From positions 1 through 55,585 of the forward strand of contig DDWZ01000025.1 in the NCBI GenBank assembly GCA_002347095.1: a stretch of 55,585 bases of DNA, written 5' to 3'. Shown here one piece after another: positions 1-55,585 of the stretch (positions are counted from its first letter, which is position 1; each line of letters starts with the position of its first letter). The stretch is from Desulfobulbaceae bacterium UBA2273 (GTDB lineage: Bacteria; Desulfobacterota; Desulfobulbia; Desulfobulbales; Desulfurivibrionaceae). The notes beneath the pieces were generated by a model that was given only the letters and a program-made list of their open reading frames with translations, ran no database searches and had not been told where the DNA came from. A program made the position numbers and the translations under genes.

Positions 1-1469
1 GCCCGCATGGCCAGGTTGCGCACCTCGTCGGCCACCACGGCGAAACCGGCTCCGGCCTCTCCGGCCCGCGCCGCTTCCACCGCCGCGTTCAGGGCCAGCA
101 GATTGGTCTGGAAGGCGATCTCGTCAATGGTCTTGATGATCTTGGAGGTTTCCTCGCTGGCCTGCGAGATTTCCGCCATGGACTGGGTGAGTTGGCCCAT
201 GGAGGTATTGGCCGTGTCGATCACCCTCCGCGCCTCGCTGGTCAGGGCTTCGGCCTGCCCGACATTGTCGGCGTTTTGTTTGGTCACGGCGGCAATTTCC
301 TCAAGGGAGGCGGAGGTTTCCTCAATGGCGGCGGCCTGATTGCTCGCCCCGTCCGCCAGGGACTGGCTCACCGAGGAAACCTGGCCGGCCGCCGAGGTCA
401 CTTCCTCGGCGCCGCTGTCCAGCTCAAGGCTGATCCTTTCCAGTGCGCCGCCGATCAGGGAGGAGAGATACGCAGCCAGCAAGGCGCTGATCAGGATAAC
501 CAGCAGGGCCGTGGCCGTGGTGACAATCAGCGAGGTCCGCGCCTGACGCATGCCGCTCTCCGCGTGGGCCACAAGCGCATCGGCAAGATGGGTTTCGATC
601 TCCTTCATCAAGTCGATTTTGCCGGTCATGGCATCAAACCAGCGCTCCGCATTGACACCGAAACCTTCCTCAATCTCCTCCTTGAGTTTGCCAAGCACGG
701 TTTGCTCCATGCCCATTACCTCGGCAACCACGGGGGTTTTCATCTTTTCTTCATAAAAAGCTGCCCCCTGTTGCTCGGAAAACAGCTTGAAATTATTCAA
801 AAAAGAAGACTGTTCGGAGAGGTTTTGCACGAACTTTCTCCGCATGCCCGGGGCAAACCGGTCATTGGCAAAGGTATTGTTCAGCACCGCCCGTTCGATG
901 CCCATGCGTTCCTTGGCCTCGACAAAGTTGTAGTAGGCGGTGAGGGCCCGCATGGTTCCGGCATTGGGAGTGGTTCTGGCGATGAGGGGAATCGTGCCCA
1001 GAAATCGGCCGATTGCCCCGGTGTAAAAGGCTATGGCCTCGGGGGCGGCGAGGGTAAGGCTGTCCGCCTGCTGGCGGATCGCGCTGATGGCGCCGAACCC
1101 GGACAGCGCGCTCTGCAATTCTTGCGTCAAGGCCGGGTCCGTTTTGTCGGCCTTGGAATGGTTGAGAAAATCTTTAAGGGCGGCGACCCGCGCGTCGGTT
1201 TCTTCGCGCTGGGCCGGGAGCCGGTCACCGAATTTTTTCCCCTGGCTTCCCAGGAAACCCGCGGTCATCCCCCGTTCTTTCTGGGCTTCGTGGGCGATCT
1301 CGGTGATCAAACCCGCCATGGCGGCAAGCTCCTTGACCATGGTGGCTTGGGCAATGGTTTGATACCGTTCCACCCCGTTGGCAACCAGAATGACTGCCAG
1401 AAAAAAAACCGGGATGGAAACCAGAAGCCGCATCTGGTTTTTGATGGCAAGCGTGTGGAAGAAAGACAT
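1..1469 (-). CDS. Methyl-accepting chemotaxis protein with NIT sensor domain (3'-truncated by window edge)
   Basis: Membrane chemoreceptor; only the first 489 codons lie in the window. The start ATG at 1469 follows an AGGAGGG ribosome site. A transmembrane helix at about residues 12-31 is followed by a long periplasmic region carrying [13 protein letters not shown] (61-73), the signature of nitrate/nitrite-sensing (NIT) domains. A second helix lies at about 302-330. Next comes a short linker with no clear HAMP domain and the cytoplasmic signalling helix, whose hairpin tip ([21 protein letters not shown]) is visible just before the cut. Receptors of this family signal to CheA/CheW. The ligand is inferred from the domain family only. 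The gene stands alone on the minus strand, divergent from nothing visible. Confidence 0.9.
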
Positions 1470-1637
1470 GGGGAACCCTCCTGGGAGCGGAAATGCGATG
1501 GGCCGACGGCGGCACATGCGCCGGCACGACACGGAATGCGCGTACGGGATTATGATGATACTATCACGATCAGGTGGGAAAAAAGAATGACTTAAGTCAA
1601 AATCGGAATAATTCGCAAAAAGCGTGCGGGGAGTTTT

Positions 1638-2072
1638 TTACGGATGGACCAGGGGCAGGCCGGCGCCCTTCCAGGCGCTGATGCCGCCATCCAGGTTGTA
1701 GATCTCCCCATAGCCCTTGCCGGAAAAATAGCGGCCCACCGCATAACTGCGCCCGCCCACGGCGCAAATCAACAGGAGGGGGCGGCCCGTGGGCAAGGTT
1801 GCCGCGCCCTTGGCGAGCTCGCCAAAGGGCATGAGGAGCGAGCCGGGAATGGACCCTTCGTACAGCTCCTCCGGCGAGCGGACATCCACCAGAACCAAAT
1901 CTTTGCGGCTGTCGATGAGGGCCTTGGCTTCTTGCGGCGGCAGGGAGCGAAAGATAGGAGATGTTCCTGCGGCGGCGGAAAGCTGCGCATTTTCCGCGGA
2001 TTCAGGGTCGGAGCAGGCGACGGTGACACAGAGCAGCATCACGGCGGCGATAAGGTGCAGGTATCGTTGCAT
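1638..2072 (-). CDS. Rhodanese-domain lipoprotein
   Basis: 144-residue exported single-domain rhodanese. A hydrophobic N-terminus ends in a lipobox-like VTVAC (Cys20), suggesting a lipid anchor, although the -3 position is not the usual Leu. The rhodanese domain (about 42-142) has LVDVRSPEELYEGSIPGS and the active-site loop ICAVGGRS with catalytic Cys103 intact. It could carry persulfide or handle thiosulfate or cyanide in the cell envelope. It begins 13 bp after the cysteine-desulfurase-like gene and is the last gene of the hisC-cmk-pilZ-yedF-desulfurase operon. A role in sulfur or selenium transfer is inferred from that context; the exact sulfur acceptor cannot be seen. Confidence 0.8.
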   Translation of the reverse strand: MQRYLHLIAAVMLLCVTVACSDPESAENAQLSAAAGTSPIFRSLPPQEAKALIDSRKDLVLVDVRSPEELYEGSIPGSLLMPFGELAKGAATLPTGRPLLLICAVGGRSYAVGRYFSGKGYGEIYNLDGGISAWKGAGLPLVHP

Positions 2073-2085
2073 GGGGTTCCAATGG

Positions 2086-3243
2086 TTATCGGGTTGTGTT
2101 GATCTGGTCCAGGGCGGCGAGCACGGTGCGGATATCCCCTTCGGTGTTGAAAAAGCCGGGGGAGAGACGCAGGGTGCCCTGGGGAAAGGTTCCGATGCTG
2201 CGGTGGGCGGCGGGCGCGCAGTGGAGTCCTGCCCTGGACATGATTCCGTAATTGCGGTCGAGGAGAAAGGCGAGATCGGCCACGCTTTTGCCGTCCATGG
2301 TCAGGGAAACCGCAGCCCCTCTGGTGTCGCTGGGGGGGGGGCCGTACACGGTGACGCCCTGTATCTGGCTCAACCCCTCCAGCAGCATCCGGGTGAGGCG
2401 CGCTTCGTGGCGCCGGATCGTTTCCCGCCCGGTTTTTTTGATATACTCCAACCCCGCAGCCAGACCGCCGATGCCAACAGTGTTGGGTGTTCCCGCTTCA
2501 TGGCAGTCCGGCATGAGCTGCGGCTGTTCTTCGAGTTCCGAATTGCTGCCCGTGCCGCCCATGGTCAGCGGCGGGACTACGAGCCCTTGCCTGAGCAGGA
2601 AGCCGCCGGTGCCGGTGGGGCCGAACAGCCCCTTGTGTCCGGTGAAGGCGAGAAAATCGATGCCAAAGGCTTCCATGTCCAGGGGGAAAACCCCGGCGGA
2701 CTGGGCCGCGTCCACCAGAAGCAGCGCCCCGCCCTTGCGGGCTCCGATGGCACCAAGATCGGCCATGGCGCCGGTCACATTGGAGACATGGTTGATAATG
2801 ATCAGCCGGGTCTTTGCGTTCAACTGCCTGGGGATATCATCCGGGTCGATATTGCCGCTGGGATCGGTTGGTAGAATCGTCAGGGAAATCCCCCGGGTTT
2901 TTTCCAGATACCGCAGGGGGCGCATCACCGAGTTGTGTTCCATGCCCGTGGTCAGCACCTGGTCGCCGGGTTGGAGCAAGCCGAAAATCCCCACATTGAG
3001 CGCCTCGGTGACATTGCTGGTGAATACTACCCGGCTCGAATCCGGGCAGCCGAAGAAATCTGCGACCAGCTCGCGGGCCTCAAAGATCACCCGGCTGGCA
3101 GCCAGGGAAAAGCGGTGCGCCGAGCGGCCGGGGCTCAGGGATATCTCTTGGATCAACCGTTGCATGGCCGCACCCACCTCCGGCGGCTTGGGAAAGGAGG
3201 TGGCGGCGTTGTCGAGATAGATGGGAGAAGAGGAATCGGGCAT
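2086..3243 (-). CDS. Cysteine desulfurase family aminotransferase (class V)
   Basis: 385-residue PLP enzyme of the NifS/SufS-like family, closest in layout to the subgroup that travels with YedF/SelD genes. It starts YLDNAATSFPKP, carries HVSNVTGAM and LLVDAAQSAG, and has the PLP lysine in FTGHKGLFGPTG (Lys204). Near the C-terminus RAGLHCAPAAHR supplies the conserved catalytic cysteine. The family removes S or Se from cysteine or selenocysteine. It lies 20 bp downstream of yedF and 13 bp upstream of a rhodanese gene, which fits delivery of persulfide or selenide. A run of ten C residues (minus strand, 2332-2341) codes for part of a Pro-Pro-Pro stretch; the frame is intact. Confidence 0.85.
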   Translation of the reverse strand: MPDSSSPIYLDNAATSFPKPPEVGAAMQRLIQEISLSPGRSAHRFSLAASRVIFEARELVADFFGCPDSSRVVFTSNVTEALNVGIFGLLQPGDQVLTTGMEHNSVMRPLRYLEKTRGISLTILPTDPSGNIDPDDIPRQLNAKTRLIIINHVSNVTGAMADLGAIGARKGGALLLVDAAQSAGVFPLDMEAFGIDFLAFTGHKGLFGPTGTGGFLLRQGLVVPPLTMGGTGSNSELEEQPQLMPDCHEAGTPNTVGIGGLAAGLEYIKKTGRETIRRHEARLTRMLLEGLSQIQGVTVYGPPPSDTRGAAVSLTMDGKSVADLAFLLDRNYGIMSRAGLHCAPAAHRSIGTFPQGTLRLSPGFFNTEGDIRTVLAALDQINTTR

Positions 3244-3263
3244 ATGGGGGGCGAAGGGGGCCT

Positions 3264-3878
3264 TCAGTAGGGGCTGACCACTGTGGTGGCCTGGGCCATG
3301 GCGTCCATGATCTCGAACATGTTGGTGACCTGGCCCACCAGCAGGGAATCCTTGAGGTTGAAGAAATCGAGGCAGGTGCCGCAGGAGTAGATTTCCACCC
3401 CCTGGGCGGCCAGATCCTGCAACGGCGCGATCAGGTCGGATTCGGTGGCGGTGATTTTCACCCCTCCGTTGTAAAAGAAGATCTTTGCGGGCAGGGGGCT
3501 GAGGTTCTTGATCGTTTTGACATAGGCCCGCATGAGCACTCGGCCCAGCGCATCGTCGCCGCGGCCCATGGTCTCGGCCGGGATGACCATGACGATGCCG
3601 GTGGTGGGCAGGTCGCAGCGGTATTCCTCCGGAGCTGGAACTGCGCCGGCATCCTTGGCGGAGGTGTCCTTGCTGAGCGTGATGTGGCGGGTGTCGCCGG
3701 AGGCGCGTATTGTCACTGCGCAGCCCTGGCTCTTGCCGAAGCGGGCCAGATTGCTCTGGGCTGCCTCGTTATCGACCAGCACCTCCACCGAGCCTTGGGC
3801 CACGGAGTCGAGTAATTCCTTGGCCCTGATCACGGGTTGCGGGCAGGCCAGTCCCCGGCAATCAAGTACCGTATGCAT
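3264..3878 (-). CDS. yedF: YedF, TusA-DsrE-like selenium/sulfur metabolism protein
   Basis: 204-residue protein. Residues 1-70 are a TusA-like domain with DCRGLACPQPVIRAKELL, whose CPxP motif holds the sulfur-carrying cysteine. The C-terminal half is DsrE-like, with YSCGTCLDFFNLKDSLLVG. This two-domain arrangement is that of the selenium-associated YedF family, thought to take up sulfur or selenium from a desulfurase. The ATG at 3878 is preferred over the one at 3905, because GGGGA stands just before it and the longer form would overlap the pilZ stop without a ribosome site. It lies between pilZ and the class V aminotransferase in one operon. The selD and selA genes are not in the window. Confidence 0.88.
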   Translation of the reverse strand: MHTVLDCRGLACPQPVIRAKELLDSVAQGSVEVLVDNEAAQSNLARFGKSQGCAVTIRASGDTRHITLSKDTSAKDAGAVPAPEEYRCDLPTTGIVMVIPAETMGRGDDALGRVLMRAYVKTIKNLSPLPAKIFFYNGGVKITATESDLIAPLQDLAAQGVEIYSCGTCLDFFNLKDSLLVGQVTNMFEIMDAMAQATTVVSPY

Positions 3879-3897
3879 AGTATTCCCCAGCCCTGCT

Positions 3898-4245
3898 TCA
3901 GTCATTGAAGCTTATCTGGTTCACCAGATCGCGGATGATATCCTGGGTCTTCGCATCGAGTTTGGGCGCTGCAAACCCTGTGTCGTAAAAATCAGGGTTG
4001 ATGTCGTTGGAGCTCCACATGCTCTGCGCCTCGAAATAGAGATCCTTTTGCGAAAAATACCCCTCCGGCAGCATCATCCGCAGGTGATAGTTCCGGTTGG
4101 TGGGAATCCGCTGCTTGCTCACCAGCTTGAGGCCGCCGGTGGTTACATCGACGAGGTGGCCCAGGAGTTCGTTGGCCTCATCATCGTAGACTTCAAGGTA
4201 ATAGACAAGGTGTCTGCGTTTCAGGGCTCTGGTCTCGTCGGTCAT
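3898..4245 (-). CDS. PilZ domain protein
   Basis: 115-residue soluble protein that is little more than one PilZ domain. It has RALKRRHLVYYLEVYD near the N-terminus (the arginine-rich c-di-GMP-contacting segment) and LVDVTTGGLKLVS (the D/NxSxxG-type loop, here with Thr). PilZ domains bind c-di-GMP and act on a partner. The ATG at 4245 is preceded by AGGAGAG. It sits between cmk and yedF in an otherwise metabolic operon, and its target cannot be read from the sequence. HD-GYP and GGDEF proteins elsewhere in the window show that c-di-GMP signalling is present. Confidence 0.82.
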   Translation of the reverse strand: MTDETRALKRRHLVYYLEVYDDEANELLGHLVDVTTGGLKLVSKQRIPTNRNYHLRMMLPEGYFSQKDLYFEAQSMWSSNDINPDFYDTGFAAPKLDAKTQDIIRDLVNQISFND

Positions 4246-4271
4246 GACTTTCTCTCCTGTTGGCCGCTGGA

Positions 4272-4952
4272 TCAACGGGCTGACTCGGCAATGCGCTCCA
4301 GCATGAAGGCAATGACCGCTTCGGGGCCCATGCTGGAAGAATCGACAAGAATGGCGTCATCCGCGGCTTTGAGCGGGGCAAGCGTGCGTCTGGAATCATC
4401 ATAGTCACGTTTGCTGATCTGGTCCAGAATTTCCTGAAAATCGACGATCTGCCCTTTTTCCGCCAGTTGCTTCTGGCGGCGGCGCGCCCGCTCCTCGGCC
4501 GAGGCGTTGAGGAAAAATTTGCAGGATGCCTTGGGGAAGACCACCGTCCCCATGTCGCGGCCCTCGGCGACAATCCCGCCCTTTTCTCCCAGTTGCCGCT
4601 GGAGAGCGGTGAGTTTTTCCCGCACCAGCGGGTTGGCGGAAACCCGCGAGGCGACCATGCCCATCTCCGGGGTGCGGATGGCCTGGGAAACGTCCTCGCC
4701 GTTGAGTACCACCCGCACATCGTCATCGGTGTTGGGGGTCAGGGTCAGTTCGATTGCGGCCAAGGATTTTGTGAGCGCGGGTGTGTCGGCCAGATCAATA
4801 CCCTGCCGTGTAAGCGCCAGCCCCACCGCCCGGTACATGGCGCCGGTGTCCAGATAGGTAAAATGGAGCTTCGCGGCCAATCCCCGGCTGATCGTGCTTT
4901 TGCCCGCGCCCGAAGGGCCGTCGATGGTGACGATCCCCTTGGGGTCAAGCAC
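4272..4952 (-). CDS. cmk: Cytidylate kinase
   Basis: 226-residue NMP kinase that phosphorylates CMP and dCMP. GIVTIDGPSGAGKSTISRGLA is the P-loop with the DGPSGAGKS form typical of Cmk. LDTGAMYRAVGL and EGRDMGTVVFP are the substrate-binding motifs. The start is best placed at the GTG at 4952 (VLDPKG), which has GAGGTGG upstream and overlaps the end of hisC by 8 bp, implying translational coupling. A TTG at 4973 is the only longer alternative. The hisC-cmk pair leads the operon that continues with pilZ, yedF and the desulfurase. Confidence 0.93.
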   Translation of the reverse strand: MLDPKGIVTIDGPSGAGKSTISRGLAAKLHFTYLDTGAMYRAVGLALTRQGIDLADTPALTKSLAAIELTLTPNTDDDVRVVLNGEDVSQAIRTPEMGMVASRVSANPLVREKLTALQRQLGEKGGIVAEGRDMGTVVFPKASCKFFLNASAEERARRRQKQLAEKGQIVDFQEILDQISKRDYDDSRRTLAPLKAADDAILVDSSSMGPEAVIAFMLERIAESAR

Positions 4953-6048
4953 GGTCCACCTCGGTGAGCGCAACGGCCAGCGCCTTGACGAAGCGCTGGT
5001 TTTCCGCGGGCAGCCCCACGGTGATGCGGATATAGGTCGGGAAGCCGTACGCGTTCATGGGCCGGACGATGACCCCCTGGTGGAGCAGGGCTTCGTAGAG
5101 CTTCTTGCCGTCACCCTTGACATCGATGAGGAAAAAGTTGGTCTGGGTGGGAAAGGGTGTACAGCCGAGCTTTTCCACCTCGCTGCTCAACCAGGCGATC
5201 CCCTCCCGGGTAAAGGCGATGGTTTTCTCATAATGCTCGTCATCGCCCAGGGCGGCCAAGGCGCCAGCCTGGGCGGGCAGATTGACGTTGAAGGGCTGCC
5301 GGACCCGGTGCAGGTAGTCGGCGATATCGGCGTGCATCAGGCCGTAGCCCACGCGTAAGCCCGCCAGGCCGTAGGCCTTGGAAAAGGTGCGCAGGGCCAC
5401 CACCGGCACTCGGTGCTTGAGATAATCCCGGGCGTCGATCCGCAGAGCCGGTTCGACAAAATCCACATACGCCTCGTCGAGAGCGACGATCACCTGATCC
5501 GGCACCTTGTCGAGGAAAGCGCTGAAGGTCTCGTGGCTGAACACCGTGCCGCAGGGGTTGTTGGGGTTGTCGAGAAAGATGAGCCGGGTTTTTTCCGTGA
5601 TCTGCCGGGCGATTGCGTCCAGGTCGTGGTGCATGTTGACCAGGGGCACCACCCGGTTGACGCCGCCCTGGGCCTGGACCGCCTTCTGGTAGACGAGAAA
5701 GGTGGGCTGGCTGGTGATCACTTCTTCGCCAGGCCCGAGAAAGGCGGCGATCAGCAACTGGATGACCTCGTTGGAGCCGTTGCCGAAAACCAGTTGGTTC
5801 GGGGAGACGCCGATCTTTTCGGCCAGCGCCTCGGCCAGGTAATAGCAACTGCCGTCGGGATAGCGGTGCAGGTTCTTCAGGCTGTCGGCCACGGCGGCCA
5901 CGGCCTTTGGGGACGGGCCCAAGGCGTTTTCGTTGGAGGCCAGCTTGATGGAGCCGGTGATGCCGTACTCGCGCTCCAGCTCTTCCAGGGGCTTGCCCGG
6001 CGGATAGGGAATGAGGCTGGCGATGTTGTCGCGCACAGGGAGTTTCAT
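4945..6048 (-). CDS. hisC: Histidinol-phosphate aminotransferase
   Basis: 367-residue PLP-dependent class II-fold aminotransferase, step seven of histidine synthesis (imidazole acetol phosphate to histidinol phosphate, glutamate as donor). Diagnostic stretches are NENALGPSPKA, FGNGSNEVIQ, LDNPNNPCGT, LDEAYVDF and the PLP lysine in RTFSKAYGLAGLRVGYG. Length is normal for the family. The ATG at 6048 has AAGGA 11 bp upstream. It is the first gene of the minus-strand operon hisC-cmk-pilZ-yedF-desulfurase-rhodanese and overlaps cmk by 8 bp. Some enzymes of this family also accept aromatic substrates. Confidence 0.93.
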   Translation of the reverse strand: MKLPVRDNIASLIPYPPGKPLEELEREYGITGSIKLASNENALGPSPKAVAAVADSLKNLHRYPDGSCYYLAEALAEKIGVSPNQLVFGNGSNEVIQLLIAAFLGPGEEVITSQPTFLVYQKAVQAQGGVNRVVPLVNMHHDLDAIARQITEKTRLIFLDNPNNPCGTVFSHETFSAFLDKVPDQVIVALDEAYVDFVEPALRIDARDYLKHRVPVVALRTFSKAYGLAGLRVGYGLMHADIADYLHRVRQPFNVNLPAQAGALAALGDDEHYEKTIAFTREGIAWLSSEVEKLGCTPFPTQTNFFLIDVKGDGKKLYEALLHQGVIVRPMNAYGFPTYIRITVGLPAENQRFVKALAVALTEVDRA

Positions 6049-6069
6049 GGGCGTAAAATCCTTATAATA

Positions 6070-6106
6070 AAGCTATAAGCCGTGAGCTGTCAGCTTACAG
6101 CTTACA
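6070..6106. repeat. Short palindromic intergenic repeat at the gatA stop codon
   Basis: Between hisC and gatA there is an imperfect palindrome built from AGCTATAAGC, GTGAGCTG, AGCTTAC and AGCTTAC units. Read on the minus strand, the gatA stop codon TAA (6102-6104) is the first part of a GTAAGCT unit that is repeated once in tandem. Such AGCT/TAAGC-rich palindromes look like dispersed intergenic repeats. Only one clear copy was seen here. Confidence 0.45.
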
Positions 6107-7556
6107 TTGGCTTTTTGCCTGCCAGGTCGAGCCGTTGTTCCAGGGCATAGGCAGCACGGAAGATTTTCTCCTCGGCAAAATGGCTGGCCTGGAGCTGGAG
6201 GCCGATGGGCAACCCGCTACTGCTCATCCCGCAGGGCACCGACATGCCCGGCAAGCCTGCCAGATTGGTGCAAATGGTAAGGATATCGGAGAGATAGACG
6301 CTCAGTGGGTCGTCGATTTTTTCCCCGATCTTCCAGGCCGGGGCGGGGGTGACCGGAGAGACCAGCAGGTCGCACTGGCTGAAGGCCTTGGCGTAATCCT
6401 GGACGATCAGGGTGCGGACCTGGGAGGCCTTCTTGTAATAGGCGTCGTAGTAGCCGGAAGACAGGGCGTAGGTGCCGATGATGATCCGCCGTTTCACCTC
6501 CTCGCCGAAGCCCTGGGAGCGGCTGTGGCGGTACATCTCCAGCAGTTCGTGCTGGTCGTGGTCGCGGAAGCCGTACCGGACCCCGTCGTAGCGGGCCAGG
6601 TTGGAGCTGGCCTCGGCCGGGGCGATGATGTAGTAGGCCGCCACCCCGTACTCGGTGTGGGGCAGGGAGATCTCCACGGTCTTGGCCCCGGCCTCGGTGA
6701 GCAGCCCGATCCCCTTGCGCACCGCCTGCTCCACCTCCGGGTCAAGCCCCGCGCCGAAGTATTCCTTGGGAATGCCGATGGTGAGGCCGTTCAGATCCGC
6801 TCCAAGGGCGGCGGTGTAGTCCGGCACCGGCTGGTTGACCGAGGTGGAATCCCGCGGGTCGTAACCGCTGATGGCCTTGAGCATGATGGCGGCGTCGCGC
6901 ACATCCTTGGTGAGCGGTCCGACCTGATCCAGGGAGGAGGCATAGGCCAGCAGGCCGAAGCGGGAGACCCGCCCATAGGTGGGCTTGATCCCGACGATGC
7001 CGCAGTGGGAGGCGGGCTGGCGGATGGAGCCGCCGGTGTCAGAGCCCAGCGAGGCGATGCATTCGTCCGCCGCCACCGAGGCTGCCGAGCCGCCGCTGGA
7101 GCCGCCGCAGACATGGGCCAGGTTCCAGGGGTTCTTCGGCACCCCGTAGGCGCAGTTTTCATTGGCCGAGCCCATGGCGAACTCGTCCATGCTCGCCTTG
7201 CCGAGGATCACCGCGCCCTCAACCCGCAGCTTTTCGATTACCGTGGCGTCGTAGGGGGGGATGAACGGTTCGAGGATCTTGGAGCCGGCCGTGGTGCGCA
7301 GCCCCTTGGTGCAGAGGACATCCTTGATGGAGAGCGGGATGCCGCAGAGGCTGCCGCCCTCGCCCCTTTTGCGCTGTTCGTCCGCACCCTCGGCCTGGGC
7401 CAGGGCGTTGTTGCGGTCCAGGGTGATATAGGCGCGGACCTTGTCCTCCACCGCGTCGATCCGGTCGAGTACCGAACGGGTCAGCTCCAGGGAGGAGATC
7501 TCCCCCTTGGCCAGGAGATCCTGTAAGGCATGAATGGTTAAGGCGTGGAGTTCCAT
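6102..7556 (-). CDS. gatA: Aspartyl/glutamyl-tRNA amidotransferase subunit A
   Basis: 484-residue amidase subunit of GatCAB, which converts Glu-tRNA(Gln) or Asp-tRNA(Asn) to the amidated form. The amidase-signature catalytic residues are visible: Lys in [11 protein letters not shown], and the two serines of the Ser-cisSer-Lys triad in [12 protein letters not shown] and [13 protein letters not shown]. The start is placed at MELHALTI (7556); the 20 codons upstream in the same frame have no family counterpart. gatC lies 132 bp upstream with a terminator between. No gatB is seen in the window, so subunit B must be encoded elsewhere. Confidence 0.95.
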
Positions 7557-7614
7557 AATGCACCGTACCGCTTGATTTTCTGAGATGTCTGCCGGAGGCG
7601 CGGGGAGGGCCAAC

Positions 7615-7641
7615 AAAAACGGACCTCGGAAAGGAGGTCCG
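7615..7641 (-). terminator. Intrinsic terminator between gatC and gatA
   Basis: On the minus strand CGGACCTC and GAGGTCCG form a perfect 8-bp stem (7641-7634 with 7627-7620), closed by a CTTTCC loop and followed directly by TTTTT (7619-7615). It lies about 48 bp after the gatC stop and about 58 bp before the gatA start, so it would reduce or regulate read-through. Confidence 0.75.
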
Positions 7642-7688
7642 CAAGGAAACCGGCAGGCAGCTACGTATTTGCAATAACTCCTAGTATC

Positions 7689-7973
7689 CTAAATAACCCT
7701 GGGCACCACGAAGGCTTCGCCGTTTTGCAACGGGCCGTTGGCCAGGGCTTCCCGCTGGGACAGGGAAGCCTTTGTTTCGTCTTCGCGGAAGGCATTGCGG
7801 AGGGCCAAGGCATGGGTCGTGGGCTGAACGGAGCTGGTGTCCAGCTCATCCAGCTTTTCCACATAGCTCAGGATGGTGTCCAGTTGGAGGGTGGTTTTTT
7901 CCACCTCCGCCTCCGACAGCGAAAGCCTCGCCAGCGTGGCGACATATCGTACTTCTTCCGGGGTGATTTTCAT
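7689..7973 (-). CDS. gatC: Aspartyl/glutamyl-tRNA amidotransferase subunit C
   Basis: 94-residue small subunit that stabilises GatA within GatCAB. It starts MKITPEEVRYVATLARLSL and ends with EAFVVPRVI, the usual C-terminal form. The ATG at 7973 has AAGG just upstream; the 12 in-frame codons before it are not part of the family. It is followed by an intrinsic terminator and then gatA. Confidence 0.92.
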   Translation of the reverse strand: MKITPEEVRYVATLARLSLSEAEVEKTTLQLDTILSYVEKLDELDTSSVQPTTHALALRNAFREDETKASLSQREALANGPLQNGEAFVVPRVI

Positions 7974-8037
7974 GCCTTGTTTTGTAACGTATTCAGCCGG
8001 GCAAGTCAATGCCTGATGGTCTTGGTAAAAGCAGGGG

Positions 8038-9096
8038 TCAGCCTACCGCCATTTTTGCCTGGGTTTCGAGAACCTCGACAAATATCTCCACCACCTCCGG
8101 GTCAAACTGGCTCCCGGCGCAACGGCGCAGTTCGGCAATGGCATCGTTGAGCTCCAGGTTTTGCCTGTAGCTGCGCTTGGAGGTCATGGCGTCATAGCTG
8201 TCCGCCGCGGTGATGATCTTGGTCAGCAGATTGAGGTCATTTCCGCCCAGGCCGTCAGGATAGCCCTTGCCATCCATGCGTTCGTGGTGGTGGCGGACAA
8301 GGAACAGCTCCTGCTGCATGAAGGCCAGGGGCTTGATGATGTTGGCCCCGACCTCGGGATGCTTTTTCATCAGGATCCATTCCTCATCGGAAAGCGGCCC
8401 GGGTTTCCGGATGTAGTTGACATCCACCACCAGCTTGCCGATGTCGTGCACCTTGCAGGCCCGCTCCAGCACGGTCAGATCGTCCTGGCCCAACCGCATG
8501 GCCCGGCCGATGTTCATGGCGTGGAAGGTGACCCGGTTGGTGTGGCCCGCGGTGTACATGTCCTTTTCTTCCAGGGCCGTCTGCAGGGTGAGCATGGTGT
8601 TCAGGGCGGAGATTTCCAGGTTTTCGTTGTATTCTTCCAGCAAGCGATTTTTTTCCGCCAGCTCCCTGGTTTTGTTGCGCACCTCGACTTCCAGGTTTTC
8701 CTTGTAGGCCTTCTCCTGGAGGACGTACATCCGCTTCTCGATGGCCCGCTTGACCTTGATGTTGAAGATGTCCAGGTCTTCGATGGGCTTGGGGATGAAG
8801 TCGTAGGCCCCCAGGTTGATGGCCTTGACCGCGTATTCCATGGAGCCTGCGCCGGTGAGGAAGATCACCGGAATTCCGTAATTGCGGTCGTTGATGAGCT
8901 TGAGGGTTTCAAATCCGTCCAGGCCGGGCATGTTGATGTCGAGGATGACGAGGTCAAAATCCCCATTGAGGGCGGCCAGCGCCTCTTCGCCGCTGGCGCA
9001 GGGCACCACTGCGTGGCCGAACATGGTGAGGATTTTGTAGACGGCTTCCCGAACCAGGGTGTCGTCGTCCGCGATGAGGATTTTTGCCTGTGCCAT
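8038..9096 (-). CDS. Response regulator with HD-GYP c-di-GMP phosphodiesterase domain
   Basis: 352 residues. The N-terminal receiver has the acidic pair ADDD, the phospho-acceptor in LVILDINMPGLDG, Thr in IFLTGAG and Lys in DFIPKPI. A coiled-coil stretch (about 120-170) follows. The C-terminal HD-GYP domain has HTNRVTFH, the HD pair in KVHDIGKL, the ligand histidines in RHHHERMDGKGYPDGL and the GYP-type loop. HD-GYP enzymes hydrolyse c-di-GMP to GMP or pGpG. The start ATG at 9096 (MAQAKIL) has GAAGGAT upstream. No partner kinase is adjacent, so it appears to be an orphan regulator. Confidence 0.93.
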   Translation of the reverse strand: MAQAKILIADDDTLVREAVYKILTMFGHAVVPCASGEEALAALNGDFDLVILDINMPGLDGFETLKLINDRNYGIPVIFLTGAGSMEYAVKAINLGAYDFIPKPIEDLDIFNIKVKRAIEKRMYVLQEKAYKENLEVEVRNKTRELAEKNRLLEEYNENLEISALNTMLTLQTALEEKDMYTAGHTNRVTFHAMNIGRAMRLGQDDLTVLERACKVHDIGKLVVDVNYIRKPGPLSDEEWILMKKHPEVGANIIKPLAFMQQELFLVRHHHERMDGKGYPDGLGGNDLNLLTKIITAADSYDAMTSKRSYRQNLELNDAIAELRRCAGSQFDPEVVEIFVEVLETQAKMAVG

Positions 9097-9174
9097 GTGA
9101 AGATCCTTCAGGGTGTGTGTGATCATGGGCCGCGCTGGCAGTAATGATTATCCTTTTATAACACAGAGTTTCCC

Positions 9175-10221
9175 TTAAAAAGTCCAGTGTTTTTTTGCCG
9201 CAGCCAGGGCCGCATCCAGGGCGGGCAGGGGTTTTTTGCTCTGGGCTATGGCGGTGAATGCCTCGGTGGGCAGACCTCCCTTTCCGGCCATTTCGTGGAG
9301 GCTCGCCAGCACGCCATCGGCAAGCCCTTGCAGGAAGTAGCCCCCCTCCAGCACCAGCACCAGCCGTCCTTCGCAGAGTTCCGTGGCCAGATCGACCAAA
9401 ATTTTGGTCATACAGGCAAACCCGGCGGTGGTTACACCCATACCGCCCAAGGGATCGGAGACATGGGTGTCGTACCCGGCGGAGACCATGATGCAGTCCG
9501 GCCTGTACTGGCGGGCGACCGGAGCAACCAGTTCGGTCATGATCCTGGCGAAGTCCTGATCTCCCTGGCCGCCTGGCAGCGGGACGTTGAGAGTGTACCC
9601 CTCGCCCTTGCCCGCGCCGGTTTCCTTGAGGGCGCCGGTTCCCGGGTAATGCGGATACTGGTGGGTGGAGCAATAGAACACCTGGTCGGTGTCGTAAAAG
9701 GCGTTTTGGGTGCCGTTGCCGTGGTGCAGATCCCAGTCGAGGATGAAGATCCGCTCCATGCCGAGATGCTTCAGGCCATAGCGGGCGCCGATGGCGATAT
9801 TGTTGAACAGGCAAAAGCCCTTGGCGCGGTCCGCTTCGGCATGGTGTCCGGGCGGGCGCACCAGGGCCGCGGCATTGTCCGCCTTACCCGCGGCCACCAG
9901 CTTGAGGCCGGTGATAACCGCGCCCGCGGCGAGAACCGCCGCCTCGTAGGAGCGCGGCGAGGTGTGGGTGTCCGGGTCAAGCACGTCGAACTGCTTGCCC
10001 GCCGTCTCGGCCACCCGTTCGATATGCTCGGCAGTGTGGTTTGCGGCTAGATCCGCGTAGCTCGCGGGCTCGCATTCGGGATAGAAAAAGGTTTCAGCTT
10101 CTTCCGGCCGGGCAAGGGCCTGGTAGATGGCGCTCAAGCGCTCCGGGCTTTCCACATGGTCGTAGCCCGGATCGTGTTCCAGAAAGAGCGGGTCTTTCAG
10201 GACCGCGGTTTTTCGGAGCAT
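9175..10221 (-). CDS. Histone deacetylase family protein (AcuC/HDAC-like)
   Basis: 348-residue zinc amidohydrolase of the arginase-deacetylase fold. It has the hallmark RPPGHHAE, FNNIAIGARY, DWDLHHGNGTQ (metal and catalytic residues) and VSAGYDTHVSDPLGGM, all intact. Bacterial members remove acetyl groups from lysine, polyamines or other acylated amines; which substrate applies here cannot be told. The ATG at 10221 has AAGGAG 8 bp upstream. That ribosome site directly abuts the palindromic repeat at 10237-10289, which separates it from the 5-formyl-THF cyclo-ligase gene. Confidence 0.9.
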   Translation of the reverse strand: MLRKTAVLKDPLFLEHDPGYDHVESPERLSAIYQALARPEEAETFFYPECEPASYADLAANHTAEHIERVAETAGKQFDVLDPDTHTSPRSYEAAVLAAGAVITGLKLVAAGKADNAAALVRPPGHHAEADRAKGFCLFNNIAIGARYGLKHLGMERIFILDWDLHHGNGTQNAFYDTDQVFYCSTHQYPHYPGTGALKETGAGKGEGYTLNVPLPGGQGDQDFARIMTELVAPVARQYRPDCIMVSAGYDTHVSDPLGGMGVTTAGFACMTKILVDLATELCEGRLVLVLEGGYFLQGLADGVLASLHEMAGKGGLPTEAFTAIAQSKKPLPALDAALAAAKKHWTF

Positions 10222-10236
10222 GGTGTTTTTCTCCTT

Positions 10237-10289
10237 AGGAGCCGTTACGAAAGAATCTGTACTTTCTTGACCCTTTCGTTACGGCTCCT
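10237..10289. repeat. Palindromic repeat, GGAGCCGTTACG family, copy 1
   Basis: AGGAGCCGTTACGAAAG (10237-10253) is repeated as a perfect 17-bp reverse complement at 10273-10289 around a 19-bp centre. A close relative with the same AGGAGCCGTTACG arms lies at 46164-46228, and a looser one at 27091-27140. It occupies almost the whole gap between the cyclo-ligase and deacetylase genes, and there is no U-tract next to it. Confidence 0.8.
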
Positions 10290-10319
10290 TATGCTGTTTT
10301 GGCCATCATGATGACGACC

Positions 10320-10907
10320 TTATTGTATTACACGGCCAAATCTGATGGTGCGGGTTTCGGTGATAAGATAATCGAGCTGCTCATCGTGGCTTTCAAGGGG
10401 CACGGCCTCAACGACCTGCAGATCAAAGGCCAGGCCGATCCGCAGGGCTTGCGGCGCCGCGGAGTGCAAAAAACGGTCATAATAGCCGCCGCCGTAGCCC
10501 AGCCTTCCTCCCTGGGCGTCAAAGACGCTGCCCGGCGTCACCACCACCTCGATGGCGCCTGGGTCCACCAGGGGCAGAGTTTGCAAGGGCTCGGGAATGG
10601 AGCAATAGCCCGGAACAAGATCCCGGCCCGGATCGGTGATGGCATAGGGCAGCAGCCGGTGCTCCGCGGGCAGGGACAGCGGTACGCTTACGGTCACGCC
10701 TTTGGCGAGGCAATGCGCGATGAGGTTCAGGGTCTCCACCTCGCTGCGGAAGCTGACATAGGCAAAAACATGGCGGGCGCCGGCAAACTCCTGCAGGGCC
10801 AGGAGACGTTCGGTAACGGCCAGGCTTTTTTGTTGCCTTTCCTCCGGGGAAAGGGTATCGCGGGCGGCCATAATTCTGGCGCGCAGGGCGCTTCGTGTCT
10901 CACGCAT
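10320..10907 (-). CDS. ygfA: 5-formyltetrahydrofolate cyclo-ligase
   Basis: 195 residues. This ATP-dependent enzyme converts 5-formyl-THF to 5,10-methenyl-THF. Diagnostic parts are the early basic stretch (RSALRARIMAARDTLSPEER), the substrate loop VVTPGSVFDAQGGRLGYGGGYYDRFL, and the C-terminal SHDEQLDYLITE. The ATG at 10907 has AGGAC upstream. In many bacteria this gene neighbours 6S RNA. The region upstream was examined and no convincing 6S closing stem was found. Confidence 0.92.
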   Translation of the reverse strand: MRETRSALRARIMAARDTLSPEERQQKSLAVTERLLALQEFAGARHVFAYVSFRSEVETLNLIAHCLAKGVTVSVPLSLPAEHRLLPYAITDPGRDLVPGYCSIPEPLQTLPLVDPGAIEVVVTPGSVFDAQGGRLGYGGGYYDRFLHSAAPQALRIGLAFDLQVVEAVPLESHDEQLDYLITETRTIRFGRVIQ

Positions 10908-10989
10908 TGCTGGTCCTTTTTGCCCGGCTTTTGGGCAAGCTGAAGGTATAACGCACTGTCCCCAATACGCTAAGCGTTTTTCTTAAGAA

Positions 10990-11018
10990 TTGACCGGCAC
11001 CCGAGAGTGGCGTACATA
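10990..11018 (+). promoter_or_regulatory. Candidate sigma-70 promoter for the flavoprotein-radical SAM cluster
   Basis: TTGACC (10990-10995), a 17-bp spacer and TACATA (11013-11018) stand upstream of the sensory-gene remnant and the flavoprotein gene on the plus strand. The -35 is nearly ideal and the -10 is fair. It was probably the promoter of the original sensory gene and could now drive the cluster. Confidence 0.5.
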
Positions 11019-11115
11019 TTTTAAATGCTCCGGGCGATTATTGTAAGGCCTGGGCGGACATCTGGCGGAGACCGGCTTCGCCGCACGGTCTGTGCAATGA
11101 TTTGAGAGGAAGGCC

Positions 11116-11256
11116 ATGCTCTCCTTTTACAAAAATCTTCCCCTCGCGGCCAAACTTTTTTTGAGCAGCCTGGTTTTTGCCCTTCCCCATGGCCATGCTG
11201 ATTTTCTTTATGAACATCAGCTTCACCTGCGACATCAAACGAAATTCAAGCGCTAA
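11116..11256 (+). pseudogene. Remnant of a chemoreceptor or sensor-kinase gene (N-terminus only, frameshifted)
   Basis: An ATG at 11116 with a good GAGAGGAAGG ribosome site opens MLSFYKNLPLAAKLFLSS, then LVFALP: the typical cytoplasmic start and first membrane helix of a chemotaxis receptor or sensor kinase. After LVFALP the frame loses sense. The +1-shifted frame (from about 11187) continues naturally as MAMLIFFMNISFTCDIKRN, the rest of a membrane helix and the start of a ligand domain. The homology then stops 16 bp before the flavoprotein start codon. Thus a frameshift and a large deletion have left only the first 45-50 codons. The open reading frame ends at TAA 11254-11256 after 46 codons. 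Confidence 0.65.
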
Positions 11257-11271
11257 ACAAAGAGGCACGGC

Positions 11272-12747
11272 ATGGCGAACTATGAGTATGACCTCGGCAT
11301 CATCGGGGGCGGCGCGGCAGGGCTCACCGTGGCCTCCGGCGCGGCACAGCTTGGGGCGAAAACCCTGCTTATCGAAAAAGAGGCGGCGCTGGGCGGCGAT
11401 TGTCTCCATTTCGGCTGCGTGCCGAGTAAAACCCTGATCAAGACGGCCCATGTCTATCATCTCATGAAAAACGGGCCTCATTTTGGCCTTCCAGCCATAA
11501 CCCCGCCGCCGGTGGATTTCAGGGAGGTTTCCGCCCGGATCAAAGCGGTGATCGGCATTATCCAGAAGCATGACTCGGTGGAGCGATTCTGCTCGCTGGG
11601 CGCCAAGGTTGCATTCGGCAGTCCGGAATTCGTCGACGAACATACGATTACCCTGGACGGCAAGAGAATTTCCGCCCGCGCCTGGGTGATCGCCACCGGC
11701 TCCTCTGCCCTGGTCCCGCCGATTGAGGGACTCGACAAGACACCCTACCTGACCAACCGGGAGATCTTTTCTTTGGAGAAACTCCCCAGCTCCATGATCA
11801 TCTTGGGTGGCGGCCCCATCGCCGTCGAAATGGCCCAGGCCTTCTGCCGGCTTGGCTCCCAAGTGACGGTGATCCAGCGCAGCGGCCAGATCCTGAGCAA
11901 GGAAGACAAGGAGATGGCGGACCTTGTCCAGCAGGAGCTGGAAAAAGAAGGGGTTGCCTTTGCCATGAACGCTGCGGTGGTCCGGGTCGGCGATCTGGGC
12001 CGTGAGCGGGAAGTGGTGATCAAAAATGAGGCAGGCGAAACCCGAACCCTTAAGGCCGAGGCGCTGCTGGTGGCCCTTGGCCGTTCGCCCAATGTGGCGG
12101 GGCTGGGCCTCGGAAAAATCGATATCCCTTTCGATCAGCAAGGGATATCGGTGAACAGCCATCTCCGAACCAGCCACAAACATATCTATGCGGCGGGAGA
12201 TGTCATCGGCGGCTACCAGTTCACCCATGTGGCCGGCTATGAAGGCGGGGTGGTTCTGAGCAACGCCATCTTTCATCTGCCCAGGAAAGCCGACTACACC
12301 CATGTGCCCTGGTGCACCTATACCCATCCCGAATTGGCCAGCATCGGCATGAACGAAAAAAGCGCCCGCAAAGCCGGGATCGAGTATTCGGTGTGGCGAG
12401 AAGAATTCAGCGGCAACGACCGCGCTCTTGCCGAAGGGGAGAGTGCCGGCCGGATCAAACTGCTGCTGGACAAAAAGGAAAAGCCCCTGGGCATCCAGAT
12501 CCTGGGGCCCCATGCCGGCGATCTTTTGAGCGAATGGGTGGCGATCATGAACGGCGGGGTCGGGTTGTCGAAAATCGCCTCGGCCATACACCCCTACCCA
12601 ACCTTAGGGGAGATCAACAAAAAGGTAGTGGGCTCGGTTTTTGCACCGAAGATATTTTCCAGCACGGTCAGGAAAGGGCTGAAATTTTTCTTCAGCTTCA
12701 AGGGGCGGGCCTGTGGCGAGGACGTCGCCTGCGAGGAGGAAAAATAG
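11272..12747 (+). CDS. Mercuric reductase-like FAD-dependent pyridine nucleotide-disulfide oxidoreductase
   Basis: 491-residue class I flavoprotein disulfide reductase. FAD-binding IIGGGAAGLTVASGAA is near the N-terminus. The redox-active pair is in GGDCLHFGCVPSKT (Cys44, Cys49), and IILGGGPIAVEMAQ is the NAD(P)H-binding motif. HIYAAGDVIGG is the second FAD motif, and IHPYPTLGEI is the C-terminal His/Glu motif of the dimer interface. It has no N-terminal heavy-metal domain and no C-terminal vicinal Cys pair like that of MerA, although ACGEDVAC lies near its end. So it is MerA/Lpd-like rather than proven mercuric reductase. It opens a plus-strand cluster with the radical SAM fusion (121 bp later) and a TVP38 protein; a disulfide or metalloid redox role is inferred. 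Confidence 0.88.
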   Translation: MANYEYDLGIIGGGAAGLTVASGAAQLGAKTLLIEKEAALGGDCLHFGCVPSKTLIKTAHVYHLMKNGPHFGLPAITPPPVDFREVSARIKAVIGIIQKHDSVERFCSLGAKVAFGSPEFVDEHTITLDGKRISARAWVIATGSSALVPPIEGLDKTPYLTNREIFSLEKLPSSMIILGGGPIAVEMAQAFCRLGSQVTVIQRSGQILSKEDKEMADLVQQELEKEGVAFAMNAAVVRVGDLGREREVVIKNEAGETRTLKAEALLVALGRSPNVAGLGLGKIDIPFDQQGISVNSHLRTSHKHIYAAGDVIGGYQFTHVAGYEGGVVLSNAIFHLPRKADYTHVPWCTYTHPELASIGMNEKSARKAGIEYSVWREEFSGNDRALAEGESAGRIKLLLDKKEKPLGIQILGPHAGDLLSEWVAIMNGGVGLSKIASAIHPYPTLGEINKKVVGSVFAPKIFSSTVRKGLKFFFSFKGRACGEDVACEEEK

Positions 12748-12868
12748 CGGGAACGGCTAGGCATGGCGCCGTTTGCTGGATGCACCCAGTGAGGGATTGC
12801 GCTCCTTGTCTGGGCGGGGTATATTGAAGGAAATCATTAAATTGCAAAAGGTGTCAGGAGAGTATTGC

Positions 12869-15800
12869 ATGCTTGAAGAATGGCAACGCTTGGAGCAGGA
12901 TGGAACCCCGGTGTATGTGCAGCCGGAAAGGCCGGACTGGTTCGTGCCGGATCACGAGGCTGATTGCCTGTTGCAGGAGTTGCAATGCCGCGGTATCGGC
13001 ACCGCGCCGTTGGAAAAAGACCTCGACGGGCGAACGTTGACGGCCCGACGCCTTGTCTCCCAGCTTGCCGACGGGCCGGTTTCTCCGTACCCGGGCCGCT
13101 ATCCGCTGCTCTCTTTGCATAGCCTGAAGGAATGCTGGTTTCATCTCACCGACCGCTGCAATCTGGCCTGCCAGCACTGTCTCTTCGCCTCCTCCCCGGC
13201 CCAAGGGGCGACCCTCGCCCCGGAAGCCCTGGCCCAGGGCATTGCCGAGGCCAGGGGGCTGGGGTGCACCCTCTTTTATTTCACCGGCGGCGAGCCCTTT
13301 GTCTACCCCGGCTTTGTCTCCATGGTCTCCGAGCTGCTTGGTGATCCAAAGATTCATGTGGTGGTGCTCAGCAACGGCCTGTTGATCAAGGAGCATTTGC
13401 CCGGGCTTTTAGCCCTGCCCAGGGGCCGGTTTCATCTCCAGCTCAGCCTGGATGGCTTGGCGGCGCAGCATGAGGCCTTGCGGGGGAAAACCACCTTTGC
13501 CGGGCTGTTGGAAAGCGTGGGATTGCTCAAGGAGGCGGGCTTCCCCCTGACCCTGTCCGTGGCGGTGAACCGGGCCAATGTGCGGGAACTGGCCGAGATC
13601 GTCGCCCTTGCCGCCGGTCTGGGGATAGGCAATATCCACCTGCTCTGGCATTTTGTCCGGGGCAAGGGCAGCGTCGTGCAGTTTGTTGCGCCTGCCGAGA
13701 TTCTTCCCGAGCTGATCCGGGCCCAGGAGATGGCAGAGAAGATGGGGGTGCGCATCGACAATGTGGAAACCATGCGCAGCCAGGTGTTCAGCACCCCGGG
13801 CACCCGGCACGACCTGTCCAACACGGGATGGGAGTCGCTTGCCGTGGGGCCGGACGGGGTGATCTACCCCTCCCCTGCCCTGGTCGGCATTGCGGATCTG
13901 GCCTGCGGCCCCTTGGCAGACGGGCTGGAAACGGTCTGGCGCCGGAGCCCGGTGCTGGAAAAGATCCGCAGGGCAACCCTGGCTGCGAGCGAGACCTATC
14001 AGGCCAACCCCTTGCGTTTTCTGGTGGGCGGCGGCGACATTGACCACAGCTATCTGGCCGGCAACGAACTGGTGGGGCACGATCCCTATGTGGAGCTCTA
14101 CAACGGGCTGGCCCTTTGGCTGATCAGCCGCCAGGCCCGCCGATATCCCGTCCGGACGCAGGGGGAAATCCTGCTGCGGATGGGCGAGGTGCGCCACGAT
14201 TGCCCGGATGGCGGGGAAGTGGCTCTCACCCATTGCAACTGCGTGGTTTCCCTGGCCGAAGACCAGGGGCACGCCACGGTGCGTGAGTTTTACGGCCGGG
14301 CCGCGCTGGTCTGCAACGAGGAGATCGTCAACCCCTTTGCCCCGGAGCAGGTGCTGGCCAATTTCATCCCGGCCGACTCCCGGAAAAAATCCTACGGCTG
14401 CGGCAGCCCGGTCAAGGATGCCGAGCCGCAACCCGGAGAGGTGCTGGTGGATCTGGGCAGCGGCAGCGGGGTCGAGTGCTTCATGGCCTCCCCCCAGGTG
14501 GGGCCGGCGGGGAGGGTGGTCGGCATCGACATGACCGATGAGATGCTCCATCTGGCCGCGGTGGCCAAAGCCAAGGTGGCGAGCCGGCTGGGCTATGACA
14601 ATGTGGAGTTCAAGAAGGGCTTTCTCGAAGACCTTCCTCTGGAGGAGGCCACGGCCGACGTGGTGATCTCCAACTGCGTGATAAACCTGAGCCCGGACAA
14701 GCGGCAAACCCTGCACGAGATCTTCCGGATTCTCAAGCCCGGCGGCAGGCTGGTGGTTTCCGACATTGTCACCGATGATCCCATTCCGGTGACCATCAAG
14801 AACAACGAGCAGTTCCGGGGCGAATGTTTGGGCGGGGCGCTGCGGCAGGAGGATCTGCTGGCCATGCTCCGGACCGCCGGCTTTGCCGGGATCAGCCTGG
14901 TCAAGCGATTCCCTTACCGGGTTGAAGGGGAAACCCGGTTTTACTCCCTCACCTTCCGCGCGTATAAGCCGAAAGATCCGCGCCGGGTGGAGGTCATCTA
15001 CCGGGGGCCGTTTGGAGCGGTATGGACGGAAAGCGGGGAGATGCTCCTCAAGGGGCGCCGAACGGCCGTTACCGTAAGCGAGGCGGAAAGCCTGGGTGAT
15101 TCCCTGTTTGTCCTCGATACGCACGGGGCGGTTTCCAATCTAACCCAGGAAAACAGTTGCTGCGCCTCTCCGCTCGAACTTCTCCCGTCCAGCGGCTGCT
15201 GCGCCACCGGCCCCAAGGAGGAAACGGGCAAGATTGTCGCCCTCCCCGCCCTGCGCCAGCCGGTGAACGGCCGTCATCCCTCGGGCTGTATGGTCTGCGG
15301 CAAGGAGATCGGCTATCTCGCCCGCGAGCGGGAGGTTTCCTGCCATTACTGCGGCGGGATCAAGAAAACCAATGCACTCTGCGTCGAGGGGCATTACATC
15401 TGCGACGCCTGCCACCAACAGGACGGCCTTTCCGCCATCCGGCTGCTCTGTGCCGAAACGAAAGAGCAGGACATGCTGCTCCTTCTCGACGCCATCCGCC
15501 GCCATCCCGCCATCTCCCTGCATGGGCCCGAGCATCACGCCATGGTGCCGGGCATCATCCTGGCTACCTACCGGAACCTGGGCGGCAGGATCAGTCGGGA
15601 GGCGATCCTCACCGGCATTGAGCGGGGCAGCAAGGTGCCGGGCGGGGTCTGCGGCTTCTGGGGCACCTGTGGCGCCGCAGTGGGGGTGGGCATCGCCTTC
15701 AGCGTCCTGCTTGAGGCCACGCCCCTTACCCCCAAACCCCGGCAACAGGTGCAGGAGATCACCTCCCGGGTGCTGGGCGAGATTGCCCTGACCCAAGGGG

Positions 15801-15991
15801 CGCGCTGCTGCCAGCGGGAAACGGTGACGGCCCTGCGGGAAGCCGCGCTTCTCTCCCATCATCTGCTGCCGATATCCCTCCAGGCAGAGGCTGATTTTGT
15901 CTGCAACCAGTTTGCCGCCAACCGGGAATGCATTGGCAGCCGGTGTTCCTTGTGGAGCAAGGCGGCATCACGGATTGGCGGTGCGCAATGA
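12869..15991 (+). CDS. Radical SAM / ArsM-like methyltransferase / Cys-rich (DUF5714-like) fusion protein
   Basis: 1040 residues; ATG at 12869 with AGGAG 8 bp upstream. Residues about 85-330 are a radical SAM domain: CNLACQHC (Cys97, 101, 104) and TGGEP (139-143). A linker (about 380-460) has LVGGGDIDHSY and THCNCVV. Residues about 471-700 form an arsenite-methyltransferase-type domain: VREFYG, YGCGSP (Cys511), LVDLGSGSGVECF (SAM site), VGIDMTDEML, SNCVINLS (Cys603) and GECLGGAL (Cys653). These cysteines match the three As(III)-binding positions known in ArsM. A linker with two Cys-Cys pairs (764-765, 777-778) follows. The C-terminal domain (about 801-1030) has CMVC, CHYC and CDACH motifs and resembles the DUF5714 family as remembered. 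It overlaps the TVP38 gene by 4 bp. The product is unknown; modification of arsenic or another soft element is inferred. Confidence 0.85.
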   Translation: MLEEWQRLEQDGTPVYVQPERPDWFVPDHEADCLLQELQCRGIGTAPLEKDLDGRTLTARRLVSQLADGPVSPYPGRYPLLSLHSLKECWFHLTDRCNLACQHCLFASSPAQGATLAPEALAQGIAEARGLGCTLFYFTGGEPFVYPGFVSMVSELLGDPKIHVVVLSNGLLIKEHLPGLLALPRGRFHLQLSLDGLAAQHEALRGKTTFAGLLESVGLLKEAGFPLTLSVAVNRANVRELAEIVALAAGLGIGNIHLLWHFVRGKGSVVQFVAPAEILPELIRAQEMAEKMGVRIDNVETMRSQVFSTPGTRHDLSNTGWESLAVGPDGVIYPSPALVGIADLACGPLADGLETVWRRSPVLEKIRRATLAASETYQANPLRFLVGGGDIDHSYLAGNELVGHDPYVELYNGLALWLISRQARRYPVRTQGEILLRMGEVRHDCPDGGEVALTHCNCVVSLAEDQGHATVREFYGRAALVCNEEIVNPFAPEQVLANFIPADSRKKSYGCGSPVKDAEPQPGEVLVDLGSGSGVECFMASPQVGPAGRVVGIDMTDEMLHLAAVAKAKVASRLGYDNVEFKKGFLEDLPLEEATADVVISNCVINLSPDKRQTLHEIFRILKPGGRLVVSDIVTDDPIPVTIKNNEQFRGECLGGALRQEDLLAMLRTAGFAGISLVKRFPYRVEGETRFYSLTFRAYKPKDPRRVEVIYRGPFGAVWTESGEMLLKGRRTAVTVSEAESLGDSLFVLDTHGAVSNLTQENSCCASPLELLPSSGCCATGPKEETGKIVALPALRQPVNGRHPSGCMVCGKEIGYLAREREVSCHYCGGIKKTNALCVEGHYICDACHQQDGLSAIRLLCAETKEQDMLLLLDAIRRHPAISLHGPEHHAMVPGIILATYRNLGGRISREAILTGIERGSKVPGGVCGFWGTCGAAVGVGIAFSVLLEATPLTPKPRQQVQEITSRVLGEIALTQGARCCQRETVTALREAALLSHHLLPISLQAEADFVCNQFAANRECIGSRCSLWSKAASRIGGAQ

Positions 15992-16677
15992 GTCCAGGAA
16001 AGACCCCCGGGAAAGGGATCGGCAAGGCCATTGTTTTCGCCCTGTTTCTTGCCGCCATGATCGTCCTGTTTCGCTTCACCCCGGTACGGGAGTATATCTC
16101 CCCGGACTCCCTGCAATCCCTGGTGAACTCTTTCGGTCCATGGGGGCCGCTGGTCTTTGTGCTCCTCTACGCCGGGGGCATCTGCCTTTTTCTGCCCGCC
16201 ACCCTGTTCACCGGGCTCGGCGCCCTGCTCTTCGGCACCTTGTACGGGTTTTTGTACAATGAGTTGGGTGCCATGCTCGGCGCCTCCCTGGCCTTTTTCA
16301 TCGGCCGCTACCTGGGGCGGGATTTTGCCGCGGGGCTGATCGGCGACCGGCTGAAAAAATACGATGACCGGATCGCGGCCAACGGTTTTGCCACGGTGCT
16401 CTATCTGCGGCTGATTTTTTTCCCCTTCACCCCCCTCAATTTCGGCATGGGCTTGACCAGGGTGACATTTAAGGAGTATTTTTTCGGCACCCTGTTCGGC
16501 ATCCTCGCCGGCGGCTTTGTCCTCACCTTTTTCTTCGCCACCCTGGCCGAGGTCTGGAGATCCGGCGACTGGTGGCAGTTGGTGAGCTGGAAGGCTCTTT
16601 TTTCCCTGGCGCTTTTTGTCGGCTCCTTTTTTATCCCCTGGCTGATCCGGAAATTCAAGCCCGAAGGGACAGGCTGA
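15988..16677 (+). CDS. TVP38/TMEM64 (DedA/SNARE-associated) family membrane protein
   Basis: 229-residue inner-membrane protein with about five or six hydrophobic segments. It holds the family core LFLPATLFTGLGALLFGTLYG, LGASLAFFIGRYLGRD and RLIFFPFTPLNFGMGLTRV. The TVP38/DedA superfamily includes lipid scramblases and transport-associated proteins, and its bacterial members often sit beside mercuric-reductase-like flavoproteins. The start is the ATG at 15988, overlapping the radical SAM fusion's stop as ATGA, so translation is probably coupled. mutM follows 15 bp downstream. Export of a product of the cluster, or a membrane-integrity role, are both possible. Confidence 0.87.
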   Translation: MSPGKTPGKGIGKAIVFALFLAAMIVLFRFTPVREYISPDSLQSLVNSFGPWGPLVFVLLYAGGICLFLPATLFTGLGALLFGTLYGFLYNELGAMLGASLAFFIGRYLGRDFAAGLIGDRLKKYDDRIAANGFATVLYLRLIFFPFTPLNFGMGLTRVTFKEYFFGTLFGILAGGFVLTFFFATLAEVWRSGDWWQLVSWKALFSLALFVGSFFIPWLIRKFKPEGTG

Positions 16678-16692
16678 GAAAGGAGTTGTGCC

Positions 16693-17517
16693 ATGCCCGA
16701 ACTGCCGGAAGTGGAAGTGGTCTGCCAAGGGCTTGGACCCCTGGTGCGCACGCGTAAAATCCTCTCGGTGTCCTTTAGCAACAAGAAGCTGCGCAAGCCT
16801 TTCCCCAGGGCCAAAATGTACAGCCGGGTTGAAGGCTCCTTCATCCTGGGGGTGGAGCGCCGCGCCAAATACATCATGCTGCGGTTGACCGGCAAGAGCG
16901 TCATGCTCTTCCACCTGGGCATGACCGGCAAGATCGGTCTCTTTGACCGCGATTCCCCCCGCCGCAAGCATGATCATCTCCGCTTTTTGCTGGATAACGG
17001 CAAGGAGATGCGCTTCAACGATGTGCGCAGATTCGGCTGTGTCGAGGTCTATTCGGAAAAAGAGCTGCGCGAGAACGATCCCTTTGCCGGGCTGGGTCCG
17101 GAGCCTTTTTCCGAGGATTTCTCCGCCGGCTATTTGCTGAATAAAGCCCGGGGCAAGCAGGTGCCGGTGAAAAGCTTTCTCATGGACAACCGGGTGGTGG
17201 TGGGCTTGGGCAATATCTACGCCAACGAGACCCTCTTTGCCGCCTGCACCCACCCGCACACCCCGGTCAACCGGCTGTCCATGCTCGACTGGCAGCGCAT
17301 TGTCACACAGAGCCGGCTCATCCTTAAAAAGGCCATTGCCATGGGCGGCTCCACCATCTCCGATTACGAGAATGCCAGCGGCGAGGCCGGATATTTTCAG
17401 TTGGAGCTTGCGGTGTACGGCAGGCAGGGCCAGCCCTGTCCCCGCTGCGGGCAGCCGGTAGTGCGCAGCGTTTTGGCCGGCCGGGCCACGTTCTGCTGTC
17501 CCGTGTGTCAAAAATAA
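16693..17517 (+). CDS. mutM: Formamidopyrimidine-DNA glycosylase
   Basis: 274-residue bifunctional base-excision enzyme (removes 8-oxoguanine and FaPy, AP lyase). Processed Pro2 and Glu3 (MPELPEVE) are the catalytic residues. MLFHLGMTGKIG and the H2TH region with VVGLGNIYANETLF are present. The C-terminal zinc finger has CPRCGQP and CCPVCQK. The start has AAAGGAG upstream. It lies 15 bp after the TVP38 gene and is probably co-transcribed with the flavoprotein/radical SAM cluster, perhaps only by position. Confidence 0.95.
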   Translation: MPELPEVEVVCQGLGPLVRTRKILSVSFSNKKLRKPFPRAKMYSRVEGSFILGVERRAKYIMLRLTGKSVMLFHLGMTGKIGLFDRDSPRRKHDHLRFLLDNGKEMRFNDVRRFGCVEVYSEKELRENDPFAGLGPEPFSEDFSAGYLLNKARGKQVPVKSFLMDNRVVVGLGNIYANETLFAACTHPHTPVNRLSMLDWQRIVTQSRLILKKAIAMGGSTISDYENASGEAGYFQLELAVYGRQGQPCPRCGQPVVRSVLAGRATFCCPVCQK

Positions 17518-17705
17518 GGGAAGGCTGGGGATTTTTTTGGGGGAACGGATATTTTTTCTTTACTCGGGCGAGGAGCGGAGGTATAAAGCGAATATTTGTC
17601 ACTCCTGACCGAGGGAAGAGTTGTCTGGGTGATCCAGGCGTGATCACTACCAAAGTGTACTGCGCATTGTCGCAATTATTAAAACACAAAGAGAGGAAGA
17701 GAACC

Positions 17706-17966
17706 ATGAAATCAGTAAAAACCACCGTTGCCATTGCCCTGATGCTGCTTCTGTCCACCGGCATGATCGCCTGTAAGAAAGCTGAAGAAGCCGAAGTAGC
17801 CGCGCCGGCCGAGCAGACTGCTCCCGCTCCTGAGGTTGTAGTTGCTCCGCAGGCCGAGCCGGGTGCTTCTACTGTAGTAGTAGTTCCGCCGGCTGAGCAG
17901 GCTGCTCCTGCTGAGGCTGCTCCTGCTGACGCTGCTGCTCCTGCTGAGGCTCCTGCTGCAAAGTAA
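17706..17966 (+). CDS. Small Ala/Pro/Glu-rich lipoprotein
   Basis: 86 residues, not recognised beyond composition. MKSVKTTVAIALMLLLSTGMIAC is a clear lipoprotein-type signal with the lipid-accepting Cys23, followed by KKAEEAE. The mature part is a low-complexity Ala, Pro, Glu and Val tail without fold signals. The last 60 bp are near-repeats of gctcctgctgagg, so the length could vary by slippage. GAGAGGAAGAG stands upstream of the ATG and a strong terminator follows the stop, so it is a single-gene transcript. Probably a periplasm-spanning or wall-linked spacer; no function can be given. Confidence 0.75.
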   Translation: MKSVKTTVAIALMLLLSTGMIACKKAEEAEVAAPAEQTAPAPEVVVAPQAEPGASTVVVVPPAEQAAPAEAAPADAAAPAEAPAAK

Positions 17967-17978
17967 GTCGCTGTTTCA

Positions 17979-18013
17979 TTTCCGGGCTGGGTGTGTCCCA
18001 GCCCGGAAATTTT
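17979..18013 (+). terminator. Intrinsic terminator after the small lipoprotein gene
   Basis: A perfect 13-bp stem, TTTCCGGGCTGGG (17979-17991) with CCCAGCCCGGAAA (17997-18009), has a 5-nt loop and TTTT plus a pyrimidine-rich tail. The convergent bioF gene ends 43 bp further on. Confidence 0.9.
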
Positions 18014-18055
18014 CCTCTCCTGCTTTTTTCTTTCTTTTCCCCCTGGAAATACCGG

Positions 18056-19219
18056 CTATCTCTCCATGATCTCCAGCAGCGTTTCGGCTGCCTGGGAAAG
18101 ATCCGTCGTGCTGTGGTGGCGGGTGATGGAGAACCTGAGCCGTGCCGTGCCCTGTGGTACGGTGGGTGGCCGGACGGCCGTGACGAAGATCCCCTGTTTC
18201 CGGAGGAGTTCTGCGATGTGCAGCGCCGCTTCGCTTTCCCCGACCACAATGGGGATGATCTGCGAGGGGCCAAGGTCCGCTTCGTATCCGCCTTTGCGCA
18301 GCACCCCTTTGAAATAACCGATTTTTTCTTGCAGTTCGTGGCGCAGGCCAGGCTCGTGCCGGATGAGGCGCACCGCCGCCAGGGAGGCCGCGGCAACCGC
18401 CGGCGGCAGGGCGGTGGAAAAGATAAAGCTTCTGGCCCGGTTGACCAGATACTCGATCATCTCCCTGTTTCCAGCCACAAAAGCGCCATAGCTGCCAAGT
18501 CCCTTGCCGAAGGTGCCCACGGCCAGATCCACCGCTCCGCTCATCCCATCTTCTTCAATCACCCCGCCGCCGTTGGGACCAAAAACCCCGGTGGCATGGG
18601 CTTCGTCCACCATGAGCAGGCAGCCGAACCGCTCCTTGAGCGCTACTAGTTCGCGCAATGGGCAGCGGTCGCCGTCCATGCTGTAAATGGATTCCACCAC
18701 GATCAAGGGGATGGTTGTCCCCCGGTTTTTGGCAAGCAGCTCTTCGAGATGATTGAGGTCGTTGTGGCGGAAGCGTATTACCTTGGCGCCGGAGAGGCGG
18801 CAGCCGTCATGGATGCTGGCATGGTTCAGCCGGTCGCTGAAGATGAGGTCGTGGCGGCCCATGAGGGCGGGGATGATGCCGGTGTTGGCCATGTAGCCGG
18901 AGCCGAAGGTGAGGGCTCCTTCCTGGCCCTTGAGCTGGGCCACGGCTTGCTCCAGATCATGGTGCACCGCAAGGTCGCCGCTCATCAAGCGCGAGGCGCC
19001 GGAACCGGCGCCGAACCGGCTCAGTGCCTCTTGGGCGGCCGCGATGAGGGCTGGATGTTCGGCAAGGGCCAGGTAGTCATTGGAGGAAAAATCGAGAAGC
19101 GTGCGGTTGTCGTCCCCGGCAAGGATGAGCCGTCCTTTTTCCCGGGCGATGACGGGGCGCAGGCTGCGCAGCCTGCCCTTTTCCCGCTGCTCGTTGAGCC
19201 ATGCCTTCAGATCGACCAT
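18056..19219 (-). CDS. bioF: 8-amino-7-oxononanoate synthase
   Basis: 387-residue alpha-oxoamine synthase that joins pimeloyl-ACP or pimeloyl-CoA with L-alanine in biotin synthesis. It has LLDFSSNDYLALAEHP, GSGASRLMSGD, FSDRLNHASIHDG, MVDEAHATGVFG and the PLP lysine in TFGKGLGSYGAFV (Lys239). It is closer to BioF than to glycine C-acetyltransferase because of its pairing with bioB, whose 3' end overlaps its start by 13 bp. bioA, bioD, bioC and bioH are not in the window. Confidence 0.93.
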   Translation of the reverse strand: MVDLKAWLNEQREKGRLRSLRPVIAREKGRLILAGDDNRTLLDFSSNDYLALAEHPALIAAAQEALSRFGAGSGASRLMSGDLAVHHDLEQAVAQLKGQEGALTFGSGYMANTGIIPALMGRHDLIFSDRLNHASIHDGCRLSGAKVIRFRHNDLNHLEELLAKNRGTTIPLIVVESIYSMDGDRCPLRELVALKERFGCLLMVDEAHATGVFGPNGGGVIEEDGMSGAVDLAVGTFGKGLGSYGAFVAGNREMIEYLVNRARSFIFSTALPPAVAAASLAAVRLIRHEPGLRHELQEKIGYFKGVLRKGGYEADLGPSQIIPIVVGESEAALHIAELLRKQGIFVTAVRPPTVPQGTARLRFSITRHHSTTDLSQAAETLLEIMER

Positions 19220-20130
19220 AATTGCCTGATCTCTTCGGCAAAATGGCGATCTGCCCGGGGGGAACGGCCCCGCTGGGTGAGATAGCCGCCGATCATCATG
19301 CCGTCGGCGCCGCCCATGAACGCGGAGCTTAAGAAATCGGCCAGGGCGGATTCTCGCCCAGCAGCCAACCGGATGGCGGCCTGGGGCAGAATCAACCGGT
19401 AGAGGGCGATGGTCCGGAGAATTTCCGCGATGGGCAGGGGGGGAATACCCGCGCAGGGGGTGCCGGGCAGGGGAATGAGGATGTTGATGGGCACCGAGTC
19501 AATCCCGCATTCGACAAGGCTCAAGGCCATGGACAACCGGTCCGTTTCCGATTCCCCCAACCCGAAAATGCCGCCGCTGCACACCGAAAGCCCGGCCTCC
19601 TGGGCGGCTTTGATGGTGGCGATCCGGTCAGCAAAACTGTGGGTGGTGCAGACCTGCGGGAAAAACTCTCTGGAGGTCTCCAGGTTGTGGTGGTAGCGGG
19701 AAACCCCCGCCTCTTTAAGCGCAAGGAGTTCATCTTTTCCCAAAATACCGAGGGAGGCGCAGATATTGATTCCCACCTCTTCGCGGATGGCGCGGATGAT
19801 ATCGAGCATGCGGGGCAGGTCGGCTTCGGCCAACCCCCTGCCGCTGGTCACCAGGGAAAAGCGGCTGGCCCCGTTTTTTTGCGCCTCCCGGGCGGCAGCA
19901 ATGATCTGGGCGGTGTCCAAAAGCGGATACACCGGCGCCTCGGTCCGGTAATGGGCGGATTGTGCGCAAAAATGGCAATCCTCGCTGCATTTGCCGGATT
20001 TGGCGTTGATGATGCTGCACAGGGAAAAGGAGGTTCCGCGCCGCGCCAGCTTTGTCGCCAACGCCTGCCGCATGAGCTCGGCCAGGGGCATTGCCTGGAG
20101 TTCGGTGATGTCGGGGGGCTGACGAAGCAT
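19207..20130 (-). CDS. bioB: Biotin synthase
   Basis: 307-residue radical SAM enzyme that inserts sulfur into dethiobiotin. The [4Fe-4S] motif is CSEDCHFC within SGKCSEDCHFCAQSAHY. Further family residues are in SRFSLVTSGRG, GVSRYHHNLETS, CSGGIFGLGE, INILIPLPGTP and LAAGRESAL (with the cluster-binding Arg). The start is ambiguous: an ATG at 20130 is used here, while a GTG three codons earlier (20139) is equally possible. The gene overlaps bioF by 13 bp and forms a bioB-bioF operon. A large repeat element lies immediately upstream where a promoter would be expected. Confidence 0.94.
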   Translation of the reverse strand: MLRQPPDITELQAMPLAELMRQALATKLARRGTSFSLCSIINAKSGKCSEDCHFCAQSAHYRTEAPVYPLLDTAQIIAAAREAQKNGASRFSLVTSGRGLAEADLPRMLDIIRAIREEVGINICASLGILGKDELLALKEAGVSRYHHNLETSREFFPQVCTTHSFADRIATIKAAQEAGLSVCSGGIFGLGESETDRLSMALSLVECGIDSVPINILIPLPGTPCAGIPPLPIAEILRTIALYRLILPQAAIRLAAGRESALADFLSSAFMGGADGMMIGGYLTQRGRSPRADRHFAEEIRQLWSI

Positions 20131-20159
20131 GGCTTTCACGATAATTGTCCCAAAAATCG

Positions 20160-20323
20160 GCCACGAAACCCACGAAAGAACACGAAAAATTTACAACTGT
20201 TCAGTAGCCGCGAAGCGCCGCTACTGAACAGTTACGGGTTCGGTGAGGGTTATCTTTTTCTTGGTATTGAGCTGGATGTTTATAAAAATTTCAAATTTCG
20301 TGTTCTTTCGTGGGGTTCGTGGC
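20160..20323. repeat. MITE-like element with 28-bp terminal inverted repeats, upstream of bioB
   Basis: The outer arms are 20160-20187 (starting GCCACGAAACCCACGAAAGA) and 20296-20323 (ending GTGGGGTTCGTGGC). They are 28 bp each, with one mismatch. Nested inside is a second palindrome (20195-20233). The element fills most of the gap between the end of pcnB and the start of bioB, both minus strand. No coding region is present. The CCACGAAAGAACACGAAA-type terminal sequence resembles dispersed repeats seen in many environmental genomes. Confidence 0.75.
20195..20233. repeat. Short palindrome of the AACTGTTCAG family nested in the MITE-like element
   Basis: AACTGTTCAGTAGC (20195-20208) and its exact reverse complement (20220-20233) flank an 11-bp GC-rich centre. 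The terminal AACTGTTCAG-YAG is shared with the longer elements at 33471-33576 and 51427-51534, so this looks like a minimal member of that family inserted into another repeat. Confidence 0.6.
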
Positions 20324-20352
20324 TAAAAAAACAAGCGGCGGCAGGCGCCAAC

Positions 20353-21690
20353 CTATTTGAGGCCGAAGATCCCGCCCTTTTTGCCGGAAAACGCCGGGGT
20401 GCGGCTTTCTGCCCGGGGCTGACGGGGCTTGCCGGTTCTGGGCTTGGTGCTTCTGGGAGGAGCCGCAGACTCGGGCCGTGGCGCAAGATCGGCGGGCGAG
20501 CCGCCAAGGGCTTCCTGGTAGAGTTGAAAAAGGAGCAACCCGTCCGGGAAATAACTCTTGCGTTTCAGCCAGCCGGGCCAGGCCTGTTCCGCGCCGTGCC
20601 GGACAAAAACCGGGAGATTGACCAGCAGGGAGGTGATCTCCTCTCTGGAGGCCCGCTTGACATTGAGGTGCTCCAACTGGGCATCAATCTGGGTGCGGAG
20701 GGTGCGGGAAAAGGCAAAGGTTTCTCGGCCTTCGGCCGGCAGATGCAAAAGGTCGAAGCGCGCCTGACCCCAGGGCAGCAGGAGAGCCGCGAGCAGGAGG
20801 TGTTCCGGCAGAGGGTTGCCGCTGGCATGCAAGCGGTCAATTACCCGGCACAGGGCAAACAGGAGGCTGGTTTCGCCCGAGGGCTCTTCCGCCTCCCGGC
20901 TGATGATCCCATCATAGCACGGCAGGAGGAGAAAAAACATGCCGCTGGCAACGGCGAGCCGGCACCAGGGGGCGCAGGCGCCGCTGTTCAGATCCTTGAA
21001 AAATTCGTCCCGCACCCGGGAATCCGGGCAGAGGCGCAGGGTGTCCAGGTTGGCGATAATGGCCTGCCAGGTGCGCGCCTCGATGGTAAAACCGCTTCGG
21101 GCCGCGTGGCGGATGGCCCGCATCATGCGGACGGGATCCCGGACAATCCGCCGGTCCGGCTCCCCGACAATGCGGATAATCCGGTTGTTGAGGTCGGCCA
21201 CCCCACCCGTGTAATCGATGATGGTGAAGTTTTCTATCTCGTAGAACAGGGCGTTGATGGTGAGATCCCGCCGGAAGGCGTCTTCCGCCTCGGAGCCGAA
21301 GGTGTTGTTGTGGGCCAGCACCTCGTCTTCTTCCCGGTCGCCCTCTTCAAACTCGCTGCGGCAGCGCAGGGTGGAAACCTCGACGATCTTGTTGCCAAAG
21401 AAAAAGACCTGCACCAGCCGGAACCGGCGGCCGATGATCCGGCTGTTGCGAAACAGGGTGCGCAGCTCTCCGGGCCGGGCGTTGGTGCTGATGTCGAAAT
21501 CCTTGGGTTTCTTGCCCAGGTAGAGATCGCGCACCGCGCCGCCCACCAGATAAGCGGAAAAACCCGCGTCCCGGAGGCGATGCATTACCTTCAGGGCTTC
21601 GCGGTCGATATCCTTGCGGGAGATGGGATGTTCGGCCCGTGGGATGATGAGGGGGTCCGGCAGTTCAGCCAGGTCAGCGGATGGGGCCAT
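20353..21690 (-). CDS. pcnB: Poly(A) polymerase I / tRNA nucleotidyltransferase family
   Basis: 445-residue class II nucleotidyltransferase. AYLVGGAVRDLYLGKKPKDFDISTNA holds the G[GS]xxRD motif and the metal-binding DxD pair. FRRDLTINALFY and GEPDRRIVRDPVRMMRAIRHAA are the following core motifs. The LGKKPKDFDI form and the long basic C-terminal tail (rich in Lys, Arg and Pro after residue 400) favour poly(A) polymerase over CCA-adding enzyme, but the two are hard to separate by eye. The ATG at 21690 (MAPSADL) is chosen; an in-frame TTG at 21747 gives a longer, less likely form. A repeat element follows its 3' end. Confidence 0.85.
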   Translation of the reverse strand: MAPSADLAELPDPLIIPRAEHPISRKDIDREALKVMHRLRDAGFSAYLVGGAVRDLYLGKKPKDFDISTNARPGELRTLFRNSRIIGRRFRLVQVFFFGNKIVEVSTLRCRSEFEEGDREEDEVLAHNNTFGSEAEDAFRRDLTINALFYEIENFTIIDYTGGVADLNNRIIRIVGEPDRRIVRDPVRMMRAIRHAARSGFTIEARTWQAIIANLDTLRLCPDSRVRDEFFKDLNSGACAPWCRLAVASGMFFLLLPCYDGIISREAEEPSGETSLLFALCRVIDRLHASGNPLPEHLLLAALLLPWGQARFDLLHLPAEGRETFAFSRTLRTQIDAQLEHLNVKRASREEITSLLVNLPVFVRHGAEQAWPGWLKRKSYFPDGLLLFQLYQEALGGSPADLAPRPESAAPPRSTKPRTGKPRQPRAESRTPAFSGKKGGIFGLK

Positions 21691-21816
21691 GGGATTTTTC
21701 GGGCAGGAGCGCAAGGTGTGAGGACTCCTCCTCAGCCGTTGTAACAAAATAGTATGGTCATCGGGATAGCCAAAACGGCCTAATAAGCCGTAGCGAAAAG
21801 GTCATGAAAATAGAAA

Positions 21817-22812
21817 TTATTGCGCAACGGCGCCCGGATACGTTACTCCAGGTTCCTTGTACATGGACTCGGCCTGCGAAACAAACTGGTCGAAAACCTC
21901 GCGGACAGTGAGGATTTCCTTCATCTTAAAGACGTTTTCGCCGGAAAAAACCAGGCCATCCTCGATATTGCCCTCGCAAGCCGCGGTGAGCCGGTCGCTG
22001 ATGCAGTACACATGGTCGCATTTTTTCAGGCATTTGTATTTGCATTCCTTGGCCTTGAGGTCTGCTTGGCTCAGCAGCTTTTCCACAAAGGGGGTTCTGA
22101 TGGCCCGGCCCGGCAAGCCTACCGGGGACTTGATCAGGGCGATGTCTTCCTTGCGGGCGTGGAGCATGGCCTGCTTGAAGCTATCCGCCACCGAGCATTC
22201 CTTGGTGAGGACAAAGCGGGTGGCGATCTGCACCCCGTCGGCGCCGTACTTGTCCATCATTTCCGCCATTTCAAAGCCGTTGGTAATGCCGCCGGCCGCA
22301 ATCAGGGGCACCTTTTTAACCACCTTGCGGATCTCGGGAAAAAGCTCGCGCAGGGGCACCGTCGTGCCCAGATGGCCGCCTGCTTCCTTGGCCTCGACCA
22401 CGATGGCCGCGGCGCCCAGCTTCTCGGCGAGCATGGCAAAGGAGGGCGAGGAAACGATGGAAACGATGGGGGTGTTGGTCTCCTTGCCGATCTTGAAGAT
22501 ATCCCGGGAAAAACCGGCGCCGGTGACGATCATGTCCACTCCGGCTTCGATGGAGCCCTGAACCAGGCTGTAAAAATTTTTCATGGCGAACATGATGTTC
22601 ACCGCGATGATCCCCTTGGTCGCGGCCTTGGCCTTGCGGATGTCGGCTTGGAGTTCTTCCACCGGAATGGCCGAGCCGCCGATGGTGCCGATGCCGCCGC
22701 ACTCGGCAACGGGAACGGCCAGGGCCGAGGTGGAAACGCGGATGGACATGCCTCCCTGAACAAGGGGTACCTGGGCGGTGAACTTGCCGATGGTAAGCGG
22801 GGGTAGCTTCAT
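21817..22812 (-). CDS. NAD(P)H-dependent flavin oxidoreductase, nitronate monooxygenase-like
   Basis: 331-residue TIM-barrel FMN protein of the nitronate monooxygenase / FabK group. It begins PLTIGKFTAQVPLVQGGMSI and has GAGFSRDI, VEAKEAGGHLG (FMN-contacting AGGH) and PLIAAGGI, then DGVQIATRFV. A cysteine-rich segment CKYKCLKKCDHVYC (about 270-283) is unusual for simple nitronate monooxygenases and could bind a metal or an Fe-S cluster; it marks a subgroup annotated only generally. It is transcribed alone, away from the divergent HAD gene. The substrate is unknown. Confidence 0.8.
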   Translation of the reverse strand: MKLPPLTIGKFTAQVPLVQGGMSIRVSTSALAVPVAECGGIGTIGGSAIPVEELQADIRKAKAATKGIIAVNIMFAMKNFYSLVQGSIEAGVDMIVTGAGFSRDIFKIGKETNTPIVSIVSSPSFAMLAEKLGAAAIVVEAKEAGGHLGTTVPLRELFPEIRKVVKKVPLIAAGGITNGFEMAEMMDKYGADGVQIATRFVLTKECSVADSFKQAMLHARKEDIALIKSPVGLPGRAIRTPFVEKLLSQADLKAKECKYKCLKKCDHVYCISDRLTAACEGNIEDGLVFSGENVFKMKEILTVREVFDQFVSQAESMYKEPGVTYPGAVAQ

Positions 22813-22917
22813 GAAATTCTGGTGCTCCGTTTAGTTTGAGGACGAATGAGCAACTATGCTTTTTTTCGTTTTTTTTGTCAAGGAAACCTGATGGCTTCCG
22901 ACAAATAAGGAAAAAAG

Positions 22918-23037
22918 TCGCCTGTTCGTGACGCAAAATTAAAAAAATCACAGCAGCGCAGCACCACCTGTCGCTTTCGCTTTCTGCGGACATCGCATGG
23001 TGCTGCTCTGTCAGCAACCCTTCCGGCCAACAGGCGA
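22918..23037. repeat. Palindromic element in the divergent 22813-23182 intergenic region
   Basis: The 370-bp gap between the divergent flavin oxidoreductase and HAD genes contains nested inverted repeats. TCGCCTGTT (22918-22926) pairs with AACAGGCGA (23029-23037), with A/T-rich flanks. Inside, CAGCACCA (about 22959-22966) pairs with TGGTGCTG (22998-23005). The CAGCAGCxCAGCACC core recalls the AGTAACTG family elsewhere, but the ends differ. The rest of the gap is AT-richer and probably holds both promoters; no gene is seen. Confidence 0.5.
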
Positions 23038-23182
23038 TTTTTCTCGTCCGGAGAGAAGAGTTTTTGCCTTTTTCATCGGTTTTTGGTTTACACTAACCGA
23101 TATAGTTGCGCTGTGGCGCGAAGATGTACCCGATTTTGATTCTTCTTCGCAACATATATATGCGCGGATCAAGGAATGCTGC

Positions 23183-23767
23183 ATGCATATTCACCCAAGC
23201 CGCATCGGCTTTGACATAGACGGCGTGGTCGCCGATACCATGGAGGCCTTTATCCGTCTGGCGCGGAGCGGGTATGGGGCCAGGGTGCGTCCGGAGGAGA
23301 TCACCGAATTTCAGGTGGAGGAGTGCCTCGACCTCGACCCGGCCATGATCGAGGAAATTTTCCGGCGTCTGCTGGAAGAGCCCATTGCCTGCGGCCTGCG
23401 GCTCATGCGTAACGCCCGGCGGGTGTTGACCCGCTTCGCTGGGCATGGCCCCCTCACCTTCATCACGGCCCGGCCGCAGAAAAAACCCATTGCCCGCTGG
23501 CTGAAAAAAGAACTGGGCCCGCAGGTCTATGGCCGGGTGCGCCTGGTCGCCACCGGCGAGCACGACAGCAAGGCTGCCCATATCAAGGAGATGGGCTTGG
23601 ATTTTTTTGTGGATGACCGCGCCCAGACCTGCCTGCAACTGGCCCGGGAAGAGGGTATTCAGCCCATTGTCTACCGCCAGCCCTGGAACCAGGGCAAGCA
23701 TGATCTGCCGGAGGTGGAGAGCTGGCGCACCATTCATGCCCTGTGTTATGGGGAGGGTGGATGGTGA
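23183..23767 (+). CDS. HAD-superfamily phosphatase, 5'(3')-deoxyribonucleotidase-like
   Basis: 194 residues. The HAD motif I is [17 protein letters not shown] (nucleophile Asp and general acid Asp), motif II is LTFITARPQ, and motif III/IV is [12 protein letters not shown] with the acidic residues. The small size and DxDGV start resemble the cytosolic 5' nucleotidase type C group that dephosphorylates (deoxy)nucleotides. The ATG at 23183 follows AAGGA; an in-frame extension upstream is not conserved-looking. Its stop overlaps the NUDIX gene start by 7 bp, so the two are translationally coupled. Confidence 0.8.
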
Positions 23768-24198
23768 GCTATTGTCCCGCCTGCGGCCAGGCGATACCAC
23801 CCCATAGAAATCCGGTGCCCACGGTGGATATCATCATCGCCATGGGCACCGGCGTTATCCTGGTGAAGCGGAAAAATCCGCCGGTGGCCTGGGCCTTGCC
23901 CGGCGGCTTTGTGGATTACGGCGAGTCGCTGGAGCAGGCGGCGGTGCGGGAGGCTTGTGAGGAAACCGGGCTGTCGATCCGGCTTGGCCGCCAGTTCCAT
24001 ACCTATTCCGAGCCGGATCGCGACCCCCGCCAGCATACGGTGAGCACGGTTTTTCTTGCCACGGCGGAGGGGACGCCCGTGGCTGGCGATGATGCGGGTG
24101 AGGTTGCCGTCTTTCACGAAGGCTCGCTGCCGCCTCTGGCCTTTGACCACGCAAGGATTCTGGGTGACTATTTTGCCGCACAACGAGCAGTTGCCTGA
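23761..24198 (+). CDS. NUDIX hydrolase
   Basis: 145 residues. CPACGQ at the N-terminus looks like half of a zinc ribbon, with no second pair. The NUDIX box is [23 protein letters not shown] (catalytic REACEE). The family hydrolyses nucleoside diphosphates linked to another group. The position of the box and the short length fit ADP-ribose-type or general sanitising enzymes, but the substrate is not predictable. The start at 23761 overlaps the HAD gene's stop, and the GGDEF response regulator starts 2 bp after its own stop. Confidence 0.88.
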
Positions 24199-24199
24199 A

Positions 24200-25141
24200 A
24201 TGAATACCCGCATCCTGCTGGTGGATGATGATCCGTTCATCCTTGAGATGCTCAAGGTCTCCATGGCCGCCCTGGGGCACGCCTTTGACACGGCCATGGA
24301 CGGCGAGGCGGCGAAGGAGAAACTCCGGCAGAGCGAGTTCACCATGGTTCTCACGGACTTGACCATGCCCCGGTGTGACGGGATGCAGCTTTTAAAGCAT
24401 GTCAAGGAGGGATATCCCGGCGTCGAGGTTATCGTCATCACCGGTCATGCCGAGCGCTATGGCTATACCGATGTCATCCGGGCCGGCGCCAGCGATTTCC
24501 TCATCAAGCCCTTTGGCATGGATGAGCTGGAGGCCAAGGTCAGCAGGGTCATTCGCGAGCAGACCCTGATCCGAAAGCTTGAACATCTCTCCATGTGCGA
24601 CATGCTCACCGATCTCTACAACCGGCGCTGTTTTGAGATGAAGCTGCACGAAGAGGTGCCGCGGGCCCATCGGCAAGGATATCCGGTTTTTCTCTCCCTG
24701 CTGGATGTGGACCGTTTCAAGGAATACAACGACCAGTATGGGCATCCGGCCGGAGACCGGGTTTTGCAGGACATCGGCAGAATCCTCGTGCAGTGCACCC
24801 GGGAGAATGTGGACTGGTGTTTCCGGTTCGGCGGTGACGAGTTCGCCATTATCATTCCGTACGCCACCGCCGACCAGGCCGGGCTGGTTGCCGGCCGCAT
24901 CCTGGAGCGGTACAACCATGACCCCCGGTACGCCTCGACCAGCCTCAGTGTCGGCTTGGCCCAGTTTGTCCGCCACCCCGGCCAGACCTGGGCGGAGGAT
25001 ATCGCCGAGCTGGTGGCTCGCGCCGACAAGGCGCTCTATTCGGGCAAGGCGCAAGGAGGCAACCAGGTGGTTGTCGACTCCTCCCCGCCGGGTTCCGGCG
25101 AATTGCCCTCCGGAACAGATGCCGAAATTCCCAAAAAATAG
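24200..25141 (+). CDS. Response regulator with GGDEF diguanylate cyclase domain
   Basis: 313 residues. The receiver has LLVDDDPF, the phospho-Asp in MVLTDLTMPRCDG, and Lys in DFLIKPFGMDE. The GGDEF domain has LTDLYNRRCFE, LLDVDRFKEYNDQYGHPAGD and the intact active-site FRFGGDEFAII. No RxxD inhibitory site five residues before GGDEF is evident. It would make c-di-GMP when phosphorylated. It is the third gene of the HAD-NUDIX-GGDEF operon, with the ATG 2 bp past the NUDIX stop. No kinase is adjacent. Confidence 0.93.
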   Translation: MNTRILLVDDDPFILEMLKVSMAALGHAFDTAMDGEAAKEKLRQSEFTMVLTDLTMPRCDGMQLLKHVKEGYPGVEVIVITGHAERYGYTDVIRAGASDFLIKPFGMDELEAKVSRVIREQTLIRKLEHLSMCDMLTDLYNRRCFEMKLHEEVPRAHRQGYPVFLSLLDVDRFKEYNDQYGHPAGDRVLQDIGRILVQCTRENVDWCFRFGGDEFAIIIPYATADQAGLVAGRILERYNHDPRYASTSLSVGLAQFVRHPGQTWAEDIAELVARADKALYSGKAQGGNQVVVDSSPPGSGELPSGTDAEIPKK

Positions 25142-25274
25142 GGGCGCGGGAAACAGTTTCTCTCGCATCCCCTCCTCTCTCCTGCCCTGTCTCCGCTGTA
25201 TCCCCCTTTTATTTTAAATAGTTAGGCGGTGTTTTTCCCCGGAGCTCCTCGTCCTTCCTCCGCCGATAAAAAGT

Positions 25275-25303
25275 TTGTATTTGGTCATATTCTCTGGTAT
25301 ATA
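25275..25303 (+). promoter_or_regulatory. Candidate sigma-70 promoter of rpsA
   Basis: TTGTAT (25275-25280), a 17-bp spacer and TATATA (25298-25303) lie 30 bp before the rpsA ATG, giving a short leader with the AAAGGAGG ribosome site. Confidence 0.6.
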
Positions 25304-25333
25304 GGCTCGATCTATCAAAGGAGGATTGTTTCC

Positions 25334-27055
25334 ATGGCAACTAGCACAACAGCAACCAAAACGAAGTCCGATGACAATGTAGGGGAAATGAGCTTTGCTC
25401 AGCTTTTCGAGGAAAGCCTCAAGGTGGCGGAGGTGGGTGAAGTCGTGCCCGGCACCGTCATCGCCCTGGCCAACGATTTTATCGTGGTCGATATCGGCGA
25501 CAAGTCGGAAAGTGAGATCCACTGCTCCGAGTTCAAAAACGAAAATGGCGAAATCGACGTCAAGGTGGGCGACATCTTTGACGTCTTCGTGGAGAAGCGC
25601 GAGGCCGAAGGCGGCCTGAAACTTTCCCGCGAAAAAGCCATCGGCATCAAGGTTTGGGAAGACATCGCCAAGATCCAGGAAGCGGACGGCACCATCTCGG
25701 GCCGCATCGACAACCGGGTCAAGGGTGGACTTTCCGTCGATATCGGCGTTCCCGCCTTCCTGCCCTACTCGCAGATCGATCTCCGTCCTGTCAAGGATCT
25801 GGACAGCCTCATCGGCCAGACCTTTGAGTTCAAGGTTCTTAAATATAACCGCAAGCGCAACAACGTGGTTATCTCCCGCCGCGCCATCCTCGAGGACGAG
25901 CGCAAGAAGCTGCGGGAAGATATGCAGTCCAACCTGGTCGAAGGCCAGGTGGTTACCGGCACCATCACCAATATCACCGATTACGGTGTGTTCATCGACC
26001 TGGGCGGCATGGACGGTCTTTGCCACATCACCGATCTTTCCTGGGGCCGTGTTTCCCATCCCTCCAAGCTGTTCAAGGTGGGCGAGGATATCCAGGTCAA
26101 GATCCTCAAGTACGACCGCGAGAACGACAAGGTTTCCCTTGGCGTCAAGCAGCTCAAGGAAGATCCTTGGGCCACCGTGCAGGAGCGCTACCCCATCGGC
26201 GCCAAGGCCATGGGTAAGGTGGTCTCCATCACCGATTACGGCGTCTTTGCCGAGTTGGAAGAAGGCGTTGAGGGTCTGATCCATGTTTCCGAGATGTCCT
26301 GGTCCAAGAAGACCCGGCATCCCTCCAAGATCGTCGGGGTCGGCGAGGCTGCCGAGGTGGTCATCCTCAACATCGACGTGGATGCCAAGCGCATCTCTCT
26401 CGGTATGAAGCAGTTGCAGCCCAATCCTTGGGATCTGGTCAGCGAGAATTATCCGGTTGGCTCCATCATCGAGGGCAAGATCAAGAACATCACCGACTTC
26501 GGCGTCTTCATCGGCATCGAGGAAGGCATCGACGGTCTGATCCATGTCTCCGACCTTTCCTGGACCGAGCGGATCAAGCATCCTTCCGAGAAGTACGCCA
26601 AGGGTGAAACCATCCAGGCCGTGGTGCTGAAAATCGACCGCGAGAACGAGCGGTTCTCCTTGGGCGTCAAGCAGTTGGAGCCGGATCCCTGGCAGGCAGC
26701 CATCGAGAAGTATCCGGTGGGCGCCACCGTGCAGGGCAAGATCACCAATGTGACCGAGTTCGGCATCTTCGTGGAAGTGGAAGAGGGCATCGAAGGTCTG
26801 ATCCATGTTTCCGAGATCAGCAAGGACAAGGTTGCCACCCCGGTTGGTCTGTACAATGCCGGTGATTCCGTGGAAGCCAAGGTGATCAACGTTTCCGCCA
26901 AGGACCGGAAGATCGGCCTCTCCATCAAGGCGCTGACCGATGACTCCGGCGAAGGCAACTACGAGGAGTTCAAGCAGAAGCAGGCCAAGAGTGGCGGCCC
27001 GTCCACCATCGGCGACCTGTTGAAGGAAGAGATGGATAATAAGGCCCAGGAGTAA
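25334..27055 (+). CDS. rpsA: 30S ribosomal protein S1
   Basis: 573 residues with six S1/OB repeats. The first two (about 35-190) are divergent and bind the ribosome. The last four each carry [21 protein letters not shown] blocks followed by [10 protein letters not shown] or [10 protein letters not shown] and end SLGVKQL. S1 unfolds and delivers mRNA to the 30S subunit. The start MATSTTATK follows AAAGGAGG. A palindrome with a U-tract follows the stop, before sppA. The rpsA-sppA-HU order is like rpsA-ihfB in many Proteobacteria. Confidence 0.97.
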
Positions 27056-27090
27056 CCAGGGCCGGAGTCGTTGTCCACCGTCGGCTTAAA

Positions 27091-27148
27091 AGAGCCGAGG
27101 CGAAAGAGCAAGAGTATGCAGGTTGTTTCGTTTCGGCTCTAACTTTTT
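27091..27148 (+). terminator. Probable terminator after rpsA, built from a GGAGCCG-type palindrome
   Basis: AGAGCCGAGGCGAAA (27091-27105) pairs imperfectly with TTTCGTTTCGGCTCT (27126-27140), followed by TTTTT (27144-27148). The arms resemble the repeat arms at 10237 and 46164. sppA starts 15 bp later, so this may give partial read-through between rpsA and sppA. Confidence 0.6.
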
Positions 27149-27162
27149 ATTCAGAGTTTGTC

Positions 27163-28083
27163 ATGTCACAAGGGTTATTCCGCCACAGGCATCCGGTTCT
27201 CACGGGATTATTGATCCTGGGAGGTATCATGCTGTTCTTTTGGGGCGGAATAACCTTTTTTGTTACCAGCCTCACCGGCCCGTCCAAGTCCGAGCTCTTC
27301 CTGCAGGAGGGGCTCGGGGTCATTGATGTCAAGGGCGTTATCCTCGAATCCGAGGAGATTCTCGCGAATCTGGTGGCCTTTCGGGAGGAGCCCAAGATCA
27401 AGGGCATTGTGTTGCGGATCGACAGCCCCGGCGGGGCCGTGGGCGCTTCCCAGGAAATCTATGACGAGGTCCGGCGGACCAGCAAGGTCAAGCCGGTGGT
27501 CGCCTCCATGGGTTCGGTGGCAGCCTCGGGCGGCCTGTATGTTTCCCTGGGCGCAGGCAAGATTGTCGCCAACCCAGGCACCCTGACCGGCTCCATGGGG
27601 GTGATCCTCAAGTTTGCCAATCTGGAAGGGTTGTTTGACAAGATCGGCTACAAAAACGAGGTGGTTAAAAGCGGCAGGCTGAAGGATATCGGTTCTCCTT
27701 CCCGGCCCATGACCGAGGAAGAGAGGCAGATGCTCCAGGGCATGATCGATAACGTCCAGGAGCAGTTTGTCCAGGCCGTGTCGGAGAGCCGCTCCTTGCC
27801 GGTGGCCGAGGTGAGAAAAATCGCCGATGGGCGTATTTTCTCCGGGCAGCAGGCCAAGGAATACGGCTTGGTCGATCAGTTGGGCAATTTCAGCGATGCG
27901 GTCATGCTGGCCGCCGAGCTGGCCGGGATCAAGAGCGACAAGATGCCGGAACTCATCTATCCCCAGGAAGACGATTTTTCCTTCCTGCGCTTGATGACCG
28001 GTAAAAATAGTGAATCGCTGTTACAGCAGACAGGTTTATCTGGTCCCCTTCTGGCCTATGAATGGACAGGGACCTTGCGATAG
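27163..28083 (+). CDS. sppA: Signal peptide peptidase SppA (S49 serine protease)
   Basis: 306-residue membrane-anchored short-form SppA that degrades cleaved signal peptides. One transmembrane helix lies at about 12-36. [19 protein letters not shown] is the conserved loop. The catalytic Ser122 is in [12 protein letters not shown] and the general-base Lys174 in [15 protein letters not shown]. All catalytic residues are intact, and the length fits the single-domain form. It lies between rpsA and the HU/IHF gene, whose start is 14 bp past its stop. Confidence 0.93.
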
Positions 28084-28097
28084 GAGTGTATGAAACG

Positions 28098-28385
28098 ATG
28101 TTGAAACGGGATTTGGTAAATGCGGTGGCCGAAGAGATGGGCGCGTATCTGAAAAAGGATGTGAGCCAGGCCGTTGATATCATGCTGGACACCATAGTGG
28201 AGGCCCTGGCCGAGGACCGGCGCGTCGAGATCCGCGGTTTTGGCAGTTTTTCCGTGCGTCAGCGCAAGGCGCGGACCACCAAGAACCCCAGGACCGGCAA
28301 GGTCATGAAGATCACCTCCCGCAAGAATCTGCACTTCACCATGAGCAAATCGCTGAAAGACGCTCTGATCCAGAACGGGAAGTAA
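28098..28385 (+). CDS. HU/IHF family DNA-binding protein
   Basis: 95-residue histone-like protein with LVNAVAEEM, VEIRGFGSFSVRQRKARTTKNPRTGK (beta-arm with the DNA-intercalating Pro) and KNLHFTMSKSLKDAL. The position after rpsA and the VEIRGFGSF stretch recall IHF-beta/HimD, but HU cannot be excluded. The start MLKRDLVN at 28098 has TAGGAG upstream; an earlier in-frame ATG lies inside sppA. A 148-bp palindromic repeat begins 8 bp after the stop. Confidence 0.9.
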   Translation: MLKRDLVNAVAEEMGAYLKKDVSQAVDIMLDTIVEALAEDRRVEIRGFGSFSVRQRKARTTKNPRTGKVMKITSRKNLHFTMSKSLKDALIQNGK

Positions 28386-28392
28386 GCGCGGG

Positions 28393-28540
28393 TAAGCGCT
28401 CACATGGCACCGCATCTGCTTCGCCGCTGCCCTGCTGTCATCGGCCTGCCCGCATACCAAATGTATAGCGAACAGGCCTCTTGGTCGGACACTTCTGCCG
28501 ACAATTGACACGCGCATCTGCGGCACCCTGTGAGCGCTTA
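28393..28540. repeat. Palindromic repeat (TAAGCGCTCACA ends) between HU and Sua5 genes
   Basis: TAAGCGCTCACA (28393-28404) and TGTGAGCGCTTA (28529-28540) are perfect 12-bp terminal inverted repeats. Inside, CACCGCATCTGC near the left end and GCGCATCTGCGGCAC near the right, plus TGTCATCGG, are shared with the elements at 33471-33576 and 51427-51534. It fills the convergent gap between the HU and Sua5 genes and no gene is seen in it. Confidence 0.75.
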
Positions 28541-28549
28541 GTTCTGGGA

Positions 28550-29158
28550 TCAAAAATGGCTGGTGTCGCCCTTGCCCTGCCGCAGCACCTCCGGGGTGTC
28601 GCCGATCAGGGACACCACCGATGACGGCTCCGGGTATACCGTGCCGCCGTCGATGATGATATCCACCTGGTTGCCGAATCGCTCCTCGATCTCGAAGGCC
28701 TCGCAGATGGGCGGATCATCCGGGTTCAGGATGGCGCTGGTGTTGAGCATCGGGTTCCCGAGCGCCTCGATGAGCGCCAGGCAGATACGGTTGTCCGGCA
28801 CCCTGATCCCCACGGTTTTCTGCCGGCTGAGCATGATTTTGGGCACCAGCTTTGCCGCCTGCAGGATAAAGGTGTAGGGACCGGGCAGATCTTTTTTCAT
28901 GATCCTGTAGCTCATGTTGGACACATGGCAATAGGTGCTGACGTTTTTGAGGCTTGAGCACATGAAGCTGAAAGGCTGGTGTATCGGCCTCTTTTTTATT
29001 TGATGGATCCGCTTGATCGCCTTCTGGTTGAACATGTCGCAGCCGATGCCGTAGACGGTGTCGGTGGGGTAGCAGATCACCGCTCCCTTGCGCAAAGCCT
29101 CCGCTGCCTGCTGGATCAGGCGGGGCTGGGGGTTGTCCGGATTGATGGCAAGTATCAC
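28550..29158 (-). CDS. Sua5/YciO/YrdC family protein (threonylcarbamoyl-AMP synthase-like)
   Basis: 202 residues. The YrdC fold is shown by GAVICYPTDTVYGIGCDMFNQKAIKRI, KKRPIHQPFSFMC, LPGPYTFILQA, TVGIRVPDN and NTSAILNPDDPP. TsaC-type members make threonylcarbamoyl-AMP for tRNA t6A; the KKRPIHQPF form is more typical of the YciO subgroup, whose role is less clear. The start is a GTG at 29158 with AAGGAT upstream. It is convergent with HU and divergent from ppx. Confidence 0.87.
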   Translation of the reverse strand: MILAINPDNPQPRLIQQAAEALRKGAVICYPTDTVYGIGCDMFNQKAIKRIHQIKKRPIHQPFSFMCSSLKNVSTYCHVSNMSYRIMKKDLPGPYTFILQAAKLVPKIMLSRQKTVGIRVPDNRICLALIEALGNPMLNTSAILNPDDPPICEAFEIEERFGNQVDIIIDGGTVYPEPSSVVSLIGDTPEVLRQGKGDTSHF

Positions 29159-29260
29159 GGGGCGATCCTTGTTGCTGGGATGTGGGTTGGCTCACGCTAA
29201 CCCCTTATGAGTATTGGGATTCTTTCCCCATATTGTACGGCACCCCCCAACAAAAGGCAA

Positions 29261-29302
29261 CAGCGAAGCGGTGACAGCGAAGCGGTGACAGCGAAACGGT
29301 AT
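29261..29302 (+). repeat. Three tandem 14-bp units running into the ppx/gppA start codon
   Basis: CAGCGAAGCGGTGA occurs at 29261-29274 and 29275-29288. A third, altered unit (CAGCGAAACGGTAT) at 29289-29302 provides the first two bases of the ATG. Each intact unit contains GGTGA, a Shine-Dalgarno-like stretch. Confidence 0.85.
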
Positions 29303-30221
29303 GAACATAGCCTGCGGCATTGATATCGGGACCAACAGCTTTCGTCTCCTGGTGGCGGAGGTGGAGGATGGGCGTCTGCGTCCTCTGGCCCACGATCTGG
29401 TCACGGTCCGGCTTGGCGAGGGGCTGACCACCACCGGCACGCTTTCCCCCCCGGCCTTGATGCGGGCCGAGGCGGCGCTCTCCCGGTTTGCGGCGCTGAT
29501 GGCCCCCTACCCTGTTCGCCGCGTCCGGGCTTGCGCCACCCATGCCGTGCGAAAAGCCGCCAATCGAGAAGAGTTTCTCCAGCGGGGCAAGGCCTTGCTC
29601 GGGGTGCGGGTCGAGGTGCTTTCCGGCGAAGAGGAGGCCTGTCTTGCCATGCGGGGAACACTTTCCGCCCTGCCTGCCCAACAGCGGCGCTACCCTCTCT
29701 TGCTGGCGGATGTGGGCGGAGGCAGCTCCGAGATCATCCTCCAAGCCACGGCGGAGAGCGAGCCCCAGATGAGAAGCCTGCCCTTGGGCGCGGTCGGTTT
29801 GACCGAGGAATTCGCTGGCGATCTTCCTGCCATGCGCCAGAAGATCCGGGCGATTCTCGCCCCGGCTCTCCGCGTGATCCTCGGGGGCGAACAGCGCGGG
29901 CACGTTTCCCTGTTCATGGCTTCGGGCGGGACAGCGACAGCCCTGGCCGCCCTCGCCTTGGGATTGACGCGGTATGATGCCCAGCGGGTCCAGAATTACC
30001 AGTTGAGCCAGGGTGCGTTGCCCCGTCTGGTTGCCGGTCTGGCCGCTCTTTCGCCGGAGGAACGCAATGGTCTGCCCGGCCTGGAAGATGGGCGCGGGGA
30101 GATTATCCTGGCCGGAGCGCTGATCCTGCAGGAGTTGCAGCAGGAGTTGGCACAGCCAGTGCTTGTGAGCGATGCCGGGCTGCTGGAGGGTATTCTCCTG
30201 AGCGCAGCCTCCGGGGGCTGA
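29301..30221 (+). CDS. Ppx/GppA family phosphatase
   Basis: 306-residue actin-fold exopolyphosphatase or pppGpp phosphatase. It has GIDIGTNSFRLLVAEVEDG (phosphate-1 motif), RACATHAVRKAANR, VEVLSGEEEACLAMRGTL and LLADVGGGSSEIIL (phosphate-2). It is the short form without the C-terminal HD-like domain. Members cleave polyphosphate, pppGpp, or both. The start is an ATG inside a 14-bp tandem repeat that also supplies the only SD-like sequence. guaB follows with its own promoter, so any link between (p)ppGpp and GMP synthesis here is positional only. Confidence 0.88.
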   Translation: MNIACGIDIGTNSFRLLVAEVEDGRLRPLAHDLVTVRLGEGLTTTGTLSPPALMRAEAALSRFAALMAPYPVRRVRACATHAVRKAANREEFLQRGKALLGVRVEVLSGEEEACLAMRGTLSALPAQQRRYPLLLADVGGGSSEIILQATAESEPQMRSLPLGAVGLTEEFAGDLPAMRQKIRAILAPALRVILGGEQRGHVSLFMASGGTATALAALALGLTRYDAQRVQNYQLSQGALPRLVAGLAALSPEERNGLPGLEDGRGEIILAGALILQELQQELAQPVLVSDAGLLEGILLSAASGG

Positions 30222-30271
30222 GCCCGCAGGCAATGGTCCGGTGGCAGAAGCATTCCTCTGAAAACTCGCCA

Positions 30272-30301
30272 TTGACCTCCGGATTGAAAGTTTTTTATAG
30301 T
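30272..30301 (+). promoter_or_regulatory. Candidate sigma-70 promoter of guaBA
   Basis: TTGACC (30272-30277), an 18-bp spacer and TATAGT (30296-30301) lie about 113 bp before the guaB ATG, leaving a leader of about 105 nt. Confidence 0.6.
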
Positions 30302-30413
30302 GAACACACCATGTTTTTTTGCCCCCTGTTTTCGGGCTGTTGCTGAGTATTCCAGGTCGCCTTGGCAAGCGAGGCGCATCACCTGTCATAATTTTTCTTG
30401 AGGGAGTCCGCTG

Positions 30414-31874
30414 ATGTCACTCCAGACAATCGAACACGCCTATACCTTTGACGACCTGCTCCTGGTGCCTGCCGCATCGGAGGTACTGCCCAACGAGGTG
30501 AGCCTGGCCACGATGCTGACCAAGTCCATTACCCTGAATATCCCCCTGGTCAGCGCGGCCATGGACACGGTCACCGAGCACCGGGCCGCCATCACCATGG
30601 CCAGGGAAGGCGGAATCGGGATCATCCACAAGAACATGGGCGTGGATGAGCAGGTCCGCGAGGTGCGCAAGGTCAAGAAATCCGAGTCGGGCATGGTCAT
30701 CGACCCGATCACGGTGAACGACGGCCAGACCGTGCGCGAGGTCAACGAGATCATGCGCACCTACCGGATCTCCGGGGTACCCGTCCTGCAGGGCACCAAG
30801 CTGGTGGGCATCGTCACCAACCGCGACCTGCGCTTTGTTTCCGACGAGGATCTGCTGGTCCGGGAGGTCATGACCAGCAAGAACCTGGTGACCGCCAAGG
30901 TCGGCATCACTTTGGAGCAATCCAAGGCGCTGCTCCACGAGCACCGGATCGAAAAACTTCTGGTGGTGGACGACGAGGGCAATCTCCAGGGTCTGATCAC
31001 CATCAAGGATATTGAAAAGGTGCGCAAATACCCCAATGCCGCCAAGGACGACCTTGGCCGGCTGCGAGTGGGCGCGGCCATCGGCGTGAACTCCACCTTG
31101 GAGCATGTGGAAAAGTTGATCAGCGTGGGGGTGGATGTGGTGGTGCTCGATTCCGCCCACGGCCATTCCCGGAACATCCTCAATGCCCTGACCCGGATCA
31201 AGGACGCCTTTCCCGAGCTGCAGGTCATTGCCGGCAACGTGGCCACGGCGGAAGGGGCCGAGGCCCTGATCCGAGCCGGGGCCGACTGCGTCAAGGTCGG
31301 GGTTGGGCCGGGCTCCATCTGCACCACCCGCATCGTGGCCGGAGTCGGAGTGCCGCAGATGACCGCGATCCACAACTGCTCCAAGGCGGCGGAGAAATTC
31401 GGGGTGCCGGTGATCGCCGACGGCGGGATCAAATACTCCGGCGAGATCGCCAAGGCCATCGGCATCGGCGCCAGGGTGGTGATGATCGGCAGCCTCTTTG
31501 CCGGAACCGATGAATCCCCCGGCGAGACCTTTTTGTACCAGGGGCGAACCTACAAGGGCTACCGGGGCATGGGCTCGCTCGGCGCCATGAAGCAGGGCTC
31601 CAGCGACCGCTACTTCCAAGAAGGGGTGGAAAGCCAGGCCAAGTTCGTGCCCGAGGGCATCGAAGGCAAGGTGCCCTACCGGGGGCCGCTCTCCGATATG
31701 ATTTATCAGCTCATGGGCGGTCTGCGGTCCGGCATGGGCTATCTGGGCGCGGCCACCATCGAGGAGCTGCGCCAGAAGGCGAAGTTTGTCAAGATCACCG
31801 CCGCGGGCCTCAAGGAAAGCCATGTCCACGACGTGATCATCACCAAAGAGGCCCCGAATTATCGGTTGGGCTGA
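30414..31874 (+). CDS. guaB: IMP dehydrogenase
   Basis: 486 residues. Converts IMP to XMP with NAD+, the rate-limiting step to GMP. The TIM barrel is split by two CBS domains (about 95-205, with [13 protein letters not shown] and [14 protein letters not shown]). The catalytic cysteine is in [17 protein letters not shown], and the flap has [11 protein letters not shown]. Full normal length. guaA begins 29 bp downstream, so guaBA is an operon, with a promoter about 110 bp upstream. Confidence 0.97.
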
Positions 31875-31903
31875 ACCTCCTGACCCTGCATAAAGGTAAA
31901 AAA

Positions 31904-33475
31904 ATGGATATCCACGGCGAAAAGATACTGATTCTTGATTTCGGCTCCCAGTACACCCAGCTCATTGCCCGGCGGGTGCGGGAGGCCGGGGTGTATTGCG
32001 AACTGTATCCTTGGGACATGACTTCCGAGGAGATCCGGAATTTCAAACCCAACGGGATCATCCTCTCGGGCGGGCCGCAATCGGTGCATGAGGCCGAGAC
32101 CCCCCGCGCCGCCGAGGCGGTGTTCACCCTTGGCGTGCCGGTGCTCGGCATCTGCTACGGCCAGCAGACCATGGCGGCCCAGTTGGGCGGCGAGGTGGAG
32201 CCTTCCGCTCACCGCGAATACGGCTATGCCCAGGTGCGGGCCCGCAACCACTCCAAGCTGCTGGCCGACATCGAGGACCACGCCAGCCCCGAAGGGTTTG
32301 GGCTGCTCGATGTCTGGATGAGCCACGGCGACCGGGTCAACAAGCTGCCCCAAGGCTTCGTGGCCATCTGCGAGACCGACAGCGCCCCCCTGGCCGGCAT
32401 GGCCGACGAGTCCCGCCGCTTCTATGGTCTGCAGTTTCACCCGGAAGTGACCCACACCCGTCAGGGCAAACGGATCATCGAGCGTTTTGTCCACGACATC
32501 TGCGGCTGCGGCCGCCTCTGGACCCCGGACAACATCATCAACGATTCCCTTGCGCAGGTCCGCGCCAAGGTGGGCAGCGACGAGGTGCTGCTGGGGCTTT
32601 CCGGCGGCGTTGATTCCTCGGTGGTCGCCGCCCTGCTGCACCGCGCCATCGGCACCCAGCTCACCTGCGTCTTCGTGGACAACGGGCTTCTGCGGTTGGA
32701 CGAAGGCGAACAGGTGATGGCCACCTTTGCCAAGCACATGGGGGTCAAGGTGATCCGGGTCAACGCTGAGGAGCGGTTTTTGAACAAGCTCACAGGCGTG
32801 GAAGACCCGGAGCAGAAACGCAAGATCATCGGCAACACCTTCATCGAGGTCTTCGAGGAGGAGGCGGCCAAGCTCAGCAACGTCAAGTGGCTGGCCCAGG
32901 GCACCATCTACCCGGACGTTATCGAGTCGGCCGGGGCAAAAACCGGCAAGGCCAAGGTGATCAAGAGCCATCACAACGTGGGAGGTCTGCCCGAGCATAT
33001 GAAACTGGGGCTGGTGGAGCCGCTGCGCGAGCTGTTCAAGGACGAGGTGCGCGTCATCGGTGTGGAACTGGGGCTGCCATCGGAGATGGTCTACCGCCAT
33101 CCCTTCCCAGGCCCTGGCCTCGGAGTGCGCATCCTGGGCGAGGTGCGCAAGGACTACGCCGACACCCTGCGTTTGGCCGACGACATCTTCATCGCGGAGC
33201 TGCGTAAGAACGAACTCTACGACAAGGTCTCCCAGGCCTTCACCGTCTTTCTGCCCGTGCGCTCGGTGGGCGTGGTGGGCGACAACCGCCAGTACGCGCA
33301 TGTCATAGCCTTGCGCGCCGTGGAGACCGTGGATTTCATGACCGCCCGCTGGGCCCATCTGCCCTACGAATTCCTCGACCACGTCACCCGGCGCATCTGC
33401 AACGAGGTGCGCGGCGTCTCCCGGGTGGTCTACGATATCACCGGTAAGCCGCCGGGAACCATCGAATGGGAGTAA
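31904..33475 (+). CDS. guaA: GMP synthase (glutamine-hydrolysing)
   Basis: 523 residues. Aminates XMP to GMP. The N-terminal class I glutamine amidotransferase has the nucleophile in [11 protein letters not shown] and the His/Glu pair in [11 protein letters not shown]. The ATP-pyrophosphatase half has the PP-loop [18 protein letters not shown]. The C-terminal dimerisation domain ends GTIEWE. The stop codon TAA (33473-33475) lies inside the left end of a palindromic repeat (AGTAACTG). Confidence 0.97.
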
Positions 33476-33576
33476 CTGTCCAGCAGCACAGCATCTGCAT
33501 TGTCATCGGTCGGCTCATGTGCAGCAGCCACTTCGCCGACCTCTTCCGCGCATCTGCGGCACGGCTGAACAGCTCC
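33471..33576. repeat. AGTAACTG-family palindromic repeat covering the guaA stop codon
   Basis: It begins AGTAACTGTCCAGCAGCAC at 33472, with the guaA TAA inside it, and ends GGCTGAACAGCTCC at 33576. The interior TGTCATCGGTCGG and CGCGCATCTGC blocks match the element at 51427-51534 on the opposite strand over most of its length. About 106 bp, imperfect terminal inverted repeats, no coding capacity. The remaining 175 bp before the kinase gene hold no recognisable gene. Confidence 0.8.
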
Positions 33577-33751
33577 TTTAGCAGGGTCTGCCAAGCGAGA
33601 TGGTCATGAGTGGGAATAGTCTCAGTTGCCGCTTTACCACGCCGTTTTTTTTGTGATACCATGGGGGCGGAATGATTTTTTGAGGGGCACCGGATTGTTG
33701 CCGACAAATCCTATGGGGAAAGGGGCTGCCGTGAAGGGTGGAGAGAAAAAT

Positions 33752-34990
33752 ATGCGGGATCTGGAGCTGGCCAACCGGCTTTTGGACAGTTTTTCCCGGA
33801 TTGCCGGGGTGATCAATGCGCCCCGCCTTGATTACCCAAGGCGTCTGGGCCGGATTCTTGAGGTTATTCTGGAGTATCTGGGAGTGGAGCAAGGCTCCCT
33901 CATGGTGCTTGAGCGCAAGAAATATCTGGTGGTCCGGGCGGCAAGCCGCGCCGAGCTCATCGGGTACGAGCAGACCATTGCAGATGAACGTTCCGTGGCC
34001 TCCTGGGTCGCCAGGCACCAGGAGCCTCTGTTTATCAAGGATATTTGCAAAGACAAACGCTTTGGCGGGCAATGCCGCGGCAAATACCGGCGCAATTCCC
34101 TGCTCTCCATGCCGATCCTCCATAAGGGCAAGGTGTTGGGCGTCATCAATGTGACCGACAAGATCGGGGACAAGGATCTGCTCAAGGAGGACATCACCCG
34201 TCTTTTTGACTTCAGCAGCGTCATCCTCTCCCTGCTTGTCCAGGAAAACCTGCAGCAAGATCTCCGGAGGCAGCAGCGCATTCTCCGGGAGCGCAACAAG
34301 GAGCTGCGGCATCAGGAGACCTTGCGGGCCGACCTCTCCCGCATGCTGATCCATGACCTCAAGGGCCCGCTTTCCGAGGTGGTGGCCAATCTCGACATCC
34401 TCTCCTACACCGTTTCCGAGGAAAACCGCGAGTTTCTGGAGTCCGCCCAAATGGGGTGCGACCGGGCGGTGCGCATGGTCTCGAACCTGGTGAGCATCGG
34501 CAAGATTGAAGACGGCAAGCTCACGCCCATCAAGGAGGTGGTCGCGGTCCGTCCCATGCTGGCCGAATGCCTGTGCAGCATCAAGGGCATGGCCAGGATC
34601 AAGGATATTGAACTGATCCTTGAGGCAGACGAGGATTTGCCGCGGATTGCCCTGGACCGGATCCTCATCCTGCGGGTGTTGCAGAACCTGCTCACCAATG
34701 CCTTGGGGTATTGCTCGAGCAACACCACCATCCGTTTCGGCTGTCGGCTGGTCCCGGGGAAAAAGCAGCTTGAATTTTATGTGCAGGACCAAGGCCCTGG
34801 CATCCCCGCCGCCAAGCACCGCACCATTTTTGAGAAATACGCCAGAATCTCCGACAAGCAGGATGCCCTGGTCGGCACCGGCCTTGGCCTCTATTTCTGC
34901 CGTTTGGCCGTGGAGATTCACCGGGGCCGCATCGGAGTCGAGAGCGAACCGGGGAAAGGGTCTCGTTTTTATGTCAGGTTGCCCCTGTAA
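33752..34990 (+). CDS. GAF-domain sensor histidine kinase
   Basis: 412 residues, soluble, no membrane helix. A GAF domain (about 15-165) has LEVILEYLGVEQGSLMVL and SLLSMPILHKGKVLGVINVTDK. The dimerisation helix holds the phospho-acceptor His in MLIHDLKGPLSEVVANL. The ATPase has the N box (LLTNALGYCSSN), G1 (DQGPGIP) and G2 (GTGLGLYFCRLAV). The ATG at 33752 has GGTGGAGAG upstream; longer in-frame starts reach back to 33626. It is followed after 39 bp by a receiver-TPR protein, its likely partner. The ligand of the GAF domain is unknown. Confidence 0.92.
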   Translation: MRDLELANRLLDSFSRIAGVINAPRLDYPRRLGRILEVILEYLGVEQGSLMVLERKKYLVVRAASRAELIGYEQTIADERSVASWVARHQEPLFIKDICKDKRFGGQCRGKYRRNSLLSMPILHKGKVLGVINVTDKIGDKDLLKEDITRLFDFSSVILSLLVQENLQQDLRRQQRILRERNKELRHQETLRADLSRMLIHDLKGPLSEVVANLDILSYTVSEENREFLESAQMGCDRAVRMVSNLVSIGKIEDGKLTPIKEVVAVRPMLAECLCSIKGMARIKDIELILEADEDLPRIALDRILILRVLQNLLTNALGYCSSNTTIRFGCRLVPGKKQLEFYVQDQGPGIPAAKHRTIFEKYARISDKQDALVGTGLGLYFCRLAVEIHRGRIGVESEPGKGSRFYVRLPL

Positions 34991-35029
34991 CGGAGAGCTG
35001 ACGGTTTTCAGCAAAGGGAAAGAAGTCGG

Positions 35030-36193
35030 ATGAAGCTTAAAGCGCCAAAAGACATGGTTTTTCTTGTCGTGGACGACATCGACAACATGCGCCGTTCGGT
35101 CAAGGCCATGCTGAAGCTGGTCCATTTCGGCAAGGAGTTTTACGAGGCGGCCAATGGGAGGGATGCCTGGAAGCTTCTGCAGACCGAGAATATCGTCATC
35201 GATTTCATCATCTGTGATTACAACATGCCCTATATGTCGGGCACAGAACTGCTGGGGTTGATCCGTTCCACCAAAAAATGGCGCGACATCCCCTTTCTCA
35301 TGGTCACCGCGGAAGCCAACATGGATATTGTCGCCGAAGCGGCGGAGCATGATGTTGATGCCTACATGACCAAGCCGTTTGTCACCGCGACCCTGGAGCA
35401 GAAGGTTATGGAGCTGTTGGGCCAGATCAACAACCCCTCGCCCTTCAACCAGTTGTTGCTCCAGGCGCGCACCCTTGATGAAAAGGGCGATCTTGACGGC
35501 GCCATTGCCAAGGCCACGGAGGCGGCCAAGATCAATGACCGCTCCTCCAAGCCCTACCGGGAGTTGGGGCGTCTCTTCGGGAAAAAGGGCGATCTGAAAA
35601 AAGCCCAGCTCTGCTTTGAAAAAGCGGTGGAGATCAACCGGCTCGATGTCAGTTCCTACCATGCCCTGGGCCAGATTTACTACCGTCAGGGCAAGATGGA
35701 AATGGCCATGGAAAATTTCAACCGGGCCATGGAGATCAGCCCCAGGCATGCGGACCGGGCCATGAATTTCGCCAAGCTGCTCATCAAGAAAAATCAGTTG
35801 CCCGAGGCGGAAAAGGTTCTGCGGTTGGTCCTGAAAACAAAGAGCAACGATATCGACTTCAAGGAGGATATTGCCGAGACCTGTATCGGCTGCGGCCTGG
35901 GGGATCTGGCGGTCAAATGCTATCGCGAGGTGCTCAAGGCGGACCCGGAGCGTATCTATCTGAATAAAAAAATCGGCATGGCCCTGTTTACCGCGGGCGA
36001 TGCCAACGAAGCAGTCAAGGTGCTTGAAAAGGCGGCGGAGAAGACCTCCGACGACATCGAGTTGTTCCTGGTCCTGGGCAAGGCCTATTATGCCCTGAAG
36101 CAACTGGTTCGGGCCGACCAATGGGTCTCGAAGGTTCTCCGGATCGATCCCGGCCATAAGGAAGCCCGCTCCATCCTGGATAAATGTCTGTGA
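35030..36193 (+). CDS. Response regulator with C-terminal TPR repeats
   Basis: 387 residues. The CheY-like receiver (about 8-130) has VVDDIDNM, the phospho-Asp in FIICDYNMPYMSG, Thr in MVTAEA and Lys in YMTKPF. The rest (about 140-387) is a run of about seven tetratricopeptide repeats with the A-x-x-x-A pattern (for example AYYALKQLVRADQWVSKVL). The output is therefore protein-protein interaction rather than DNA binding. It is co-oriented with the GAF kinase (39 bp upstream) and the zinc-knuckle membrane protein (45 bp downstream), suggesting one pathway. Confidence 0.93.
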   Translation: MKLKAPKDMVFLVVDDIDNMRRSVKAMLKLVHFGKEFYEAANGRDAWKLLQTENIVIDFIICDYNMPYMSGTELLGLIRSTKKWRDIPFLMVTAEANMDIVAEAAEHDVDAYMTKPFVTATLEQKVMELLGQINNPSPFNQLLLQARTLDEKGDLDGAIAKATEAAKINDRSSKPYRELGRLFGKKGDLKKAQLCFEKAVEINRLDVSSYHALGQIYYRQGKMEMAMENFNRAMEISPRHADRAMNFAKLLIKKNQLPEAEKVLRLVLKTKSNDIDFKEDIAETCIGCGLGDLAVKCYREVLKADPERIYLNKKIGMALFTAGDANEAVKVLEKAAEKTSDDIELFLVLGKAYYALKQLVRADQWVSKVLRIDPGHKEARSILDKCL

Positions 36194-36238
36194 GCCAGGG
36201 TTGGGCGTTCTCCGACAAGAAACAGGCTGATTAATCCA

Positions 36239-38332
36239 ATGGCAGCAGAATTCACCACTGTCCTCGCCCTTCAGGCTCTGAACTACCAGGGCCAGAATAT
36301 CCTGGGAGAAAACTGGGCGGATTTTCTTTTGGATCTGCGCCAGTCTCTCGCCGTAAAAGGGACGGAAGATCCCGCCAGCACGGAATCCCTGCTCCTTTTC
36401 TCCTTCCCGCAGCCGGATGTCGCCTGTATCGCGCTTTTGGAAAATCTGGGCAGGCTGAAAAAGGTGTACGAGTGGAAGGAGAACTTCGGCCCTCTGCCCC
36501 TGCACATTGTCCTGCACCTTGAAAAAGAGGGCGAACCGCCCGGCCCGGTGCATGACCCGGCGGCGACCTTCTGGGATCTTCTCCACTACGAGCAGCCCTA
36601 TGCCACCTCCTCCTTGAAACAGCAGTGGGCCGAGGGCCAGGCCGGGGAAAATTCGTTGTCCCACACCTTTGCCGAGGCTGGCAACAACTTATATCTGCTC
36701 TCCTTGTCCATTCCGGAAATTCCCCGGATCGAGATTTTTCCCCATCGCGCGCTTCCCCTTGCCGGCTCCTTTTCGCCCTGTTTCTACTGCGGGATGACCA
36801 CCCACCGTCCGGCGGACTGCCCTGGAAAGATGCTGACCATGGCCACGCAGGGAATCTCCCTGGCCGGCTATCTGCCTCTTGAAAAGTTGAGCGAACTCTT
36901 TGGCAAGGCCATGTCCGCCCAAGAGAAGTTGGCCAATACCATGGCGGCCGGTCTCACCGTGTCCCAGGTCAGGCAGAGCCCCATTCTTCAGGTGTATCTG
37001 GCCTATTTTGACCTGAATCTGGTCTATCAGCCCCGGTTTTTGTGGAACATAGCCTTTAACAGCAGTTCCAAATGGGAGGAATTGACCAAGCCGGACATGG
37101 TTTCGGTGGACAGTCACAGCCTGCATCTGGGTCTTGATTGTCTGCGGGTGGGCCAGCACGCCCAGGCCGAGGATCTCTTTGTCGAGGAAAGCAGGCGGCC
37201 CAAGGGAAAGAATTTTTATGCCACAATCGGCCGCGCCTTTATCGCCCTGGAGCTCGAACGCGACAATGATCTGGAACATTTTCTGGAACATGCCGCGATC
37301 ATGGCCAACTCGGACAAGGAAAAGATCTATATCGCCCTGTTGCAGTCCAGATACTATGCCCTTCGCAAGGACCACTGGAAGGCGGGTCATGCCCTGGACA
37401 CTGTTTTCAGTGTGCGCCGTGATCTGTCCGAGGCTCTGTATCGCCAGGTTCAGCTCATGGTTCAGGGCGATATGTTGGAAAAAAGCCTCCGGCAGCTCCG
37501 AGCCCTGGTTGTCGATCGCAAAGAGCTGTTCATTGCCGCGCTCATGGATCCGCAACTGCTTGCTGTTGCCGGGCCGGTTGAGGATCTCCTTTCCGTTCGG
37601 CTGCAGGTCCAGCGGCAGGAGGCCGAAGAAAACCTGGTGAAGGCGCAGGAGGTGTGTCAGGATCTCCAGACCTGGTTTGCCGAGGAGGCAAGCCCGGCAA
37701 CCCTGTTTGCCGATCTCTCCGACCTGGAAAAGCAGTTTGCCCAGGGAAGCTACTACGACCTGCTGGAAGTGGCGCATAAGGCACAGGCATTGTTGCGCGC
37801 CAGCTACCGCCTCCAGGAAAATACCCTTGACGCCTTGCAAGCCGATATTGCCGGAATGGCGGCCACCTGGGACTCCTTCCGGCGCTACTGGCAGGAGTAT
37901 CCCTACCAATCTTTTTTCGTGAATTTCCAGGGAATACTCGAGGACGGCAGAAAAAAGCTCAATGAAATAGAAGGGTTGGCCAAGCAGAACATGCATGGCC
38001 AACTGTACCAGACTATTCAGGAAAGGCTGGTGCAGGTCCGGGAGAGTTGCGACGCTTTGAAGCCGCTTGCCGCGAGGATGGCCTGGGTACGAATTGTCTG
38101 TGACGGAGCAAAGCTCTTTGGCCGTAAATTGCTCATCACCGAGATGGCTTTGCTGGGGCTGGGGGCCTTGCTCTTTCCCCTTCTGGCCTTCTGGCTGGGT
38201 GGCGACTCCGGCGGGATGATCGAACTGCTCACAAATTCCTGGCTGCAGCGGCAGGCGCTGCTTATTGTCACCCTGTTTGTCGCGCCGCTTTTTGCCTTGG
38301 CGCAGACGCTCTGGGAGATGATGGACACCTAG
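36239..38332 (+). CDS. Large unknown membrane protein with CCHC zinc-knuckle signature
   Basis: 697 residues; family not recognised. No signal peptide. Residues 1-170 look like a small alpha/beta domain (LLLFSFPQPDVACIALLENL, PLHIVLHLEK). Residues 181-194 read CFYCGMTTHRPADC, which fits Cys-x2-Cys-x4-His-x4-Cys exactly (Cys181, Cys184, His189, Cys194). A helical TPR-like middle (about 290-450) and a coiled-coil-prone stretch (about 455-625) follow. Two membrane helices are at about 640-657 and 677-693, so the bulk should be cytoplasmic on a C-terminal anchor. It is the third gene after the GAF kinase and receiver-TPR genes. tRNA-Arg lies just downstream on the other strand. Confidence 0.8.
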   Translation: MAAEFTTVLALQALNYQGQNILGENWADFLLDLRQSLAVKGTEDPASTESLLLFSFPQPDVACIALLENLGRLKKVYEWKENFGPLPLHIVLHLEKEGEPPGPVHDPAATFWDLLHYEQPYATSSLKQQWAEGQAGENSLSHTFAEAGNNLYLLSLSIPEIPRIEIFPHRALPLAGSFSPCFYCGMTTHRPADCPGKMLTMATQGISLAGYLPLEKLSELFGKAMSAQEKLANTMAAGLTVSQVRQSPILQVYLAYFDLNLVYQPRFLWNIAFNSSSKWEELTKPDMVSVDSHSLHLGLDCLRVGQHAQAEDLFVEESRRPKGKNFYATIGRAFIALELERDNDLEHFLEHAAIMANSDKEKIYIALLQSRYYALRKDHWKAGHALDTVFSVRRDLSEALYRQVQLMVQGDMLEKSLRQLRALVVDRKELFIAALMDPQLLAVAGPVEDLLSVRLQVQRQEAEENLVKAQEVCQDLQTWFAEEASPATLFADLSDLEKQFAQGSYYDLLEVAHKAQALLRASYRLQENTLDALQADIAGMAATWDSFRRYWQEYPYQSFFVNFQGILEDGRKKLNEIEGLAKQNMHGQLYQTIQERLVQVRESCDALKPLAARMAWVRIVCDGAKLFGRKLLITEMALLGLGALLFPLLAFWLGGDSGGMIELLTNSWLQRQALLIVTLFVAPLFALAQTLWEMMDT

Positions 38333-38364
38333 CGGGAGGGCTTTTCAAGCCGATGTGTGCAGTG

Positions 38365-38441
38365 TGGTGCGCCCGAGAGGATTCGAACCTCTGACCTACG
38401 GCTTAGAAGGCCGGTGCTCTATCCGGCTGAGCTACGGGCGC
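38365..38441 (-). tRNA. tRNA-Arg (anticodon TCT)
   Basis: On the minus strand the 7-bp acceptor stem GCGCCCG / CGGGCGC, D arm (GCTCAGCCGGATAGAGC), anticodon arm with loop CTTCTAA, T arm (AGAGGTTCGAATCCTCT) and an encoded CCA end are all present. The anticodon TCT (38405-38407 in plus coordinates) reads AGA/AGG arginine codons. Confidence 0.97.
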
Positions 38442-38515
38442 CCATGTGCGACAGATATTAGAACGATCGGGCCAAGAAAGCAATACCGTTTTCACCCGGC
38501 ATTGTGGGCCGCTGC

Positions 38516-40873
38516 CTACTCTTGCTTCTCCACCTCTTTCCAGACCGGCCCCTTGGCGGTGTCGACCACTTCGATGCCCTTTTTCGCCAATTCCTGGCGC
38601 ACCCCGTCCGCCTTGTGCCAATCTTTTTGTTTCCTCGCCTCTTCCCGGTCGCGGATCAGCTTGTCGATCTCCGGGGCCAGGGGACATTCCTCAAGCCGCA
38701 TGATTCCCAGCACGGAATTGATCCGGCGCAGGGCCTCCAGGATATAATCCTTCTGCTCGCGGTCAAGGAGCCCCTGGCTCAGGATCGGGTTGGTCTTTTT
38801 AATAAAATCGAACAGCGCGGCAAAGGCTTTGGAAACATTGAGATCATCGTCCAGGGCTTTGAAAAAGCGGTCCTCCATGTCGGAGAGATAGGCGGCGACC
38901 TCGGCGTGGGGCAGCCCCGGCGGCAGGCAGAGCAGCTTGCCGACAAAGCCGTCCAAGCGCCGCAGGTTCTTGCGGGCCGCGTCCAGGCTGCGGAAGGAGA
39001 AATTGATCGGCTTGCGGTAATGGGTCCGGATCAGGAAATAGCGCATCTCCCTGCCGGTGTAGCCCTTGTCCAGGACATCGCGCAAGGTGATGAGGTTCCG
39101 GTTGTCCGCGGACATCTTCTTGCCATCCACCAGCAGCAGTTCGCTGTGCAGCCAGAAATTGGCCAGGGGCTTGCCGGTGAGCGCCTCGGCGATGGCGTTT
39201 TCGTTCTCGTGGTGGGGGAAGAGCAGATCGCGGCCGCTGGTATGGATATCCATGGTTTCCCCGAGCAGGTCAAGGGTCATGGCCGCGCATTCGATATGCC
39301 AGCCGGGGCGCATGTTGCCCCACTCGGTCTGAAAAAAGATGCCGCTTTTCAGCTCGCTCAAGGTCGAACGCTTGAGCAGGGTGAAGTCAACCGGGTTTTC
39401 CTTTTCATAGTCGTCCAGATCAACGGTTTTCCCCACCTGGATCTTGCTCAGATCCACGCCGGACAGCCTGCCGTATTTAGCGAATTTGGAGATGTCAAAA
39501 TAGATGGAGCCGTGTTTTTCGTAGGCATACCCCTTGTCCACCAGTTTTTGGGCCAGAGCGATCATGCCCGGGACATGCTCGGAGGCCCGAGGGTATCCGG
39601 CGGCTTCGAGCATCTCCAGCGCAGCCATGTCCTGTTTGAAGTCCTGGATATATCTGCCGGTGAATGCGGCGAGGCTCTCTTTATTGTTGCCCGCGCCCTG
39701 GATGGTGTTGTCGTCCAGGTCGGTGAAATTCATATAGAATTTCACCTGATACCCTTTCAGCACCAGCACTCGATGCACGAGATCGGCAACCATGAAGCGG
39801 CGGCAATGGGCCAGGTGGGCCAGTTCGTGGGCCGTGGGGCCGCAGGCGTAAAAAGTCACGGTATCCGGGACAATGGGCCGAAACACCTCTTTTTTCCGGG
39901 AGAGGGTATTGAAAAAACGCAGCTCCGCCTGCTGGGACTCCTCCGTTTCCTGCTTGGTGAAAAGCTCGGTGGACAGATACTTCTCGCCGCCATCGGGGAA
40001 GATGGCCACGAGCACGCCTTCCTTCAACTGGGCGGCGCGGGTCAGGGCCGCGGACATGGCGGCGCCGGAGCTCATGCCGGCGAAAATCCCCTCTTTGCGG
40101 GCCAGGAGACGAACGGAAGTGAACGCCTCCTCATCCGGGATGTTGATGATCTGGAAGGGGAGTTTTTTGTCAAAGATCCCTGGCGTGTAGGACTCCTTCA
40201 TGTTCTTGAGCCCTTGCAATTTGTGGCCGAGAAAGGGCTCCACCGCGGTAATGCGCACCTCGGGATGGTGCTCGCTGAAATACCGGCACAGCCCCATGAC
40301 CGTGCCGGAGGTGCCCAGGGTGGCGACGATATCCGTCACCCTGCCCCCGGTCTGCTCCCAGATCTCCGGGCCGGTTGTCTTGTAGTGGGTCAGCCAGTTG
40401 GCCGCATTGTTGAACTGGTCGGTGAGGAAATAGCGATCCGGATACTGGCGGGCCAGGGCATAGGCCTGCTCGATGGCCCCATCGGTGCCGCGTTTGCCGG
40501 GGGTGAGCAGGATCTCGGCGCCAAAGGCCTCCATGATCTTGCGCCGTTCGATGGATGCTGATTCCGGCATGATCAACTGGCATTTATAGCCCTTGACCGC
40601 GCAGACCATGGCCAGCCCGATGCCGGTGTTGCCGCTGGTCGCCTCCAGCACGATCTTATCCGGGGTCAGTTCGCCCTCGGCCTCGGCGGTTTCAATCATG
40701 TTCAGGGCCACCCGGTCCTTGACCGAGCCGCCGGGATTGAAGGCCTCAAGCTTGGCGTAGATCGCCACCTTCTTCAAGGGATTCAACCGTTTGATCGGCA
40801 CCAGCGGGGTGTTGCCGATCTTGTCGAGGATGGAGTGTGTTGCCGGTTTTTTGGGGGTGTGTGATGGCGTCAT
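38516..40873 (-). CDS. Cysteine synthase - cysteinyl-tRNA synthetase fusion protein
   Basis: 785 residues in one uninterrupted frame. Residues about 12-305 are O-acetylserine sulfhydrylase: PLP Lys52 in FNPGGSVKDR, TSGNTG (79-84), GTSGT (187-191) and PDGGEKYLST. Residues about 320-785 are a class I CysRS. YACGPT (Cys344), GWHIEC (Cys529), His554 and Glu558 keep the spacing of the catalytic zinc ligands. WHIECAAMTLDLL, DIHTSGRDLLFPHHENE and the anticodon-binding tail (DREEARKQKDWHKADGVRQEL) are present. Two signatures differ from standard CysRS: HIGH is HLAH (353-356) and KMSKS is KMSAD (586-590). A fused enzyme could make cysteine and charge it in place, or could have another ligase role. Followed only by tRNA-Arg; its own promoter region lies upstream. 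Confidence 0.93.
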   Translation of the reverse strand: MTPSHTPKKPATHSILDKIGNTPLVPIKRLNPLKKVAIYAKLEAFNPGGSVKDRVALNMIETAEAEGELTPDKIVLEATSGNTGIGLAMVCAVKGYKCQLIMPESASIERRKIMEAFGAEILLTPGKRGTDGAIEQAYALARQYPDRYFLTDQFNNAANWLTHYKTTGPEIWEQTGGRVTDIVATLGTSGTVMGLCRYFSEHHPEVRITAVEPFLGHKLQGLKNMKESYTPGIFDKKLPFQIINIPDEEAFTSVRLLARKEGIFAGMSSGAAMSAALTRAAQLKEGVLVAIFPDGGEKYLSTELFTKQETEESQQAELRFFNTLSRKKEVFRPIVPDTVTFYACGPTAHELAHLAHCRRFMVADLVHRVLVLKGYQVKFYMNFTDLDDNTIQGAGNNKESLAAFTGRYIQDFKQDMAALEMLEAAGYPRASEHVPGMIALAQKLVDKGYAYEKHGSIYFDISKFAKYGRLSGVDLSKIQVGKTVDLDDYEKENPVDFTLLKRSTLSELKSGIFFQTEWGNMRPGWHIECAAMTLDLLGETMDIHTSGRDLLFPHHENENAIAEALTGKPLANFWLHSELLLVDGKKMSADNRNLITLRDVLDKGYTGREMRYFLIRTHYRKPINFSFRSLDAARKNLRRLDGFVGKLLCLPPGLPHAEVAAYLSDMEDRFFKALDDDLNVSKAFAALFDFIKKTNPILSQGLLDREQKDYILEALRRINSVLGIMRLEECPLAPEIDKLIRDREEARKQKDWHKADGVRQELAKKGIEVVDTAKGPVWKEVEKQE

Positions 40874-41022
40874 GGCAGGGACTCGGTTGTGTGGGTCATC
40901 ATCCCGAAAAACGGGAAAACAGCAGGGTCAATTTTCAACGATATCGGTAGAATACAACATAACCCCCGGGCAAACCACCCAAATTATCGGCCGCGACGCC
41001 CTGAGGTGCTGCCCGAAAGGCA

Positions 41023-41055
41023 TAAAAAAAGGCAAGCCCCGGAAGGAGCTTGCCT
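41023..41055 (-). terminator. Intrinsic terminator of the dsr operon
   Basis: On the minus strand AAGGCAAGC (41055-41047) pairs with GCTTGCCTT (41036-41028) around a 10-nt loop. The U-tract continues as complement of 41023-41029. It lies 32 bp after the dsrP stop. Confidence 0.88.
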
Positions 41056-41086
41056 TGAATCAACCATGCCGCAGGAAAAAACGGTT

Positions 41087-42256
41087 TTAGGCTTCCTTTT
41101 CCAGCTTGACGCTGATCGCCACCTTGTAGAGGATGGAGAGAATGAAGAAGCCCGTGGCCCAGATGGCGGCGGTGATGCCGAGTTCCTGGACGCTGGGAAC
41201 ATACTCGGTTACGTACTCAAGCGGGCTGGGGACAAAGCCGCCGAGAACCAAGCCGAGGCCCTTGTCGATCCAGAAGGCGATGAAGATGAGGAGGCAGGAA
41301 ATCACCAGCAGCCCATCGGATTGCTTGGCCCTGGAAACAAAGATCAACGCGATGCCGGCCAGACCCATGATCACCGAGGCGCGCATGAAGGGAACCAGAT
41401 TGTTGTATACCTGGTCGCCATGGCCAAGGCCCCAGAAGAGGTAGTCCAGGGTATGCATGTGGCCGGGGATCTGGCTGTAATAGGCAACAAAAAATTCACA
41501 GCCCAGGAAGAAAAAGTTGAGCATGGCGGCATAGCCGATGATGGTCACCAGCTTGTCCTGCGCCTCGCGGCCCACGTCGAATTTGGTGGTCTTTTTGAGG
41601 ATCATGGCGATGACCATCAGCAGAGCCGGGCCGGCGGCAAAGGCGGAGGCCAGAAAACGCGGGGCGAGAATGGCGGTGAGCCAGAAATGTCGGCCCGGCA
41701 GACCGCAGTACAGAAAAGCGGTAACGGTGTGGATGCTGATCGCCCAGGGGATGGAGAGGTAGATAAAGGGCTTGATCCACTTGGGATATTTGATTCCCTT
41801 GTATTCGGACTGCAATACCACCCAGCCGCAGAGGATGTTGAGGAACAGATAGCCGTTCAAGACGATCATATCCCAGAACAGCATGGAGTTGGGGGTGGGA
41901 TGAAGCAGAACGTTCAAGGCGCGCATGGGCTGGCCCAGGTCGGCGATAATGAACATCAGGCACATGGCGATGGCGGCAATGGCCATGAACTCGCCGAGGA
42001 TGACGATGCGGCCGAAGGCCTTGTAGTTATGGATGTAATACGGCAGCACCAGCATCAGGCCGCCGGCTGCCACACCGACCAGAAAGGTGAACTGGGAGAT
42101 GTACACCCCCCAGGTCACATCCCGGCTCATGCCGGTGATGCCAAGGCCGTAGTTGAATTGCTGGACATAGCAGAGACCGCCCACACCCATTATGGAGAGC
42201 AGGAAGAGCATCCATACCCAGTACCCCGTGCTTCCTTTAAATGCTTTTTCAATCAT
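41087..42256 (-). CDS. dsrP: DsrP, NrfD-type quinone-interacting membrane subunit
   Basis: 389-residue integral membrane protein with about ten helices, of the NrfD/PsrC/HmcC type. It starts STGYWVWMLFLLSIMGVGG and includes GVYISQFTFLVGVAAGG and MRALNVLLHPTPNSMLFWDM (quinone-site region). In DsrMKJOP it exchanges electrons between the menaquinone pool and the DsrO/DsrJ module. It is the last gene of dsrMKJOP, 11 bp after dsrO and followed by a terminator. Confidence 0.95.
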   Translation of the reverse strand: MIEKAFKGSTGYWVWMLFLLSIMGVGGLCYVQQFNYGLGITGMSRDVTWGVYISQFTFLVGVAAGGLMLVLPYYIHNYKAFGRIVILGEFMAIAAIAMCLMFIIADLGQPMRALNVLLHPTPNSMLFWDMIVLNGYLFLNILCGWVVLQSEYKGIKYPKWIKPFIYLSIPWAISIHTVTAFLYCGLPGRHFWLTAILAPRFLASAFAAGPALLMVIAMILKKTTKFDVGREAQDKLVTIIGYAAMLNFFFLGCEFFVAYYSQIPGHMHTLDYLFWGLGHGDQVYNNLVPFMRASVIMGLAGIALIFVSRAKQSDGLLVISCLLIFIAFWIDKGLGLVLGGFVPSPLEYVTEYVPSVQELGITAAIWATGFFILSILYKVAISVKLEKEA

Positions 42257-42267
42257 GATCTTTCACC

Positions 42268-43092
42268 TCAAATAATATAGAAGAGGGATGGATGTGTCCC
42301 TATTGCAGGATTCCGCTGGATGGTAAAGGAAGTCTTCAACACCTGGCTGATCTCGGAGTTGGGATCATTCATGTCGCCGAAGACAAGGGCCTTGGTTTGG
42401 GCTGCGACTTCAACACAGGCAGGAATCTGGCCGATGGCCAGCCGCTCGGTGCAGAAATTGCATTTTTCCACAACCCCGCGCATCCGGGTGGGGTATTTGG
42501 GGTTTTCCGCCTTGATAAAGGGCTGGCCATTGGCATCCTTGCCCCGGGGGTCGCGCCAGTTGAAGCTCCGGGCGCCATAGGGGCAGGCCGCCATGCAGAA
42601 CCGGCAGCCGATGCAGCGGTGGTAGTCCATGCCGACGATGCCGTCCTTTTTCTTATAGGTGGCCTTGGTGGGGCAGGCCCGGACGCAGGGCGGGTTGTCG
42701 CAGTGGTTGCACAGGGTCAGGATGGGCATGTCCTTGAGCGCATCCGGCCGTTTGTATTGGCTCTCCGTCGGAAAGGTGTGCTCGTAGGATTCGATCCAGA
42801 TCCACTTGATCTCATCCTTCCTGTTCCCGAAATCCGGCACATTGTGGATGGTGTGGCAGGCAGAGACGCATTGTTCCGCCAGTCCGGGATTTTCGGTGAA
42901 TTTCTTGACATCAATGACCATGCCATAGCGCTTGCCGGTTGGGGCCGCGGCCCCATGCCCGCCTGCGGCGGCTTGCCCGGCGGAGGCGATGGCCTCGCCT
43001 TTGAGCAGGGTATTAAAAGCCGAGGGTGCGGCAATGCCGGCAATGGCGGTGAGCCCGGCAATTTTCAAAAAATCTCTTCTTTTGCTGTCCAT
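42268..43092 (-). CDS. dsrO: DsrO, periplasmic ferredoxin-like iron-sulfur subunit
   Basis: 274 residues. A Tat signal SKRRDFLKIAGLTAIAG leads a four-cluster ferredoxin. Cysteine groups are visible in CVSACHTIH, CNHCDNPPCVRACP, CIGCRFCMAACPYG and CNFCTERL. It transfers electrons between the cytochrome DsrJ and the membrane subunit DsrP on the periplasmic side. It lies 1 bp after dsrJ and 11 bp before dsrP. Confidence 0.95.
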   Translation of the reverse strand: MDSKRRDFLKIAGLTAIAGIAAPSAFNTLLKGEAIASAGQAAAGGHGAAAPTGKRYGMVIDVKKFTENPGLAEQCVSACHTIHNVPDFGNRKDEIKWIWIESYEHTFPTESQYKRPDALKDMPILTLCNHCDNPPCVRACPTKATYKKKDGIVGMDYHRCIGCRFCMAACPYGARSFNWRDPRGKDANGQPFIKAENPKYPTRMRGVVEKCNFCTERLAIGQIPACVEVAAQTKALVFGDMNDPNSEISQVLKTSFTIQRNPAIGTHPSLFYII

Positions 43093-43093
43093 G

Positions 43094-43474
43094 TTACATC
43101 GCCTCCTTCGGCTGGAGATGACAATCCCAACAATACGGTTTCACGGAGGTATAGTTGTGGCACGCGTCACAGAACTTCTTCTTGTCGCTGTGACATTTCA
43201 TGCAGCCATTCTGCAGGCTCCGTACATATTCGGTGCCGTTGGGGGTTTTCCCGGTGCGGGCGCCGCCTTCACGCAGGATGTCATCGCGCCACTGGTTGAG
43301 CAGCACCATGTGCGAGGTGCGCATCTCCTGAGTCGGCGCAACACACTCCGTGTAGTCCTTTGGTTTTTCAGGCTTGGGCATTTTGCTCGCTTCCCCGGAT
43401 TTATACCAGATCGGGGATGTCATGAGGCCCAAGAACAGTATCAACGCAGGTATGATTCTTCCTTTCCCGTACAT
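43094..43474 (-). CDS. dsrJ: DsrJ, triheme cytochrome c
   Basis: 126 residues with an uncleaved-looking N-terminal membrane helix (about 7-22) and three CxxCH haem sites: CMKCH, CDACH and CWDCH. The stretch ECVAPTQEMRTSHM holds the cysteine and histidine that serve as unusual haem ligands in known DsrJ. Length is typical. It sits between dsrK and dsrO in the operon. Confidence 0.94.
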   Translation of the reverse strand: MYGKGRIIPALILFLGLMTSPIWYKSGEASKMPKPEKPKDYTECVAPTQEMRTSHMVLLNQWRDDILREGGARTGKTPNGTEYVRSLQNGCMKCHSDKKKFCDACHNYTSVKPYCWDCHLQPKEAM

Positions 43475-43479
43475 GGCTA

Positions 43480-45135
43480 TCAGCCCTCCATTCCTGCAAG
43501 TGGCTCAAAACGGAGACCCGTTTCACGCTCTTTTTCTCCCTCCATGACCAGGGCGTTGCCGACCAGTTCGGACACGCCGCAGACCTCCACATCGGGATTC
43601 CAGTAGTTGTTCAGGCTCGTCAAGGTGGCGCGGTCGATGGCGCAGACACAGGAGAGCATATTGACCTCATGCTTCTCGCGCACATATTTGACCGCGTTGG
43701 CCCTCGGCAACCCTGCCCGCATTCTCAGCTCCATGATCTCATCGGTGTTCAAACCGGTGCCGCTGCCGCAGCAGAAGGTTGATTCACGGATGGTGTTTTC
43801 CGGCATCTCATGGAAATTATTGCACACATTCTTCAAGACATACCGCGGCTCCTCGAGCAAGCCCATGGCGCGAGCCGGGTTGCAGGAGTCATGGTAGGTT
43901 GCGATCCGGTGATCATTGCGCTTCGGGTCAAGCTTCAGCTTGCCGTGCTTGATCAGGTCGGCGGTGAACTCGCTGATATGGACCATCTTGGTGGAGGCCG
44001 CGTTGTCGAAGCGGGTTCCGGTGATCGGCGAGGTGGGCACTTGCAGGAAGTCGGCCGGGCCGTTCATGGTGTCCATGTACTGATGGAGCACCCGCCACAT
44101 GTGGCCGCATTCGCCGCCGAGGATCCACTTGACTCCCAGACGCTTGGCTTCGGCGTACATCTTGCCGTTGAGCTTCTTCATCATTTCGTTGTTGGTGAAG
44201 AGGCCGAAGTTGCCGCCCTCCGAAGCATAGGTGGACCAGGTGTAGTCCAGGCCGATGTGGTGGAAGAGCAGCAGGTAGCCCATGGCCGTGTAGATGCCGG
44301 GCTCGGCGAAGACATCCGCGGACGGGGTGATGAACAGCACTTCGGCGCCCTTGCGGTTGAAGGTCGGCTCGACGCGGATACCGGTGATTTCCTCGATATC
44401 GTCGCAGAGATACACGATGTTGTCTTTAAAGGTGTGGGGCTGGAGCCCCATGTGGTTGCCGGTGCGGTTGGAGTTGGCTGCCGGCTCCATGATCCAGTTG
44501 ATATTCACGCCCACCAGATGCAGCAGTTCGCGGCCGAGCATGGTTATTTCGGCGGTATCGATACCGTAGGGGCAGAACACCGAGCAACGGCGGCACTCGG
44601 TGCATTGGTAGTAGTACATGAACCATTCCTTCAGCACCCCGAAGGTCATGGGCCGGCCACCGGCCATTTTGCCCAGGATCTTGCCGCCCAGGGTGAAGTC
44701 GTTGCGGTATACGGAACGCAGAAGCTCGGCCCGGAGAACCGGCATGTTCTTGGGATCGCCGGTGCCCAGGAAGAAGTGGCACTTATCCGCGCAGGCGCCG
44801 CAACGGACACAGCAATCCATGAAGATTTTCAAGGAACGGAATTTATCGAGACGCTCCTTCAGGCCATTGAGAATGATCTTTTCCCAGCCCTCGGGCAGGT
44901 TCCAGTCGTCGCTCTCAGGATCCCAGTCGCGCGGTTGACCAAACAGCCCAGGATGGCTGGGGAAGGTCTTTTGCGTGTGGTATTCAATGATTTCCTTTTT
45001 TGCGGGGTAGGCATAGTTCCCAGGTTTGAATGTGGCCGGGACATCCCACCAATCATTTTTCGGAACAGCCCCTGTCATGAGGGATGGACCCTTCGCAACG
45101 CTTACACCGAGTTTGTCTGCTTTTATGATCGCCAT
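43480..45135 (-). CDS. dsrK: DsrK, HdrD-like iron-sulfur catalytic subunit
   Basis: 551 residues. Two [4Fe-4S] motifs are CCVRCGACADKCHFF and CTECRRCSVFCPYG. The C-terminal CCG domain for a noncubane cluster is HDSCNPARAMGLLEEPRY and FCCGSGTGLNTDEI. DsrK is the cytoplasmic subunit that, with DsrM, is thought to reduce the DsrC trisulfide during dissimilatory sulfite reduction, or the reverse. It is 5 bp after dsrM. Confidence 0.96.
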   Translation of the reverse strand: MAIIKADKLGVSVAKGPSLMTGAVPKNDWWDVPATFKPGNYAYPAKKEIIEYHTQKTFPSHPGLFGQPRDWDPESDDWNLPEGWEKIILNGLKERLDKFRSLKIFMDCCVRCGACADKCHFFLGTGDPKNMPVLRAELLRSVYRNDFTLGGKILGKMAGGRPMTFGVLKEWFMYYYQCTECRRCSVFCPYGIDTAEITMLGRELLHLVGVNINWIMEPAANSNRTGNHMGLQPHTFKDNIVYLCDDIEEITGIRVEPTFNRKGAEVLFITPSADVFAEPGIYTAMGYLLLFHHIGLDYTWSTYASEGGNFGLFTNNEMMKKLNGKMYAEAKRLGVKWILGGECGHMWRVLHQYMDTMNGPADFLQVPTSPITGTRFDNAASTKMVHISEFTADLIKHGKLKLDPKRNDHRIATYHDSCNPARAMGLLEEPRYVLKNVCNNFHEMPENTIRESTFCCGSGTGLNTDEIMELRMRAGLPRANAVKYVREKHEVNMLSCVCAIDRATLTSLNNYWNPDVEVCGVSELVGNALVMEGEKERETGLRFEPLAGMEG

Positions 45136-45140
45136 TGTTC

Positions 45141-46139
45141 TTATTCCTTCTCAACGGGTATTCCGCCTTCCTTCATGAACTCCCTGAACTCGTCCTCGTA
45201 TCCAGCGTAGGAGTGCGGCTTGATGTTGGGGTCATTCCACGGATTGATGTGCCGGACCATCCGGCTGTTGTTGATCATGTTCCGGGTGGGGCTCATGAAG
45301 ACACCGGCCATGTGCATCAGCTTGCTGAAGGGAAAGTAGATCAGCAGGGCGCAGACCAGGAAGACATGGATGAAAAAGATCGGGCTGATCTGCCCGGCGG
45401 CAATGGCCGGAGCAAAGGTGGTCAGGCCGTGGGTCAACTGTTTGATCGCCACCACATCGGCCCGAAAGACATAGCGCATCAGGATGCCGGTGACGGCGAT
45501 GCCGAAGATCAGGAACAGGGGGAAGTAATCGGCGGGCAGCGAGATGTAGCGGATGTTGGAAAGCATCACCCTGCGGAGGAACAAAAAGGCGATGGCGCCG
45601 AGGAAGATGGCGTCGGTCTGGTAGAATACCGGGGCGCCGATCTGCAAAAAGCCGTCGCCGAACTCAAGGGCGGCGACAAAGCCGGGGACCGGGTCTATAA
45701 ACAGCCGCATATGGCGGAGCACGATGACCAGGAAACAGTAGTGGAACAGCAGGGCGAACAGCCAGAGAAACTTGCTGGAGCCGTAGACCAGCTTGGGGCC
45801 CTCATGCATCTCCGCCTTGGTGTTGCGGAACAGGGAGCGGAACAGAAAGACCTCCAGGATCATTCTGGCGATGACTCCGAGTTTGGTGGAGGGGCAGTCG
45901 ATCTTGTTCTGCTTGATCCAGGGCAGGGAGTTGGCCTGGCCACAGGTGGTCGGAATCCGGAAGGGAACGGGAGATTTGGCCCATTGCATTACGCGATAGG
46001 CAAACCCTCCCAAGAAGAGGGCAAAGGCGAGATAGGGCAAGACGATCCCCATCAAAGCCTGCCCACCCGGCACCTGGGCGGCCACCAGGCCAACCGCGAT
46101 AAGCGCCAACACTGCGATGAATGGATTCAGGATTCTCAT
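45141..46139 (-). CDS. dsrM: DsrM, membrane cytochrome b subunit
   Basis: 332 residues, NarI-like cytochrome b with about six membrane helices. Histidines suitable for haem b are in ALLFHYCFLVIVLRHMRLF and LLIYFPFSKLMHMAGVF. The C-terminal tail SPTRNMINNSRMVRHINPWNDP is the usual DsrM ending. It passes electrons between menaquinol and DsrK. A 65-bp palindromic repeat separates it from the upstream RsbRD-type gene, so the two may share or split a transcript. Confidence 0.95.
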   Translation of the reverse strand: MRILNPFIAVLALIAVGLVAAQVPGGQALMGIVLPYLAFALFLGGFAYRVMQWAKSPVPFRIPTTCGQANSLPWIKQNKIDCPSTKLGVIARMILEVFLFRSLFRNTKAEMHEGPKLVYGSSKFLWLFALLFHYCFLVIVLRHMRLFIDPVPGFVAALEFGDGFLQIGAPVFYQTDAIFLGAIAFLFLRRVMLSNIRYISLPADYFPLFLIFGIAVTGILMRYVFRADVVAIKQLTHGLTTFAPAIAAGQISPIFFIHVFLVCALLIYFPFSKLMHMAGVFMSPTRNMINNSRMVRHINPWNDPNIKPHSYAGYEDEFREFMKEGGIPVEKE

Positions 46140-46163
46140 GTACTGTTACCTCGCATCATGTTT

Positions 46164-46228
46164 AGGAGCCGTTACGGAATAACCCGGGTTGTTAACCTGC
46201 TGTTTTAGGCTATTCCGTTACGGCTCTT
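46164..46228. repeat. Palindromic repeat, GGAGCCGTTACG family, copy 2
   Basis: AGGAGCCGTTACGGAATA (46164-46181) is matched by its reverse complement at 46211-46228 with one mismatch. It shares the first 13 bp of its arms with the copy at 10237-10289. It lies between the RsbRD-type gene and dsrM, with no U-tract on either side. Confidence 0.8.
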
Positions 46229-46276
46229 TATGCCGGCCTTGCCAGGAAAGCGGCAAGGCAGTTTGTGTTACAACGC

Positions 46277-46819
46277 TTACACGTTAATGGTTTTCAGCTC
46301 CGCCTTGGGGGCCATTTCGTCCATCAGCTTCGAAGGGCAACCGGAGTCCGTGGTGATGTGATTTCCACTTTTAATCTCCGCGATCCGGGTTTGATAGAGC
46401 CTTTCCCGGCTGGCGACATACAGGTCGAACATGGTGTAGGCCAGGATGTCGGCCTTTTCTTCAAAGGCATGCCAGCCTTCAAGGTCGGCGACATTGTCCT
46501 TCCTGCAGAAATCCTTTACGACCCTCTTCAAGATGTATGCCATGGAAACCGCTTCGGAAGGATTAAATGTCTGCACCGCCCGGATCCGGACCATCTGATC
46601 AAGGCAGGCGACGATCCCTTCCGGCTCGTTTTTTTCGAAGAGCAGGGCATACACCGCCCACAGGCTGCTCTTCACCGCATACCCCACCGGGTTGGCAAAC
46701 TGGTCCTTCTCTTTTTTAAAGAACCGGGAACCATCCTCCGGGTAGGTGGTCAGAACCTGATCGACCCAACTGTCCAGAATCTCGCCTTTTCGGTCGACAA
46801 GCAGCTCTGCAAGCAACAT
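46277..46819 (-). CDS. RsbRD N-terminal domain protein associated with dsrMKJOP
   Basis: 180-residue soluble helical protein. MLLAELLVDRKGEILDSWVDQVLTTYP and FANPVGYAVKSSLWAVYALLF are typical of the RsbRD N-terminal domain, a globin-like four-helix fold that senses small signals in stressosome proteins. The STAS half of RsbR proteins is absent. Stand-alone genes of this type are a recurrent leader of dsrMKJOP in sulfate reducers, so a regulatory or maturation role for the complex is plausible but unproven. The ATG at 46819 has GGTGAAGG upstream. Confidence 0.83.
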   Translation of the reverse strand: MLLAELLVDRKGEILDSWVDQVLTTYPEDGSRFFKKEKDQFANPVGYAVKSSLWAVYALLFEKNEPEGIVACLDQMVRIRAVQTFNPSEAVSMAYILKRVVKDFCRKDNVADLEGWHAFEEKADILAYTMFDLYVASRERLYQTRIAEIKSGNHITTDSGCPSKLMDEMAPKAELKTINV

Positions 46820-46866
46820 CCTTCACCTCGCGATTTCCCTATTTTGTAGGGGGAAACACCTACATC

Positions 46867-46912
46867 CTGAATGACCATTCAGAATATGAAAGGCATTGGT
46901 AGCATGTTTCAA
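46867..46912 (-). promoter_or_regulatory. Candidate promoter and palindromic operator of the rsbRD-dsrMKJOP operon
   Basis: On the minus strand TTGAAA (46912-46907), an 18-bp spacer and CATATT (46888-46883) form a fair sigma-70 promoter. Directly downstream of the -10, CTGAATGACCATTCAG (46867-46882) is a perfect palindrome with 7-bp arms. It covers the expected start of transcription, the position of a repressor operator. The gene starts about 48 bp further on. Confidence 0.5.
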
Positions 46913-46975
46913 TCCAGATTTCAACAAGAAAAACATCAGGAGAATTGGAGAAGAATATAAGGAGAATTGGGCGGA

Positions 46976-47395
46976 TTACGAGATGGTGTCGAGGAGAATA
47001 CCGGCTTCCTGCTGGAGATTTTTCAGGAGCATTGGCAGGTCGTTTAAGTCGATGACCACGTCGCCGATAATGGCGCATTGCTCATTACCGGTGCAGTCAT
47101 AGACATCAAGGGAATAGCCGTTTTGGTTCTTGATGAGCACGAGATGGATGAGGATGTTCTGGTTTTCAAGATGGGTGTTGACCTGTTGCACCAGATGCCG
47201 CACCGAGGCTTCCTCGGGCGTGGGCGAAACGGTACTCTGGCCGCGGCGGTCTTCGTGGTTGCGCTGCCAGTCCCGGGTGAAGGCGCCGATCCGCGCCACA
47301 GCGGAAAGGTTGTCGATGGGTTCGACCTTTTTTTTCCTGCGATACGGATCGATCCGTATCGGTCGTGGGAATTTGATCTCTTCGGAAATAACCAT
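46976..47395 (-). CDS. Unknown small protein, weakly FlaG-like
   Basis: 139 residues, soluble, hydrophilic N-terminus (RPIRIDPYRRKKKVEPIDNL). The C-terminal 75 residues (VRHLVQQVNTHLENQNILIHLVLIKNQNG up to LQQEAGILLDTIS) have the pattern of FlaG-type proteins: a helix, two strands with a DVYD turn and a closing helix. The similarity is weak and no flagellar genes are nearby. The ATG at 47395 has AGGGGGAAAC upstream. It is transcribed as the MBL/HDOD genes but separated from them by 93 bp. Confidence 0.6.
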   Translation of the reverse strand: MVISEEIKFPRPIRIDPYRRKKKVEPIDNLSAVARIGAFTRDWQRNHEDRRGQSTVSPTPEEASVRHLVQQVNTHLENQNILIHLVLIKNQNGYSLDVYDCTGNEQCAIIGDVVIDLNDLPMLLKNLQQEAGILLDTIS

Positions 47396-47488
47396 TGTTT
47401 CCCCCTGCGGTGGTTGTTTCCTTGTTGTGCGGTATTGCTTCTCGGTGTTGTTTCGTTACACTACCCATCGACATTTTCGTCTGGTCCC

Positions 47489-48412
47489 TTAAATTTCTCT
47501 TTCCGTTCCTTCCGTGGCAAAGAAAATTTCCGTCCCGCCCTCCCCCGCCCGGACGCAATATTTTTCCGACAGGGTGTCGATCTGGTCATCGGTGCGCACC
47601 GGATCGTGGTGGAACAGGGCCAGGGCTTTTACCCCGGCGCGCGTGGCCGCGGCAACGGCATGTTCGAATGAGGAGTGGCCCCAGCCAACGAATTTGGCCA
47701 GATATTCCTCCTGGGTGTACTGGGTATCGTGCACCAGGAGGTCCACTCCGGAAAAAAACTGCTCTAAAATCCCATTCTGTTCCTGGGCCACCATTTCGCC
47801 CTCGGCGGCCATGCCTTCGTCATAGGAAGGGTCTTCGGGATCCGTGCAGAAAACATTGCGGAACGGTTCGGTGTCATAGGCCGTGCAAAAGGTCTTCCCC
47901 TGGTAGGCAAAGCGGTAGCCCAGGCAGAGGAGGGGGTGGTTGAGGTATTTCGCGGTCACGGTAATGCCGTCGCCCAGATCGAGCTTTCCTTCCTTGAGAT
48001 CGATATACTCGATCTGGGCGGCAAGTTCGGCCTGGCGAACCGGGAAATACCGGTAGGTGAGCTGGCCGCCCACGATCTTTTCCAGGGTGTCGCCCTCAAA
48101 GCTGACCGGGCCGTGGACCCTGAGGGTGCTGCCCGGCACATAGATGGGGGTGAAGAAGGGAAACCCCATGATGTGATCCCAGTGGGTGTGGGTCAGAAAG
48201 ATATCCGTATTGATCGGGCCATTCTTGAAATCGTTGGCCATCATGAAATTGCCCAGCTCCCGGATGCCGGAACCGGCGTCGATGATGATGAGCCGGTTGA
48301 TTTCCGGAAAGCGCAGTTCGATGCAGGCGGTGTTTCCGCCATACTTCATGGTTTTGGGCCCGGGACAGGGGATGGAGCCCCGGACCCCCCAGAATTTGAT
48401 CTTCATGCTCAT
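47489..48412 (-). CDS. Metallo-beta-lactamase-fold hydrolase
   Basis: 307 residues. KFWGVRGSIPCPGP at the start, IIDAGSGIRELG and the metal site THTHWDHIMGFPFF (HxHxDH form) identify the lactamase-like phosphodiesterase group. Later metal ligands are suggested by YDTEP, VHDTQYTQEEY and FHHDP. Relatives cleave cyclic nucleotides or act in signalling. Its start overlaps the HDOD gene's stop (ATGA), implying a functional pair. An HDOD-MBL pair suggests signal transduction; the substrate is unknown. Confidence 0.85.
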   Translation of the reverse strand: MSMKIKFWGVRGSIPCPGPKTMKYGGNTACIELRFPEINRLIIIDAGSGIRELGNFMMANDFKNGPINTDIFLTHTHWDHIMGFPFFTPIYVPGSTLRVHGPVSFEGDTLEKIVGGQLTYRYFPVRQAELAAQIEYIDLKEGKLDLGDGITVTAKYLNHPLLCLGYRFAYQGKTFCTAYDTEPFRNVFCTDPEDPSYDEGMAAEGEMVAQEQNGILEQFFSGVDLLVHDTQYTQEEYLAKFVGWGHSSFEHAVAAATRAGVKALALFHHDPVRTDDQIDTLSEKYCVRAGEGGTEIFFATEGTEREI

Positions 48413-49305
48413 GCTGCCTCCCTGGCGATCTGGAGAAAAACCTGGGCCTTTTCGATTTCCTGTTCCACAACCGTGTGCAGGCTTGAAAGGTCATGCCATT
48501 TCAGGCCGACCTGGAGGAGCAGCTCGTCGACCCTGGAGGTGTCCGGGAAACGGTCCCCGGCTGAGCCGACGTCAAAGAGATTGGCGTAGGTATTGGCAAG
48601 GGCCACCACGTTGATCAACTGGCGGTTGTTTGGGGAGGCATTTTCCGGGGTGTGGTGGAAGCGGAGCAGTTCGGTGAGTGCCTGACTGAGCTGCCATTTG
48701 TCGGCGATCATCTTCCCTGCGTGGCCATGATCAAACCCCAGCATTATCTCCTCGGCCTTGGGCAAGGAGCCCTGTTCGATGGTGGACAACTCCAGGGCCT
48801 GGCGGTATTCCTCGGCAAAACAGTTGTTCAGCGGAATTTTCCCCAGATCGTGGAGGAGCCCTGCAACAAAGAATTCTTCCTGCATCATGCCGGGGATTCC
48901 CTTGAGTCCGGCCAGGGCCTTGGCCAGCACCCCGACGCAGAGGGAGTGGGTCCAGAAGGCATCCATGGACAGCGAGCGAAACGAGTCTTGCCGGCCCATG
49001 CTGCCCAGCACCGCGGTGCTCAAGGCCAGGTTTTTCACGGTGTTGATCCCGAGCATGATGATCGCCCGGGTGAGGGAACTGATCTGATTGGGCAGCGAAT
49101 AATAGGCCGAGTTGATGAGCTTGAGCACCTGTCCGGTCAAGACCGGGTCCAGGGCGATGACCCGGTTCAAATCGTTGGCCGAGGTGCTGGGGCGATTGCA
49201 CACCTCCAGAACCTTGGTCACCGTGGTGGAGAGGCTCGGCATCCGCTCGATATATTTCTGGATCAGCGCGAAGCGCTGTTCATTGGTCAGGGGAACCCCG
49301 GGCAT
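48409..49305 (-). CDS. HDOD domain signalling protein
   Basis: 298 residues. The HDOD domain (about 20-215) has MPSLSTTVTKVLEVCNRPSTS, VIALDPVLTGQVLKLINSAYYSLP, SLTRAIIMLGINTVKNLALS and FVAGLLHDLGKIPLN. HDOD domains are degenerate HD domains that act as signalling platforms with c-di-GMP or kinase partners. The LLHDLGK motif is unusually HD-like, so residual phosphohydrolase activity is possible. The ATG at 49305 is preferred to a TTG at 49347. The downstream MBL gene overlaps it by 4 bp. Confidence 0.9.
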   Translation of the reverse strand: MPGVPLTNEQRFALIQKYIERMPSLSTTVTKVLEVCNRPSTSANDLNRVIALDPVLTGQVLKLINSAYYSLPNQISSLTRAIIMLGINTVKNLALSTAVLGSMGRQDSFRSLSMDAFWTHSLCVGVLAKALAGLKGIPGMMQEEFFVAGLLHDLGKIPLNNCFAEEYRQALELSTIEQGSLPKAEEIMLGFDHGHAGKMIADKWQLSQALTELLRFHHTPENASPNNRQLINVVALANTYANLFDVGSAGDRFPDTSRVDELLLQVGLKWHDLSSLHTVVEQEIEKAQVFLQIAREAA

Positions 49306-49458
49306 CGGCGGACCTATTCTCGTCGTTTGGGAGCCGTCATAAAACAACCATCGCTGTGTGTACTGCTGCCGTCGGGTTCGTCGGGATGGAAATATTTTTT
49401 GCTATAACGGCCTAGTCCATAGTAGCTGAGGCTGACCCTGTGGTCAAGGAGGGGTTGC

Positions 49459-49656
49459 TCAACAGCCGTGCTTTATCAGAAAATCGCGGACCATCTCGTT
49501 CATGATCTCCAGCCTGGATCTGTCGGTTTCATGGACAATGATCCAGGTGCAGCGTTGAAAGGCGCGGAAAAGGTCGCGGTCCACCTGGAGGGTGAGGATT
49601 TCGGTTTCCCCGCCGTTGTCGGCGGCCGGGTGCGGGGAGGCGGTGTCCTGGGTCAT
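49459..49656 (-). CDS. Small protein, possible ribbon-helix-helix type
   Basis: 65 residues, starting MTQDTAS with the ATG overlapping the stop of the HisA-like gene as ATGA, so translation is coupled. After a disordered start, EILTLQVDRDLFRAFQ looks like a beta strand and helix, and SRLEIMNEMVRDFLIKHG like a second helix, the order of a ribbon-helix-helix fold. Not recognised as any family. The function is unknown; a tiny regulator made together with a histidine-pathway enzyme is one possibility. Confidence 0.55.
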   Translation of the reverse strand: MTQDTASPHPAADNGGETEILTLQVDRDLFRAFQRCTWIIVHETDRSRLEIMNEMVRDFLIKHGC

Positions 49657-50429
49657 GCTTGGCATTCTTCCCGTCGGTTAAAGGCCACGGCCTCGGCATA
49701 GGTGATGCCGTGGCCGCCGAAGATGTCCAGCGCGCTGCCGATGGTGGCGTCCAGGCGATTCAGCCCCAGCTCCTTGACCCGGTAGAGATCGGCAAGATTC
49801 TTCACCCCGCCGGCATAGGTGGTGGGGATGGGGCTGAAGCGGCCGAGCAGCGCGGTGAGTTCTTCTTCGATGCCTCCGCATTTGCCCTCCACGTCAACGG
49901 CGTGGATCAGGAATTCAGCGCAGTGGCTGGCGAAATACGCAAGGGATTGTTCGGAAACCGTTACCCGGGTGAACTTCTGCCAGCGGTCGGTAACGATATA
50001 GTAGGCGTCCCCTTTTTTCCGGCAGCTCAGGTCAAGGACCAGCCGGTCCTTGCCCACCCTCCGGACCAGTTCGGCAAGGCGGTCCTCATGCACCACCCCG
50101 TCCTTGAACACCGCCGAGGTGACAATCACCGCGCTGGCCCCCTGATCCAGCCAATACGCGGCGTTGTCCGCCGTGATTCCGCCGCCCACCTGCAATCCTT
50201 GGGGAAAGGCTTGCAGGGCCTCGGCCGCGGCCGTTTCGTTGCCTTGCCCCAGCATGATCACATGGCCGCCGAACAGCTCGTCGTGCTTGTACATGGCGGC
50301 ATAGTGGGAGGCGGGCAGGTCCGAGGCGAAGTTGGTGGTCAGGCTCCCCTGCTCGCCGTCGGAGAGCGTGGAGCCGACAATCTGTTTTACCCTGCCATGG
50401 TGGAGGTCGATGCACGGTCTGAATTTCAT
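49653..50429 (-). CDS. hisA: HisA, eukaryotic-type ProFAR isomerase
   Basis: 258-residue TIM-barrel isomerase of the yeast HIS6 type, not the usual bacterial HisA. It starts MKFRPCIDLHHGRVKQIVGSTL and has MYKHDELFGGHVIMLG, GLQVGGGITADNA, VIVTSAVFKDG, LVLDLSCRKKGDAYYIVTDRWQ and TTYAGGVKNL. The family converts ProFAR to PRFAR in histidine synthesis. Other his genes are not adjacent (hisC is 44 kb away). The 65-residue small gene overlaps its 3' end. A different isomerase role cannot be ruled out. Confidence 0.87.
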   Translation of the reverse strand: MKFRPCIDLHHGRVKQIVGSTLSDGEQGSLTTNFASDLPASHYAAMYKHDELFGGHVIMLGQGNETAAAEALQAFPQGLQVGGGITADNAAYWLDQGASAVIVTSAVFKDGVVHEDRLAELVRRVGKDRLVLDLSCRKKGDAYYIVTDRWQKFTRVTVSEQSLAYFASHCAEFLIHAVDVEGKCGGIEEELTALLGRFSPIPTTYAGGVKNLADLYRVKELGLNRLDATIGSALDIFGGHGITYAEAVAFNRREECQA

Positions 50430-50588
50430 GGGCTAATCGTCTGTCCTTGAAAAAGAGGCTATTTTTCTGGCAAGAGTAGCCTTTTCTCCGGCAAAAGGTC
50501 AAGAGAGATGAACTCGCCAAAAGCGAGAAAAGGGTGCTGGTTCGTACTGTCAGGTAGGCGAGCCTGCGCGGATCTGCGATTTCAACAA

Positions 50589-50621
50589 TAAAAAAGGTGG
50601 ACAGCTTGCGCCGTCCACCTT
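50589..50621 (-). terminator. Intrinsic terminator of the P-loop ATPase gene
   Basis: On the minus strand AAGGTGGAC (50621-50613) pairs with GTCCACCTT (50602-50594) around a 10-nt loop and runs into a U-tract (complement of 50590-50595). It lies 32 bp after the ATPase stop. Confidence 0.88.
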
Positions 50622-50652
50622 GTGTTGCATCGTTTTTTTTTACCGCAAAAGC

Positions 50653-51366
50653 TTATTTGCAGTTTTCCCTGATCATGAAGCTTTTGGTGTCAAGCTTGAG
50701 GAGCTTGCCGCATTTGCTGACCGCTGCCGATCCCTTGAGGATCTTCAGGTCGATGCAGTCGCTTTGCGATACCGGCTGAAGCAGGACAATGGTATTGAAA
50801 AGATCTTCCAGCCCTTTGCAGGGGGAAGGAATCCCGGTTGCGCACTGGCAATCGGCCTCCTCGTCGCACACGGCGGAAAACCAGATCTGCAGGTTCATGG
50901 CCGAGGCCATATCCCGCATTCCTTCCAGCACCGCGCGGTCGGTTTTGGCAAAATCAAAGCCGTCAACCACCATGCAGCTCGGCTTGATGACGTTCTGCTG
51001 CATCAGGTCGTGCAGCCGCTCTTCCAACTTGGCCCGGCTGAACTTGGACTCGTTGAAGGTGATGATCATGCGGTTATGCATGATCGAATCATGGATTTCC
51101 CCAGCGTTCTCAAGCTTGCAGAACTCGGCGATATCCTTGAACATGTCGTCGTACCAGAGCTTGGTCTTGTCCAAGCTCTGGCCAACGCTGACGTGGACCA
51201 CCTGCTTGTCGTTCAACAGGGAGTCCAGGGCGATCTGCACCAGCAGCGCGGTTTTGCCCACGCCGGCCCGCGCCATGACCAACCCCATCCTGCTGGATTC
51301 CTTGGCGTCGCTTTCACCCTTCAGGTGGCGGATGGGATTCTTTTCAATCAGCTCTTGTTTCAGCAT
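50653..51366 (-). CDS. RecA-fold P-loop ATPase of unknown role
   Basis: 237 residues. Walker A is MARAGVGKTALLVQ, and Walker B is probably PSCMVVDGFDFAK. VVHVSVGQSLDKTKLWYDDMFKDI and LQIWFSAVCDEEADCQC follow. The C-terminal end is cysteine-containing (CKGLEDLF, SQSDCIDL, SKCGKLL). The single RecA-like domain resembles KaiC/RadA/DnaB-type ATPases without accessory domains. I do not recognise a named family. It stands alone with its own terminator, with a palindromic repeat between it and the fusA 3' end. Confidence 0.75.
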   Translation of the reverse strand: MLKQELIEKNPIRHLKGESDAKESSRMGLVMARAGVGKTALLVQIALDSLLNDKQVVHVSVGQSLDKTKLWYDDMFKDIAEFCKLENAGEIHDSIMHNRMIITFNESKFSRAKLEERLHDLMQQNVIKPSCMVVDGFDFAKTDRAVLEGMRDMASAMNLQIWFSAVCDEEADCQCATGIPSPCKGLEDLFNTIVLLQPVSQSDCIDLKILKGSAAVSKCGKLLKLDTKSFMIRENCK

Positions 51367-51426
51367 GGCGGTATCCTATTTTTTGTAATTATTCAGCTTG
51401 ACGCCGACATTGAACAAAATCCAGAA

Positions 51427-51534
51427 AGTAACTGTTCAGCAGTGGTGCAGATGCGCGAAAGAGGTCGATTCGCTATACTCCAGTATGCGAACCGACCGAT
51501 GACAAAGCAGATGCGGTGCTGCTGGGCAGTTACT
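51427..51534. repeat. AGTAACTG-family palindromic repeat abutting the fusA stop codon
   Basis: AGTAACTGTTCAGCAG (51427-51442) and its imperfect reverse complement ending GGGCAGTTACT (51534) bound a 108-bp palindrome. Read on the minus strand it continues straight from the fusA TAG. It matches the guaA-linked element at 33471-33576 through AGTAACTG-CCAGCAGCAC, GCATCTGC, TGTCATCGGTCGG, CGACCTCTT and CGCGCATCTGC. Confidence 0.85.
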
Positions 51535-53608
51535 ATTTTTTGTCTTTTTTCTGGGCCTTGGCGATCAACTCTTCGGCAACGCTCTTGGGCACCGGACGGT
51601 AGGTGGCAAATTCCATGGTAAACTCCGCTTTGCCCTGGGTCAAGGAGCGAAGATCGGTTGAGTAGCCGAACATCTCGGAAAGCGGCACCTCGGCCTCGAT
51701 GACCGTATAGGCGTCTTCTTCGTTGGTGCCGATGATCATGCCGCGCCGCTGGTTCAGGCTGCCCATGATCGAGCCCTGGAACTCGGTGGGGCCCTCGACC
51801 GCGACCTTCATGATCGGTTCCATGATCACCGGCTTGGCCTTGGCGTATGCCTCCTTGAAGCCGCCCATGGCAGCAAGCTGGAAGGCGATATCCGAGGAGT
51901 CCACGGCATGGGAGGCGCCGTCGTTGATGGCGCAACGCACGCCGGTAACATGGGCGCCCACGAGCGAGCCCTTTTCCAGACATTTTTGGAAGCCCTTGTC
52001 GCAGGAGGGGATGTATTCCCGGGGCACTGAGCCGCCGACGATCTGGTCGACAAACTCGTATTCACCCTCTTCCAGGGGCTCGATGTAGCCGGCAACGCGG
52101 CCGAACTGACCGGAGCCGCCGGTCTGCTTCTTGTGGGTGTAGTTGAAGTCGGCCCGCTGGGTGATGGTCTCGCGGTAGGCGACCTGGGGTGCGCCCACGG
52201 TTACCTCGGCCTTGTATTCGCGCTTCATCCGCTCGACGTAGACGTCGAGATGCAGCTCGCCCATGCCGGAGATGATGGTTTCCATGGTCTCGGCATCCAC
52301 ATAGGTCTTGAAGGTGGGGTCTTCCTTGGTGAAGCGGTTCAGGGCCTTGGACATGTTGTCCTGGGCCTTGTTGTCGATCGGGGTGATGGACAGGGAGATA
52401 ACCGGCTCCGGCACATGCATGGAGCTCATGGAGAAGTTGTAGTCGCCGCGGGTAAAGGTGTCGCCGGAGGCGCAGTCGATGCCGAACAGGGCCACGATGT
52501 CGCCGGAGCCGGACTCCTCGATCTCCTCCATCTCGTCGGAATGCATCCGCACCAGACGGCCGACCTTGGCCTTCTTGCCGGTGCGGACATTGACGATGGA
52601 GTCGCCCTTCTTCAGGGTGCCCTGGTAGGTGCGCACGTAGGTGAGCTGTCCGTAGCGGCCGTCCTCAAGTTTGAAGGCCAGGGCCAGCAGGGGGTCGGTC
52701 GGCAGGTTGGAGACCTTGACCTCGGCCTCGTCGTGATCCAGATCCAGGGCGAAGTTGTCAACATCGGTGGGACACGGCAGGTAGTCGTTGACCGCGTCGA
52801 GCAGGAGCTGCACGCCTTTGTTCTTGTAGGCGGAGCCCATCATGACCGGGCTAAATTCCAGGGACAGGGTGCCCTTGCGGATCGCAGCCATGATCATCTC
52901 CTCGGTGGGGGTGCCTTCGAGCACGGCCTCCATCAATTCGTCGGAGAACATGGAAACCGCGTCCAGCAGCTCTTCCCGCTTGGCGTCGCATTCATCCTTG
53001 TACTGGGCGGGAATCTCTTCCACCCGGATCTTGTCGCCGTTTTCGCCGTCGAAATACACGGCCTTCATCTTGACCAGATCGATGAGCCCTTGCATGTCGC
53101 CCTCAAGGCCCATGGGCACCTGGATGGGCACCGCGTTGAGGCCCAGCTTCTCGCGGAGTTGCTTGATGACCTTGTCCGGGTTGGCGCCGGTGCGGTCGCA
53201 TTTGTTGATGAAGGCGACGCGGGGAACCCGGTAGCGGGTCATCTGCCGGTTGACCGTGATGCTTTGTGACTGTACGCCGCCCACGGAGCAGAGGATCAGC
53301 ACCGCGCCGTCGAGTACGCGCAGGGCCCGTTCAACCTCGATGGTGAAATCCACATGGCCGGGGGTGTCGATGATGTTGATGGAATGGTCCTTCCAGTCGC
53401 AGTAGGTGGCGGCGGAACAGATGGTGATGCCCCGTTCCCGCTCCAGCTCCATGGAGTCCATCTTGGCGCCGACGCCGTCCTTGCCGCGCACTTCATGGAT
53501 GGCATGAATACGCTGGGTATAAAAAAGGATGCGCTCGGTCAGGGTGGTTTTGCCTGAGTCGATATGGGCGCTGATTCCAATATTGCGGACTTTCGAAAGG
53601 TCTTTCAT
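51533..53608 (-). CDS. fusA: Elongation factor G, mitochondrial EFG1-like (spd) type
   Basis: 691-residue translational GTPase. G1 is [22 protein letters not shown]2 RGITI; G3 [10 protein letters not shown]4 [11 protein letters not shown]. Domains II-V follow, with [13 protein letters not shown] and [18 protein letters not shown]. The AHIDSGKTT form (instead of AHIDAGKTT) and [21 protein letters not shown] match mitochondrial EFG1 and the spd-type EF-Gs of spirochetes, planctomycetes and deltaproteobacteria, which act in translocation. It is transcribed alone, not in a str operon, behind a leader terminator. The stop codon abuts a repeat. Confidence 0.93.
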
Positions 53609-53690
53609 GGTAAGTCTTCCACTCCATTTATGCAGTTGCGCGGTTACGCCTGGCGCCGGTCAAGGCACCATACCTTGGGAAACCGGCATT

Positions 53691-53724
53691 AAAAAAAACG
53701 GCCCGTTTCGCGTTTCGAGGGCCG
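53691..53724 (-). terminator. Terminator in the fusA leader
   Basis: On the minus strand CGGCCC (53724-53719) pairs with GGGCCG (53704-53699) and is followed by eight T (53698-53691). It lies about 83 bp before the fusA ATG and about 25 bp after the predicted promoter start site. A second hairpin (GCCGGT ... ACCGGC with inner CAAGG/CCTTG) follows at about 53655-53687. There is no upstream minus-strand gene for it to terminate. Confidence 0.75.
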
Positions 53725-53751
53725 AATGAACAGTCTTTTTCAGAACAGGCA

Positions 53752-53780
53752 CTTTTACCCCCAAGCCCGGTTGCTGTCAA
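53752..53780 (-). promoter_or_regulatory. Candidate sigma-70 promoter of fusA
   Basis: On the minus strand TTGACA (53780-53775), a 17-bp spacer and TAAAAG (53757-53752). The -35 is consensus and the -10 moderate. The predicted leader is about 135 nt and includes a terminator. Confidence 0.6.
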
Positions 53781-53865
53781 GGGAAAAATTCGGCGCATTC
53801 GCACGCAGTTACTTCCGGCGACACGTGGCGAACGTCTCGGCGATCATGACTTTTCCTCACGTTAA

Positions 53866-53910
53866 TGCACAATAGTCTTGACCATTCTGCAAATTCGTGC
53901 ACAATAGTCT
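53866..53910 (+). repeat. Direct repeat upstream of the DUF4143-type ATPase gene
   Basis: TGCACAATAGTCT occurs at 53866-53878 and again at 53898-53910, 32 bp apart (about three helical turns). The second copy ends 2 bp before the ATG. The spacing suits binding sites on one face of the DNA, or a small duplication. Confidence 0.6.
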
Positions 53911-53912
53911 GC

Positions 53913-55031
53913 ATGGAACGCTCTCAACTCTCCCTGATTGAAAAAGACCTGCGCCAGAAATTGGTTTTTCTCACCGGCCCCCGGCAGGTTGGTAAAACCC
54001 ACCTCGCCCTTGACCTGCTCAAGAAATCCGCCAACGGGGTCTACCTCAATTACGATAACCTGGAAGACCGGGCCATCATCCACAGGTCTGCCTGGCTGCC
54101 CGCCACCGAACTCCTGGTTCTGGATGAACTGCACAAGATGGCAGGGTGGAAAAATTATCTCAAGGGAGTTTTCGACACCAAACCCGCCCAGCTTCGGATT
54201 CTCGTGACCGGCAGCGCCCGACTGGACACCTTCCGAAGCAGCGGCGACTCCCTTGCGGGCCGTTATTTCCGGCACCGGCTCAACCCCTTGTCCGTGGTTG
54301 AGGTTGCCCAAGCCTCGGAAAGCACCCTTGACGCGCTTATGACCCGTGGCGGATTCCCAGAGCCGTTTCTGGCGGAAACCGATCAGGATGCCGACCGCTG
54401 GCGCATGCAGTATGTCGATGGTCTTGTCCGCACCGATATCCTTGACTTCGAGCGCATCCACGACCTCAAGGCCGTGCAGCTCACCATGGAGCTCCTGCGT
54501 CGTCGGGTCGGCTCGCCGATTTCCATCACCTCGCTGGCCCAAGATGTTGCCTGCTCTCCCAACACCATCAAGAAGTACCTGGATATATTCGAAGCGCTTT
54601 TTATCGTTTTCCGGGTGACGCCTTATCACCACAATATTGCCCGTTCGCTCCTGAAGGAGCCGAAGCTTTATTTCTACGACACCGGCATGGTCAAGGGCGA
54701 CGATGGCCTGCGTTTTGAAAACATGATGGCGGTGAGCCTGCTGAAGCACGTCAACGCCATTGAGGATTACGAGGGGAAGCGGGCAGCGCTCCATTATCTG
54801 CGAACCAAGGAAAAGAAAGAGGTGGATTTTGCCTTGGCGCTGGAGGACCAGCCAACTTTCATCATCGAGGCAAAGCTCAGCGAAAGTGACCTGGCCCCAT
54901 CGCTTCGCTATTTCCATGAAAAATACGGCTTCCCGGCGGTGCAGGTGGTGCGCCACCTTCGCCAGGAACGTATGGCTGGCGATATCCCCATCCGGAGGGC
55001 GTTGAATTTTCTGCGGGAGCTAAAGATGTAG
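53913..55031 (+). CDS. AAA ATPase, AAA_14/DUF4143 type
   Basis: 372 residues. Walker A is LTGPRQVGKTHLAL and Walker B is LLVLDELHKMAGW; sensor-like ILVTGSARLD follows. The middle has RTDILDFERIHDLKAVQ and a winged-helix stretch (VACSPNTIKKYLDIFEALFIVFRV). The C-terminal DUF4143 region has LYFYDTGMVKG and a PDDEXK-like core in KEVDFALALEDQPTFIIEAKLS. This family is abundant and patchy in bacteria and archaea, and its role is not settled; it is often thought to be defence- or mobility-related. The ATG at 53913 lies 2 bp after a direct repeat. A strong terminator follows, so it is a single-gene unit. Confidence 0.87.
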   Translation: MERSQLSLIEKDLRQKLVFLTGPRQVGKTHLALDLLKKSANGVYLNYDNLEDRAIIHRSAWLPATELLVLDELHKMAGWKNYLKGVFDTKPAQLRILVTGSARLDTFRSSGDSLAGRYFRHRLNPLSVVEVAQASESTLDALMTRGGFPEPFLAETDQDADRWRMQYVDGLVRTDILDFERIHDLKAVQLTMELLRRRVGSPISITSLAQDVACSPNTIKKYLDIFEALFIVFRVTPYHHNIARSLLKEPKLYFYDTGMVKGDDGLRFENMMAVSLLKHVNAIEDYEGKRAALHYLRTKEKKEVDFALALEDQPTFIIEAKLSESDLAPSLRYFHEKYGFPAVQVVRHLRQERMAGDIPIRRALNFLRELKM

Positions 55032-55072
55032 GGGGCATGGAGGTCAGCGCCAACATGGCAATTCATGAGAGG

Positions 55073-55113
55073 AAGGGCAGGGAGATATGGACTTATCTCC
55101 CTGCCCTTTTCTT
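55073..55113 (+). terminator. Intrinsic terminator after the DUF4143-type ATPase gene
   Basis: AAGGGCAGGGAGATA (55073-55087) and its exact reverse complement (55094-55108) form a 15-bp stem with a 6-nt loop, followed by TTCTTT. Confidence 0.92.
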
Positions 55114-55433
55114 TCTGCCGTTATTCCGGAGAAAGCCGACATTTTAAGCCATTGATGACTCCTGGACCCTGGCTTTCGCCGGGGTGACGACATTTTGCAA
55201 GAAGCTCCTAATTTTATGTAAATTTCAACCACGATTTTAAATCTGCATGAAATGGAGAGCCTGTTTGTTTTACAACACTGTTGTGTTGGGTGGTACGCAG
55301 CTACTTGCGGCGGCAAGGGGGAATTTGGGGGCGATGGGCGAAAGGGAGAGAACGCAAGTCTGCCCGGGAGAAAACGCCATCGCTTAAGAAGGCCTCTGGC
55401 CCAGATATCGCGTGCGTCTTATCGGCTGGATTG
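55114..55433. other. Non-coding stretch without recognised genes
   Basis: About 320 bp with no plausible coding frame. CCTGGACCCTGGCTTTCGCCGGGGTGACG (split here as CCTGGACCCTGG, CTTTCGCC, GGGGTGACG, about 55161-55190) resembles a common dispersed bacterial repeat with a CGCTTTCGCG-type core. An ACAACACTGTTGTGTT palindrome lies at 55271-55286. Nothing else is recognised. Confidence 0.5.
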
Positions 55434-55481
55434 ATCTGGTGATTTAGCCAGGGGAATCTGGTCAAATCACCAGATTCCCCT
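55434..55481. repeat. Two overlapping, mutually exclusive inverted repeats upstream of the sigma-54 promoter
   Basis: ATCTGGTGATTT (55434-55445) is the exact complement of AAATCACCAGAT (55464-55475), 12 bp. AGGGGAATCTGGT (55450-55462) is the exact complement of ACCAGATTCCCCT (55469-55481), 13 bp. The two share 55469-55475, so only one can form at a time. They lie 65-112 bp upstream of the -24 element, where enhancer-binding proteins bind. Confidence 0.75.
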
Positions 55482-55545
55482 CTTCCCCCTCCGCGCCGTG
55501 TTGCGCATCGTCCTGTTTATGCGTCCATTTTTTTCTGACACACCA

Positions 55546-55561
55546 TGGCATTAATCTTGCT
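55546..55561 (+). promoter_or_regulatory. Sigma-54 (RpoN) promoter
   Basis: TGGCAT (55546-55551), five bases, then TTGCT (55557-55561) fits the -24/-12 consensus TGGCAY-N5-TTGCW exactly. The gene it drives lies beyond the window. Confidence 0.7.
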
Positions 55562-55585
55562 ATTGCTCCGGCCAATAAATAGTGA

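Follow-up and report, generated by a model that had tools for sequence, protein, structure and literature searches.

A gene in the window, the 55,585-nucleotide stretch of the genome of Desulfobulbaceae bacterium UBA2273 (contig DDWZ01000025.1) that was analyzed here, encodes a cysteine synthase joined in one frame to a half derived from cysteinyl-tRNA synthetase (CysRS). The explanation that we prefer, to which the sequence comparisons give about an even chance, is that the protein is a CysE-independent, probably O-phosphoserine-using synthase, whose dead CysRS half has become a tRNA-Cys-binding, likely regulatory module. A more specific proposal, put forward tentatively and somewhat short of probable, is that the synthase is switched by tRNA-Cys, through its presence or its charging, on the dead domain. 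This would serve as feedback for a CysE-free O-phosphoserine pathway in much of Desulfobacterota. The features of the gene and of its upstream region are listed in Table 1.

Table 1. Features of the fusion gene and its upstream region; positions are those of the window and residues are those of the fusion protein.
Feature	Positions	Strand	Remarks
Cysteine synthase/pseudo-CysRS fusion CDS	38516..40873	minus	ATG start, 785 aa, no internal stop
CysM/CysK-type PLP domain, residues 14-306	39956..40834	minus	Pfam, PDB matches, alignment
Lys52, PLP-domain lysine	40718..40720	minus	conserved in fusions
Loop GHKLQGLKNMKESYTPGIFD, residues 216-235	40169..40228	minus	Lys223 at 40205-40207 aligns with E. 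coli CysM Arg210
CysRS-like catalytic region, residues 318-634	38972..39922	minus	Pfam, alignment, Foldseek
Zinc ligand Cys344	39842..39844	minus	alignment
HLAH where CysRS has HIGH (353-356)	39806..39817	minus	E. coli CysRS alignment
Stretch with zinc ligands Cys529, His554, Glu558	39200..39289	minus	alignment
HTSG where CysRS has HGGG (544-547)	39233..39244	minus	alignment
KMSAD where CysRS has KMSKS (586-590)	39104..39118	minus	E. coli CysRS alignment
Anticodon-binding domain (736-780)	38534..38668	minus	Pfam, alignment
Intrinsic-terminator-like hairpin between dsrP and fusion	41029..41056	minus	9 such sites in the stretch against 3.3 expected
dsrM-K-J-O-P-like genes upstream of fusion	41087..46139	minus	dsrP-like = 41087-42256

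The first-pass annotation had described a natural cysteine synthase-CysRS fusion, and both halves of the 785-residue frame are supported by Pfam and NCBIfam. Pfam assigns PALP to residues 16-294 (251 bits), tRNA-synt_1e (PF01406) to 331-634 (about 313-316 bits), DALR_2 to 669-724, and the CysS_C anticodon domain to 732-775. The NCBIfam scores are 419 bits for cysS (TIGR00435, cut-off 340) and 362 bits for cysKM (TIGR01136, cut-off 344), and the protein falls below the cut-offs of the narrower cysK and cysM models. The nearest solved structures are CysRS (3tqo, 8qhp, and 1li5) for the C half and CysM (2v03 and 2bhs) for the N half. Foldseek matched the C half to CysRS structures, including 1U0B with tRNA-Cys, and the N half to CysM. 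In the AlphaFold2 model (mean pLDDT 85.7, pTM 0.57), each half appears fairly well modeled, while their mutual arrangement is without a reliable model; because pTM is only 0.57, a path for allostery between the halves cannot be traced. An artefact in which a frameshift joins two genes is excluded, because single-frame homologues were observed in 79 of 80 related loci (L010-L089) and in 120 other genomes of a phylum sample. The exception, L062, is split over two frames; L057 in the former set and L250 in the latter end at contig edges.

The related loci are 80 of the 168 found by a scan of genome contigs. Their records are titled Deltaproteobacteria, Desulfobacterales, Desulfobulbaceae, etc., or only Proteobacteria/Pseudomonadota MAGs. 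Where a source names them, the proteins among 120 listed matches are called "cysteine--tRNA ligase" or "cysteinyl-tRNA synthetase". In the phylum sample (296 Desulfobacterota genomes, at least 90% complete, the phylum being judged by record titles), the fusion was found in 123 genomes and in 84 of 199 genera (E <= 1e-110). Four more genomes of the family to which the window belongs were in the sample, and none of them has a match at this threshold. In a phylogeny built without the motif columns from 31 standard CysRS and the fusions, which thinning at 80% identity had reduced to 101, one branch divides all fusions from standard CysRS (SH-aLRT 100). A single descent of the C half from CysRS appears to be the best explanation.

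Motifs were counted in 120 full-length fusions, one per genome (from 120 loci and the window protein), and in 31 standard CysRS. From the 123 fusions, G011 (broken frame) and G062 (split across contigs) were left out, and then L250 from the remaining 121; two truncated sequences, L083_CysS and std_L117, were left out of 33 standard CysRS. The 80-locus alignment is without the broken L062. In another set of 23 standard CysRS, used for the comparison of the HGGG loop, one row was out of frame.

Alignment with E. coli CysRS agrees with HLAH, KMSAD, and the zinc ligand residues as first named. C344, C529, H554, and E558 correspond to E. coli C28, C209, H234, and E238, and all four ligands are present in the window protein. 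The changes in the ATP motifs are conserved with the fusion. K.SKS is found in 0/120 fusions against 29/31 standard CysRS, and the relaxed K.S[KR]S in 28/120 against the same 29/31. The HIGH motif (H.G[HN]) is seen in 11/120 against 31/31. The GG of the HGGG loop, which we take to be the adenosine loop, is kept in 12 fusions and lost in 108, against 31/31. HIGH and KMSKS do not occur together in any of the 120. The fusions form a gradient from HLGN/KMSRS (L162) through HLAH/KMSAD (the window) to sequences in which neither motif is recognizable (L134 to L137). Most probably, the C half no longer forms cysteinyl-AMP. Some fusion lineages may nevertheless show weak adenylation, since 28 sequences have K.S[KR]S, nine of them also HIGH and one GG too.

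A separate, standard CysRS with intact motifs is encoded in the window genome (3.2 Mb, 97.8% complete) at C3:2986-4446; it scores 462 bits with PF01406, against 316 for the fusion. The cysS model has matches in all 296 genomes, 290 of them above its cut-off. Signs of a CysRS apart from the fusion were observed in 123/123 fusion genomes. In 117 of these the assignment is by score, the best cysS E being below 1e-150, while the fusions scored with this model reach at most 431.8 bits (E 2e-129). The other six were assigned by inspection: the separate CysRS is complete in G093 and G141 and broken into pieces in G037, G062, and G119, and in G020 only a 100-residue fragment of it is present. With a custom model, the best of 121 fusions (516.6 bits) and the lowest of the 31 standards (540.5 bits) are close but do not overlap, the standards being the training set.

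These data bear on the possibility that the fusion is an active bifunctional enzyme, in which the C half loads tRNA-Cys with cysteine handed over by the N half. The CysRS part is full-length, including the anticodon domain, the window protein exceeds the cysS cut-off, and near-canonical members such as L162 exist. However, this is highly improbable, and the channelling to charging suggested by the first-pass annotation is not supported, because K.SKS is absent from all 120 fusions, GG is lost in 108, the motif is wholly replaced in many, and a CysRS accompanies the fusion in all 123 genomes.

The best-kept part of the C half is the anticodon domain. Of the residues that at least 29 of the 31 standard CysRS share, the fusions retain a fraction of 0.97 in this domain (7 positions) and 0.88 in the stem; the fraction is 0.69-0.73 in the catalytic parts and 0.46 in the KMSKS loop. 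Fusion residues R743, R747, W752, D756, R759, and D771 align with E. coli CysRS R423, R427, W432, D436, R439, and D451. Five of them (R743, R747, D756, R759, and D771) are kept in 120/120 fusions, with Lys at R747 in six, and residue 752 is aromatic in 120/120. In E. coli CysRS, R427 and D436 are reported to hydrogen-bond G34 of tRNA-Cys, W432 to stack on G34, and D436 and R423 to form a water network at G34 (PMC12684709). The GCA anticodon is described as a major cysteine identity element (PMC9976931). Three of the five counted residues, the equivalents of R423, R427, and D436, are reported G34 contacts. As a whole, the anticodon domain varies about as much as it does in standard CysRS, despite the retention of conserved residues; the pairwise identity is 0.415 in zinc-kept fusions, 0.491 in zinc-changed fusions, and 0.445 in standard CysRS. 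In the divergent fusion L132, the Pfam match of this domain is 19.8 bits, below the cut-off of 23. The anticodon residues may instead be kept for fold stability.

If the CysRS half were a decaying passenger, serving only as a scaffold or dimerization domain, the heavy divergence in some lineages would be expected; for example, the fusion of G037 scores 141.5 bits with cysS. The specific anticodon contacts in 120/120 argue against it, as do 36 C-half positions that are identical in at least 118 of 120 fusions, including R359, which is found in 0/31 standard CysRS. The passenger is considered quite unlikely.

The zinc site is less uniform. Its C/C/H ligands are kept in 89/120 fusions and all four ligands in 55/120. 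The zinc cysteines are changed in 31/120: 20 have lost both and 11 only C344, mostly replaced by Asp. On the tree, the zinc label requires at least four changes, three of which are forced by well-supported branches. The five anticodon residues are kept in all 31 zinc-changed fusions. Such a distribution is relevant to another alternative, that the CysRS half is solely a cysteine sensor, binding free cysteine at zinc and feedback-regulating the synthase, with no role for tRNA. The 89 fusions with C344/C529/H554 are in its favor, and so are the 11 changed only at C344, where Asp may hold metal. Thr384 and Trp525, presumably cysteine-contact positions, are kept in 74/120 and 118/120, respectively. 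Nevertheless, a sensor of this kind is unlikely, given the 20 fusions without either zinc cysteine and the 55 with four ligands, against the anticodon residues in all. The loss of ATP motifs, the other CysRS in the genome, and the anticodon contacts kept even without zinc cysteines together point to a tRNA-binding pseudo-synthetase attached to a cysteine synthase.

The N half, at first labeled CysK with intact catalytic residues, passes the cysKM cut-off, but it is nearer to CysM (OASS-B; best PDB matches 2v03/2bhs) than to CysK. Lys52, which we take to be the Schiff-base lysine of the PLP domain, and Asn82 are present in 120/120 full-length fusions. In the substrate loop, K223 and N224 are found in 121/121 fusions, and the alignment has a gap there in 16 of the 17 stand-alone CysK/M from the 33 fusion genomes considered below. 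The sole stand-alone synthase with Lys at the 223 position is from G112, which is also the single genome with a second synthase in which CysE was not found. The position of CysM Arg210 is reported to help select O-phosphoserine in some microorganisms (PMC3805590). A basic residue at this position in the fusion is insufficient for donor assignment, as E. coli CysM has Arg too. The CysM class alone does not reveal the donor either, because C. jejuni CysM is reported to use O-acetylserine and not O-phosphoserine (PMC9855970).

The gene content of 33 fusion genomes, hand-picked and mostly with few contigs, also bears on the donor. The fusion is the sole CysK/CysM (E <= 1e-50) in 16 of them, and CysE (TIGR01172, E <= 1e-15) was found in 0/16. 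Other CysK/M are present in 17/33, including the window genome with a stand-alone CysK at C8:130616, and CysE was found in 16 of these 17, adjoining the stand-alone cysK in 14. The association between CysE absence and sole synthase has a Fisher p of 1.5e-8 with kinship ignored. G011, which is counted among these 16, has a broken fusion gene, although the fusion is its sole synthase. No CysE in the 33 genomes is above TIGR01172's own cut-off, the model fitting this phylum poorly though 16 were found, and therefore divergent CysE may be missed. In genomes that have no other synthase, the fusion therefore seems to act without the known source of O-acetylserine. In the 17 genomes with other CysK/M (CysE in 16), it need not be the main route. 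The N half would combine sulfide with an activated serine to give free cysteine. O-phosphoserine is the most likely donor, since there are genomes with no detectable serine acetyltransferase that have the fusion as their only synthase.

A tRNA-dependent chemistry can also be considered, because the fusion, like the SepRS/SepCysS route, pairs residues for tRNA binding with a PLP enzyme that probably uses O-phosphoserine. The PLP half would convert, or the C half would clear, mischarged tRNA-Cys such as phosphoseryl- or seryl-tRNA-Cys. It is very unlikely: SepCysS was over the cut-off in 0/33 genomes, with four weak partial matches, we know of no Sep-tRNA maker in fusion genomes, and CysK-type sites are known to act on free amino acids. 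The window genome has two different tRNA-Cys genes. The tRNA-Cys pattern matched in 188 of 296 genomes; the genomes with two matches are G000, G014, and G252, which have the fusion, and G162, which does not. A dedicated tRNA-Cys for the fusion was rejected, as the two-match genomes do not track the fusion; this is neutral for the tRNA reading.

The second inference of the first-pass annotation was an MshC-like cysteine ligase, which would make a low-molecular-weight thiol or peptide from its own cysteine supply. There is a precedent in MshC, the C half is a CysRS paralogue with zinc cysteines kept in most members, and its fold matches 3c8z (TMt 0.86). A RimK-like ATP-grasp gene is located near 4/80 related loci, together with the damage-control phosphatase and MurJ genes. 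However, the score for TIGR03447 is 198 bits where 485 are required, and the match stops at residue 695, before the anticodon domain. No ligase-like neighbor is widely conserved among the annotated neighbor clusters. The ligase is not supported, and only a very small chance is left to it, given that the ATP motifs are altered or absent, that 20/120 fusions have lost both zinc cysteines, and that the anticodon domain is the best-kept part. Neither of the two inferences made at first, channelling or ligase, fits well.

Other neighborhoods of the fusion contain a damage-control phosphatase and MurJ, or a macrodomain and a QueG-like protein. A homologue (in L055) of the dsrP-like gene upstream of the window fusion passes the NCBIfam DsrP model NF045798; the other dsrM-K-J-O names are presumed from the usual gene order. 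DsrP homologues are found in 37/80 related loci (many contigs are short); of the 120 loci from the phylum sample, taken with flanks of 2-4 kb, L150 and L151 alone have one. An operon with dsrMKJOP was rejected, based on these two of 120 loci and on the terminator-like hairpin in between. The dsr genes are neighbors in near relatives and give no functional clue. The Rfam search for an RNA leader over 36000-46500 showed only tRNA-Arg and a match below the gathering score on its opposite strand.

Under the preferred reading, the C half would be retained because it still recognizes tRNA-Cys via the anticodon, and in many lineages it may also bind cysteine through zinc. Binding of tRNA-Cys, free or charged and perhaps with cysteine, would change how active the synthase half is, and supply, if the direction is as we suppose, would follow tRNA demand. 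Feedback inhibition normally falls on serine acetyltransferase. Where that enzyme is missing, the synthase would itself be a sensible point of control, and control at the tRNA level would replace the usual feedback point that this route bypasses. Control responsive to tRNA or amino acids is usually exerted by riboswitches, T-boxes, or end-product inhibition. If the proposal is true, the fusion couples tRNA to amino-acid synthesis directly through a protein, and it accounts for how some sulfide-rich anaerobes make cysteine without recognizable serine acetyltransferase. It also suggests that the names cysteine--tRNA ligase and cysteinyl-tRNA synthetase are wrong for these fusions, with consequences for genome annotation and for the metabolic modeling of sulfate reducers. 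Searches of the open full-text literature, closed journals being outside the coverage, gave no description of the fusion, and the words "cysteine synthase" are absent from a review-like survey of prokaryotic cysteine encoding (PMC8762117).

Compared with known systems, the fusion shares with bacterial CysRS (TIGR00435; E. coli 1U0B/1LI5) the fold, the domain order, the anticodon-binding residues, and, in many members, the zinc ligands. It differs in that KMSKS is gone in all 120, and HIGH and GG in most, and in that it sits behind a cysteine synthase with a second CysRS in the genome. It is similar to CysM/OASS-B and O-phosphoserine sulfhydrylases in the PLP domain, Lys at the Arg210 position, and no detectable CysE, but it has an extra CysRS-derived C-terminal half of ~470 residues, and its donor is predicted. 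The SepRS/SepCysS transsulfursome links O-phosphoserine, tRNA-Cys, and cysteine formation, as proposed for the fusion, with different proteins; SepCysS was not over the cut-off in the 33 genomes. MshC, the cysteine:GlcN-Ins ligase, is a CysRS paralogue like the C half, but it adenylates cysteine, and the fusion's match to the MshC model stops short of the anticodon domain. CysRS* of Desulfobacterales is likewise a non-canonical CysRS in related bacteria. According to PMC9437257, which cites Mukai et al. 2017b, CysRS* has no anticodon domain and charges SelC*; the fusion, in contrast, retains that domain but not the charging motifs. The precedent for a synthetase paralogue that regulates a biosynthetic enzyme is HisZ (PMC9437257), the HisRS paralogue and partner of HisG. 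Like the fusion, it is a synthetase paralogue without adenylation that is tied to amino-acid biosynthesis. The fusion shows HisZ-like traits in its lost adenylation motifs and the separate synthetase in the genome, and its regulation would be similar by analogy. HisZ is a separate subunit of class II, whereas the CysRS half is of class I, fused, and with the anticodon domain kept.

The dsrMKJOP-like genes upstream of the fusion adjoin it in near relatives, yet they are found beside it in only two of the 120 loci of the phylum sample. The tRNA-Arg(TCT) gene lies within 250 bp downstream of the fusion in 18 of the 56 related loci covered by the scan (80 related loci in total). The three plus-strand genes on this side, a putative histidine kinase, a putative response regulator and a third gene, are oriented toward the fusion. 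Homologues of all three are observed near the fusion in five related loci (L012, L014, L016, L059, and L062).

Features at and beyond the fusion locus (G000, genome of the window; G011, another sampled genome; L, loci; C, contigs)
Feature	Position	Strand	Remark
Putative histidine kinase, response regulator with TPR repeats, one more protein	window 33626-38332	+	named by eye
tRNA-Arg(TCT)	window 38365-38441	-	same strand as fusion, ~75 bp downstream of it
Fusion H554	window 39212-39214	-	
Fusion R359	window 39797-39799	-	
Fusion P346	window 39836-39838	-	
dsrMKJOP-like genes	window 41087-46139	-	upstream of fusion
Broken fusion gene	G011 C1:2736757-2739059		frame change
Near-canonical fusion	L083 229-2628		
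Standard cysS	L083 9261-10607		cut by locus end
tRNA-Cys(GCA), two differing genes	G000 C26:118857-118928 and C27:489-560		loci L274, L260

In the single-contig genome G011, the broken fusion is the sole CysK/CysM match at E <= 1e-50. The related locus L083 carries a near-canonical fusion with a standard cysS ~7 kb away on the same contig.

The genome of the window has two tRNA-Cys(GCA) genes, one of them at the extreme end of a contig. The pattern search gave a single tRNA-Cys match each in the four other sampled members of its family. This could reflect a contig end that was binned wrongly.

In the CysRS half, His554, an aligned zinc ligand, is kept in all 120 fusions, including those without either zinc cysteine (Cys344 and Cys529). 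P346 is likewise present in 120 of 120 fusions, in contrast to 9 of 31 standard CysRS, while R359 is seen in 120/120 fusions and in 0/31 standard CysRS.
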